From: a virus
Virus record (IMG/VR): IMGVR_UViG_3300048922_000475
Coordinates: 1 to 40,973 of that record
Strand: one strand, 5' to 3'
DNA length: 40,973 nt
Shown in pieces: positions 1 to 40,973 of this stretch (within the stretch, counting starts at the first letter, position 1; the number at the start of each line of letters is the position of its first letter). Below the pieces are notes generated by a model. The model saw nothing but the letters and a program-made list of their open reading frames with translations. It was not told the DNA's origin and did no database searches. Both the position numbers and the translations under genes were made by a program.

Positions 1-342
1 ATGGGTATGTCTGATTTTAATGGTGTAGTTAAAAATATTCAAGATACACCATTCGGCTATACAATGTCAGTAATTGGTGGCAAATGGAAAATGGTTATAA
101 TATACTTACTTGCAGAAAAACAACCCGTTCGCTTTAATGAAATGCATAGAAATATAGGAACTATTACATATAGAATTTTGAGTTCTCAATTAAAAGAATT
201 AGAAGCAGATGGACTGGTGAAACGGAAAGAGTATCCCCAAATTCCTCCTAAAGTTGAGTACAGTTTGACAGATAAAGCAGAAACTTTATTACCCGTTTTA
301 GAGTATCTGTGTGAGTGGGGAGCAAAAAATCGAAATAGTTAA
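1..342 (+). CDS. HxlR-family winged-helix transcriptional regulator (host gene)
   Basis: The 113-residue product has the HxlR (MarR-like winged helix) pattern: GGKWK at about residues 26-30 opens the DNA-binding domain, and a recognition segment with a KELEADGLVKR stretch follows at about 64-74. The length is normal for the family. HxlR proteins are cytoplasmic repressors or activators, often responding to aldehydes or redox stress; the target cannot be told here. It is the only clearly non-phage gene and reads away from the window edge, so it marks the host side of the left prophage boundary. A second ATG lies two codons downstream. The window starts exactly at the first ATG, so any upstream start or ribosome-binding site is unseen. 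Confidence 0.9.
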   Translation: MGMSDFNGVVKNIQDTPFGYTMSVIGGKWKMVIIYLLAEKQPVRFNEMHRNIGTITYRILSSQLKELEADGLVKRKEYPQIPPKVEYSLTDKAETLLPVLEYLCEWGAKNRNS

Positions 343-559
343 AACAGAAGTTTGAGTTCCACAAGGCTGGCCATTGTTTCACTAAAAATAGACTCCATTG
401 TAATCCCCCCGATTTCTTAATTGCATTGTTTCATACTAATACTTTACTGGTTTTTTATTTTGAACCATAAAAAAGAACATGCAATATTACCCGCAAAAAA
501 ACTCCAAATGCAATAATGGAGCAGGATTCCGAAAATTTTCACAATTATTGATAAAAGCC

Positions 560-603
560 TAAAAAAAGAGCCGAGACCCTCATTAATATGAGAACTCGGC
601 TCT
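560..603 (-). terminator. Rho-independent terminator, leftward
   Basis: AGAGCCGAG (567-575) pairs with CTCGGCTCT (595-603). Read leftwards, the stem is followed by seven T residues (560-566). It would stop leftward transcription before the HxlR gene, and may originally end a host gene now separated by the prophage. Confidence 0.8.
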
Positions 604-737
604 AAAATTTTAATTATTCAACGATAGTAGCAACTCTTCATTGGATAATTTATAGGCTTTATAACGAGCGTATTTTATTCAATTTTAAGGCTATTCACTA
701 TTGAAAATATATCATTTCTAGCCATTATAAAAATTAT

Positions 738-757
738 TAGTACCATTATAGTACCAT
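738..757. repeat. Direct repeat pair, candidate attL core or integrase binding sites
   Basis: TAGTACCAT occurs at 738-746 and again at 749-757, an 11-bp period. It runs into the palindrome ACCATG-A-CATGGT (753-765). Short direct repeats of this kind are common at the attachment sites of tyrosine-integrase prophages of Firmicutes, and the position between host gene and last phage gene fits. The partner copy should lie just after the integrase gene, outside the window, so this stays an inference. Confidence 0.4.
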
Positions 758-873
758 GACATGGTTTAGCCTATTAGCCCCGGCCACTGCAGCGCCCCAG
801 CCTGATCGAGTGTAAGTATCATCGGCTCTGTGATTGTATTCGTTTGCTGTCAATGGCATGAAATATGTATTGT

Positions 874-908
874 AAAGGCGAGCCCGGAATACCGGATACT
901 CGCCTTTT
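874..908 (-). terminator. Terminator at the end of the phage late region
   Basis: AAAGGCGAG (874-882) pairs with CTCGCCTTT (899-907), with an inner CCG/CGG pair in the loop. It lies 37 bp beyond the stop of the last leftward gene. The T tract is short on both strands, so it may work in both directions. Confidence 0.65.
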
Positions 909-944
909 ATCATTGACCTAAAAGTTATCGTCAAAGTCAAACTC

Positions 945-1151
945 TCACTCTCTCTGCCCACACCTTCTGCAGCCTTCTCTAAAGCCTTCCCGGAAAGCTT
1001 CCCATCTTTCACGTTCACACCGATCGCGATCATTATCATGATCACAGTCGCAGTCACGATCACGGTCACGATCATTATCGCAGTCACGATCACGGTCGCA
1101 ACATCTATTACAGCCACAACCTCTGTTACAACAGAAATTAAAACAGCCCAT
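945..1151 (-). CDS. Cys-rich Asp/Arg-repeat small protein, unknown function
   Basis: The product has 68 residues. An N-terminal Cys/Gly/Asn-rich part (MGCFNFCCNRGCGC) leads into about 30 residues built almost only of alternating D, R, C and N, then a short charged tail ending in CRRCGQRE. The underlying DNA is a degenerate 6-9 bp repeat. I chose the ATG at 1151 because AAGGGTG lies just upstream; an ATG at 1169 is in frame but has no such site. The composition recalls metal-binding or spore-coat-type low-complexity proteins, but no family is recognised. It lies beyond the lysis genes, the usual place for prophage cargo, with a possible sigma-K-type promoter in front and a terminator behind. 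Function is unknown. Confidence 0.6.
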   Translation of the reverse strand: MGCFNFCCNRGCGCNRCCDRDRDCDNDRDRDRDCDCDHDNDRDRCERERWEAFREGFREGCRRCGQRE

Positions 1152-1187
1152 ATATTTCACACCCTTCATATAAGATTAATTACACTA

Positions 1188-1215
1188 TACTATATGACGC
1201 TTGCAGACAAGGAGT
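1188..1215 (-). promoter_or_regulatory. Possible sigma-K-type (mother-cell) promoter
   Basis: On the minus strand CATATAGTA (1188-1196) fits the sigma-K -10 pattern CATAnnnTA, and AC lies 17 bp upstream (1214-1215), as in the AC-N16/17-CATAnnnTA consensus. Transcription would start near 1180, about 30 bases before the Cys-rich gene. The consensus has low information content, so this is speculative. Confidence 0.3.
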
Positions 1216-1246
1216 GAAAAGCACGTACCTGCCTTTACATACACTG

Positions 1247-2077
1247 CTAATTCGGAAACCGCAATACCCCATTGTAATCTGGTATGAGCATCACCGGTTG
1301 AGTTACCATCTTACCATCAGCGTCCACGGCGTAGATCTTGCCTGAATTCTCCACGAATTTAGATTTACGCATAGCACCGTCTGGGCCTAAGTAATACCAA
1401 GCCTCATTATACTGATACCAGGTGTTTGTGACCATGATTCCCGCCGCATTAAACCAATACCACTTTCCATCAACCTGCACCCAGTCATTACGGACCGCCA
1501 GACCCGTATCTCCATTGTAGAACCGCCAGCCGCCGTCCTCTTCGTTCCAACCGGACTTCTTTTCAGGTGCTACAGTCAGCGCCGCTTTAAATGCCTCCCA
1601 GGTGTGCTGTGTGTGATTGTAAACAAAAGGATTCGGACAAATTTTCCCAGTCACATCATGGTGACGGATCACCCGATCAGCAGACACTTTGTACTTTGCC
1701 ATCAGATCCTTGGTTAGTGCTTTGGCAGCTTGCACGGTAGCGTCCTCAAAATACCAGTCTCGGCTATTATCTGCCTGTGATCCATTGTTACGAACGCATA
1801 ACTCTACTCCCAAGCTGTTACCGTTCCGGCATTCAGGATGCACGTACTTCTTAGCCCCGCAGTGCCATGCGATGTTTTTGTCTTCTACGGACTGCCAGAT
1901 CTCACCGCTAAAACCCACAAAGTAATGGGCACTGGCACCAATGTATTGGGAAGCATAGTATTTACAGTTGGCTTCTGCTCCTCCCAGGGCGCCGACATAA
2001 TGGATCACAATATACTTGATACGGTCCACCTGACCATTACCGTAGTTGTAAGGTGTTAATAATTGATGTATTTCCAT
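1247..2077 (-). CDS. Endolysin: N-acetylmuramoyl-L-alanine amidase with cell-wall-binding repeats
   Basis: The 276-residue lysin cuts the amide bond between N-acetylmuramic acid and L-alanine of peptidoglycan at the end of the lytic cycle. Residues 8-165 form an Amidase_2 (T7 lysozyme/PGRP-like) domain. Its likely zinc ligands are H26 (IHY), H139 (RHHDV) and C147 (ICPNPF). Residues 175-260 hold aromatic Gly-rich repeats (GWRFYNGDTG, GKWYWFNAAG, AWYYLGPDG) typical of choline-binding-like wall modules. No signal peptide is seen, so export depends on the adjacent holin. I chose the ATG at 2077 because AAGGAGG lies 8 nt upstream; an in-frame ATG at 2095 would place that site inside the gene. Confidence 0.93.
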   Translation of the reverse strand: MEIHQLLTPYNYGNGQVDRIKYIVIHYVGALGGAEANCKYYASQYIGASAHYFVGFSGEIWQSVEDKNIAWHCGAKKYVHPECRNGNSLGVELCVRNNGSQADNSRDWYFEDATVQAAKALTKDLMAKYKVSADRVIRHHDVTGKICPNPFVYNHTQHTWEAFKAALTVAPEKKSGWNEEDGGWRFYNGDTGLAVRNDWVQVDGKWYWFNAAGIMVTNTWYQYNEAWYYLGPDGAMRKSKFVENSGKIYAVDADGKMVTQPVMLIPDYNGVLRFPN

Positions 2078-2102
2078 ATTAGATTCCTCCTTCATAAGAA
2101 AA

Positions 2103-2143
2103 GGCCCAGGATATCCCAGGCCCGTGAGTTGCGACGTCGCAAC
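2103..2143. repeat. Hairpin plus 16-bp perfect palindrome between holin and endolysin
   Basis: GTTGCGACGTCGCAAC (2128-2143) is a perfect 16-bp palindrome directly after the holin stop. It is followed leftwards by a second hairpin (GGCCTGGG-ATAT-CCTGGGCC, 2103-2122, with two G-T pairs) and then TTTTCTT. This could be a partial terminator or an RNA-stability element setting the holin-to-lysin ratio. Confidence 0.6.
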
Positions 2144-2146
2144 AAA

Positions 2147-2596
2147 TTATTCAGTATCAGTTTTTTCCTCAATTTGCCCTTTCATCTTTTTAAGAATCGG
2201 CAGTAAAAAAGGAGGTATAGCTACCTCCGCATCTTCCATATTTTCCAGTATGCTTATGATCTCGTTGAAAATCAGCCAGCAGGTAATAGTTATAGCAAAC
2301 ACTGGTGGGATTGTTATAGGGATTAGCTGTGCCAATGTAGTCTCAACCAGAACATCTACGAACCAGCCGAGGATAACCAATATGTACATGCACACCTTTT
2401 TGTGTATACCCCTAATTGATTTGTAACTTTTAATAGGTTTATCATCATCTGGATTTCGCTTAGGTGCGGCTTTCCACCCGGTATAATAGTCAAATATATT
2501 GCACCCAAGCAAAATTAACAAGGGAATTGCCAGTATTCCGAGCAAGTTAAAAACGGCACTGAAAGCCATGATAAAAAACGCCTTAATCTTATCCAC
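2147..2596 (-). CDS. Phage holin, TcdE/cph1 family
   Basis: The small inner-membrane protein should form the lesions that release the endolysin. Hydrophobic segments are visible at about residues 5-30 (FFIMAFSAVFNLLGILAIPLLILLG), 70-90 and 90-110, with the family-typical NIFDYYTGW and SYKSIRGIHKKVCMYILV motifs and a charged C-terminus (KKMKGQIEEKTDTE). The family normally begins M-x-K-I-K-A. I therefore prefer the GTG at 2596, which has GAGGAAAG in front. A GTG at 2611 would add five residues. It lies between XkdX and the amidase, the usual lysis-cassette position. Confidence 0.88.
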   Translation of the reverse strand: MDKIKAFFIMAFSAVFNLLGILAIPLLILLGCNIFDYYTGWKAAPKRNPDDDKPIKSYKSIRGIHKKVCMYILVILGWFVDVLVETTLAQLIPITIPPVFAITITCWLIFNEIISILENMEDAEVAIPPFLLPILKKMKGQIEEKTDTE

Positions 2597-2616
2597 TCTT
2601 GCTTTCCTCACTCTTT

Positions 2617-2748
2617 CTATTTTTTAGTTGCCAGAATTTCTTTCTTCTGATCGTCAGAGATCCAGCCTTTAATAACCGCATTAGCCAGCATGGGGACCGT
2701 CAGCTTACCTTTCCCACCTTCATATAACCACATCAACATTTCAAACAT
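2617..2748 (-). CDS. xkdX: XkdX family small phage protein
   Basis: This 43-residue gene starts with MFEMLMWLYEGGKGKLTVPM and ends in ILATKK. It matches the XkdX pattern of a short protein with W-LY-aromatic start, K-L-T repeats and a V-x-x-G-W-I-T/S motif. It lies between tail fibre-region genes and the holin, as xkdX does in PBSX. GGAGGTG precedes the ATG by 5 nt and overlaps the end of the upstream gene. The function of the family is not established. Confidence 0.85.
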   Translation of the reverse strand: MFEMLMWLYEGGKGKLTVPMLANAVIKGWISDDQKKEILATKK

Positions 2749-2750
2749 AT

Positions 2751-3194
2751 TTACACCTCCAGGCTTGTTAATAATAAAGTTCCTACGGTTGCTTTTAAAG
2801 ATTCATTCTCTACTTCCAGAGCTGCAACACGTTCTGTTAGATCCGGGGCTTTAAATACTGCAATCATTACATCCCCTTTAATATCCTTAGTTTCGTAGAT
2901 TGGTTCCTTCGTTTCTTTATCCGTACCAACTTTCACCTGATCAGTACCAATCACTTGATCGGATAACTTTGTCAACCTTCCTGCATAAACAAGATCGGAC
3001 CGGTTCCAATCGGTTTCTCCTGATAATCCAATCTGGGCGATGCTACCGTTTACTTTCAAAATAGCTTCGATGGAATCGAAAGAAGCTGTTCCTTTCTGGA
3101 AAGTGATACTGCCTCCGGATTCTCCTAGGTTAACACCTGCAGCGACCAGATCAAAAGACTGATCACCAAATTTAATTTTTTCAATATTGCTCAT
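2751..3194 (-). CDS. Tail/baseplate-associated protein of unknown function
   Basis: The 147-residue soluble protein is rich in beta-type sequence (KIKFGDQSFDLVAAGVNLGESGGSITFQKG) and ends with a short coiled coil (about residues 118-140, LTERVAALEVENESLKATVG). It lies between the fibre region and xkdX, where Clostridia siphophages often carry small baseplate accessory proteins. I do not recognise a family. Its stop overlaps the xkdX ribosome-binding site, so the two are translated together. Expression may depend on read-through of the terminator just upstream at 3222-3245. Confidence 0.7.
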   Translation of the reverse strand: MSNIEKIKFGDQSFDLVAAGVNLGESGGSITFQKGTASFDSIEAILKVNGSIAQIGLSGETDWNRSDLVYAGRLTKLSDQVIGTDQVKVGTDKETKEPIYETKDIKGDVMIAVFKAPDLTERVAALEVENESLKATVGTLLLTSLEV

Positions 3195-3221
3195 TTTAAT
3201 TCCTTTCCGTCCTTTTGGACA

Positions 3222-3245
3222 TAAAAATAAGAGCCTTTTGGCTCC
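3222..3245 (-). terminator. Leftward terminator after the FN3/BIG2 cargo gene
   Basis: GAGCC-AAAA-GGCTC (3231-3244 region) is followed leftwards by TTATTTTTAT. A second tiny hairpin, GTCC-4 nt-GGAC, lies at 3209-3220. It ends the cargo transcript and separates it from the gene at 2751-3194. Confidence 0.7.
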
Positions 3246-3309
3246 TTGCTATTTTAGTGGTAGAAAAAAGAGAGGCAAATATCGCCCCTCCTATATGTAC
3301 TGCTTATAC

Positions 3310-4584
3310 TTATTCTCTTACTCTCACATATACCTTACCAATGACATTTCCTTCTTCATCTTTCGCAGTAAATAGGACTAAGCCTTTTTTCAATGCTGTA
3401 ACCTTTCCTTTGCTAGTTACATTAGCGATTGCTGAATCCATTGGTTCCCATGTAGCATTCACTGTATTTGTTAAATCATCAACGGTAAGTCTAGCTGACT
3501 GGCCGACTTTTAAATCGATTGCTAATCTGTAATCACTGGCATCTTCAACGACTAATACGTTAATGTAGTCCGTATAGGTATCGTCTGGGCTTTTTACTGT
3601 TATTACAGTATTTCCCGGTGCTAATGCTGTTACCACACCTTTTTCATTTACTATTGCAACAGTGTTGTCTGATGATGTCCAGGTCATATTTGTATTTATG
3701 GCTAAATTATCATCTACGCTTAATTGGAGAGATTCTGTTGGCTCTAGTACTACTTTAAGCTTAGAATCTACTGTTGGTGTTTCAATTGTAGGTGTTCCTG
3801 ATACTTCGGAAGAGGTCATTGTCTCTGTATCCGATAGCTTTGCTTTTACAACATAATAATAGGTTGTATTTGCAGTTACACTTTTGTCTGTGTAACTTGT
3901 TTCTGTCAGATCGGAAGCAACCGGAGTGTATGGACCTCCAGCGGTTGTTGAACGCTCTACGCTGTAGCTGGCCGCCCCCGGTATAGAATTCCATATAATG
4001 TTTACACTATCGTTAGTACCAGATGTCTTAGCAGACAAAACCGATTGAGTTGGATTAATGACTGCAGATATATAAATTGGTTTATTATATTGCTTAGCCA
4101 AAGAGAGCCATCTGGCTGGATTTAAAGATGATGGGATATCTAGATAATCTACCACCCTCTTCTCTTCATTTATATAGTTTTGTCCGAATCCAGTATAGCT
4201 ATATCTAAAATCGGTTAGATTTGTTGCTAAAGTATTAGAATTATTACTAAATTCCAAACCAGTACCATCTAATACAAATTTTGCTATGAATAATGTCGAC
4301 GTGGCTTCATCATTAGAAGAAATGTGCAAATAGTAAGTTTTTCCCGGATTCAATTTAGTGCTTCCACTAAAATAGTTGTATACATCTTTTCCATACAAAA
4401 GCTCCTTGCCAACCACGTTATCTGACTCGCTAATATAAAGGTTAAAATACTTAGATGCAGTTAATTGATACTTTAATGTTATCTCAGCACCTTCATCTCC
4501 CGGCTCCGCATATGCTGTCATACTAAAGGCTGACATCATTACTAATACTGCAATTAAAAAAATACTTCTTGTTACCTTTTTCAT
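3310..4584 (-). CDS. Secreted surface protein with FN3 and BIG2 domains (cargo gene)
   Basis: The 424-residue product begins with a clear signal peptide (lysines, then FLIAVLVMMSAFSMTAYA, cleavage near residue 26). Residues 27-185 are a novel beta-rich part. Residues about 188-270 fit a fibronectin type III domain (ASYSVERSTTAGGPYTPV...YYYVVKAK). Residues about 275-350 and 352-424 fit two BIG2 (bacterial Ig-like 2) domains, with WTSSDNTVAIVNEKGVVTAL in the first and a weaker copy in the second. There is no LPxTG motif or membrane anchor. It sits between tail fibre and baseplate genes but has its own promoter and terminator, so it is probably made in the lysogen. Adhesion or receptor masking is possible; function is inferred only. 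Confidence 0.8.
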   Translation of the reverse strand: MKKVTRSIFLIAVLVMMSAFSMTAYAEPGDEGAEITLKYQLTASKYFNLYISESDNVVGKELLYGKDVYNYFSGSTKLNPGKTYYLHISSNDEATSTLFIAKFVLDGTGLEFSNNSNTLATNLTDFRYSYTGFGQNYINEEKRVVDYLDIPSSLNPARWLSLAKQYNKPIYISAVINPTQSVLSAKTSGTNDSVNIIWNSIPGAASYSVERSTTAGGPYTPVASDLTETSYTDKSVTANTTYYYVVKAKLSDTETMTSSEVSGTPTIETPTVDSKLKVVLEPTESLQLSVDDNLAINTNMTWTSSDNTVAIVNEKGVVTALAPGNTVITVKSPDDTYTDYINVLVVEDASDYRLAIDLKVGQSARLTVDDLTNTVNATWEPMDSAIANVTSKGKVTALKKGLVLFTAKDEEGNVIGKVYVRVRE

Positions 4585-4614
4585 ACTAATTCCCCTTTCT
4601 TTTGTGCACAGTCA

Positions 4615-4642
4615 ATTATACTTACATTTCTTAATTTTGCAA
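4615..4642 (-). promoter_or_regulatory. Sigma-A-type promoter of the FN3/BIG2 gene
   Basis: On the minus strand TTGCAA (4637-4642), a 16-bp spacer and TATAAT (4615-4620) precede the gene. AAGAAAGGGG lies before the ATG at 4584. This gives the gene transcription independent of the late operon. Confidence 0.65.
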
Positions 4643-4647
4643 CGTGA

Positions 4648-5013
4648 TGAGCCGTTAAGAAGTCATATATATTTCCTTATAGCTTTCTAACATATAGAAA
4701 TCGACTGAACCTATATACTGCGATAAATAGCAATTTAGTAAAAGAAATAACCGATAATATTGACTATGTAGAAACCGTCTACAGCCTACTTAAAACCAAC
4801 ATGGCGGTTTTTGGTGATTTCCGACTGCTTATTTATCATTTTAGGATATCGGGTGATGCTGATCCCACTTTTGGTAATGGATTTTTTACTGCACGGATCA
4901 CGCAGCTGTCTGGTGTGCACACTGCAATGGTTACATCTTCATGGACAGGTGATACATGGAGTATGGTATTTACCAGTTACGACACAACAAATTTTACAAA
5001 GAAACTTTCATAA
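4648..5013 (+). pseudogene. Silent, oppositely oriented tail-fibre tip module
   Basis: The frame is open from 4648 to the TAA at 5011-5013 (121 codons) but has no promoter and no convincing start. An internal ATG at 4801 lacks a ribosome-binding site. The C-terminal part (GNGFFTARITQLSGVHTAMVTSSW...) has the look of a phage fibre tip: Gly/Thr/Ser- and aromatic-rich beta sequence ending in a short basic tail. It faces the fibre gene tail to tail with a 4-bp gap. The in-frame residues INSNLVK match SLNSNLAK of the fibre through a 19/20-bp inverted repeat. I read it as the unexpressed alternative tip of an invertible fibre gene, or the relic of one. Confidence 0.6.
4724..4743 (+). repeat. Left inverted repeat of the putative fibre invertible segment
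   Basis: TAAATAGCAATTTAG (4724-4738) followed by TAAAA matches the reverse complement of 5243-5262 at 19 of 20 positions. The core is itself a dyad (TAAAT-AGCA-ATTTA), as recombinase crossover sites often are. It lies in frame, coding INSNLVK. Confidence 0.7.
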
Positions 5014-5017
5014 ATAA

Positions 5018-5875
5018 TCATTTTACAAAATACACATAATTAATTCTTGTGGCTCCATTACGTGCCGACGACAGGTGCACACGTAAATTATTGGTTTGAA
5101 CTGTACATCCCACCACATAACCAGGGTAAACAGTATAATCTCCATTGAATGCTATTGGTCCCCAGTTACCACCTATTCCGGTAATTGGTATATCAATATA
5201 ATTATTGCCGTTCGGGTCTGATATTACAGTTCCGCTTACAATTTTTGCTAAATTGCTATTTAGCGACTTAACTACTGCCGTAAGATTGGTGCCGATATCC
5301 AGATCTTCGCTCATGCCAATACGCTCATAGAGTTTATGGACAAAAGCCGATGTTGGTACCTTATTTTGATCGTTGGCATCCATATTGGTTAACATATTTT
5401 TCAGCAGAGCATTTTCATTCAATCCCATGGTAACTGCTATTGACTTGGATATCTTTCCTAGTGCGGTAGCAATAGCTTCACCGGCTATGATGTTGGCCAG
5501 CTCTGTAGCCTGGGTAAATAGTGTGTTTACATCAACGCCACCATCACTCCCTACCTTGATTCCATTACTGCCTTTTACAAGCCCTAGAGCCTCTTGCGTG
5601 GCTTTCTTTACGCTAATACTACCGTCAGTACTGACCTCCGTTGTTGCTCCGTCTGGTTTTACTGTTCCTACACTGTTAGCCGTAGCCTTACCCGTTCCCT
5701 GGGCTGATACCTGCCAATAGGCGGTATTTGTTGGCAAAGATCCCAAAGGTAGATCCGTGTGTGCTACATAGCTGCTTCCGTCAAACTCTACTAAATTCAG
5801 CAGACCATACTTTGTGTCAGGATCATACGTCCCCATAGGGCGAATTCCGATTGTTCCATATTCTGTAACTGCCAT
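5018..5875 (-). CDS. Tail fibre / receptor-binding protein with exchangeable tip
   Basis: The 285-residue protein has an N-terminal attachment part (residues 1-60, GTYDPDTKYGLLNLVEFDGSSYVAHTD, a carbohydrate-binding-like fold common in phage fibres). A shaft with repeated VGTVKPDGATTEVSTDG and LGLVKGSNGIKVGSDGG stretches follows (60-120), then a helical part (120-210). The beta-rich tip is at 212-285 (YTVYPGYVVG...LRVHLSSARNGATRINY). It should mediate host adsorption. Its ATG overlaps the stop of the upstream fibre-base gene (TAATG), showing coupled translation. The inverted repeat covers codons 205-211, so the tip can in principle be swapped with the silent module at 4648-5013. Confidence 0.85.
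   Translation of the reverse strand: MAVTEYGTIGIRPMGTYDPDTKYGLLNLVEFDGSSYVAHTDLPLGSLPTNTAYWQVSAQGTGKATANSVGTVKPDGATTEVSTDGSISVKKATQEALGLVKGSNGIKVGSDGGVDVNTLFTQATELANIIAGEAIATALGKISKSIAVTMGLNENALLKNMLTNMDANDQNKVPTSAFVHKLYERIGMSEDLDIGTNLTAVVKSLNSNLAKIVSGTVISDPNGNNYIDIPITGIGGNWGPIAFNGDYTVYPGYVVGCTVQTNNLRVHLSSARNGATRINYVYFVK
5243..5262 (-). repeat. Right inverted repeat of the putative fibre invertible segment
   Basis: This lies inside the fibre gene at codons 205-211 (LNSNLAK). Read on the minus strand it contains GCTAAAT-AGCA-ATTTAGC, a perfect 7-bp dyad with a 4-nt spacer. It matches 4724-4743 in opposite orientation with one mismatch, and in the same codon phase. Confidence 0.7.
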
Positions 5876-6993
5876 TATGCGATTATCTCCTCTCCATAAA
5901 ATTTACCTTTTTCATACCAGAATCTAATGCCTGTTGCTTCCGTTTCACTCATGAATTTCATAGTGACAGGATCTACATAGAAACGGGGTATAGATATTTT
6001 TGCTATCTGATCTACTTGCTCTTTTAAACTCTTTGTCTGCTGGCAATACCACCTTGCATTGTCCTCCACATCTTCCGGAACAACTCCACCTTCAGAATAC
6101 CGCTTTGCCATTAATGCACTGGCCTGTGCTTCTCCAGCGCTCTGATCCGCAGCCACTTGGCTGGCCCCTGCCTCCGTAGCTTTATCCCTTGCCACCTGCT
6201 CACTGGTTCCTGCTGCCGTTGCCTTTTCAGTGGTAGTTAATACATCCGCTGCAGTTTTATTTGCTGCCGAGGTTGCAGATGCAGCTTTCTGCGTAGTGAT
6301 AACCTTCTGTTCTTCTGCAAAACTAGCACTCTCCGCAGCCGCCTGAGCATTCTGGCCGGACGTTGCTGCATCTTCTTTTACCTGATCATAATAAAACTTT
6401 GCATTATCCGTTTCGCTTCCCGGAAAATCCGGATCCCCCAAGGTATAACGTTTTGCAAATTTTTGATACTGTAGAGCTGCATCACGGGCCGATTGAGAAT
6501 CAAGCATATACTGCCGAAACTCTGTTTGTATAGCAGAGTCCAGCTTCGCCATGGTCACAGATCCGTCCACGATCCTGGCGGTTATGGTACGATCCTGAAT
6601 CTGCATTGCTATGGTGGAAGTGCTATCCACTGAATAGATAAACCGGGTTAAGTTAATAACCTTCTGTGTGCCGTCTGCCAGAGTGAGAACAAGTTCATTC
6701 TGATCATTGATATCAAAGTTTGTTACTACCTTTTCAATATCAAGATCGTAAGTCTTTACTGTACCATTTTGCAAAGTAATTGTAAGTATTCCGGTATCAG
6801 AATCTAAAGAGACGTCTTTAACAAGCGCATTAATCTGAGACTTATCTGCTTTGTTTGCGTCTAAGTGGACGATTCGGTTATCCGCCTCTTTTATGCCTTG
6901 ATCCATATAATTCAAACTCATTGCATTAATTGCGGTCTTTTGTGACGGTAAATTTAGCCAGTTTCTAAGTGTATGAAATGGTTGAAATGCCAT
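5875..6993 (-). CDS. Fibre-base / upper baseplate protein (BppU-like architecture)
   Basis: The 372-residue product has an N-terminal structural region. Around residues 55-130 are two related beta repeats (DTGILTITLQNGTVKTYDL, NELVLTLADGTQKVINL). A long Ala/Thr/Ser-rich helical stretch at about 195-300 (AAAESASFAEEQKVITTQKAASATSAANK) forms a coiled-coil shaft. The C-terminus has the FYVDPVTMKFMSETEATGIRFW pattern. Such proteins link the distal tail to the receptor-binding fibre encoded next. It overlaps its neighbours at both ends (stop/start TAATG at 6993 and 5875), giving a three-gene coupled set. Confidence 0.75.
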   Translation of the reverse strand: MAFQPFHTLRNWLNLPSQKTAINAMSLNYMDQGIKEADNRIVHLDANKADKSQINALVKDVSLDSDTGILTITLQNGTVKTYDLDIEKVVTNFDINDQNELVLTLADGTQKVINLTRFIYSVDSTSTIAMQIQDRTITARIVDGSVTMAKLDSAIQTEFRQYMLDSQSARDAALQYQKFAKRYTLGDPDFPGSETDNAKFYYDQVKEDAATSGQNAQAAAESASFAEEQKVITTQKAASATSAANKTAADVLTTTEKATAAGTSEQVARDKATEAGASQVAADQSAGEAQASALMAKRYSEGGVVPEDVEDNARWYCQQTKSLKEQVDQIAKISIPRFYVDPVTMKFMSETEATGIRFWYEKGKFYGEEIIA

Positions 6994-7169
6994 TAAACTT
7001 CACCCTCTTTCTTTTCGGGTACCTGAATCTCTCCCGGTACTCCCATATCTAATACCTGAGCAATAGCCGCCACTTGTTTAGCGTTCTGGATTCCGTTAAT
7101 GGTAACAGCATTTAACATATATTTGATCTGTAATATCTGCTCCTCTGTAAAAGTAATTACTTTATTCAT
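6993..7169 (-). CDS. Small conserved tail-region protein
   Basis: The 58-residue protein (MNKVITFTEEQILQIKYMLN...) is mostly one long helix with a Val/Pro/Glu tail. The ATG at 7169 has AAAGGAGAG close upstream, so I prefer it to the in-frame ATG at 7187. Its stop overlaps the next start (TAATG). It lies between the tail lysin/hub gene and the fibre base and may be an assembly or connector peptide. I recognise no named family. Confidence 0.7.
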   Translation of the reverse strand: MNKVITFTEEQILQIKYMLNAVTINGIQNAKQVAAIAQVLDMGVPGEIQVPEKKEGEV

Positions 7170-7188
7170 AAACTCTCCTTTCTGCATA

Positions 7189-7217
7189 CAAAAAGAGCGG
7201 GGAATTAATCCTCGCTC
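7189..7217 (-). terminator. Leftward terminator after the small secreted cargo gene
   Basis: GAGCG at 7195-7199 pairs with CGCTC at 7213-7217. Leftwards the stem is followed by TTTTTG. It lies directly after the gene at 7238-7792. Confidence 0.75.
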
Positions 7218-7237
7218 TGTGTTATAGTTTTATTTAA

Positions 7238-7792
7238 TTATTTGTGGCTTGTACATTCTGGTAGATACTGAGTTGCAAGCCATTGGGTAAATTCTGTGCT
7301 GTCTGCGGTTACAAGGCCATCTCCTGCGGTTTTAAGACCCAGATAATATTCATAACCATCTTTCAGCTCCCCGTAGCCTGTGAAGGCATATAGCACATCA
7401 TCAATCTTTGTTACACCAACCGGAATAGTCTTGTCGTCAAACTCAAAAGACCAAATACCGTCTGTGGACTGGGACCATTTTCCGGAATAAGTGTCACGGG
7501 TTTTGGCGCCCCACTGATTATTTTTGTACTCTCTCCACGTAGTCAAGACACCCATTTTGTAATAAAGTCTTTCTATATCATTCTTAGCATAACCTTCTCG
7601 AAATTGAACGCATAGTTCATTATTCAGCCAAGTCCACTTTTTATTTAGTGATACATCCTCATAAGTTTTTTCGTTTTGTGGAGTTGGGAGTTCTGGATCG
7701 TTTAAATATTTATTATTCATGGCAAATGAATTAAAGGAAAATAATGTTGTCAATACAGTAATGAATGCAAGCTGTTTTTTTAATTTCTTCAT
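7238..7792 (-). CDS. Small secreted protein, cargo gene in the tail module
   Basis: The 184-residue product has a Sec signal peptide (MKKLKKQLAFITVLTTLFSFNSFA, cleavage near residue 24). The secreted part is rich in Trp, Tyr and Gly. Its middle (GIWSFEFDDKTIPVGVTKIDDVLYAFTGYGELKDGYEYY) resembles a degenerate choline-binding/glucan-binding repeat. I know no family for the whole. The start at 7792 follows AAAGGGGGTG; adjacent ATGs at 7795 and 7810 are alternatives. Its own promoter (7813-7841) and terminator (7189-7217) within the tail operon mark it as lysogen-expressed cargo. A wall-associated role such as altering phage adsorption is only a guess. Confidence 0.75.
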   Translation of the reverse strand: MKKLKKQLAFITVLTTLFSFNSFAMNNKYLNDPELPTPQNEKTYEDVSLNKKWTWLNNELCVQFREGYAKNDIERLYYKMGVLTTWREYKNNQWGAKTRDTYSGKWSQSTDGIWSFEFDDKTIPVGVTKIDDVLYAFTGYGELKDGYEYYLGLKTAGDGLVTADSTEFTQWLATQYLPECTSHK

Positions 7793-7812
7793 CATGCACC
7801 CCCTTTTCATAC

Positions 7813-7841
7813 ATTATATCCATTATTTTCTTTAAAATCAA
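7813..7841 (-). promoter_or_regulatory. Sigma-A-type promoter of the small secreted cargo gene
   Basis: On the minus strand TTGATT (7836-7841), a 17-bp spacer and a perfect TATAAT (7813-7818) lie just after the tail-hub stop codon and 20 bp before the gene start. Confidence 0.75.
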
Positions 7842-7847
7842 CCTCCT

Positions 7848-9848
7848 TTATCGATTTTTAAGCGCTGCTATTTCGTCCCATAACCCAATTATGTTCCGAG
7901 CCACACTACTCCATGACGGACCATATTCGTGATCAAGAGTTTCAAGATCAATATCTCCAGTGCTAATGCCACCAAATCCAACATATGTTGTCCTTCCATT
8001 TTTACTAATTTTCAGCATAGGATTATCTTCAATTGGACCGCTTGTTGCAAGCATTATCTCTCCGTTTGTGCTAAACAACACCCCGTATCTTTGATTAGAA
8101 ATCCTAAATGCTCCCAAATCAGAATAATTTTGATTTATGCTCACACCGCCTAGGTTAATTTCCCCAGCATTAATACCAACAGTTCCTCCGGAGTCAACAT
8201 AGAAAGTCCCTCCTCCAATATTGATAGCTCCACCTTCAAAGTAAGAGCCGTAGATCTTTGAACCCCTTATATCACCGCTGAAAGTGGCATTCCCTTCTCC
8301 ATCAAGCTGAAAATTAGTACTATTTACAATAAGCCGGTTACTGGATATTGTCACTTTGTCACTTTCCACAGAAAGCTGAGACGAAACTTCTCCTTTGCTT
8401 ACTTTAAGTGATATTTGCTGCGCTGTCTGTATAAACTTGGAATTGGTGTCATTAGCAAGGTTTGTGACTGACAAGACTATCTGGTCAGCCTGAATACTTA
8501 ATGAAGCTTCCACTTGCTGCGCCCTAGTTACTTCTGCGATAATATTGTCAGCGGTTATTTTAAACTGCGCTTCGGTTTCAGCTTTTAAATCCGTTACACG
8601 GACAGATACTTCTTCCACAGACTTTTTAATGACGGCCGTCTTTCCTTCAAGTTGTATGATCTGCGTACCGATTCCAAAGCTTTCCCTTCTCTCTCTGGTA
8701 CCGCTGGCTTCGAATGTGTCCATCATGGCTTGAATGCCTTTTATGGTACGTTTCAGACAATAAGTCTCAATCACATCGTCCGACGTATAACAGATAATTC
8801 CGTCCCCTGGTTCAACCCAGGGAAGTGCCTGTGTTACGATCTTACAGGGCCGGTATACCTTTCGACTGATATTGTTATGTACATTAGCGGCAATATTAAG
8901 CAGTTCCTGCGCACTTTTACCGTAGACGAGGAAATTACCCTGTATGGTGTAAGCGTTGGTCCCTGCCCCGTAGGAGGCTCCTATATCACCTTCTTCCTGG
9001 CGTATCTGTACCTTATCTATCCCATAGACCAAGAAGTCCTCATAAGTGGTACCTGACGGCTTATAGTGTGACAGGTTTTCTCCCTCCATCTGAGAAGGAA
9101 ACAAATCATCTGCCGGGTATAGCTCCTCGGATGGAAAAAGCCCGGACGCTCCCAGGAATACATACTTGAATTTTCCTGTTATATCAATCTGGCCAAAGCA
9201 CCCGTTTATCTCACAGACTGCTTTCATGGCATCCCGTCCGGAAAGTTTCGATGGATCAATAGACCTTGTGACCTCCATATCGTCTAAGGGGAGTGTAATC
9301 TCCTTCTGACGGATTCCAATAAAATCACACAAAGAATTTCGGTATTGCTTTAACGACATTGGAAATATAAGCCCACGATACCAGCCTGACACATCAACAT
9401 CAAAGTTTAACATGCGGTCATAGGCAACTATCTTTCTGAGCCTTCGGTCTGCTTGACGTTCAAAGCTATCCACCTTATAAATTCCCATCATCATTTCATA
9501 GCCGCCGACCTCTACGGATAAGGTAAACTCTTTCCCCGTTACGTCCATGGTAACATCAGCCACGGTAATTTCTATGTTGGACGCATTGCACTCCCCGAAT
9601 GTCAATGACTCACTGGAGCAAAGCATCTGGTTGATGCTTAAGGACTCATAAGTAATTTGATCTTCTCCCACAAGCAGGAGAGGTGTATCATCTACCGGAA
9701 AAAGATCATCGGACGGCCATAGTTCTTCACTAGGATAGATCAGATTAATCGCATCATCATAAAAGCGCAATTTTAATAACCTTACGGTTTCGCTGTTGCT
9801 ATTGTCAGCCCGATACAGGGCTTTTATTTCCTCTGGTATACTTAGCAC
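7848..9848 (-). CDS. Tail-associated hub / tail spike protein (prophage endopeptidase-like, Tal)
   Basis: The 666-residue protein follows the distal-tail-like gene and precedes fibre genes, the place of the Tal/gp58-like hub at the tail tip. Residues 1-400 fit the hub fold. They contain three near-repeats of YPSEELWPSDDLFPVDD type (around residues 39-53 and 235-250), seen in Clostridia siphophage tail proteins. Residues 400-500 are a helical, coiled-coil-prone linker. Residues 510-600 form a Gly-rich beta region (GDIRGSKIYGSYFEGGAINIGGG), suggestive of a beta-helix tip. No peptidase catalytic set was identified by eye. The start is GTG at 9848, with AGGAGGTAAGG before it. Confidence 0.82.
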   Translation of the reverse strand: MLSIPEEIKALYRADNSNSETVRLLKLRFYDDAINLIYPSEELWPSDDLFPVDDTPLLLVGEDQITYESLSINQMLCSSESLTFGECNASNIEITVADVTMDVTGKEFTLSVEVGGYEMMMGIYKVDSFERQADRRLRKIVAYDRMLNFDVDVSGWYRGLIFPMSLKQYRNSLCDFIGIRQKEITLPLDDMEVTRSIDPSKLSGRDAMKAVCEINGCFGQIDITGKFKYVFLGASGLFPSEELYPADDLFPSQMEGENLSHYKPSGTTYEDFLVYGIDKVQIRQEEGDIGASYGAGTNAYTIQGNFLVYGKSAQELLNIAANVHNNISRKVYRPCKIVTQALPWVEPGDGIICYTSDDVIETYCLKRTIKGIQAMMDTFEASGTRERRESFGIGTQIIQLEGKTAVIKKSVEEVSVRVTDLKAETEAQFKITADNIIAEVTRAQQVEASLSIQADQIVLSVTNLANDTNSKFIQTAQQISLKVSKGEVSSQLSVESDKVTISSNRLIVNSTNFQLDGEGNATFSGDIRGSKIYGSYFEGGAINIGGGTFYVDSGGTVGINAGEINLGGVSINQNYSDLGAFRISNQRYGVLFSTNGEIMLATSGPIEDNPMLKISKNGRTTYVGFGGISTGDIDLETLDHEYGPSWSSVARNIIGLWDEIAALKNR

Positions 9849-9858
9849 ACCTTACCTC

Positions 9859-10242
9859 CTAATATTCTATCATGGCTAACCGCACCGGCTTATAACGGAT
9901 ATCTCCGCTCGCACTGTCCACATCATAAATTTCATACTTAGGATCTGTGCTGTAGAATGTTCCTGTCTGATATCCATTGTTCCAGTATTCCAATGTGAAT
10001 TTATCTCGGTTGGCCAAGAGACTCTCCAAAGCCACCTTATCCGCTTCATGCAGAAGCTTTGTATTAAACTCAATCTTAGTTATCTTATGAGGGACAATAT
10101 TCCGGTGTAAGTATCCTGTACTATCCCGGTAGGAGTCCAAATCCTGCCTCTGATTGGGGGATATGGAAAAACTTCCACTGGATATGAAATTGTTTGGAAA
10201 TACCACTCCATCAACCTTTAATAAATACCCCTGATAGGACAT
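9859..10242 (-). CDS. Distal tail protein-like protein (DUF6711 type)
   Basis: The 127-residue protein starts SYQGYLLKVDG and contains ISPNQRQDLDSYRD and LEYWNNGYQTGTFYSTDP, as in a group of small Firmicute siphophage tail proteins (DUF6711). It lies between the tape measure and hub genes, where Dit-type proteins form the tail-tip ring. I chose the ATG at 10242 because AGGAG lies about 10 nt upstream; ATGs at 10248 and 10266 are possible. Confidence 0.75.
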   Translation of the reverse strand: MSYQGYLLKVDGVVFPNNFISSGSFSISPNQRQDLDSYRDSTGYLHRNIVPHKITKIEFNTKLLHEADKVALESLLANRDKFTLEYWNNGYQTGTFYSTDPKYEIYDVDSASGDIRYKPVRLAMIEY

Positions 10243-10272
10243 AGGCATCACTCTCCTTTTCTCCATGATTAA

Positions 10273-10295
10273 AGCGCCCAGGAATCCCAGGCGCT
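10273..10295. repeat. Intergenic hairpin between tape measure and distal tail gene
   Basis: AGCGCC (10273-10278) pairs with GGCGCT (10290-10295). Read leftwards the sequence is AGCGCCTGGGATTCCTGGGC plus GCT, followed by TTTAAT. It shares the CCTGGGA-TCCTGGG core with the hairpin at 2103-2122. Confidence 0.6.
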
Positions 10296-10299
10296 CTTT

Positions 10300-13200
10300 T
10301 TATGTCTGGAATGCACTTTTTCCAGTATTTCTTATGTATTCATCGTTCTTTTTCTGAACGAGTTTAAAGACTCCTTCCGCATTGCCTTCCAGGTGGATGT
10401 GGATTTCCTTGTCCCCACTTCCAAAGGCCGGCGCCGCTTCCAACATTCCCTCAATAATTGCATTCTTCATAGCAGTGGTGATCTGATCATTATTAGCTAC
10501 TGTGGTCCTGTTTCCAATCCGACCAACAAGCTCCGGCCCTGATTCTCTGGCCAGGAACATTTCTCCTGTAGTTGGATATCCACCAGACGCATATGCCGGA
10601 ATGTTTGGAATCTTAAAGAGTTGGAAGGAACCGCCTTCTACGATGGTCTGGCCAGCAATCTCCACGCTGTCCCACTGAAACTTCATCTTGTCATTCAACC
10701 AGTCTATAAACTTATTAAACAGGCTTCGAGCTCCAGCAATCGCATTACTGAACGTGGTTGTAAATGCATCGGGTACCTTTGACATGATACCTTTCCACTT
10801 CTCTAGGGTAAACCAGGGGCTTACTTCTTTATCCCACCAACCTGATATACCAGACTTCCATTGCCCCACTGTTTCGTCCCAGGTCTTTTTAAGAGAATCT
10901 TTTATGGTACTGTATAACTCACTCCATTTCTGAAGGGTGAACCAAGGTGCAATATAACTTGTGTACCACTCATTTAAAGACGTGGTCCATTCACCAAAGG
11001 TATTTTTAAATCCCTCAACGATTCCCAGCAGGATATACGCTCCATAAGGCTTCATTTCAGCCGCAGGGGAATGAATACCAAACACATTGCATATTCCCCC
11101 TACAATCCAGTCCAGGAGGTCCCCAATTGGCTCTAGCAAAAAGGCAAAAGCCCCGCTGATTCCGGCCCCAATTCCCAGAACGATATCCATACCAATTTCA
11201 TACCATGCCTCGTTTCCGGAAAACGCTCTGCTAAAAGCGTCTTTAGCCGTTTGAAACAAGCCCTGCATCGTATCCCAGTTGAAAATCTTATCACTGATGA
11301 TTTTAAGAATGCTTTTGCCGTCAATTACAATGCCATTGAGTGCTCCAACAATGCCTCCAACAATGGCGCCGGCTGCAGTCCCTAAACCGGGCAGCGCTGA
11401 TCCAACTACTGCTCCACTAACAATCCCGGCAACCAGATTCCCGAAGAAGTTTGTTACCCAATTAGGCAATAACTTATCCAGTCCATCATTGATCCAACCC
11501 AGTATATCTACTACAATCATTTCAAGTGCAGGGCCACCGCTTTGCATTATGGCCGGTAATCCATTGATTGCACCAAGCAAGCCAGAGCCTATCTTACCAA
11601 CGGCACCAACAAAAGCCGATAGCTTAGGAAAGTATACTGCAAAAGCTTCCCCCAACGTTCCTGCTCCACCGCTTACTACAGATACCATTTCCGCAAGCGT
11701 TTTTACAAATCCAACAATCTTAAGACCTGACACAAAGGTAGCAAAACCTTTAATAGCCCCCATAATACTAACAACCGTCTTAAATCCTGCTATGGCTGTT
11801 ACAATCACTCCCAGAGCGTATCCGATCCGTTCTGCCTGGTCTGGGTCAATCGAATTTAAAGCCGTGGCAATCCCATTCAGTCCTCCTGGCACCACTGCAT
11901 TGATAAAATCAGCACCAATGTCTAGTAGGTCACGGAAAAACTTTAAAAGGCCAGTTCCAACTCCTTCCGCAAACGGCTCCAGCGCTTTCCAAAAATTCTT
12001 AAGCGCCTCATTAATCTTTGGCCAGTCTATTTTCATCAGAAAATTATTAATAGCATCTATAAACATCGGAAGTCCGGTACCTAAAGTCCATTTGCCAAGA
12101 GGTACCAAAAACTCATCCCAGAAATCCTTTAGCCCAGTCCATACAAATGTTCCAAACCTTGCAAGTCCCTCATTCCATAATCGTTCCAATGCAGCCCTGG
12201 TGGGTTCTGCAGCTTCTTTGATAGAGTCCACTAAATCTTTAATCTTTTGTGCTGATGTTTCCAAGGCTGGATTTACGGTAACACCTGCAAACAGTTCACC
12301 GCTTAAATTTCCAAAGTCCGGGGCGCCACCGCCACCGCCTGATCCTCCGTCTTTTCCACCCCCAGCGCTTAAATTATTAAGTTCATCAAATGCGCTAAGC
12401 TGCTTATTCATTTCCTTCGCTGACTTGGCTGCATTTCCAAGGTTATCCGCTACTGCTCCAGAAGATCCTGCTGCATTCTCCATGGTACCAGCTACATCAT
12501 TTCCACCGCCTCCACCTGCATTACCAAACAAGGCCGCTGTGAAAGCCTTGAAATAGTTTGCCATGGTCTGTAGCTTGGATAATACGATATTAATTACATG
12601 TATCACTGGTGTAAAGGCATTGATAAGGCCCTGGCCGATAGTAGCTTTTAGAGCATTAAATCGCTCTGTCAGAATACGAACCTGATTCGCCCAGCTATTG
12701 GAAGTTCGGGCAAAGTCACCATTTGCAAACCGCAGTTTATCCTGTACAAAGGCGTACCTAAGGGCTACTTTTTCCGCCTCTGACATTTTTTTCGTCACTT
12801 TTCCGTATCCGTTTTCAAGGGCATAAGCATCAAGGGCCGCTTGGGTCATGACTACGCCTAGATCTTTTAAGGTTTCAGTCTCACCTGTAAATACAGATTT
12901 TAGCTTTGTAAAGGCCTCTGACTGACTGGTGTCATAAAACGATGCAACATCCGCAGACAGACCAGTAAGAGTCATACCCATGGAAGCGGCTGATTCCTCG
13001 GAAAACTTAAATCCCCTGGCCATGGAGGAAAATACTCCTGCGTAGCGTTTCGCCGATATCTCCGACATACCAAATTGCTCTATGGCATTCTTCGCAAAGG
13101 AATCTATATGTTTTTCCATGCTCGGAACCGCTTGTTGTATGACGTTATCTACCTCGGCTAACTGCGATCCTAAATCAATGCACGACTTACCAAAGGCAAC

Positions 13201-13386
13201 AATGGCGGTAATACTGAGGGCTGTTGCCACAACTGCAGCAATCTTTTTAAATGAAGATGCCATCCTTGTAGTCTGCCGCTCCACATGAGCTGCGGTGTTT
13301 GTCGTTTGCTTCTTAACTTTCTCCATTTCATCACGATAAGGCTTAGTATATGCCTCAATGATTACCTGAAGCTTTTCAAGCGTCAT
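10300..13386 (-). CDS. Tail tape measure protein
   Basis: The product of about 1,028 residues sets tail length and is the longest product of the phage. It starts with a helical, charged segment (MTLEKLQVIIEAYTKPYRDEMEKVKKQT). A hydrophobic segment near residues 45-65 follows, then alternating helical and Gly/Ala-rich hydrophobic blocks (GTLGEAFAVYFPKLSAFVGA, ILGWINDGLDKLLP). A Gly-rich linker (GGGKDGGSGGGGG) lies in the middle. The start is uncertain. I chose the ATG at 13386, which overlaps the end of the chaperone extension, but no well-spaced ribosome-binding site is visible. In-frame TTG at 13437 and ATG at 13419 are open. Confidence 0.88.
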   Translation of the reverse strand: MTLEKLQVIIEAYTKPYRDEMEKVKKQTTNTAAHVERQTTRMASSFKKIAAVVATALSITAIVAFGKSCIDLGSQLAEVDNVIQQAVPSMEKHIDSFAKNAIEQFGMSEISAKRYAGVFSSMARGFKFSEESAASMGMTLTGLSADVASFYDTSQSEAFTKLKSVFTGETETLKDLGVVMTQAALDAYALENGYGKVTKKMSEAEKVALRYAFVQDKLRFANGDFARTSNSWANQVRILTERFNALKATIGQGLINAFTPVIHVINIVLSKLQTMANYFKAFTAALFGNAGGGGGNDVAGTMENAAGSSGAVADNLGNAAKSAKEMNKQLSAFDELNNLSAGGGKDGGSGGGGGAPDFGNLSGELFAGVTVNPALETSAQKIKDLVDSIKEAAEPTRAALERLWNEGLARFGTFVWTGLKDFWDEFLVPLGKWTLGTGLPMFIDAINNFLMKIDWPKINEALKNFWKALEPFAEGVGTGLLKFFRDLLDIGADFINAVVPGGLNGIATALNSIDPDQAERIGYALGVIVTAIAGFKTVVSIMGAIKGFATFVSGLKIVGFVKTLAEMVSVVSGGAGTLGEAFAVYFPKLSAFVGAVGKIGSGLLGAINGLPAIMQSGGPALEMIVVDILGWINDGLDKLLPNWVTNFFGNLVAGIVSGAVVGSALPGLGTAAGAIVGGIVGALNGIVIDGKSILKIISDKIFNWDTMQGLFQTAKDAFSRAFSGNEAWYEIGMDIVLGIGAGISGAFAFLLEPIGDLLDWIVGGICNVFGIHSPAAEMKPYGAYILLGIVEGFKNTFGEWTTSLNEWYTSYIAPWFTLQKWSELYSTIKDSLKKTWDETVGQWKSGISGWWDKEVSPWFTLEKWKGIMSKVPDAFTTTFSNAIAGARSLFNKFIDWLNDKMKFQWDSVEIAGQTIVEGGSFQLFKIPNIPAYASGGYPTTGEMFLARESGPELVGRIGNRTTVANNDQITTAMKNAIIEGMLEAAPAFGSGDKEIHIHLEGNAEGVFKLVQKKNDEYIRNTGKSAFQT

Positions 13387-13837
13387 GCCTTCCAGCGTTA
13401 CCACCTCCTGCCCTTGCATGGTTATGGCGGTGCGCAAAGTCTATCATTGTAGCTTTGTACACCGCCAGTTCGTGCTCCTGTCTTTTCTTTTCTGTGCTTG
13501 CGCCATCTGCTTCAAATAGTTCCGGGAAGTAATCCCACAGTTCTAGAGTTTTTGAATCCTTGGAACCATTAACAACAAGGCTCACATATTGAGCAATGTC
13601 CTGCGCCAGAAAATGTTTTTCAATCAGTCGTTGTTTCATTTGACTGCGCTCTTTGCGCTGGGAACTTTCTAATATATCGTTTACTTCCCCAAGGGAAAGA
13701 GTCCAGAAGCGCTCCGGAGTGATTCCATGATCTAAGGCAGATGGAAATATTTCATTAATTAGATCTGTATAGGAACTTATCCGATCTCCTGGGCTTCCTC
13801 CAGCATTCGATCCACTTCCGTCTGCTGATCCTCCGAG
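13376..13837 (-). CDS. Tail assembly chaperone, frameshift extension (gpGT C-terminal part)
   Basis: This reading frame has no good start of its own near 13837. It is entered by a -1 slip from the gene at 13777-14211, giving a 278-residue fusion (125 + 153). Directly after the slip comes a Gly/Ser linker (LGGSADGSGSNAGGSPGD). Then follows the typical helical T domain (YTDLINEIFPSALDHGITPERFWTL, SLGEVNDILESSQRKERSQ). The T part should bind the tape measure protein during tail assembly. An internal ATG at 13639 would give only an 87-residue product lacking the conserved TPERFW region. The stop overlaps the tape measure start region. Confidence 0.75.
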   Translation of the reverse strand, partial: LGGSADGSGSNAGGSPGDRISSYTDLINEIFPSALDHGITPERFWTLSLGEVNDILESSQRKERSQMKQRLIEKHFLAQDIAQYVSLVVNGSKDSKTLELWDYFPELFEADGASTEKKRQEHELAVYKATMIDFAHRHNHARAGGGNAGRHDA

Positions 13838-14211
13838 AAAAAACCAGATACAGTGTAAATAGGTATGAATACATCGGTCAGGAAAGAAAGCTGTGTTCCT
13901 CCTTCTTCACAGTACTTGTCAAACATATTCTGCACATCGACATACTTAACACCATGCTCCCATATCTTCATAGCTCCCTGAGCAATGGTAAGCATCATGG
14001 CCAGAGGTGGCATCCCTCCAGAGTTTTGGAGAATGTTCATCAAGTTGCATTTGAACTTATCTTCTAACTGACAGATTACCGCAGTTGTAAGCTTCAATTT
14101 ATACTCTTTACCACCCACTTCCCAATAAGCAAAGGGAGCACGCTTTGTACTTGTAGCTTCCTCTTTCTTTTCTTCGTTTAATTCCTTCTCATCATCTAAA
14201 CCATAATTCAT
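13777..14211 (-). CDS. Tail assembly chaperone gpG-like protein
   Basis: The 144-residue product is the short form of the chaperone pair. It starts with an acidic tail (MNYGLDDEKELNEEKKEE). The conserved part follows (YWEVGGKEYKLKLTTAVICQLEDKF, NLMNILQNSGGMPPLAMMLTIAQGAM), and it ends in TEVDRMLEEAQEIG. It lies between major tail protein and tape measure, as lambda gpG does. The codons GGT TTT TTC near residue 124-125 form the slippery site used to make the longer gpGT. Confidence 0.82.
   Translation of the reverse strand: MNYGLDDEKELNEEKKEEATSTKRAPFAYWEVGGKEYKLKLTTAVICQLEDKFKCNLMNILQNSGGMPPLAMMLTIAQGAMKIWEHGVKYVDVQNMFDKYCEEGGTQLSFLTDVFIPIYTVSGFFSEDQQTEVDRMLEEAQEIG
13837..13843 (-). promoter_or_regulatory. 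Programmed -1 ribosomal frameshift site, U UUU UUC
   Basis: In the reading frame of the gpG-like gene the codons are GGT TTT TTC, giving the X XXY YYZ heptamer T TTT TTC at minus-strand 13843-13837. After a -1 slip the frame stays open for 153 codons and encodes a conserved T-type domain. The order and position are those of lambda G/GT. Confidence 0.75.
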
Positions 14212-14233
14212 TATGTATTACCTCTCTCTTTCC

Positions 14234-14647
14234 TTATTCTCCTGTTGGATTAACAACTATGATATCCGTCTGTAATCCAATGGTAAGCGTAAACTCAACT
14301 GCTGAATTGACACCGCCACCGCTGACCTTAACGCCGCACTGTGCATCAAAATGGAACTTCGTGCCGTCTGGAAACGTCTGCTCAAAGGATACTGTTTCTT
14401 TAGTATCTGCCACAGCCCGGAGCGTTCGGTACGAAGAATTTGCACCATTCTCCCATTTGAATTTATAGGCCAGATCACCAGGATCACCAATGCCGAGTTC
14501 TGAATGCTTCATCGTATCCGCTAGAGTGGTATTATCTACCTTCTCCGGATCAACTCCAAGTTCAGGTACTTCCTTAAGCCCTGCTAGAATAGCAAAGGAG
14601 GTTTCCCCTTCTTTCTTCATGCCAAGTGTTATGCCATTTGTTAACAA
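14234..14647 (-). CDS. Major tail protein
   Basis: The 137-residue protein should form the tail tube. It has the small Firmicute tail-tube pattern: LGMKKEGETSFAILAGLKEVPELG at the start, DTMKHSELGIGDPGDLAYKF in the middle and a beta-rich end (GVNSAVEFTLTIGLQTDIIVVNP). It lies between the tail terminator and the chaperone gene. The start is TTG at 14647, supported by AAAGGAGA 7-8 nt upstream; the first in-frame ATG is nine codons later. Confidence 0.85.
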   Translation of the reverse strand: MLTNGITLGMKKEGETSFAILAGLKEVPELGVDPEKVDNTTLADTMKHSELGIGDPGDLAYKFKWENGANSSYRTLRAVADTKETVSFEQTFPDGTKFHFDAQCGVKVSGGGVNSAVEFTLTIGLQTDIIVVNPTGE

Positions 14648-14662
14648 TTATCTGTCTCCTTT

Positions 14663-15022
14663 CTAATAGCCGTGATAGACCTGTTTGGTCTTTACGTCGA
14701 TTACCATTTCATAACGCATTTGTTTATGTTTCAATCCGCTCGGATCCTCTACGTCCGTACATTGAGTACGTTTAAGCCCTAAGGCTGCTATGGCTCCATC
14801 TACTGCAACCGATGCCGTAGAAGTACTCTTTCCCGACCAGATATCAATTCGATACCGGCAATAGGCTTTCTGTTCTTTCATGTCTGTGTATTCCACAACC
14901 TTGTTATCTTCTTCCATATACTGAATTGCAAGATCCTGTTTCCAATCTCTTGGATAATTATCGCTTACATTTTCCGTAACGGTGAGCAAAGCCATATATA
15001 CTTGATCTTTTACATTAATCAT
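14663..15022 (-). CDS. Tail terminator / tail completion-like protein
   Basis: The 119-residue protein (INVKDQVYMALLTVTENVSDNYPRDW, then YCRYRIDIWSGKSTSTASVAVDGAIAALG) fits the small alpha/beta tail-terminator group that caps the tail tube at the head end. It sits directly before the major tail gene and overlaps the HK97 gp10-like gene by 4 bp (ATGA). Confidence 0.7.
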   Translation of the reverse strand: MINVKDQVYMALLTVTENVSDNYPRDWKQDLAIQYMEEDNKVVEYTDMKEQKAYCRYRIDIWSGKSTSTASVAVDGAIAALGLKRTQCTDVEDPSGLKHKQMRYEMVIDVKTKQVYHGY

Positions 15023-15555
15023 TGTTTTACCGCCTTTCTGATCTCTCTTGCCAGATAATTCTTTATATTAAGGGTTGCTCGTTCCTCATTGTTTTTAAGA
15101 GCCGGGTACATGAATGGCTGAGCTGCCTGGCCGGAGCTTTGGTAAAAGCGGCCTTCTGGTGTGTCAATGTAAAACATGTGGTACTTCTCCGCCGTATCTG
15201 CATCAATCTGGCTTTCATGGATCCACCAAGGGGACTGTGAATAGGCTGGAGAAACAGAAGGGGAAATTCCGGCGTGATCCGCTTCTCCAGCCGGGCCGGT
15301 ACCAAACTCCACATAAGGGCCGTGTTTTTTATTGGTGTAAATAATACCCGTCACTTTTCCATCCTGCACCTCCGTATCGGTCATGATGCTTCGTCTCAAC
15401 TCTCCGTCATTAACGGGACACATTAGCTTTGCCTCGGCCTGGACCATCTTAGCAGAATTTCCTACCGCCTTCTCCATGCTCTGGCCCGCTACCAGTGTGG
15501 CTAGAGTACCGTACTTCTTCATCAATTTATCAAGCCCTTTGATATTTCCTTCCAT
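15019..15555 (-). CDS. HK97 gp10-family head-tail protein
   Basis: The 178-residue protein carries the HK97 gp10 pattern. There is an N-terminal helix (IKGLDKLMKKYGTLATLV), then AKMVQAEAKLMCPVNDGELRRSI and IIYTNKKHGPYVEFGTGPAG. The end is QAAQPFMYPALKNNEERA. Members join head completion and tail attachment. It overlaps its upstream neighbour at the stop/start. Confidence 0.88.
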   Translation of the reverse strand: MEGNIKGLDKLMKKYGTLATLVAGQSMEKAVGNSAKMVQAEAKLMCPVNDGELRRSIMTDTEVQDGKVTGIIYTNKKHGPYVEFGTGPAGEADHAGISPSVSPAYSQSPWWIHESQIDADTAEKYHMFYIDTPEGRFYQSSGQAAQPFMYPALKNNEERATLNIKNYLAREIRKAVKQ

Positions 15556-15926
15556 TATAATTTCTCCAATTCCATGTAGAGGTGCCTGTATGGCCGAATT
15601 GCTATGATCTTATAATCTGGTTTTGATTCACCGGGAACATAAACACAGATACCATCCCCCTCCCGGATTGCTTCGGTACCGAAAAGATAGCTGATCTTAC
15701 CCTTAGCATCTGTCTGCACCTTGTACTTTCCATCAATCCGGCAGTTACGAATGTAAGAAAGCTTTTGACCATACATTTCAGCCTGGAGTTTTCCCCCTGC
15801 GGGCCAGATTTCAGCAGTCATAGGAGTTCCTGGATCGTACTCTATAAACGAGTTACCTTCATTATCCTTTTTCGGTACTGCTGTCCTGTGATGGTACTGT
15901 TTCAGCCGATTCCTTTTTAATCTCAT
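15555..15926 (-). CDS. Head closure / head-tail adaptor protein
   Basis: The 123-residue protein starts MRLKRNRLKQYHHRT and contains beta-strands of the head-closure (SPP1 gp16/HK97 gp7-like) type (MTAEIWPAGGKLQAEMYG...DGICVYVPGESKPDYKIIAIRPYRHLYMELEKL). GGAGG lies 8 nt before the ATG at 15926, so I reject the longer in-frame start at 15998. The gene overlaps the preceding connector gene by 65 bp. Confidence 0.75.
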   Translation of the reverse strand: MRLKRNRLKQYHHRTAVPKKDNEGNSFIEYDPGTPMTAEIWPAGGKLQAEMYGQKLSYIRNCRIDGKYKVQTDAKGKISYLFGTEAIREGDGICVYVPGESKPDYKIIAIRPYRHLYMELEKL

Positions 15927-16221
15927 AGGCTTTGCCTCCAATCCGTACCAACCGGTAACGGTCAAGTACACCATATATGTGCTTGGGAGCATCTTCAAAA
16001 CTGTAACTTTCCCCGCCTTCGCTTCGGCTGGACTCTCCCTCTGTTCCCATGCGGTTTAGAGCAATCACAGCAAGATCACGAACCGTCTTCTGCAATGCCG
16101 GAGGCAACTCCGTCCGGTTAGTGTAGGAAAGGACAAAGTCCCTAGCATCTTCAAGCAAAAGGGAGAGCAATTCTCCATCACTCTCCCCGGTAAGCTTTTT
16201 CAATTTTTCGACATCTTCCAT
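15862..16221 (-). CDS. Head-tail connector protein (gp6-like)
   Basis: The 119-residue, mainly helical protein (VEKLKKLTGESDGELLSLLLEDARDFVLSYTNR, then LQKTVRDLAVIALNRMG) matches the phage gp6/gp15-like connector group. This group forms the ring below the portal. The C-terminal 25 residues are Ser/Glu-rich and overlap the next gene in another frame. Confidence 0.83.
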   Translation of the reverse strand: MEDVEKLKKLTGESDGELLSLLLEDARDFVLSYTNRTELPPALQKTVRDLAVIALNRMGTEGESSRSEGGESYSFEDAPKHIYGVLDRYRLVRIGGKAYEIKKESAETVPSQDSSTEKG

Positions 16222-16491
16222 TTATTCCACTTCCTTTAAGACAGCAAGAAGATCATCTTTGCCAAGGGAAGAAGTCCCTTCAATGCCCTTTTCCTTTGCA
16301 AGTGCCTTTAACTCGGGTACTGTCATGTCCTCCAGGTTCTTTTCTGGTTCTGGTGAATTTTCAGGTTCTACCTCTTTTTCAGGTTCTACCTCTTTTGCTT
16401 CCACCAGTTCCTTATAATCATCTGCAATAAGCTTTGAAGCCTTCACATCGTCCTTAACAATTCTTTCAACATTACCTTTTATCAGCCTCAT
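16222..16491 (-). CDS. Rho-N/SAP-like small capsid-region protein
   Basis: The 89-residue protein has an N-terminal positively charged part, an acidic Pro/Glu linker (EKEVEPENSPEPEKN) and a C-terminal helix-extended-helix motif (MTVPELKALAKEKGIEGTSSLGKDDLLAVL). That motif is typical of Rho N-terminal/SAP-like nucleic-acid-binding domains. Such proteins are common next to phage capsid genes; their role in head assembly is not established. Confidence 0.75.
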   Translation of the reverse strand: MRLIKGNVERIVKDDVKASKLIADDYKELVEAKEVEPEKEVEPENSPEPEKNLEDMTVPELKALAKEKGIEGTSSLGKDDLLAVLKEVE

Positions 16492-16502
16492 ATGGTGCCT
16501 CC

Positions 16503-17435
16503 TTATTCTTTTGGTTCTTTAATGTTTAAGTAAATGGAGTCTAACTTATTATCAAGCACCCAGATATCATGGAAACGCCTGTAATCCATTTGCCATGCAT
16601 TTAACTTCTGGTTGATAGTCGGATCAAAGATTCTCATAATGTCCTGCTTTGTAATTGCAATAGGAGTTGTTCGGGGCAGCACCATAAAGTTAATGTTTTT
16701 TGCTGTCGAACCCTTTACATAACCACCCTGCTCCTGGCCAGAAGTCTTACCATCATAAATAGTAATGGCAGTATACATTCTGTTGGAAGGTGTGGAAACA
16801 ATTGGAACACCATCTACAGCAGGAACTGCGGTATCAATGCCACCCTTAGAAAATGTAGTATTCATAATCTTTCCGGATAACTCCATCTCTAATTCCATAA
16901 TAAAATCAGGAGTAGCATGGATTACCAGCGGACCATTGTATAATTCACGAATTGCCTTAATACCTTCTTTGACCTTGCGGAGTGCAGATGTTCCTGTTGC
17001 TCCAGGAGTATATCCATATGACACCATTCCCGCTTTGTTGGCCGTGATCGTCTCACTTGCAATCTTCGAAATACGGTATGCATCAATCTCAGGCACCACA
17101 TACATGCGTTGGAACTCTCCCATTACTGCAGCGGCTGTGGTAACAAAATTGTTTTCATTAATATCAACCGGGTCAAGCTGGAACTTACGACCTCTATCCT
17201 GTGTCATTTTACGGGTTTCGTATTCTAAAGTAACTCCACCCTGCTGATACCCATTATCACGGTCATAGTCACCCATGCCCTGTACGGTCATTTTAGGAAT
17301 CTTTACCTCTGCCCCTCCATTGTAAATCACCTGTCCGGCATTGGAATCCATCCAACCGGTAACAGCCTCCTGAATTGCTACTTTATCCAGGGTGTTCTGA
17401 AATAAGGTTGCTGTTGCTAATGCGTTAATTGCCAT
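16503..17435 (-). CDS. Major capsid protein
   Basis: The 310-residue protein (MAINALATATLFQNTLDKVAIQEAVTG...) follows the scaffold gene and precedes the connectors. It has the features of HK97-fold capsid proteins of Firmicute siphophages. VKIPKMTVQGMGDYDRDNGY resembles the E-loop region; FQLDPVDINENN and FMVLPRTTPIAITKQDIMRIFDP are also present. No N-terminal protease-cleaved delta domain is seen; scaffolding is by a separate gene. Confidence 0.85.
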   Translation of the reverse strand: MAINALATATLFQNTLDKVAIQEAVTGWMDSNAGQVIYNGGAEVKIPKMTVQGMGDYDRDNGYQQGGVTLEYETRKMTQDRGRKFQLDPVDINENNFVTTAAAVMGEFQRMYVVPEIDAYRISKIASETITANKAGMVSYGYTPGATGTSALRKVKEGIKAIRELYNGPLVIHATPDFIMELEMELSGKIMNTTFSKGGIDTAVPAVDGVPIVSTPSNRMYTAITIYDGKTSGQEQGGYVKGSTAKNINFMVLPRTTPIAITKQDIMRIFDPTINQKLNAWQMDYRRFHDIWVLDNKLDSIYLNIKEPKE

Positions 17436-17454
17436 AATGTTTTATCTTCCTTTC

Positions 17455-18102
17455 TTATACAGTTCCCATCATCAGGGCTTCGACTTGCTTTGCAAGGTCT
17501 GTTTCTTCCTGCGATGTTGCTTTTTTCGGTGGCTTACCACCTTTTAGTTTCTCTTCTACCGCAGACTGTACCGCCTCCTGAAAGGCTTTTTCTACGGCTG
17601 CTATGGATTTGTTGCAGGAATCTGCATCCGTGTAATTTAATACATCTGCAAGCCCTACAGGAAGTTTCTTTTCTGTCAGGGTGTTTTTTGCCTCTGCCAT
17701 AAGCTCACGGCGCGTAATACCTGCTTCACGGTCCTGAAGTTCTCTTTCCTGCTTCTGGCGTAAATATACTTCCTTTTCTTCCTTGTTCATCTTGGAAAGC
17801 TTTTCTGCCTCGGAAAGTTTATCATCCATCAAGGCAGACCATTTGTCTTTAGCGGTTCCCAGGGCTTTCTGTACCCTGCGATCAAATTCCGCTTGATAAC
17901 TTCCGTCTTTTAGGATTTCATCAAAGGTCTTTGTTTTGGGAGGATCCTGGTCTTTCCCTGCTCCATCACCACCAGTTCCACCTTCTCCATTTTCTTCTAT
18001 TCCAGGCTTACCTGATCCACCACCTTCACCATCTCCTGTGCCGGTGCCGTCTTCATGACCAAAAAAATGTAAATTCATAGGTAATAAATTCTTCTTTTTC
18101 AT
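17455..18102 (-). CDS. Capsid scaffolding protein (DUF4355/GP20 type)
   Basis: The 215-residue protein starts KKKNLLPMNLHFFGHEDG, has a Gly-rich acidic linker (about 15-55) and then a long helical coiled coil (FDRRVQKALGTAKDKWSALM...LSKMNKEEKEVYLRQKQERE). It ends with a short amphipathic segment likely to bind capsid. This is the architecture of phage minor structural GP20/DUF4355 scaffolds. The ATG at 18102 has AGAAAGGAT upstream; the in-frame ATG at 18156 would start inside the preceding terminator tail. Confidence 0.85.
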   Translation of the reverse strand: MKKKNLLPMNLHFFGHEDGTGTGDGEGGGSGKPGIEENGEGGTGGDGAGKDQDPPKTKTFDEILKDGSYQAEFDRRVQKALGTAKDKWSALMDDKLSEAEKLSKMNKEEKEVYLRQKQERELQDREAGITRRELMAEAKNTLTEKKLPVGLADVLNYTDADSCNKSIAAVEKAFQEAVQSAVEEKLKGGKPPKKATSQEETDLAKQVEALMMGTV

Positions 18103-18154
18103 TCTTCTATCCTTTCTGCACCGTTCCGTTCTCTGCCCGGATCGTTGCTTAAAC

Positions 18155-18184
18155 ATAAAAATAACACCCAGGATTACCTGCGTG
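18155..18184 (-). terminator. Terminator-like hairpin before the scaffold gene
   Basis: On the minus strand CACGCAGG-TAAT-CCTGGGTG (18165-18184, one G-G mismatch) is followed by TTATTTTTAT. It lies inside the head operon, so it is probably a partial terminator or processing signal that sets scaffold and capsid levels. Confidence 0.6.
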
Positions 18185-18254
18185 CTTATTAGCTGTATCT
18201 TTCAGTAGGAGACTTCACCCCGCCGTCCCGAAGGGAGATTATTGGACCACCTCC

Positions 18255-18383
18255 TCAATTCATATACCTGCCTTCTTTTTGGTTCTTTCTGTCCATAAAT
18301 GACAGTTCCATCTTCTTGATTACCACTTTAGTAATGTTATAAAGAATAGCTATAATAAGAGCTGTTACACAAAGTTGAGTCAT
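18255..18383 (-). CDS. Small membrane protein between head morphogenesis and scaffold genes
   Basis: This 42-residue gene begins MTQLCVTALIIAILYNITKV, one membrane span, followed by a basic soluble tail (KKMELSFMDRKNQKEGRYMN). AAGGAGACTTCCG precedes the ATG, and GAGGAGGTGG follows the stop without a usable start. No family is recognised. The clear ribosome-binding site and position within the operon support expression. Confidence 0.6.
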   Translation of the reverse strand: MTQLCVTALIIAILYNITKVVIKKMELSFMDRKNQKEGRYMN

Positions 18384-18414
18384 CGGAAGTCTCCTTTCTG
18401 TTGCACCAGTGCAA

Positions 18415-19452
18415 CTATGCTACAATGGACTGTGCTTTATACCATTGCTTGTATGTTATGTTTGCAGGGAAAGTCCTTACCTTTCCAGTAATAGGATCCC
18501 TGGCTCTTCGTTTCATTTCTGCCAGTTCTATTTCTCCTATATCACAAGTCGTTGTTGATCGGCACCACGGATGCATAGGAGGGCAGTTCACTCCTGTCTG
18601 CCGCTCTGATACCTTAAAACGTTTATTATCCCGTTTCCGGCAAATTGAAGAAGTTTTTAAATCCAATGTCGCTAAAAACCGGTAATACTCAATCCCGCAT
18701 TCCTCATAAGATACCATTTCCATCTGATTGGCAAGGTTGCAGCTTTCAGTTCTTACAAGCCTTCTGGCCTGACTGGATCCCACCGCAAACTTTTCAGCTA
18801 TTATTTCAGCCACTTCCCGGTCCGTGCGTCCAGTAATAAGGTTCATAAGTAATTCCGCTTTTATATCCCTGGACAATTCTTTCGTATTCTTCCAAATTAT
18901 TGCGGAGTAATTGGATCCAGACCATTTACTATTAACAACTCGGTCAATGGCTTTCTTTGATACGTGATTAAAACTAAATCCTATACCTGTTTGTGACTGT
19001 ATATCAAATACTGATCGGTAATAAGCTTCCCTTGCAAGATCCACATAATGGCCTGTAGTCCTTACCTTTTCCTGTCGGTATATTTCCTGCATCGTAACAT
19101 CTAACTGATTTTGCAGTTGTTGGAGCCGCTCCATCCTGGCTCGATATGCTGGGCTTTCCAGTTGGGCCAGAAGGTCCGCTTTTGTTTTGCTGTCCAGTTT
19201 AGTACTTAAGGCTGCCTTTAGTTCACTAATAGATGTGGGGTCTTTCATTGTATTTAAAAGCTCTCTGGCCTCTTCTTTGGATAATTTATGTTTTCCCTGG
19301 TAACGTTCAAAAATATCTTCAAGTTCCATGCTGATATACCGGGAACTTCTTATGTACAATTTAGATATCTCATCGGCCACTTGTTCAGCCTTGGCCATAT
19401 ACTGGAACATTTGCTGTGCTTTTCGTTTCTCCCAGTAGGATAGATTACTCAT
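18415..19452 (-). CDS. Phage head morphogenesis protein (SPP1 gp7 / Mu F-like)
   Basis: The 345-residue minor head protein is helical over residues 1-240. It carries the conserved C-terminal Mu F-like domain. There YRFLATLDLKTSSICRKRDNK leads to a Cys/His cluster (C..R, VNCPPMHPWCRSTT) that probably binds zinc. It overlaps the portal gene by 8 bp and, as in SPP1, should sit at the portal and aid DNA ejection. The start is ATG at 19452. Confidence 0.9.
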   Translation of the reverse strand: MSNLSYWEKRKAQQMFQYMAKAEQVADEISKLYIRSSRYISMELEDIFERYQGKHKLSKEEARELLNTMKDPTSISELKAALSTKLDSKTKADLLAQLESPAYRARMERLQQLQNQLDVTMQEIYRQEKVRTTGHYVDLAREAYYRSVFDIQSQTGIGFSFNHVSKKAIDRVVNSKWSGSNYSAIIWKNTKELSRDIKAELLMNLITGRTDREVAEIIAEKFAVGSSQARRLVRTESCNLANQMEMVSYEECGIEYYRFLATLDLKTSSICRKRDNKRFKVSERQTGVNCPPMHPWCRSTTTCDIGEIELAEMKRRARDPITGKVRTFPANITYKQWYKAQSIVA

Positions 19453-20854
19453 TTACGTTATCGGCCTTTTTCTCTCCTGCCGCTTCTTCTTCCTCATCTT
19501 CCGGGGGCGTGTTGCTGCCTAGGCCAAAGATTTCCTTTTGCTGTTTTACCGCCTCATCCGTTTCTTTATCCACAGCTTTTAATTCTTCGTCTACATTTTC
19601 AACAAATGGGACCTGAGAAAGAAGAGTTTTCTTACTCACCTTCCCCCATAGATTTGCAACAATCTGGCTGATCTCCAGGAGGTTCTTAGGCATTGCTCTT
19701 GAAAATGTAGGTGTAATGCCCTTTGTTTCCACATTTACTGCTTTACTTTTCTGTATCCACCCTGCAAACAACCGGATCCGCTTACGCAGTCCCTTTTTAT
19801 AATACCGGGTTTTAATCTTAGTGATGTTCTCCATGCCTAAAAGTTTAAATTCCATGGCTACACCGGATACATTACCACCGAAGCTTTCATCTGTCATACA
19901 CGGGATATGGGAAAACTTATGGATATCCTGCTCAATGGCTTTCTTAAGGATCTCCACTCCGTTTTCGTCAAAGGTACGGGTAAGATATTCTGCCTTTGTT
20001 CCTTCCGGAAGTTCAAGCAGTTTATCTTCCTTTACCCTTTCTTTGGCAGTCTTACCGTCCTCATCTCTAGCCTCTGCATCTCCCAGCATGGCCCCGTAAA
20101 TGGCAAGGATCGCATCAATAAACTGTTCCTTGTCTGTAATACGGTCCGACATCAGGGCATTATAGGCATCAATAAGTGGGATCTGTAACTCAAAGTCACC
20201 GATCGCCAGCTTATTATTCAAATACTCAACAATGGGGATTTCCTCAAAGTAATGGGGAACTGGTTCTTCCATTAAGCCCTGCGGTCCTGTAATATCATCA
20301 ATGTTCAGGACGTATTTGTAATGCTCTGTCAGAACGGTGGCAACAAATATGGTTCTTTTTTTGTCGGAATCGTCCTTCCTGGCATAGTAGTAAACTGCGA
20401 ACAGCTCCTTTTGCTCAATCGTATCATCATAAACCATGAAGGTGTTTTCTGGTGACAGGCTCTTTATGGTAAGATCCGTCTCTCCCTCTTCTGGGTAGAT
20501 ATATTCATAAGTCCGACCATACACAGAAAGATCCAGGCCATTGTCTCCATCCGCCTCGTCTGCTCCTGCCTGTTCAAAGGCATCCGTTAATTCTGTAATG
20601 TTCTCTTTGCTTTTGTAAGACACTGGATTTCCGATAAAATAAGAGCTGGCTGTATCCGCGATATCCTTCGCATGATTACATACCAGCTTTGTTTTACGAC
20701 TTTCTGTTAGGATCTTATGCTGACCTTCATAGTATTTCATGAGCTTGCTAAGTCTTGTTGCTTCCCTGCGATGCTTTACAATCATGGTGCGGATTGCCTG
20801 TTTATCTGGGTTCAATTCGTCCCAGGAGTCCCTTGGCATCGTGTATATGTACAT
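19445..20854 (-). CDS. Portal protein (SPP1 gp6-like)
   Basis: The 469-residue protein forms the ring through which DNA is packaged. It has the SPP1 gp6 family features: LNPDKQAIRTMIVKHRREATRLSKLMKYYEGQH at the start, HAKDIADTASSYFIGNPVSYKS, and a long helical wing. An acidic C-terminus (PPEDEEEEAAGEKK) ends it. I prefer the ATG at 20854, which follows GAAGGTGAT; an ATG at 20893 adds 13 residues and would overlap the promoter of the divergent DUF2513 gene. Confidence 0.9.
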   Translation of the reverse strand: MYIYTMPRDSWDELNPDKQAIRTMIVKHRREATRLSKLMKYYEGQHKILTESRKTKLVCNHAKDIADTASSYFIGNPVSYKSKENITELTDAFEQAGADEADGDNGLDLSVYGRTYEYIYPEEGETDLTIKSLSPENTFMVYDDTIEQKELFAVYYYARKDDSDKKRTIFVATVLTEHYKYVLNIDDITGPQGLMEEPVPHYFEEIPIVEYLNNKLAIGDFELQIPLIDAYNALMSDRITDKEQFIDAILAIYGAMLGDAEARDEDGKTAKERVKEDKLLELPEGTKAEYLTRTFDENGVEILKKAIEQDIHKFSHIPCMTDESFGGNVSGVAMEFKLLGMENITKIKTRYYKKGLRKRIRLFAGWIQKSKAVNVETKGITPTFSRAMPKNLLEISQIVANLWGKVSKKTLLSQVPFVENVDEELKAVDKETDEAVKQQKEIFGLGSNTPPEDEEEEAAGEKKADNVNE

Positions 20855-20880
20855 GGTTATCACCTTCTTTCTGTTATTGG

Positions 20881-20909
20881 TTGAATTTTCCATATATTAA
20901 TCCTATACT
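20881..20909 (+). promoter_or_regulatory. Sigma-A-type promoter of the DUF2513 gene
   Basis: TTGAAT (20881-20886), a 17-bp spacer and TATACT (20904-20909) lie 45 bp before the rightward gene. This promoter points against the late operon. Confidence 0.75.
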
Positions 20910-20953
20910 TTACATACAAGCCACTGCATGGCTGAGTAAAAGGAAAGGAAAAT

Positions 20954-21349
20954 ATGACTATGAAATTGAATCCCGACTGTATTCGCGATATTCTTCTTAT
21001 GGTTGAAAAGCATAGTGACTATTTACATGCCACCGAGTTTAAGTATAATCATGATGATTTCAAGTCCCTAAACATATATACCGTCGAAGAGATCGCCTAT
21101 CATGTCCAGCAATGTGAAATGTCTGAATTAATTTATAATGTCTCCTTCTATGACTGTGGGGAAGGCATAGATATTCGTGATTTAACACCTAAAGGACATG
21201 CATTTTTAGCCAACATAAGCCAAGACAATAACTGGAATAAAACTAAAGAAATCGCATCAAAGGCTGGCTCTTTTGGTCTTGATATTCTAAGAACCATATC
21301 TGAAGGTGTCGCAACAGCTTATGTTAAACAGCAATTAAATCTTCTTTAA
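20954..21349 (+). CDS. DUF2513 family protein, antisense cargo gene
   Basis: The 131-residue protein starts MKLNPDCIRDILLMVEKH and contains IRDLTPKGHAFLANISQDNNWNKTK followed by an amphipathic helix (EIASKAGSFGLDILRTISEGV). This is the DUF2513 pattern of a winged-helix-like N-terminus plus helical tail. Members occur in phages and mobile elements and have no established function. It lies between portal and large terminase but on the opposite strand, with its own promoter. Late leftward transcription would be antisense to it, so expression in the lysogen is likely. AAAGGAAAAT precedes the ATG at 20954; the family start would be the ATG at 20960. Its 3' end overlaps the convergent small membrane gene by 15 bp. 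Confidence 0.85.
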   Translation: MTMKLNPDCIRDILLMVEKHSDYLHATEFKYNHDDFKSLNIYTVEEIAYHVQQCEMSELIYNVSFYDCGEGIDIRDLTPKGHAFLANISQDNNWNKTKEIASKAGSFGLDILRTISEGVATAYVKQQLNLL

Positions 21350-21523
21350 ATCTTTCAAAATGTTTGATGCCACCCATTTGGTTATTTCTCTTCGTTGTTG
21401 ATCAGATGGCTGTGGCATTTTGTTTATTTGCATCCATTTTATAGTTACCAATAACCCAATCCAATTTCCTAAATACTTTATAGAAACTATAAGTAATAAT
21501 CCTAAAAGTATTAAGACCCACAT
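21335..21523 (-). CDS. Small single-span membrane protein
   Basis: The 62-residue product has an N-terminal membrane segment (MWVLILLGLLLIVSIKYLGN, extending to about residue 29) and a basic soluble tail (QQRREITKWVASNILKDLKKI). GGGGGTGAGAGGA precedes the ATG at 21523, directly after the terminase stop. It overlaps the 3' end of the DUF2513 gene tail to tail. Neither gene belongs to the packaging or portal module, so they may form one inserted cassette. Function is unknown; a membrane-based superinfection-exclusion role is only a possibility. Confidence 0.7.
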   Translation of the reverse strand: MWVLILLGLLLIVSIKYLGNWIGLLVTIKWMQINKMPQPSDQQRREITKWVASNILKDLKKI

Positions 21524-21536
21524 TCCTCTCACCCCC

Positions 21537-22973
21537 TTAATTAAATCCAAAAGCAGATTTGCTCCGGATCTTGATTGTCTTATTATTAAGTATCGTATAG
21601 CAGAAGTATCTGACTGCATCCATGGCATGGTCATGCTGCTTAATTGGCTTATCTTCTCCCCGATCTCCGGCCTTTGCGTCCCAGATATAGGAAGCAAATT
21701 CTTTAATCGTGTTGATGCAGGAATGGCTGAATGCTATTTTTCCTGTATTTAGAAGAGTAGAAACCAACCGGATCCCGTCCTCCACGGCATTATCCGCTTT
21801 CATGGTTTTGTATCCACGGTTGTTCAGTTCTGTAATAAAGGAAGCTGCTGACGGATCCACGATGATGGCTTTAACCGGTGTTCCTTCCAACCAGTTCTCC
21901 AGATCATCTGCATATTGGGAATCCGATTTCTGCTTTTTATTATCCCGGCCAGAGTAATAATACTCCCTGGTGCAATACCATTTCTTATCAATCCCTTTAT
22001 TCCAAAGAAGGAAAACCATTGCATTCTGTGTACCGTAGTCAATGCTTACATAGCGGGCACCGTCAATCAGATTACGGGCAAATTCCACTACTTTCTTTAC
22101 ATGGCGATCCACGTCGAACATATCATAAATAACGCCTTCCGCTGCTGCCCACAGGCCCTGTATGTAACGCTTGTAGAAGATACCACTGTAGTTATTCCGG
22201 TATCTGGCTTTGATCTCTTCTGAAAGACTTAGGTTGTCGTCCATTGTGAAGTGGACATATAACAGTTCTTTTAAACCATCTGGCTTGTTCTCAGCTTTTG
22301 CCTTCTGGCGTATTTCTTCTGTCCTTTTCTTTCCAAGGAATCCAGTAGCCTTATCAATCCATTCCTGTTTAAACCAGTGATATGGTCCGTCCGGATTGCA
22401 ATTGAACCAATACTTTGAACCGGTTACGGAGCATCTACCTGTGGCCTGATCGACAAAAGATTCTGGCATAAGCGCCACTTCATCGAAAAATACACCCGCT
22501 AGCGTGACACCCTGTACTAAGTCCTGACTGCTTTCATCTTTACCACCAAAGATATAAAAATGATTGGTCACACCATTCTTTGATATCTCCAATACGCTAT
22601 CAGATCGTCGATCTTTTAATTTGTATCCTCGGCTTCTAAGCATTAATTTCAGCCAGAATACAACATTACGCCGGAAGGAGCCGATTGTCTTGCCACACAT
22701 TCCAAATTCTTGTCCCTGGAATCTGCTCATTGCCCACATAATGAAGGACAGAGACATAGAAACCGTTTTTCCCGATCGGATAGCCCCATCTGCTATAATG
22801 CCATCTTTATCTTTAACCGGGGAATCATCACACCACCATGTTAAAACCTGCTTTTGTTTTAGGGAAAAAGGTTGAAATTCAAATATCTGTAGCTTAGAAG
22901 CAATGCTGCGTCCCTGCTTTATTTTGGTGATTCTTTCTTGTAAGGATCGGATCCGGCCTTTAATATCAATCAT
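21537..22973 (-). CDS. Terminase large subunit
   Basis: The 478-residue packaging motor has an N-terminal ATPase with Walker [11 protein letters not shown] (about 61-70) and Walker B VFFDE (about 161-165). A C-terminal RNase H-like nuclease follows, whose acidic residues lie in [21 protein letters not shown] and [10 protein letters not shown]. It is of the Terminase_6/PBSX-like type. The ATG at 22973 follows GGGAGGAAG and overlaps the small-subunit stop by 8 bp; the longer in-frame start at 22991 has no such site. Confidence 0.93.
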
Positions 22974-23730
22974 CCGCTTCCTCCCATACATCAGAAGCTA
23001 TACCATTCATAGCTTTGATGAAACCATCGTCCTCAGTCTCTTGCTCTGGATTATCCTGCTTCATGATCTCTAGTTCCAGCCTCATTACTTCAAGCTCCAG
23101 ACGTGCATCATCATATCCATACCGGTGCAGGGAATCAATGGCTTTCTGCTTCCTGGCCTGAACACGGGTAAGCGCATCTTCCACGGATTGGATCTGCCCC
23201 AGGATTCCGGTATATTCTGTGGAGTCTTCCTCAGTGCTGGATTTAAACTTGACTGCGGTCATACCCATAGTGTTCTCACTTTTCTGTGTTTCAGCCGCTT
23301 GTTTTATATCCTCAATCCGTTTCAGCATTCGCCGTTCACGGACCGTAAGGAGCTGGATCTCCTGTAGAAGAAGCTGCTCCTTATCAAGCTGGATCAAACT
23401 GATTAGTTGCTTTTCGTCTTCTTCCAGGGCATCAAAAAAGAGAGTCTCAAACTCTCCTGTCTTAACCGCATTCTTATTCTCTTTCGGGGCAGCACCGCCT
23501 TTGTTCCCAACGGCATTTTTGTTTCCGGGCTTACCACCTTTTTGTGTGCATGCTTTTTCTGATTTTGTGTGCACACCTTTTTTCTTATCCTTTGACCACT
23601 GATATCTGGTCTTCCATGACTTCACTGTGTTAATAGTGACACCATACTTTTCAGCAATATCTTTATATTTCACACCTGTTTGATAATCAAGCAGGGCTAA
23701 TTCATAATTTGGTGCTCTGATTTCATCCAC
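22966..23730 (-). CDS. Terminase small subunit
   Basis: The 254-residue protein recognises the packaging site. It has an N-terminal helix-turn-helix ([40 protein letters not shown]). A Gly/Asn/Lys-rich linker ([18 protein letters not shown]) typical of phBC6A51-like small terminases follows, then a long helical oligomerisation part. The start is GTG at 23730, preceded by AGGTGGTGAT. Confidence 0.88.
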
Positions 23731-23765
23731 CGATCACCACCTCTCAATCGTGTTTGTTTTTGTAT

Positions 23766-23793
23766 TAAAAAAGAGACGGGGTTGACCGCCTCT
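23766..23793 (-). terminator. Leftward terminator between the YjcQ-like gene and the terminase operon
   Basis: On the minus strand GAGGCGG (to 23793) pairs with CCGTCTC (from 23773), followed by TTTTTT. It separates the upstream cargo gene from terS, so the packaging genes probably have their own late promoter or need antitermination. Confidence 0.7.
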
Positions 23794-23820
23794 GTATCAA
23801 GTCTATTATTCTTGTACTAC

Positions 23821-24216
23821 TTACTTATTTGCTTGACTTTGTATAATTTCTGAAACAACCTTTACAGCAAAATCTTTTGCCTCATTCCAGCCCCACGCTG
23901 CCGCTTTTTGGCTTATATCCTTCATTTTTTCAAGGCCAGACTTTTCCGGTTGGATATTTAGTTTGTTTTCCACATAATTCAAACCATATGGTGTCATCAT
24001 AGTATGTCCTATATGTGCCATAAGCGTCTCTCCGCCTCCGCGAACAAATTTTATACCCCTTATCAACGACTCATTTTCCAGTTTTTCTAACGAAGTCAAA
24101 AATACTTTCCTTCCCAGTCCCACTGACTCAGCAGTTATTTGCTCCATATCTGGAATATCTTTTTGATACTCCATATATATTGCAACCAATACTTTTTGTT
24201 TAGAATCAAAATCCAT
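23821..24216 (-). CDS. YjcQ-family-like protein, cargo gene
   Basis: The 131-residue protein has a winged-helix-like N-terminal domain (QKVLVAIYMEYQ, SLEKLENESLIRGIKFVRGG, MMTPYGLNYVENKL), as in YjcQ proteins. An amphipathic helical tail follows (MKDISQKAAAWGWNEAKDFAV). The tail is laid out like that of the DUF2513 protein at 20954-21349, though the sequences differ. It is enclosed by terminators at both ends (23766-23793 and 24267-24297). A TATGAT box lies near 24237-24242 with no good -35. GGGGGATTTAACG precedes the ATG. Function is unknown. Confidence 0.75.
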   Translation of the reverse strand: MDFDSKQKVLVAIYMEYQKDIPDMEQITAESVGLGRKVFLTSLEKLENESLIRGIKFVRGGGETLMAHIGHTMMTPYGLNYVENKLNIQPEKSGLEKMKDISQKAAAWGWNEAKDFAVKVVSEIIQSQANK

Positions 24217-24266
24217 CGTTAAATCCCCCTTTTTTCTTCATCATACACCAAATTTCACCAAAAGAA

Positions 24267-24297
24267 AACACCCATCGACCAAAAATCGACAGGCGTT
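24267..24297 (-). terminator. Terminator hairpin H1 of a repeated family
   Basis: AACACCCATCGA (24267-24278) pairs with TCGACAGGCGTT (24286-24297), with some G-T pairs. Leftwards it ends in TTTTCTTTT. It is closely related to the hairpins at 24445-24479 and 25193-25227. Confidence 0.7.
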
Positions 24298-24444
24298 CCT
24301 AGAAAGAATCAGGTATGAACCAGCAGCTACACTTTTTCAACGCAGCGACCGCAGGGAGATAAGAATATTTAAAGGGGGGATTAACTACACCTTTAATACA
24401 GCTTACGCTGAATTATCTTGTCTCGTGATAATTATTTTAAACAA
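24298..24444. other. Structured non-coding stretch between two related terminators
   Basis: No gene is seen. The minus strand holds AATTATC-9 nt-GATAATT (24411-24433) and CAGC-GTAA-GCTG, a stem with a GNRA-type loop. The position just upstream of the terminase genes fits a small RNA, a late-promoter region or the packaging site; the sequence alone does not decide. Confidence 0.35.
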
Positions 24445-24479
24445 AAACGCCCATCGAGGCCAATCCAAGACAGGCGTTT
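24445..24479 (-). terminator. Terminator hairpin H2 of a repeated family
   Basis: AAACGCCCATC (24445-24455) pairs with GACAGGCGTTT (24469-24479), and leftwards the stem ends in T residues. It lies downstream of the orphan fibre-tip gene at 24633-25061. The 150 bp between them hold no supported gene. Confidence 0.65.
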
Positions 24480-24632
24480 CCAAAAAGGAGAATACGCATA
24501 AATGGAAATCGGGGTTTGTTTAAAAACAATTCTTAAACGCTGCTTTCTATCCGATTTGAAAAGCCATGAAGAAAACATAAGAACGTCGGCTTTAATCAGC
24601 CGCCAAGCTGTTACACCTGGCAGCCGTAGGGG

Positions 24633-25061
24633 TTATTTCTTTGTGTATTCCAGAACTACATACATAGGGCAGGAAGCATACATACCATCCTGGTTTAAAA
24701 TATCATAATAAATATTTTCGTTTACGGTATTGTACCAAATGGTAAAGAACGAAGCAAAAGTTTTATTAGAATATATGTATGTGCAAGGAAGCGGAATCTG
24801 AGTAGTCTCGCTAGATGCATTTCCGTACAGATTAATAACTTTATCAATCTTAAGTGCGGAAACATTTGCATAAAGATTATTAGCGCCACTAACTGCTGCT
24901 GAAGTTCCAGAGATCACTTTCCTATAAATTGGCTTACCGTCAATCCACTTGCCGCATACAGTCTCTTCTGTAGAATAATCATTCTCTGCTCCAGTACCGC
25001 TATTACCTGTACCACAACCATCACCACACCTTACCATCTGTAAACAAAATCTGTCTTCCAT
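24633..25061 (-). CDS. Orphan tail-fibre-tip-like protein
   Basis: The 142-residue protein has a Gly-rich N-terminal part (VRCGDGCGTGNSGTGAEND). The pattern YSTEETVCGKWIDGKPIYRKV follows, known from the distal part of many phage tail fibres. A beta-rich C-terminus ends in MYVVLEYTKK. It lies about 18 kb from the fibre genes, between the late regulator and the terminase, enclosed by related terminators H2 and H3. It may be an accessory receptor-binding or decoration protein. AGGAGG lies 8 nt before the ATG at 25061; the in-frame start at 25112 would include that site. Confidence 0.75.
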   Translation of the reverse strand: MEDRFCLQMVRCGDGCGTGNSGTGAENDYSTEETVCGKWIDGKPIYRKVISGTSAAVSGANNLYANVSALKIDKVINLYGNASSETTQIPLPCTYIYSNKTFASFFTIWYNTVNENIYYDILNQDGMYASCPMYVVLEYTKK

Positions 25062-25192
25062 AAATAAATCCTCCTCTGTTTGTTTTCCAGAACTATTTCT
25101 ACTGGATAACATTATTGTAAATCAACCACCCGACCATTAACAGGACACGAATCGGATGCGCTTTGCCCACTCCTGGCCATTTTTATACGCAA

Positions 25193-25227
25193 AAACGCCC
25201 ATCAAGAATTAATCAAGATAGGCGTTT
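25193..25227 (-). terminator. Terminator hairpin H3 of a repeated family
   Basis: AAACGCCCATC (25193-25203) pairs with GATAGGCGTTT (25217-25227), followed leftwards by TTTTT. It ends the early transcript after the ArpU-type gene and lies upstream of the orphan fibre-tip gene. Confidence 0.7.
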
Positions 25228-25315
25228 CCAAATTTATGCAGTTTTGGATAATACTATTATAACTCCTCTATATTGCCACGTCAACGACAGCTTTATGACA
25301 CGCTTGTCAAGCCCC

Positions 25316-25816
25316 TTAATCCAGCACGATGGCATCTGCTCCAAACAGATAAACACTTAGAATACTGGTAAGATCAGATATCCAACGCCATATAGTCCTT
25401 CCCACACAATTCCCTAATACTTCTGCTATAGATTCCGGAGTCATACCATCAAGATAGTAGTACCTAAAAGCGAGATACTTCTCCGGTGATTCCTTTTCGT
25501 TCATCTCCTCCTCCAGAAGCCTCAGGCATGTATCAATATGCGCAATCATGACAATACTCCGCAGCTTGCTCTTTATGATGCTGTTTATGTAGATATCCTC
25601 CGCAGATAATTCCTCCAGACTTTCTCCATCGTCCACATCCGATAGTTCAGACACACCTTCCTGAACGCTCTTGCATATCCGATTATAATTCTCCATAAGC
25701 TTCCTGGCGTTCTGGAAAACCTTTGCCCTATTATTTTTCTTTTGAGACTTCTCAAATTCTTTCACAGCCTCCAAGGCTGCTGTCCTCACTAACTGCTCCG
25801 CTAATTCTTTTTCCAA
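25316..25816 (-). CDS. ArpU-family late transcription regulator
   Basis: The 166-residue protein is helical. Its C-terminal sigma-70 region 4-like helix-turn-helix (YLAFRYYYLDGMTPESIAEVLGN, then RTIWRWISDLTSILSVYL) is as in ArpU phage regulators. These are thought to switch on late genes. It is the last gene before the packaging and structural region, the usual place. The start is TTG at 25816 with GGAGGTGATTG just upstream. It should act on a promoter between here and the terminase genes. Confidence 0.83.
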   Translation of the reverse strand: MEKELAEQLVRTAALEAVKEFEKSQKKNNRAKVFQNARKLMENYNRICKSVQEGVSELSDVDDGESLEELSAEDIYINSIIKSKLRSIVMIAHIDTCLRLLEEEMNEKESPEKYLAFRYYYLDGMTPESIAEVLGNCVGRTIWRWISDLTSILSVYLFGADAIVLD

Positions 25817-25820
25817 ACAA

Positions 25821-26072
25821 TCACCTCCCTGATTTTAATATCTGTTTTCTTACCCTGTCCCAATCCTCGACCCATTTCATAGCTGCCGCTGTCTTATCAT
25901 TCGCCAGTCCCGCTTCTTGGAAGGAATACTGGCCTTTATACTTTAGGCCGTCCCTTGCGTAGTTAGAGATCAACTCCTTGGAGGTTCCTAACTTATCTGC
26001 AAGCTCCTTGGAACTACCTGTATCTATCAGTACACCATGACTACAAAGAGAATATATCTTTTTAGGCTTCAT
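25821..26072 (-). CDS. Small helix-turn-helix protein
   Basis: The 83-residue protein reads KKIYSLCSHGVLIDTGSSKELADKL, then GTSKELISNYARDGLKYKGQYSF. The SKELADKLGTSKELISNYAR part looks like a helix-turn-helix in which a small phage protein reads DNA. It lies 5 bp before the ArpU-type gene and overlaps the preceding gene by 11 bp. It is probably a regulatory protein; no named family is recognised. Confidence 0.7.
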   Translation of the reverse strand: MKPKKIYSLCSHGVLIDTGSSKELADKLGTSKELISNYARDGLKYKGQYSFQEAGLANDKTAAAMKWVEDWDRVRKQILKSGR

Positions 26073-26256
26073 ACTGCACCTTCTTTCTTACTGGGCATGT
26101 CCTTAATGATGAATCCGGACAAAGGCTTGTATATGTATAAGCTGGGTTTGTTGCACTAAAGGAATCAGCTTTAGGCCATTTCAGTATGTACTCCTGTTTC
26201 GCAGCTCTGGCCCTCTCTGTAGCCACCGCATCTGCATGTTCTTCTTTACTGCTCAA
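26062..26256 (-). CDS. Small hypothetical phage protein
   Basis: The 64-residue product (SSKEEHADAVATERARAAKQEYILKWPKADSFSATNPAYTYTS...) has a helical start and a basic Cys-containing end (CPDSSLRTCPVRKKVQYEA). AAAGGAGGG lies 6-7 nt before a TTG at 26256; the longer in-frame start at 26289 would begin inside the preceding terminator. No family is recognised. Confidence 0.55.
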   Translation of the reverse strand: MSSKEEHADAVATERARAAKQEYILKWPKADSFSATNPAYTYTSLCPDSSLRTCPVRKKVQYEA

Positions 26257-26276
26257 ATCAATCCCTCCTTTTGAAC

Positions 26277-26312
26277 AATAAAAAACCAACTACCGAATAT
26301 TGATAGTTGGTT
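26277..26312 (-). terminator. Terminator of the zinc-ribbon cargo gene
   Basis: AACCAACTA (26284-26292) pairs with TAGTTGGTT (26304-26312), followed leftwards by TTTTTTATT. It begins 6 bp after the stop of the gene at 26318-26521. Confidence 0.8.
26295..26310 (+). repeat. Left 16-bp inverted repeat around the zinc-ribbon gene
   Basis: GAATATTGATAGTTGG is an exact inverted copy of 26566-26581. This copy forms part of the terminator stem. Confidence 0.75.
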
Positions 26313-26317
26313 TCCAT

Positions 26318-26521
26318 TCAAATGCTGTTTGCGTCTATATCATTATAAAATTCAGACATCTTCCGTCCGACTAGTTCCCCACATTTATTACAATACCACA
26401 CACCTAATGTAACCGTATCTGTATCCATTCCTTGTCTATCCTTCTTGAGTCTTATAGGCTCCAAAAACAAATTCTTACTCAAACATTTTGGACAATGGTT
26501 AGGTTCTTTTTCTGTATACAT
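26318..26521 (-). CDS. Zinc-ribbon small protein, cargo gene flanked by inverted repeats
   Basis: The 67-residue protein carries two CxxC pairs, HCPKC at the start and YCNKCGE near residue 44, forming a zinc ribbon around an LRLKKD-type hairpin. Such proteins bind nucleic acid or protein partners; the partner is unknown. GGGGGGTAAAT precedes the ATG at 26521. It has a strong promoter (26555-26583) and a terminator (26277-26312) of its own. Both overlap a perfect 16-bp inverted repeat, so the unit looks like a small self-contained cassette. Confidence 0.75.
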   Translation of the reverse strand: MYTEKEPNHCPKCLSKNLFLEPIRLKKDRQGMDTDTVTLGVWYCNKCGELVGRKMSEFYNDIDANSI

Positions 26522-26554
26522 ATTTACCCCCCTAATATAAAAAATATTAGGATA

Positions 26555-26583
26555 ATTATACCATCCCAACTATCAATATTCAA
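26555..26583 (-). promoter_or_regulatory. Sigma-A-type promoter of the zinc-ribbon gene
   Basis: On the minus strand TTGAAT (26578-26583), a 17-bp spacer and a perfect TATAAT (26555-26560) lie 34 bp before the start codon. Confidence 0.8.
26566..26581 (-). repeat. Right 16-bp inverted repeat around the zinc-ribbon gene
   Basis: CCAACTATCAATATTC on the plus strand is the exact inverse of 26295-26310. It lies across the spacer and -35 box of the promoter. Confidence 0.75.
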
Positions 26584-26604
26584 TTATCAAGGAACAATAT
26601 TCTT

Positions 26605-27534
26605 TTAGTTGCCTTTCTCTTTATAGCCAATCAGATCCATTCCATTAAAATTCATGCCAACCTGACCATCAATGTTTGGATCTTCTAACCACCACCGAAA
26701 TGCTTCTTCTCCAGTTTTCCATTTAGTCTCCAACCCATTGGCTTTCCTTGCTTCTATCATTCTGTCAAATGCATGGATATAGAGTGTCTGATATTTCGGA
26801 TACATGGCAAATTCTTTATATCTTATTTTTCCTGCAAGAGGACAACCTACACAGCCTACTCTATAAAGTCCACATTTATAACTTGGATTGTGCATTCCAC
26901 ATTCGTTCCAGTAGAAATCCCAGATGTCATTATCGGGCCAATCTATAATCGGATTAACCACTGTTTTTGCTTTCAGTTCGCACTTTTCAAAAAGTTGCCT
27001 CGTTTTATCATTATCAGAAAGTAACATTTTTTCATCACTAACACGTATTGCATTTCCTTTTGTGCTCCCTATTGCTTCGAAACTTTCTCTGTCTTTTCTG
27101 CCTTCGCTTTCTGCCCACCGAACTCCAGTTGCAATCATTCTGTTAGGGCAGCCAGTTTCTTTTAATACTTGGCAACAATATCTTACCTTTCTAGTTGGTG
27201 GTATTCTCTTAATTGGAATCAGGGTCCACATGCTTATTGATTTACCTTGATATGTGGGCTTCTCAATGTTTGCTTTTATTCCCTGCAATTCTAATCCTCT
27301 AAAAACCTTCCTGATATGATATACTGTTTGAGGAGAATCAGCCGTTGTATGACTGTTATGTACTTCAAATGGTATCCCTGACCTTTTAAATAGCTCCAGC
27401 ATCACATCACTGTCTTTCCCACCGCTATACGTACATACAAGGGGCTTACCATAATGGTGCAAACTCATTTCAGAAGCCAGTTTAATACGTTCTATTGCTT
27501 TTTTTTCTAAATCCATTTTGAAAGGAGCCGACAC
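26605..27534 (-). CDS. PAPS reductase family PP-loop enzyme
   Basis: The 309-residue protein belongs to the phosphoadenosine-phosphosulfate reductase / DndC-like PP-loop family. The nucleotide-binding motif is SGGKDS (37-42). C120-C121 (RYCCQVL) and C228xxC231 (GCVGCPLA) recall the CC...CxxC iron-sulfur ligands of APS reductases, with C221 nearby. Phages of Firmicutes often carry such genes; a role in sulfur chemistry, nucleic-acid thiolation or anti-defence is not settled. No dnd-type neighbours are present. The start is uncertain: GTG at 27534 or ATG at 27516, both after a folded leader (27519-27568). Confidence 0.85.
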   Translation of the reverse strand: MSAPFKMDLEKKAIERIKLASEMSLHHYGKPLVCTYSGGKDSDVMLELFKRSGIPFEVHNSHTTADSPQTVYHIRKVFRGLELQGIKANIEKPTYQGKSISMWTLIPIKRIPPTRKVRYCCQVLKETGCPNRMIATGVRWAESEGRKDRESFEAIGSTKGNAIRVSDEKMLLSDNDKTRQLFEKCELKAKTVVNPIIDWPDNDIWDFYWNECGMHNPSYKCGLYRVGCVGCPLAGKIRYKEFAMYPKYQTLYIHAFDRMIEARKANGLETKWKTGEEAFRWWLEDPNIDGQVGMNFNGMDLIGYKEKGN

Positions 27535-27568
27535 GTGTCTTCTGCGCAGAAGCTCCAGCCTCCTTTCA
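27519..27568 (-). promoter_or_regulatory. Folded leader of the PAPS-reductase-like gene
   Basis: TGAAAGGAG (27519-27527) is the exact inverse of CTCCTTTCA (27560-27568) and encloses two perfect palindromes, GACACGTGTC (27530-27539) and CTTCTGCGCAGAAG (27539-27552). On the mRNA, AAAGGAGG lies in the outer stem. It is about 25 nt from the GTG at 27534, but only about 10 nt if the inner hairpin is folded out. Confidence 0.6.
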
Positions 27569-27591
27569 GTTGATAATAAATTCTTCTTGTG

Positions 27592-27780
27592 CTATAATTT
27601 TTGCATCATTTGTTTAGGCGGACAGGTGTCCGGGTGAGAGGCAAATGGTTGGCAGTCATAATACTTGTAATTAAGATCTTTGCAACCATTATTGATATTT
27701 CGGAAGCAGCGGAGGCATATATGACTAATACCCAACTTACACAAAACACAACTACCCAGGTCGACATTACTGCCGGCCAC
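27592..27780 (-). CDS. Cys-rich putative zinc-binding small protein
   Basis: The 62-residue product has CVLC, CLRC and three further Cys with HPDTCPP near the end, a likely zinc-binding arrangement. The start is GTG at 27780, with AGGGAGAGGG directly before it, so the exact start is uncertain. A rightward frame also runs through this region (27601-27792), but its TTG start lacks a ribosome-binding site and all neighbours read leftwards. No family is recognised. Confidence 0.5.
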   Translation of the reverse strand: MAGSNVDLGSCVLCKLGISHICLRCFRNINNGCKDLNYKYYDCQPFASHPDTCPPKQMMQKL

Positions 27781-27817
27781 CCCTCTCCCTAAGCAAATGA
27801 TACTCTGTTAAATACTC

Positions 27818-28048
27818 TTACACACTTCCAATTTTCTCATCTTCACACCTCCACATTCTCTGTCCAAACTCTGCTATCATTTCAGCGACCACTTGCTCCA
27901 TGAAGGGATACTTTTTCATCAGGACCACTGCCCATGTATTCATGCGCTCCCATTCGTCTGAATGTTTCGGGACAATCTTCCCACGGTAGTTCAACCAGAA
28001 CTTGTTATAGACTTCTTCAAAACCTTTCTGTACTTCCTGATCCGTCAT
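27818..28048 (-). CDS. Conserved small phage protein of unknown function
   Basis: The 76-residue protein is helical (MTDQEVQKGFEEVYNKFWLNYRGK...). Its start overlaps the stop of the RusA gene (ATGA), so the two are translated together. I recognise no family. The link to RusA suggests a part in replication or recombination. Confidence 0.65.
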   Translation of the reverse strand: MTDQEVQKGFEEVYNKFWLNYRGKIVPKHSDEWERMNTWAVVLMKKYPFMEQVVAEMIAEFGQRMWRCEDEKIGSV

Positions 28049-28443
28049 AGGCTTTCCACTTTCACATAGATCCCAGGAAGATCCGCCCAGTACTTTTCTA
28101 TCACCTCAGAAGCAACCTGCGCATCGTCCTTCCAGAAATGCAACTCCGTCATAACGTCCTTAAGAAGCTTGACCAGATTATCCGTGTCTGGCTTACTGGT
28201 CTTATACTCCCCATTCTTGTGCTTGCCAGTGACAGGAAAGCACCACCATGTTGTCAGACGGATTGCACCGGTGAACTTCTCAGCCGGTACGTGCTGCCCC
28301 AGGTGGGCCTGTAGCTTCGCCCTGGCCGCTTTCAGTTCGTCCGGTTCATAAAAGATTGGCTTTCCATTTACGACATGTACTTGCTTTTCCTGGTGCGTCA
28401 CGGTGGGGACTTTTTTCATGACCATAAAAAAATCAATCACCAT
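28045..28443 (-). CDS. rusA: RusA-family Holliday junction resolvase
   Basis: The protein of about 132 residues fits RusA. It has a short N-terminal strand, then YEPDELKAARAKLQAHLGQH and FTGAIRLTTWWCFPV. The motif SKPDTDNLVKLLKDVM holds the catalytic aspartates, and WKDDAQVASEVIEKYW carries the later conserved acids. It should resolve branched phage DNA before packaging. GGAG lies about 9 nt before the ATG at 28443; the gene overlaps its upstream neighbour by 11 bp. Confidence 0.88.
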   Translation of the reverse strand: MVIDFFMVMKKVPTVTHQEKQVHVVNGKPIFYEPDELKAARAKLQAHLGQHVPAEKFTGAIRLTTWWCFPVTGKHKNGEYKTSKPDTDNLVKLLKDVMTELHFWKDDAQVASEVIEKYWADLPGIYVKVESL

Positions 28444-28663
28444 GATAATCAACTCCCCTCCAGGTCTTTGTTTCGGAATCGAATATAATAGCTCCAGCTT
28501 GTTTTATATTGTTCCAGATATAATTCCACGTCTCTGAGTTTTGCAGCATCCACTTCAAGACCTCGCTGTGCTGAATATTAAATTCCTCTTCCGGTATTGA
28601 ATGTTTTAGCGGAGGCATCTTTTTTGCAACCCTTAATAACTTGCTTCTTTTCTCTCCCGGCAT
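28433..28663 (-). CDS. Small phage protein of unknown function upstream of rusA
   Basis: The 76-residue product (PGEKRSKLLRVAKKMPPLKHS...WKMLQ-type helix...TWRGVDYHGD) has a basic start and a helical middle (HSEVLKWMLQNSETWNYIWN). Its ATG follows GAGAGGTGAAG. Proteins of this size and ending often precede rusA in Clostridia phages. Wing-helix-like DNA binding is possible but not shown. Confidence 0.65.
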   Translation of the reverse strand: MPGEKRSKLLRVAKKMPPLKHSIPEEEFNIQHSEVLKWMLQNSETWNYIWNNIKQAGAIIFDSETKTWRGVDYHGD

Positions 28664-28684
28664 TTACTTCACCTCTCTAAAATT

Positions 28685-28948
28685 TTAATGTACTAAGTTT
28701 TTTTGTTGTTTTGAAATTAGCCCTGTCATGGGAAGGGGAAGGGAGGGGACGGGTGTCAACTTAGACCCGTCCTTTCCTACCCCATGACCACGTGTAACGG
28801 GGGAAAATGTTATATTATAATATAGAGACTTCCCCGCACTCCGGGGATTCCTGATTTTAAGACTTCCCCGCACTCTTACCCCATTAACGGGGAAGTCTGT
28901 TTTTAAGTGTTCCCCGTGTTTTACTGCTTTACGGGGATTCCTTATCAT
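28685..28948 (-). CDS. Doubtful ORF across a hairpin array
   Basis: The frame of 87 codons starts with an ATG overlapping the primase-helicase stop (ATGA) and remains open across the CCCCG/CGGGG array. The protein contains repeated IRNPR segments produced by the DNA repeats and shows no recognised domain. It could be a translated accessory peptide, but the palindromic DNA explains the sequence better. Confidence 0.25.
   Translation of the reverse strand: MIRNPRKAVKHGEHLKTDFPVNGVRVRGSLKIRNPRSAGKSLYYNITFSPVTRGHGVGKDGSKLTPVPSLPLPMTGLISKQQKNLVH
28748..28936. repeat. Tandem hairpin array with CCCCG/CGGGG stems
   Basis: Three successive hairpins share the stem: 28832-28846 (5-nt loop), 28860-28898 (an 11-bp perfect stem AGACTTCCCCG/CGGGGAAGTCT) and 28912-28936. 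They are spaced by AT-rich tracts with direct repeats such as ACTTCCCCGCACTC (two copies). A fourth hairpin, GACGGGT/ACCCGTC, lies at 28748-28771. The array directly follows the primase-helicase gene and is a candidate replication origin or structured RNA. Confidence 0.65.
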
Positions 28949-31176
28949 TCAGGCTTTCCCGTATCTTGCTTTTCATCACTTTTCTGAATAAGACCATCTT
29001 CAATTGTGTATCCACCATGCTCTTTAACTCTGTCTCGGACTGTTCTTTCCGATACTCCAAGGTATTCTGCTACCTCATTTACAGACGGTTTCTCTCCAAA
29101 ATTGCTCCCTTCGATAGCTTCTTCCAGGGCTGTTTTTCTATCTGTTTTACGGTTTTTAGCGTTCTTTTTGTTCTTTGCACTGCCTCTTTGCCACGGTGCC
29201 TGCTCTGCATCCGGCTGAATATCTCCCAGTACTCCGGACTGATCCAGGGTGTGCAGCGGGTAATCAAACCATAAGTTTACCGGGTCAAACTTAGAAAACT
29301 CCCTGAGAGTGCCCTCAATACGCCATGCCGTCATGCTTTTTATCTTGGCCTTAGCTACTTCGATATTGCGTTCCAAGGCTACCATTTGCCACTTATCCAG
29401 CTTTTCTTTGCAGTAATTGAGCATTTGAAAACTACTGCATAAATCGTCCTGAGATAGATCATCTTCCCATTTAAAGTGTGCATCAAGGTACTGCTTACAG
29501 GAGTCACATACTGCCTTATTTTCTTGCTGTTTCATTAATTCTTCGGTTGTTTCCAGTTCAATAAGATCAATAAGCGCATCCGGATCCCTGGCAAATACAC
29601 CGGATCCACTGGCCCGGTCCATGGACTTTTTCCCGCCCTGGCTTCCCTTGCTATGATGATGGCAGTAGATCACCGCCACGCCCAGCTCCGTACATACCTT
29701 GTCAAACTGATTACAGAAATTAGACATCTGGTCTGCGCTGTTTTCATCACCAGTGATAACCTTGTAGATTGGGTCGATGATAATAGCTATGTAATTCTTT
29801 TTAGCCGCCCTGCGGATTAGCATGGGGGCCAGTTTATCCATAGGACGGGACTTTCCTCTTAAGTTCCAGATCTCAATATTTTTAAGGTTCTTCGGTTCCC
29901 AGCCAAGTGCCTGATACACGTCTTTGAATCGGTGAAGACAACTGGCCCGGTCAAGTTCCAAGTTCACATACATTACTTTACCTTGCGAACAGGCCCAGTT
30001 AAGCCACTTCTTCCCCTCTGCTATGGCAATACACATTTCTATCTGAAGAAAGGACTTTCCCGCCTTAGATGGTCCCGCAATCAGCATCTTATGTCCCTGA
30101 CGGAGCAAGCCATCAATCAGGATGGGGGCCAGATCAGGAAGATTGTCCCACACATCATCTAAGTTTTCCGGATCCGGTAGATCATCATTGATAGATTCAA
30201 TCCATTCTTTCCACTCCGTCCAGCTCTCTTTTCCTATATTAGTATCAACGATAAACTGTTTCTGACCACCTCGCACAACACCGGGCATTCTGGAGAGCCT
30301 AGAGGGGTTGCGGTTCTGGGTGTCGATAGCAAGGCCGTTCTTCTTACAAATCTCATAAAGGTAGTCCACCCGCTTCCGATACTCGGCATAATCAACAGCA
30401 TCAACCCTTACGATAGCGTGAAGACTCTTTCCACCACTGTGTACTAGACAGGCAACTGGCAATTCTAATTCCCTTATAATGGCGTGCTGCTTTTCAATTT
30501 CCATAGAATCAGATTCCACCAGGGCGTATTTAAAATCAGAGACATTTTCATTCTTAGCCCCTTTTCCGTCCATAGGGTTAAAGCGGATCCAGGCGCCTCC
30601 TTCTGGATCATAATCACCTAACACACCGCCTATATCTCCGTCACATTGCGTCAAAAGTTCAACGAGTTGCCCCGCTGTCCTGCCATAAGCTCCCTTGTCT
30701 GCTGGAAGATACTTTTCGTCTTTCTTCCAACTCTTAACCACATAGCCGACATTCTCCCCGGCTTCGAAAAGAGTTTCCAGATACTTTATGAGTTCTCTGG
30801 CCGGATCCCATTGTTTTGGCTCGGCAACTTCTCGCCCTTCCACCCAGTTCTTATCAACAACAACGCCTTCTGTTGATATGGTATCGTTCCAGTCTAGGGC
30901 GGTACCGGGATCGTAAGGAGGCGTCCACCCCTGATCCCTGGCATACTGGACTATGGTCCCACCTGTCACCGGAGTACCGGCCCCGTGGAAGCCCCGCCAT
31001 TTCTTTTCACAATCCCCAGCGTGATAACGTCGGTCATTCATGCTCCAACGGTCCCACACATCAACGGAATACCCTTCATGCTGCAGAGCCATACCAACGT
31101 TAACCCAGTCCTGGTAATTAAGCTCCGATGGGTCTATATGATTTAGGACCTCCATGAGGTCGTATGTACTATCCAT
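28945..31176 (-). CDS. Primase-helicase fusion (PriCT, AEP-type primase, RepA-like ATPase, HTH)
   Basis: The 743-residue replication protein has four visible parts. Residues 8-82 are a PriCT-2 domain (IDPSELNYQDWVNVGMAL...WRGFHG). Residues about 120-330 are an archaeo-eukaryotic-type primase (ALVESD; VHSGGKSLHAIVRVDA; PSRLSRMPG). Residues about 350-570 are a RecA-like RepA helicase with Walker A GPSKAGKS (368-375), a Walker B-like IIDPIY and YCHHHSKGS. The C-terminal helix-turn-helix is at about 690-725 (SVNEVAEYLGVSERTVRDRV). It should prime and unwind phage DNA. AAGGAGACTTGAAAC precedes the ATG. Confidence 0.88.
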   Translation of the reverse strand: MDSTYDLMEVLNHIDPSELNYQDWVNVGMALQHEGYSVDVWDRWSMNDRRYHAGDCEKKWRGFHGAGTPVTGGTIVQYARDQGWTPPYDPGTALDWNDTISTEGVVVDKNWVEGREVAEPKQWDPARELIKYLETLFEAGENVGYVVKSWKKDEKYLPADKGAYGRTAGQLVELLTQCDGDIGGVLGDYDPEGGAWIRFNPMDGKGAKNENVSDFKYALVESDSMEIEKQHAIIRELELPVACLVHSGGKSLHAIVRVDAVDYAEYRKRVDYLYEICKKNGLAIDTQNRNPSRLSRMPGVVRGGQKQFIVDTNIGKESWTEWKEWIESINDDLPDPENLDDVWDNLPDLAPILIDGLLRQGHKMLIAGPSKAGKSFLQIEMCIAIAEGKKWLNWACSQGKVMYVNLELDRASCLHRFKDVYQALGWEPKNLKNIEIWNLRGKSRPMDKLAPMLIRRAAKKNYIAIIIDPIYKVITGDENSADQMSNFCNQFDKVCTELGVAVIYCHHHSKGSQGGKKSMDRASGSGVFARDPDALIDLIELETTEELMKQQENKAVCDSCKQYLDAHFKWEDDLSQDDLCSSFQMLNYCKEKLDKWQMVALERNIEVAKAKIKSMTAWRIEGTLREFSKFDPVNLWFDYPLHTLDQSGVLGDIQPDAEQAPWQRGSAKNKKNAKNRKTDRKTALEEAIEGSNFGEKPSVNEVAEYLGVSERTVRDRVKEHGGYTIEDGLIQKSDEKQDTGKPE

Positions 31177-31189
31177 GTTTCAAGTCTCC

Positions 31190-32773
31190 TTATTCCGGTA
31201 TGTATTCTTGCGGATTTACACCTGCAGGCGCGCCACGCCAGCCATTTGCCGCAACTCGGCTAATCATATTGTTTGCCGCTTCAAAACTCCAGGTTCCCAC
31301 ATTTTGAAATCCATACATTTCCAAGCGCCGTATCTGTAATGGTGAGCTTAATTGTTCCTCTCGACGTTTTTGTAATCTGTCAAGAATCTTACTCGCCTTT
31401 CCGGCATTATCTATCTCATCGGGAGCGATTCCCAGCCTCTCCAATTCCTTTTTCTGTTTATCAGTAGGCGGTGACATTTCCCACCCAAAGGAAGGAACAT
31501 ATCCGGATAAATCCTCTGCCTGAATGCTCATTTCAAACTGCAACGGATCCACTAGCTTTTTCTTGCGTTTCTTCATTTCTTCCAGTTGCTTTGCAAGGGC
31601 TTCTTCTCTTTGAGCGACAACATCTTCTGCCGCCTGCTTTTCCGCTTCTTCTATATCCATAGGGCAACCGGCCTTTTCGATGTTCTCCGTCATTTTCCTA
31701 GCCACTTCCTCATCCTGACAGATCAGACTTGCAGGATGGCACAGCTCATGACGTTCGGTATGCCATAAAAAATCCAATAATAGCAAGTGGTCCTTACCCG
31801 GAAACAACCGTGTTCCACGCCCCACCATCTGACTGTAAAGGCTGCGTACTTTAGTAGGTCGAAGAACCACGATACAATCAACACTGGGGCAGTCCCAACC
31901 CTCGGTAAGCAACATGGAGTTGCAAAGTACGTTATAATCTCCCCTGTCGTAGGCCGCTAGTACTTGTGCTCGATCCTTGCTGTCCCCATTTACCTCTGCG
32001 GCTCTAAATCCCTTTTCATTTAGAATATCCCGGAATTTCTGGCTTGTTTTTACCAGAGGAAGGAACACAACCGTTTTCCGTTCCTTGCAGTACTTCTCCA
32101 TTTCATCTGCAATCTGATAGAGGTAAGGATCCAACGCAGTTGCAATATCTCCTGATTTAAAGTCTCCTGACTGCATACCAACACCGGATAGATCAAGCTG
32201 AAGGGGAAGGGTTAGCGCTTTGATGGGGGATAGAAAGCCAGCCTTGATTGCTTTGGGTAGTGTGTACTCATAGGCCAGACTGTCAAAGCATTCACCCAGG
32301 TTTCGCATATCTCCACGATCTGGTGTTGCTGTTACACCTAAAATATTGGCCCCTTTGAAATAATCTAAGATCTTTTGATAACTGTCAGATAGACAATGAT
32401 GTGCTTCATCAATGATAATGGTGTCAAAGTAATCTATTGGAAACTGCTTTAACCTCTTTTCCCTAGTAAGACTTTGAACGGATCCAACTACTATTCGGAA
32501 CCAACTCCCCAGGCAAGTTTCTTCTGCTTTTTCAGTGGCGCACCCTAGGCCGGTGGCCTTGCCGATCTTATCGGAAGCCTGATCCAATAGTTCCCCACGG
32601 TGTGCAAGGATCAACACCCGGTTTCCTCTGCGGACGCAATCTTCTGTAACCTTTGCAAATACGATAGTTTTACCACACCCCGTAGGGAGGACTAGGAGCG
32701 TCCGCTTGACGCCCTTGTCCCATTCTTCAAAGATTGCAGCCTTTGCCTCTGACTGATATGGTCTAAGTTCCAT
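31190..32773 (-). CDS. SF2 DEAH-box helicase
   Basis: The 527-residue protein has superfamily 2 helicase motifs: Q-like LRPYQSEA (3-10), Walker A PTGCGKT (30-36), DEAH (122-125), motif III VTATP and motif VI QMVGRGTRL (about 314-322). The C-terminal 150 residues are charged and helical and end in a WSFEAANNMISRVAANGWRG segment. It lies in the replication block between the primase-helicase and the DUF669 gene. Phage helicases of this type act in replication or recombination-dependent repair. Confidence 0.9.
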   Translation of the reverse strand: MELRPYQSEAKAAIFEEWDKGVKRTLLVLPTGCGKTIVFAKVTEDCVRRGNRVLILAHRGELLDQASDKIGKATGLGCATEKAEETCLGSWFRIVVGSVQSLTREKRLKQFPIDYFDTIIIDEAHHCLSDSYQKILDYFKGANILGVTATPDRGDMRNLGECFDSLAYEYTLPKAIKAGFLSPIKALTLPLQLDLSGVGMQSGDFKSGDIATALDPYLYQIADEMEKYCKERKTVVFLPLVKTSQKFRDILNEKGFRAAEVNGDSKDRAQVLAAYDRGDYNVLCNSMLLTEGWDCPSVDCIVVLRPTKVRSLYSQMVGRGTRLFPGKDHLLLLDFLWHTERHELCHPASLICQDEEVARKMTENIEKAGCPMDIEEAEKQAAEDVVAQREEALAKQLEEMKKRKKKLVDPLQFEMSIQAEDLSGYVPSFGWEMSPPTDKQKKELERLGIAPDEIDNAGKASKILDRLQKRREEQLSSPLQIRRLEMYGFQNVGTWSFEAANNMISRVAANGWRGAPAGVNPQEYIPE

Positions 32774-32775
32774 AA

Positions 32776-33219
32776 TTAAAACTTCCCTGCCTCAAATTTT
32801 TTAGATTCATACGGAAGATATCTCTTCACATGGTTAAACTTTTTGTTTGGATCATCTCTGCCAGGTGTCACTTCTATGGTTGCTTTCCCCTTGGCTCCTG
32901 GGACTATCGACCAATTCATTTTTATTTTACCGTTTACTTCTTTTTCGCCAATGCAAAGGAAGAATTCTGCGGCCTTCCACTGCATCTTGTCATAAAGGAG
33001 TAAACTTTCAGTAATAAGGGCGGATCCTTCTGCGCTGTCAATTCTTAGCTTTAAAACAGCCTTATTACACTCAGGAGACTTTTCTCCACCCGGATGTCTA
33101 GCCCGTTCAAACGATTCTACTGTAAAATCATAATCCCCAGGGGGAAGGAGGACAAAGTCCCCACCTCCCTCTCCTTTTTCTATTTCATCATCCCAACCTA
33201 ATTCTTTATAATCTGCCAT
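32776..33219 (-). CDS. DUF669 family phage protein
   Basis: The 147-residue protein has the DUF669 layout: an acidic start (YKELGWDDEIEKGEGGGDFVLLPPGDYDFTV), then LKLRIDSAEGSALITESLLLYDKMQWKAAEFFLCIGE. It ends with GKATIEVTPGRDDPNKKFNHVKRYL. It lies directly after the Sak4-like gene, a common pairing. A single-strand DNA-binding role is proposed for some members but not proven. Confidence 0.85.
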   Translation of the reverse strand: MADYKELGWDDEIEKGEGGGDFVLLPPGDYDFTVESFERARHPGGEKSPECNKAVLKLRIDSAEGSALITESLLLYDKMQWKAAEFFLCIGEKEVNGKIKMNWSIVPGAKGKATIEVTPGRDDPNKKFNHVKRYLPYESKKFEAGKF

Positions 33220-33235
33220 TTATATATTCCTCCTC

Positions 33236-34360
33236 TTAATTAAATACTAAGCTGTCAGTTTCTTTCATTTCCTTGATCATCGTGTATACCTGATCCCATG
33301 CGGCCACCAATACACCATCTATAAAGTCTTTTGGATAATCTGTAATCTTCATGTCAGCGGTGAAGTATCCTCTTGCAACAACTACATTCTGGATATCCCA
33401 CTCGTCAACCTGATTATGTATCATCAGATCACGTAGAGCTTTTGGAATCCGCTCATCCACCTTTACATCTGGTGGTGTCACAGGTTCCGACTTTGCATCC
33501 ACCGGTGGCGCTGCTTTCTCTTCTTTTGGAGGCTCTTCTCGGCTCTGACTGGCAGTGCTCCCAGTATCCTCCTGTTTCGGCTGTGAAGGTGGCGTGGTAG
33601 TCTTTTTTTCTTCTGCGGTCGGAATCCCGACCACGGGATTTTCTATGATATGACGTATTGACTCGTATTCAAAGGGTAATTCATCGGCTAAGCCGTACCG
33701 ATTTTTAGCGTCCCAGCATGAGTGGTGAGTCGTGTACATGACACGCCTGCCGCCCTGAGCTTTATTCTTACCCTTCTGAGCGCCTTGTCCGTCTACATTA
33801 ACAACCATAGTCTTATAGTTGCAGAACAGGACCATATCTGCCCATTCCTTTACCATAGGGGCCACACCTTTACTCAACTTCATCTCCCACCGGTCGTAAG
33901 CACCTAATTCATCTGGTTGTTCAAATTTACGCATTTTTGCATGAGCCGTAAGAACTACATCAATTCCAACTTTTATTACATCTGTAAGGAGATTTAACAG
34001 TTTTCCAAACTCTTCTTGAATGTATGTATACCCTTTTCCATATCCAAAATCTTCAATGCTGCTTTTCTGATTCTTCGTGCAAACACTGGTAGTGCAAAGC
34101 ATTTCAGCCCAGTCCGCAGTATCAATGATTAAAGTCTTGCAGACACTTGGCGTTTTGATCACGTCTGATACCTGATTCAAAATCATGGTCCAACTGCTTG
34201 GCTCCGGAAACCTTGCGACATCCATATCTTTTGTACTTCCCTCGGTATCAATAAATACCGGTTCCGGGAACCGTGTGGCAAATGTTGACTTGCCAATCCC
34301 TTCCGGGCCATACACAACAATTTTCTTTGCCCCTGGTAACTTTCCTCTAACAATCTGCAT
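33236..34360 (-). CDS. Sak4-like / AAA_24 phage ATPase
   Basis: The 374-residue protein carries Walker A GPEGIGKS (18-25), a Walker B-type TLIIDTADW and a conserved VVLTAHAKMRKF segment in a RecA-like core over about 230 residues. This fits the AAA_24 family, which includes the Sak4 single-strand-annealing ATPases. A Pro/Glu/Thr-rich linker (about 265-310) leads to a short C-terminal helical domain. Its stop overlaps nothing, but its start shares the upstream gene's last base. It probably acts in recombination with the SMC-like and RusA products. Confidence 0.82.
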   Translation of the reverse strand: MQIVRGKLPGAKKIVVYGPEGIGKSTFATRFPEPVFIDTEGSTKDMDVARFPEPSSWTMILNQVSDVIKTPSVCKTLIIDTADWAEMLCTTSVCTKNQKSSIEDFGYGKGYTYIQEEFGKLLNLLTDVIKVGIDVVLTAHAKMRKFEQPDELGAYDRWEMKLSKGVAPMVKEWADMVLFCNYKTMVVNVDGQGAQKGKNKAQGGRRVMYTTHHSCWDAKNRYGLADELPFEYESIRHIIENPVVGIPTAEEKKTTTPPSQPKQEDTGSTASQSREEPPKEEKAAPPVDAKSEPVTPPDVKVDERIPKALRDLMIHNQVDEWDIQNVVVARGYFTADMKITDYPKDFIDGVLVAAWDQVYTMIKEMKETDSLVFN

Positions 34361-35634
34361 TAAAATACTCCTTCCTTCCAGCCTGTTTTCTTATCTTCCA
34401 TGAGTGGGTGCTCTTGCCCTGCCACGTATCCGTCTTCTATAACAATGCTGCATTCTTCCCCAGTACTCACCCTGGTAGCAATGGCCTGCAGTCCCTCTGC
34501 CTCTAACCACTCTCCAAATTCCTTAAGTACTTCAAGATCCATTTGCTCCAACTTGTCCAACAACACAAACCCGCACTCCGGATTAAGTTTCCGGACAATG
34601 GCGGTGGCTACTTTCAGCCTATCGGATCCAGACATGTTGTCCCACTGCTGACCCTTATAAATCAGTTCCCCGTCTTTAATAGAAAGTTCAGGGAGAGGAA
34701 GCTCCGCTGTCTTAAGCAGGTCATTTTTCGCGTCACGGGTTTCATCAAGTTGTTTGGTAAGCTGGTCACACTGCCGGCGGTATTCTTTGGCGTCGTCCTC
34801 TGCCTTTTCTTTATCAAGGTTCGCCCGCACTTTACGGTTGATTTCCTCAATATCGGAAATACTCTGTTCCAGTTCTGCGGTGGACTTATCTTCTAAATCC
34901 TTGGCGTTCATTCTAGCAATTTTAAGATCGGCCCGTACTGCTTCCTGTTTTTTCAGTAGATCCTGGATCTGCTCCATAAGTCTCTGGTCTTCCTGTTCCA
35001 GTTGGTGGAGCCGTTCCCGTTTTCTCTGGTTCTCGCCATTTTGTGCTAGGATGTCTTGTTGTTTCTTAATGAGCTCCGAAGCAGAAACCAATTCCGCTGG
35101 AGCATCGTTATAGGTTGGCTGTTCTTTGGCATACTTTTCTTTCTGATCCGCAATGCGGCCAATGGTAAGCCGCTCATTGTACCGTTCCTGCTCCTCCCGT
35201 TCCAGTGCCAGAAGCTTGTCCCCTACTCCAATGATCTTAAGTAGGATCTGCGCTTTTTCCTTAGAGGTGGATTCCATAAACTTAGGAAGGTTAAGGGCGA
35301 ACTGCTCTACAAAATCATTAAGAAGCTGCTGGCCTCCCTTTTGGCCGTTTGGATCCGTAACCTTAAGGGCGCTATTCTTTCCCTTCCTCTCCACTACAAA
35401 ACCGTTACTCATAGTAATACGCAGGTTAGGTGGAATCACTGACTGTTCACGCTGGGCCTGTGATGGGCGATACTTGTCCCCACCAAGCACCCAGGCAATG
35501 GAATCCAATACAGAGGTCTTTCCCTGGTTGTTTCTGCCTCCTATAATGGTTAGGCCGTTTGCAGTTGGCTCAATCTTTACTGCCTTGATACGTTTTACGT
35601 TTTCAATCTCTAATTGATTGATCTTCATAGACAT
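34360..35634 (-). CDS. Compact SMC/Rad50-like recombination ATPase
   Basis: The 424-residue protein begins like RecF/SbcC (INQLEIENVKRIKAVKIEP) with Walker A GGRNNQGKTS (32-41). A coiled coil follows at about 150-305, then the ABC signature-like MSGSDRLKVA and a Walker B-like FVLLDKLEQMD near residues 355-370. Walker B has DKLE rather than the common DE pair. The coil is short compared with SbcC. It is the first large gene of the recombination block, and AGGAGGATTGCAACT precedes the ATG. A role in DNA end processing or annealing is inferred. Confidence 0.82.
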   Translation of the reverse strand: MSMKINQLEIENVKRIKAVKIEPTANGLTIIGGRNNQGKTSVLDSIAWVLGGDKYRPSQAQREQSVIPPNLRITMSNGFVVERKGKNSALKVTDPNGQKGGQQLLNDFVEQFALNLPKFMESTSKEKAQILLKIIGVGDKLLALEREEQERYNERLTIGRIADQKEKYAKEQPTYNDAPAELVSASELIKKQQDILAQNGENQRKRERLHQLEQEDQRLMEQIQDLLKKQEAVRADLKIARMNAKDLEDKSTAELEQSISDIEEINRKVRANLDKEKAEDDAKEYRRQCDQLTKQLDETRDAKNDLLKTAELPLPELSIKDGELIYKGQQWDNMSGSDRLKVATAIVRKLNPECGFVLLDKLEQMDLEVLKEFGEWLEAEGLQAIATRVSTGEECSIVIEDGYVAGQEHPLMEDKKTGWKEGVF

Positions 35635-35687
35635 AGTTGCAATCCTCCTGTAAATCCCTTATAATAGAGATGTATAATATTTTCGTG

Positions 35688-35858
35688 TTACTTTGATTCC
35701 CTGGGAGTTGCTGCTCCTGGGGTTTCTGCTTTATGACGCTTAAGAACATTAATTATGTAAGACACAATATCCTTATCATCATTTTGACTTTTAAGGCTTT
35801 CCATCATGTAACGATTACTTTCTATAAAAGAGATAGCTCTATCCACCTTTGCCATCAT
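35688..35858 (-). CDS. Small helical early protein
   Basis: This 56-residue gene encodes MMAKVDRAISFIESNRYMME, then LKSQNDDKDIVSYIINVLKRHKA and a Pro/Ala tail. GGAGGGTTC precedes the ATG, which overlaps the stop of the AbrB-like gene (ATGA). The coupling and ribosome-binding site support it; no family is recognised. Confidence 0.6.
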   Translation of the reverse strand: MMAKVDRAISFIESNRYMMESLKSQNDDKDIVSYIINVLKRHKAETPGAATPRESK

Positions 35859-36142
35859 GAACCCTCCTTAAGAACTTTCTGAATCTCCCGAAGGTGTCGC
35901 CTGACATCTCCTGTTCTTTCGGGTCCCAAGTCCTTGCATAACTCGTCCACTTCCTCACCAATAGATGAAAGCAGGTCTAAAAGGCTTGTCCCGGGGTAGT
36001 ACTTTTTAAGTAAAATACCTTCGCTTGTTGGAATAATCTCCAAAGGGCAGCCTTCGTTGATTCTTAAGGTTCTTCTAATCTCCTTAGGAATGACAACCCG
36101 TCCCAGATTGTCAACGCTTCTTACAATGCCACTTGTTTTCAT
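35855..36142 (-). CDS. AbrB/MazE-type transition-state regulator
   Basis: The 95-residue protein has an N-terminal swapped-hairpin AbrB domain (KTSGIVRSVDNLGRVVIPKEIRRTL, EGCPLEIIPTSEGILLKKY) and a helical C-terminus. It should be a small dimeric DNA-binding regulator. It lies in the early region with coupled starts and stops on both sides (ATGA overlaps). Phage AbrB homologues can modulate host or early phage promoters. Confidence 0.88.
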   Translation of the reverse strand: MKTSGIVRSVDNLGRVVIPKEIRRTLRINEGCPLEIIPTSEGILLKKYYPGTSLLDLLSSIGEEVDELCKDLGPERTGDVRRHLREIQKVLKEGS

Positions 36143-36438
36143 GATTTCTCTCCTCTCAATGCCTTAATACGATCCATAACAGCATTTACCCGATCCTGAG
36201 CCACTCCCAGTTCTTTACGGAATAACTGTAAATCTCTTTCAGCCTTCTCCATCTTCCCGGCTCTCCCCACCATATCCTCAATAATGGGCATACCGAAGTC
36301 CGTGTAAAGCTTCGCGATCTGGGCTTTGCCGTCAATCTCGCTAATAGCTGGATACCAGGTATAAACATATTCGATGGTGTCGTACTCTTCATCATTGATG
36401 GGGTTTCCAATAAGATCTTCAAACTCATGTTTCATCAT
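36139..36438 (-). CDS. Early protein with C-terminal coiled coil, unknown function
   Basis: The 99-residue product starts MMKHEFEDLIGNPINDEEYDTIEYVYTWYP and ends in a helical stretch (MEKAERDLQLFRKELGVAQDRVNAVMDRIKAL). GAAGGTGAAGGAATC precedes the ATG at 36438, so I reject the longer in-frame start at 36537, which overlaps the promoter of the opposite gene. Similar proteins occur in Clostridia prophages; function is unknown. Confidence 0.7.
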   Translation of the reverse strand: MMKHEFEDLIGNPINDEEYDTIEYVYTWYPAISEIDGKAQIAKLYTDFGMPIIEDMVGRAGKMEKAERDLQLFRKELGVAQDRVNAVMDRIKALRGEKS

Positions 36439-36457
36439 GATTCCTTCACCTTCTTTC

Positions 36458-36486
36458 TTGTAATACCTTCCAATTTTCCTTATACT
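36458..36486 (+). promoter_or_regulatory. Sigma-A-type promoter of the rightward small gene
   Basis: TTGTAA (36458-36463), a 17-bp spacer and TATACT (36481-36486) lie 52 bp before the ATG at 36539 and point against the early operon. Confidence 0.7.
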
Positions 36487-36538
36487 GTACTTACAGGTTC
36501 CCGCCAGAGCTGAGTACAAATGAAAGGAGATTGCCAAT

Positions 36539-36769
36539 ATGAGAAGGCATAATTATCCTTATACCAGCAAGCGATATGTCCTTAACAAAAATACTTTTGA
36601 GATACATGATCTTGACAGAGAAACAAGCCACTGTAGGATCAACGAGATCAAAACTGACCACGTTTTCAACTGCGATTCTTACGTTGAAGCTGAAATGTTT
36701 GCTCGAATGTATTTTCAACGAACTTGCAATGGGTGCGCTTACTGTATGCCAGAAAAGAATACTGGCTAA
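36539..36769 (+). CDS. Small conserved protein with CxxC end, rightward cargo gene
   Basis: The 76-residue protein (YVLNKNTFEIHDLDRETSHCRINEIK...CDSYVEAEMFARMYFQRTCNGCAYCMPEKNTG) has a beta-hairpin-like start and a C-terminal C-x2-C-x2-C cluster. Proteins with the same layout occur widely as small hypothetical proteins in clostridia. It reads against its neighbours, has its own promoter and has AAAGGAGATTGCC before the ATG. Its 3' end overlaps the convergent gene at 36766 by 4 bp. Leftward lytic transcripts would be antisense to it. Function is unknown. Confidence 0.75.
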   Translation: MRRHNYPYTSKRYVLNKNTFEIHDLDRETSHCRINEIKTDHVFNCDSYVEAEMFARMYFQRTCNGCAYCMPEKNTG

Positions 36770-36942
36770 ATGCTTTGGGGGTGTTGCAGTTGTCGCAATG
36801 CCCCTTCTAATTCTCCTGAAAATTCTCTTTGCAACATATCCTCAAAGTCTGCAAGTGTTTCACATTCTGTTTTAACACCATTGAAAATCAAATTTGCAAA
36901 GCTTTTCATAGGCATCTGCTTTAATGCTTCAAAATTTGTCAT
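36766..36942 (-). CDS. Small early phage protein
   Basis: The 58-residue helical protein starts MTNFEALKQMPMKSFANLIF and resembles small MTNFE-type proteins seen in the early regions of many Firmicute prophages. AGGAGGTGAGAG precedes the ATG at 36942; the in-frame start at 36960 would include this site. Function is unknown. Confidence 0.65.
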   Translation of the reverse strand: MTNFEALKQMPMKSFANLIFNGVKTECETLADFEDMLQREFSGELEGALRQLQHPQSI

Positions 36943-36956
36943 TCTCTCACCTCCTC

Positions 36957-37106
36957 TCACATCACCTCTAATGCTCCACAGATGGCAAACATCAGGATTA
37001 AGCTACTACCAAATATCACCGCCGGCATAATCCGCTTTGTAAGATCCATCAGTTTTGATGGGCGGGTGTCGGTGTAATCGTCTAGGTTGTCATAGTACTT
37101 TCGCAT
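36957..37106 (-). CDS. Small membrane protein in the early region
   Basis: This 49-residue gene reads MRKYYDNLDDYTDTRPSKLM, then one membrane span (IMPAVIFGSSLILMFAICGA). GGAAAGGAGGACTCCC precedes the ATG. It overlaps the end of the gene at 37090 by 17 bp. It is likely an inner-membrane peptide of unknown role. Confidence 0.65.
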   Translation of the reverse strand: MRKYYDNLDDYTDTRPSKLMDLTKRIMPAVIFGSSLILMFAICGALEVM

Positions 37107-37308
37107 GGGAGTCCTCCTTTCCCGAATTAGATTCCGGATCCAGACCTGTCCGCTCGAAAAAATACTTACGAGGAACCCTAGCGCGTCTTATCAAAAATCC
37201 TTTTGACTTCAACTCCATATTTAATTCCTTAATGATGTTATATCCGGTTGCTATACTGCAATCCATTATTTCCGCCACCTCTGCAGGCTTCATCATTGGG
37301 CTACTCAT
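37090..37308 (-). CDS. Excisionase-like small DNA-binding protein
   Basis: The 72-residue protein has a winged-helix/MerR-like DNA-binding pattern (KPAEVAEIMDCSIATGYNIIKELN, then RVPRKYFFER), as in phage excisionase and early regulators. GGAGG precedes the ATG at 37308 by 9-10 nt. It could control excision with the distant integrase or act on early genes; which one cannot be told. Confidence 0.75.
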   Translation of the reverse strand: MSSPMMKPAEVAEIMDCSIATGYNIIKELNMELKSKGFLIRRARVPRKYFFERTGLDPESNSGKEDSHAKVL

Positions 37309-37326
37309 GTTCGTGGGCCTCCTTTT

Positions 37327-37857
37327 CTATTTCATAAAATCCAAAAGAGACATTTGCTCATACTCTGAAGCTTTTATAAAACACTCCGGTAGGTATATGC
37401 CACTTTGTTTAAACAAGGAATCAAGAACAACTGCTACCTCATATGGTTTGGCCTTTTCGTCTTTCATCGTATTTCTGATTAGATTTCCAGTACTTGATAA
37501 GCCTTTAAGGGTTGCAGAATCAATGTGGTACGCTACTGGCTGCCCGTGCTCCATATCGTAGAACTTCTTGACGTACCGAGCAGTGAATAGAACTCCCTTT
37601 TCTCCGGTTGACTTGTTCGCTAGAAAGTCGCAGCCTAGGCGGGTAACTTCGTAACAGGGCATTTCTTTATTCTGCTCTGTTCTGTATGTTATTTTAGTAA
37701 AATAATTGGAGACGGACATTTGTCCTTCACCTAAAATTTGTATATAGCCCTTTCTGTCTTTGCGCCCCTCTAACTTCTTTAATAGGTCGGAGTGAGGTAC
37801 TTCCATCATTTCTGCCACTTCCAAAGTAGTAATAGTTGTTTTTCTTAAATTATTCAT
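37327..37857 (-). CDS. Rha family phage regulatory protein
   Basis: The 176-residue protein has the Rha pattern: TTLEVAEMMEVPHSDLLKKLE, an aromatic-rich middle (NYFTKITYRTEQNKEMPCYEVTRLGCDFLANK) and the conserved KGVLFTARYVKKFYDMEH segment. Rha-type proteins regulate phage development and can interfere with growth of some hosts. AAAGGCGGGACAG precedes the ATG at 37857, and the start overlaps the Cro-like gene by 8 bp. Confidence 0.85.
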   Translation of the reverse strand: MNNLRKTTITTLEVAEMMEVPHSDLLKKLEGRKDRKGYIQILGEGQMSVSNYFTKITYRTEQNKEMPCYEVTRLGCDFLANKSTGEKGVLFTARYVKKFYDMEHGQPVAYHIDSATLKGLSSTGNLIRNTMKDEKAKPYEVAVVLDSLFKQSGIYLPECFIKASEYEQMSLLDFMK

Positions 37858-38158
37858 TCTGTCCCGCCTTTCCATTTTCGATTAATGACATATAGCATCT
37901 AATCAAATTCTTTTGATCTTCGGTGTAACTGTCAAAACGAGCTGACATTTCTCGTGACTCTCTTGACGGAATCTTCCCCGACATGAGATCATCAATTCCA
38001 ATTTTAAAATGCTCAGCAACTAATTTGACTTTGCCCACAGACGGATTTACCTTGTCCCAGTTGTGAATAGTGCCATTTCCAAACTTTAGGGTGCGTTCTA
38101 ATTCAGTGATTGTAATGCCATCATCGTTACAGAGTCGCTTAACACATTCATGCATCAT
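37850..38158 (-). CDS. Cro-like XRE-family regulator
   Basis: The 102-residue helix-turn-helix protein (TITELERTLKFGNGTIHNWDKVNPSVGKVKLVAEHFKIGIDDLM) is the first gene of the leftward early operon, facing the repressor gene. Its recognition region (FGNGTI-x-x-W-D) is nearly the same as in the rightward repressor, so both probably read the same TATTAGATTAT operators. It plays the Cro-like part in the switch. AATGGAGG precedes its start. Confidence 0.85.
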   Translation of the reverse strand: MMHECVKRLCNDDGITITELERTLKFGNGTIHNWDKVNPSVGKVKLVAEHFKIGIDDLMSGKIPSRESREMSARFDSYTEDQKNLIRCYMSLIENGKAGQNE

Positions 38159-38196
38159 GATTTTACCTCCATTTTTAGACTATTAAGCAAAAACTA

Positions 38197-38225
38197 TTGA
38201 CTTTTATTAGATTATATTCTATTAT
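38197..38225 (+). promoter_or_regulatory. Rightward promoter, probable repressor promoter
   Basis: TTGACT (38197-38202), a 17-bp spacer and TATTAT (38220-38225) point to the repressor gene with a leader of about 165 nt. One operator-like repeat (38205-38217) lies in the spacer. Confidence 0.6.
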
Positions 38226-38374
38226 ATAGATTATAAAACAATTGTTACCTGACCAGTAGAATCGCTTTATAAAATACTCTATTTTAAACAGCTCATATTC
38301 TCTAATGTTTTTTAGCTTATAAACAGTATATTAGATTATTTGAGTTTTGTCAATAGGGTTTATTAGATTATTTG
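38205..38374. promoter_or_regulatory. Operator-like repeats of the lysis/lysogeny switch
   Basis: TATTAGATTAT occurs at 38205-38215, 38329-38339 and 38361-38371; the last two share TATTAGATTATTTG and start 32 bp apart, about three helical turns. Two copies lie in the spacers of the opposing promoters. A weaker copy (TATAGATTAT) starts at 38225. They are the likely sites for the two related XRE proteins. Confidence 0.6.
38325..38353 (-). promoter_or_regulatory. Leftward lytic promoter (PR/PL-like)
   Basis: On the minus strand TTGACA (38348-38353), a 17-bp spacer and TATACT (38325-38330) give a near-consensus promoter for the Cro-like gene and early operon. An operator-like repeat covers its spacer and -10 edge. 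Confidence 0.85.
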
Positions 38375-38397
38375 CTAATTACTCAAGGAGGCTCAAA

Positions 38398-38709
38398 ATG
38401 ACGTTATTAACAAGGGTTAAAATGCTGTGTGTACAGAATAACACCACTATATCCAAGCTCGAAAAAGAACTCGAATTTGGCAATGGAACTATAAGCAGGT
38501 GGGACAATGCTACACCTTCTGGAGACAGGTTGGCCAAAGTTGCTGACCATTTTAATGTATCAGTGGATTACTTGTTGGGTAGAGAAGAGGCCGAGGAGCT
38601 AAATAATGTATACTTTAGCCTGGCTAAAGAAGCCGAGCAGGATGGCATAGATCCTAGAGATATAAAAATGGCCATAGATATGATAAAAAAGTTACGAGGG
38701 GAACAATGA
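38398..38709 (+). CDS. XRE-family phage repressor (CI-like)
   Basis: The 103-residue protein has an N-terminal helix-turn-helix (TTISKLEKELEFGNGTISRWDNATPSGDRLAKVADHFNVSVDYLLG) and a short helical C-terminus. It lacks a RecA-dependent cleavage domain, so induction may depend on the ImmA-like protease encoded next. AAGGAGGCTCAAA precedes the ATG at 38398; the in-frame start at 38347 would begin inside the operators. Confidence 0.88.
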   Translation: MTLLTRVKMLCVQNNTTISKLEKELEFGNGTISRWDNATPSGDRLAKVADHFNVSVDYLLGREEAEELNNVYFSLAKEAEQDGIDPRDIKMAIDMIKKLRGEQ

Positions 38710-38744
38710 TTGTGAGAAAATAATGTGAAAAGCGAAGGGACTAA

Positions 38745-39743
38745 ATGGACTATATAAGAAAAGCTGATTTTTATGACAAAATCTCAAAACTAAGACGAAA
38801 ATTAGGGTTTGACAATAATACCTATCGAGTGGATTTTGTGGCTCTGTGCAAGCAAATGGGAATGGAAATAGGGGAAATGCCATTTTTCACATCCGGATTA
38901 AGAGGAATGGCTTCGTTGGGGAGCAGAGAAAAAAAAGATGTCATTATATTAAATACGACCAGAAATAAATTCGAACAAAATGTGGACTGCGCTCACGAAT
39001 TTATACATATTAACTTTCATAGAGGTGAAGGTTATCAATCCTTTAAGTGTTTTGACAAAGCGCAGCCAAATCAAAATAAATATTTAGAATGGCAAGCAAA
39101 TGAAGGTAGTGCTGAATTAGTCGTTCCTTATCATTCGTTGCTCCCAAAAGTAAAGAATGCTTATCCGTATCTCAATTCTCATGAAAGTATCTACGCTTTT
39201 AAAGAAGAATTAGTTCAGGTGTACGGAGTTACCAGCGCAGTAATGTCTTACCGTTTAGAATCTTTAAAGTTTGAGATACAGCAGTTCGTAAACGGGGTGT
39301 CTATGCAAAACTTACGAGTGTTGTCATATAACTCCCAAGTTAAGCAGGGAATTAAAATCAAATCCCTGAATGACATTGCAAATGAAGATCTCTCTAAACG
39401 CTTCGAAGAACTATATAGCTTGTCAGAAACACAATGGGCTGCTTGCATGATAATCCAAGAATGGGCAAATATTTTGATCGATATTGGGGGATTGATTAGA
39501 GCTAGCTTTTGTAACACGGATATTGAATCAACTGGAGATAATTGCTTTAAAATTATCTTCAAAGACTACGGTAACTATTTAATAGGTAGTAGAGACCATA
39601 TGATTAATGAATTAAAAGAATACATATTAAAAACATATGGTATAGAGGCTAACTTTGATATTGAATATAAAACCAGGAATTGCATCTATGTGAGCAATGA
39701 GGAATTAAAGTCAAATATATCAATGGATTTCGTAATGCCATAG
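38745..39743 (+). CDS. ImmA/IrrE-family metallopeptidase
   Basis: The 332-residue protein has a zinc-protease domain with HEFIH (84-88) and a third ligand probably at E115 in EWQAN, 31 residues after the first His as in IrrE. The C-terminal 180 residues are an extra helical and alpha/beta part, longer than in ICEBs1 ImmA. It follows the repressor gene by 35 bp in the same direction. By analogy with ImmA/ImmR it should cut or inactivate the repressor on DNA damage or other signals. Confidence 0.88.
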   Translation: MDYIRKADFYDKISKLRRKLGFDNNTYRVDFVALCKQMGMEIGEMPFFTSGLRGMASLGSREKKDVIILNTTRNKFEQNVDCAHEFIHINFHRGEGYQSFKCFDKAQPNQNKYLEWQANEGSAELVVPYHSLLPKVKNAYPYLNSHESIYAFKEELVQVYGVTSAVMSYRLESLKFEIQQFVNGVSMQNLRVLSYNSQVKQGIKIKSLNDIANEDLSKRFEELYSLSETQWAACMIIQEWANILIDIGGLIRASFCNTDIESTGDNCFKIIFKDYGNYLIGSRDHMINELKEYILKTYGIEANFDIEYKTRNCIYVSNEELKSNISMDFVMP

Positions 39744-39763
39744 CATTCTTTAAGCAGAAAAAA

Positions 39764-39790
39764 CCGCCCGGTATTAGCGTACCGAACGGC
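39764..39790 (+). terminator. Terminator after the repressor/protease operon
   Basis: CCG-c-CCGGTA (39764-39773) pairs with TACCG-aa-CGG (39780-39789) and is followed by CTTTACAT, a weak T tract. Confidence 0.55.
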
Positions 39791-39868
39791 TTTACATATA
39801 GATTTTCTCTTACTGGATCAACCGAATAAGATATATCCATCTTGACAATGGAATTATATCATTTTCGG

Positions 39869-39897
39869 AACACTCTGGCAAGGGGAGTGTTATTTTT
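39869..39897 (+). terminator. Hairpin with T tract just before the integrase gene
   Basis: AACACTC (39869-39875) pairs with GAGTGTT (39885-39891), followed by ATTTTT. It would shield the integrase gene from repressor-operon transcripts. An integrase promoter beyond it is not evident in the remaining 14 bp before the ribosome-binding site, so attenuation is possible. Confidence 0.6.
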
Positions 39898-39926
39898 ATA
39901 CCCAAAAACAGAAAGGAAATGATTTT

Positions 39927-40973
39927 ATGCCGACATACAATGATGAAAATACAAAAACCTGGTATTGCAAATTTTACTACACAGACTACACTGGTACTAA
40001 AAAACAGAAGAAGAAAAGGGGATTTAAACTCCAAAGAGAGGCGAAAGAATGGGAACGCTCATTCCTTGAAAAGCAACAAGGAAGCCCAAACATGACATTT
40101 CAAGCATTATCGGAAATTTATATGGAAGATGCAGAGCATAGGATGCGAAAGACCAGTATTACAGGGAATAAGAACCTCCTCGATGGGCATATACTCCCAT
40201 GCTTTAAAGACTTACGAATAGATGAAATAAAGCCGGCTACTATTAGAGCCTGGCAAAATGATATGTTAAAGAAGGACCTATCAGACAGCTATTTACGCCG
40301 AATAAATATCTTGCTATCAACAGTATTGAACTACGCCGTAAAATATCATGGATTACAGATTAATCCGGCCAGACCTGCCGGTAAGATCGGAAGCGTTAAA
40401 AATCATAAAATGGATTTTTACACCAAAGAAGAATTTGAAAAGTTCATAAGCTCTGTTAACAATCCAGAAGCATACACTGCCTTTCAGGTATTATACTGGA
40501 CAGGCTTACGCATTGGTGAGTTATTCGCCCTAACATATGCTGATGTTGATTTAAAAGCCGGAATTATTCACGTCACCAAGTCATTACAGCGCATAGGTGG
40601 ACAAGATGTAATAACTCCACCAAAGACTGAAAAGAGTACTAGGGATATCATGATCCATAAGCACCTTATTGAGACATTTGAAAATTATATAAAACAGGTA
40701 TATGATCCCGACAACGATAGCCGTATATTTCCTTCAACCAAAGCATTGCTTTATGGTGAGATGAAACGGACTTGTGCCAGAAGCGGTATAAAACAAATTA
40801 GAATTCATGACTTCCGGCATAGCCATGCCAGTCTGCTAATAGAACTCGGCTTTTCTCCTCTTCTCATTGCAGAGCGCCTGGGACATGAGGACATCAAGAC
40901 TACGCTTCAGACATATAGTCACCTCTACCCCAACAAGCAAAATGAAGTTGTTCAAAAATTCAATTCTTTATAA
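39927..40973 (+). CDS. int: Tyrosine-type site-specific integrase
   Basis: The 348-residue recombinase has an N-terminal arm-binding domain (TWYCKFYYTDYTGTKKQKKKRG), a SAM-like core-binding domain (about 55-155) and the catalytic domain. Likely active residues are R195 (TGLRIGEL), a lysine near 234, H294 and R297 (HDFRH), H320 (LGHED) and the nucleophile Y330 (LQTYSH). AAAGGAAATG precedes the ATG. It integrates and, with an excisionase, excises the prophage. The stop codon is the last base of the window, so attR is just outside. Confidence 0.93.
   Translation: MPTYNDENTKTWYCKFYYTDYTGTKKQKKKRGFKLQREAKEWERSFLEKQQGSPNMTFQALSEIYMEDAEHRMRKTSITGNKNLLDGHILPCFKDLRIDEIKPATIRAWQNDMLKKDLSDSYLRRINILLSTVLNYAVKYHGLQINPARPAGKIGSVKNHKMDFYTKEEFEKFISSVNNPEAYTAFQVLYWTGLRIGELFALTYADVDLKAGIIHVTKSLQRIGGQDVITPPKTEKSTRDIMIHKHLIETFENYIKQVYDPDNDSRIFPSTKALLYGEMKRTCARSGIKQIRIHDFRHSHASLLIELGFSPLLIAERLGHEDIKTTLQTYSHLYPNKQNEVVQKFNSL

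Follow-up and report, generated by a model that had tools for sequence, protein, structure and literature searches.

A predicted two-state tail-fibre tip switch at a codon-phased 14-bp site shared with related Bacillota prophages

How could a phage keep a second, silent C-terminus for its tail fibre beside the one in use, and what would exchange the two? This question is raised by a locus in IMG/VR virus record IMGVR_UViG_3300048922_000475, which was analysed over its whole length of 40,973 nt (here termed the window; Table 1). The fibre gene (5018-5875, minus strand) encodes 285 residues, a 204-residue shaft followed by an 81-residue tip starting with LNSNL. It converges on a silent frame (4723-5013, plus strand) that starts with INSNLVK and runs for 96 residues before its stop, and the two stop codons lie 4 bp apart. 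An initial annotation had described this convergent pair, and its coordinates were confirmed in our analysis. The 20-bp inverted repeat that it reported is also present but somewhat longer than claimed, spanning 23 nt of which 21 are paired. Within the arms, the 14-bp core TAAATAGCAATTTA is identical on both sides and is itself an imperfect dyad (TAAAT-AGCA-ATTTA), consistent with the internal dyad noted earlier for each repeat copy. In addition, both frames read the core in the same codon phase (L/I-N-S-N-L), as had been proposed, and recomputing the inversion product again yields a 300-residue fibre (204 + 96).

Table 1. Features of the predicted switch and associated genes in the window
Feature	Coordinates	Strand	Remarks
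Predicted invertible segment, core to core	4724..5262		539 bp; two inverted 14-bp cores around two convergent tip frames; layout also in relatives
Left crossover site TAAATAGCAATTTA	4724..4737	+	Inside silent frame, I-N-S-N-L
Right crossover site TAAATAGCAATTTA	5249..5262	-	Inside fibre gene, L-N-S-N-L; same core at same shaft position in relatives
Left arm, 23-nt inverted repeat	4721..4743	+	21/23 paired with 5243-5265
Right arm, 23-nt inverted repeat	5243..5265	-	Pairs with 4721-4743
Constant fibre shaft, 204 residues	5264..5875	-	71-87% identity in viral relatives as far as the site, where similarity ends for most
Expressed tip, LNSNL + 76 residues, stop included	5018..5263	-	Part of fibre gene; no homologue found
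Silent alternative tip, INSNL + 91 residues, stop included	4723..5013	+	No homologue found
Fibre-associated tail protein, directly upstream of fibre gene	5875..6993	-	Weak tail-fibre matches; kept beside the switch in relatives
Phage integrase: arm-binding domain, SAM-like, PF00589	39927..40973	+	Sole site-specific recombinase detected in window; unlikely to be the invertase

The frame and the inverted repeat might have arisen by coincidence, as would fit a silent tip that has no detectable homologue. However, at up to three mismatches the 20-mer is found in two places only in the 41-kb window, against 0.01 expected by chance, and a chance repeat is already refuted by relatives that carry the same site at the same place, which leaves this explanation extremely unlikely. 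The silent frame also has coding-like properties. Its codon use scores 0.125 per codon, on a scale where pieces of known window genes have a 5% point of 0.085 and a median of 0.202, and it is the sole coding-like frame among the six on that stretch; by the same measure the expressed tip scores 0.049 per codon. Given the composition of the silent-tip stretch, an open frame of 90 codons there has a probability of 0.0016.

Comparison with related prophages, which had been proposed as a check, revealed that the site and the convergent layout recur, and that a tip expressed in one prophage is silent and inverted in another on a near-identical shaft. In an IMG/VR scan with the fibre, the similarity of relatives mostly runs out at the site (residue 210-217). 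The core stands in frame at the shaft end in 11 viral relatives and in most prophage relatives, and in most of these an inverted core 250-2000 bp downstream heads a convergent tip frame. When species genomes were scanned with the shaft alignment, the same layout came up in prophages of Lacrimispora xylanisolvens, Hungatella MAGs and Clostridium sp. E02. In the genus of L. xylanisolvens ASCUSBR21 (G013), a relative of the shaft at E < 1e-60 is present in 9 of 25 genomes. These prophage relatives suggest that the window is probably a prophage of a gut-type Lachnospiraceae host of the Lacrimispora/Hungatella type. When the relatives' sites are compared, conservation covers only ~14 bp, with no strong consensus beyond.

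Several relatives depart from the simple layout. L078 (1501-1556, from MAG G014) has three near-identical site copies in direct tandem, 21 bp apart, within one fibre frame. In L239 (8936-11369), variant sites of sequence TAAATAGTGATTTA are inverted relative to each other at a distance of 2.4 kb and enclose a repeated tip fragment. In others, Abi_alpha and acyltransferase-3 genes are found as cargo inside or just past the tip segments (L003 7519-8328, L006 8066-8926, L009 6927-8027 and L044 9087-10184).

Sequence breakpoints in the relatives fall at the site. In phages with unrelated shafts, identity begins exactly at the core: for L059 and L151, for L154 and L165, and for the silent tip of L151 and the expressed tip of L058, 16-20 of 20 bases are identical from the core onward, compared with 2-9 of 20 upstream. 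The L058 and L059 prophages align collinearly at 98.5% identity through 4.3 kb of upstream DNA and shaft as far as the site. Past the site comes the ANK tip, which L058 expresses and L059 carries in silent, inverted form (95.7%). The same tip is thus found in both states in relatives whose backbones are 98.5% identical, and the window's tips are seen in one orientation. Because the partner tips of L058 and L059 also differ, an inversion plus a second event is needed to relate the two. The two-tip segment of L058 recurs at 92% in L246, on a different shaft and in the opposite orientation relative to it, and the EWK tip occurs on at least three unrelated shafts as well as in a silent pair that lacks a shaft. 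Where apparently the same isolate is represented both in IMG/VR and as a genome, the orientation is the same. L057 was set aside as orientation evidence, because one end of its contig repeats the other in inverted form, possibly through misassembly.

The centre of the site is also informative. Among 37 convergent pairs that match in their arms and have open frames, 26 have the same central 4 bp on both sides, and the discordant pairs involve a second, nested site or an arm match that is accidental. Where the centre is a rare variant (AGCG in L043 and AGTG in L215), both arms have it, which would be expected if strand exchange requires a matching overlap. The movement of tips among unrelated shafts, with breakpoints at the core, might also be produced by repeated horizontal swaps through general recombination, in which case the sites would be mere short homology used without a site-specific enzyme. 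This account is quite unlikely given that the convergent geometry recurs and that the sites are linked to one tyrosine recombinase group even in phages found without recourse to fibre or site; moreover, 14 bp is far under the usual RecA requirement. We instead consider it highly probable that the segment belongs to an evolved family of site-specific tip switches.

The identity of the enzyme is suggested by the genes that accompany the site, which are XerC/D-like phage tyrosine recombinases of ~350 aa that sometimes adjoin the tips (L061, L245) and sometimes lie far off. In L061, a 348-aa tyrosine recombinase identified by a Pfam match is placed between two tip pairs. Related enzymes of ~343-358 aa are encoded in many other fibre records, often at a distance from the tips and immediately ahead of a sigma-like late regulator. 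A further recombinase of the L061 type is encoded at L088:1489-2526. These proteins fall in the PF00589 group and contain the catalytic R-K-HxxR-H-Y residues, with R203, K228, H295, R298, H321 and Y331 invariant in A2. When IMG/VR was searched with the L061-type enzyme alone, the site was found in 15 of 30 records, a set that includes five records already known to hold it, and many of these have convergent pairs 480-730 bp apart; a reversed-pattern control matched 0 of 30. Of the records unmatched in the first pass, G031, G040 and G041 were examined more closely, and these three proved to have convergent pairs with shorter or altered cores.

Beside a 370-aa tyrosine recombinase, L245 (2935-6357) and L251 (record 2531839012_000002) store at least eight silent tips in convergent pairs, an arrangement that makes them a candidate for a true multi-tip shufflon.

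Within the 41-kb window, no recombinase of the site-associated group was found, only the integrase, and a PF00239 search detected no serine resolvase, which bears out the earlier statement that no invertase gene is present. It had been suggested on this basis that the phage integrase or a general host recombinase would have to act. We consider either less likely than a dedicated phage tyrosine recombinase supplied in trans, given that genes of this kind go with the site in relatives. The integrase is the only tyrosine recombinase in the record, but it is of the arm-binding lambda-like type and has just 25% identity to the L061 enzyme over the catalytic part. In addition, serine recombinases (PF00239) occur in only two records among the relatives, G010 and G006, where they measure 485 and 551 aa and by this length are probably integrases, so that the tyrosine enzyme found there besides them is probably not one. 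Inversion by the prophage's own integrase is accordingly very unlikely, and we strongly favour the tyrosine recombinases of the site-associated group as the agent.

Taken together, we regard it as very probable that 4724-5262 is a two-state tip switch driven by a phage XerC/D-like tyrosine recombinase, whether acting in trans or now locked. In the proposed mechanism, the enzyme would recombine the two inverted TAAATAGCAATTTA sites and invert the 539 bp between them, so that the 204-residue shaft is joined in frame to either tip through the L-N-S-N-L codons. The tip joined to the shaft would be made in the fibre and the other would be silent, giving a two-state switch of the receptor-binding tip. 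The site is one of a family that serves many Lachnospiraceae prophages, in which tips are also traded at the site between unrelated fibres. An invertible fibre tip with alternative C-termini, as initially annotated, is supported at the family level by the relatives' site, layout and two-state tip.

Since the 41-kb record contains no gene for this recombinase, the switch would be either served in trans by another prophage in the same cell or locked. A locked relic would descend from an active switch whose recombinase was lost, with the orientation fixed and the silent tip left over; it shares the family-level explanation and differs only on the activity of this copy, and is therefore not exclusive of the reading above. 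The window record has no dedicated recombinase, and neither do other pair-bearing records (G011 and the MAGs G014 and G017), all of which are fragments or MAGs. Against a relic, the two cores are identical and undamaged, neither tip frame is interrupted, the silent frame retains coding-like codon use, and the window record starts and ends at gene boundaries, a trimming to 41 kb that leaves room for a recombinase in trans. We judge a relic and a still active copy about as likely, putting the relic at a serious possibility below even chances and activity in the present host only slightly short of them; supply of the recombinase from another prophage is plausible. In L. xylanisolvens ASCUSBR21, the recombinase gene (G013:C1:496596-497631; L093/L204/L211) is split into two frames, and the tips of that strain may thus be locked. 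In L. xylanisolvens DSM 3808 (L042), one contig carries an intact pair together with an uninterrupted recombinase gene.

A further, tentative idea is that many unrelated Lachnospiraceae prophages share one standardised site, which would allow the recombinase of one prophage to invert or transplant tips in another prophage of the same cell. A supporting case is genome 2531839012, in which one prophage has an EWK/VDK tip pair at its fibre locus and another has it in a silent array, the two copies matching at 98.8% over the 594 bp from core to core. If this idea is true, enzyme-less phages such as that of the window would be clients of a shared tip-exchange system.

The predicted switch can be compared with several known inversion systems. 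Mu Gin, P1 Cin and p15B Min likewise produce a two- or multi-state fibre C-terminus from convergent alternative frames, and the initial comparison with Gin and Cin therefore holds for the layout. It does not hold for the enzyme class, as Gin, Cin and Min are serine invertases that use 26-bp sites with a Fis enhancer, whereas no Gin/Hin-type serine recombinase was found in the window with PF00239 and the enzymes associated with the present site are tyrosine recombinases. The R64 shufflon recombinase Rci is a tyrosine recombinase that shuffles alternative C-termini onto one constant gene, in common with the present family. However, R64 diversifies a plasmid pilus adhesin and uses other sites, and its closest analogue here is the L245/L251 multi-tip array rather than the two tips of the window.

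The closest known system is Rin, a comparison made within open-access full text, so that a Bacillota description may exist elsewhere. The locus had been thought a possibly undescribed switch, yet inversion of receptor-binding protein (RBP) genes by a tyrosine recombinase has already been published as the Rin shufflon of Bifidobacterium dnaJ2 prophages (PMC6109161) and is also described in Eggerthella lenta clade 1 prophages (PMC8778435). Rin combines a constant RBP N-terminus with alternative C-termini of ~95-100 residues, a predicted phage tyrosine-family invertase, and a short, in-frame, asymmetric 11-bp crossover site, rix (TTCCCTAACCC) (PMC6109161; PMC8778435). The window resembles Rin in that a constant N-terminus is joined in frame at a short repeat to dissimilar C-termini, and the present family shares its predicted enzyme class. 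In contrast, the site here is the 14-bp core and not rix, and the tyrosine recombinase that lies beside the RBP locus in Rin has no counterpart in the window, although one adjoins the tips in L061 and L245. The phages and hosts also differ (here Lacrimispora and related Bacillota), as does the gene order, with the recombinase often far from the fibre. Unlike in Rin, tips of the present family are common to unrelated shafts and are stored in pairs or arrays elsewhere. A second Bifidobacterium inversion of roughly 500 bp has two states and no adjoining recombinase, and is thought to be served in trans (PMC6109161).

The few described tyrosine-recombinase fibre switches thus gain a branch in the Bacillota, whose 14-bp site is defined and for which there are candidate enzymes. 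On this basis, these prophages would be expected to change host recognition inside one lysogenic population, and tips would be expected to pass from one phage to an unrelated one at a fixed, codon-phased site.

For the two tips of the window itself, IMG/VR contains no homologue, and neither was therefore seen in the opposite orientation. No GenBank phage record carries the window's fibre, no record with the two tips in either orientation was found, and a search for the silent tip in 397 genomes of G013's family, run without a positive control, returned no homologue. An AlphaFold2 model of the silent tip from single sequence reached a pLDDT of 51 and was discarded. The tips differ wholesale and not by scattered substitutions, a pattern that does not suggest a diversity-generating retroelement. 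Elsewhere in the window, a 159-aa frame (24633-25112, minus strand) with no core site nearby and no Pfam, PHROG or NCBIfam match appears fibre-tip-like by eye (GKWIDGKPIYRK...) and lies between the terminase genes and a sigma-like regulator.
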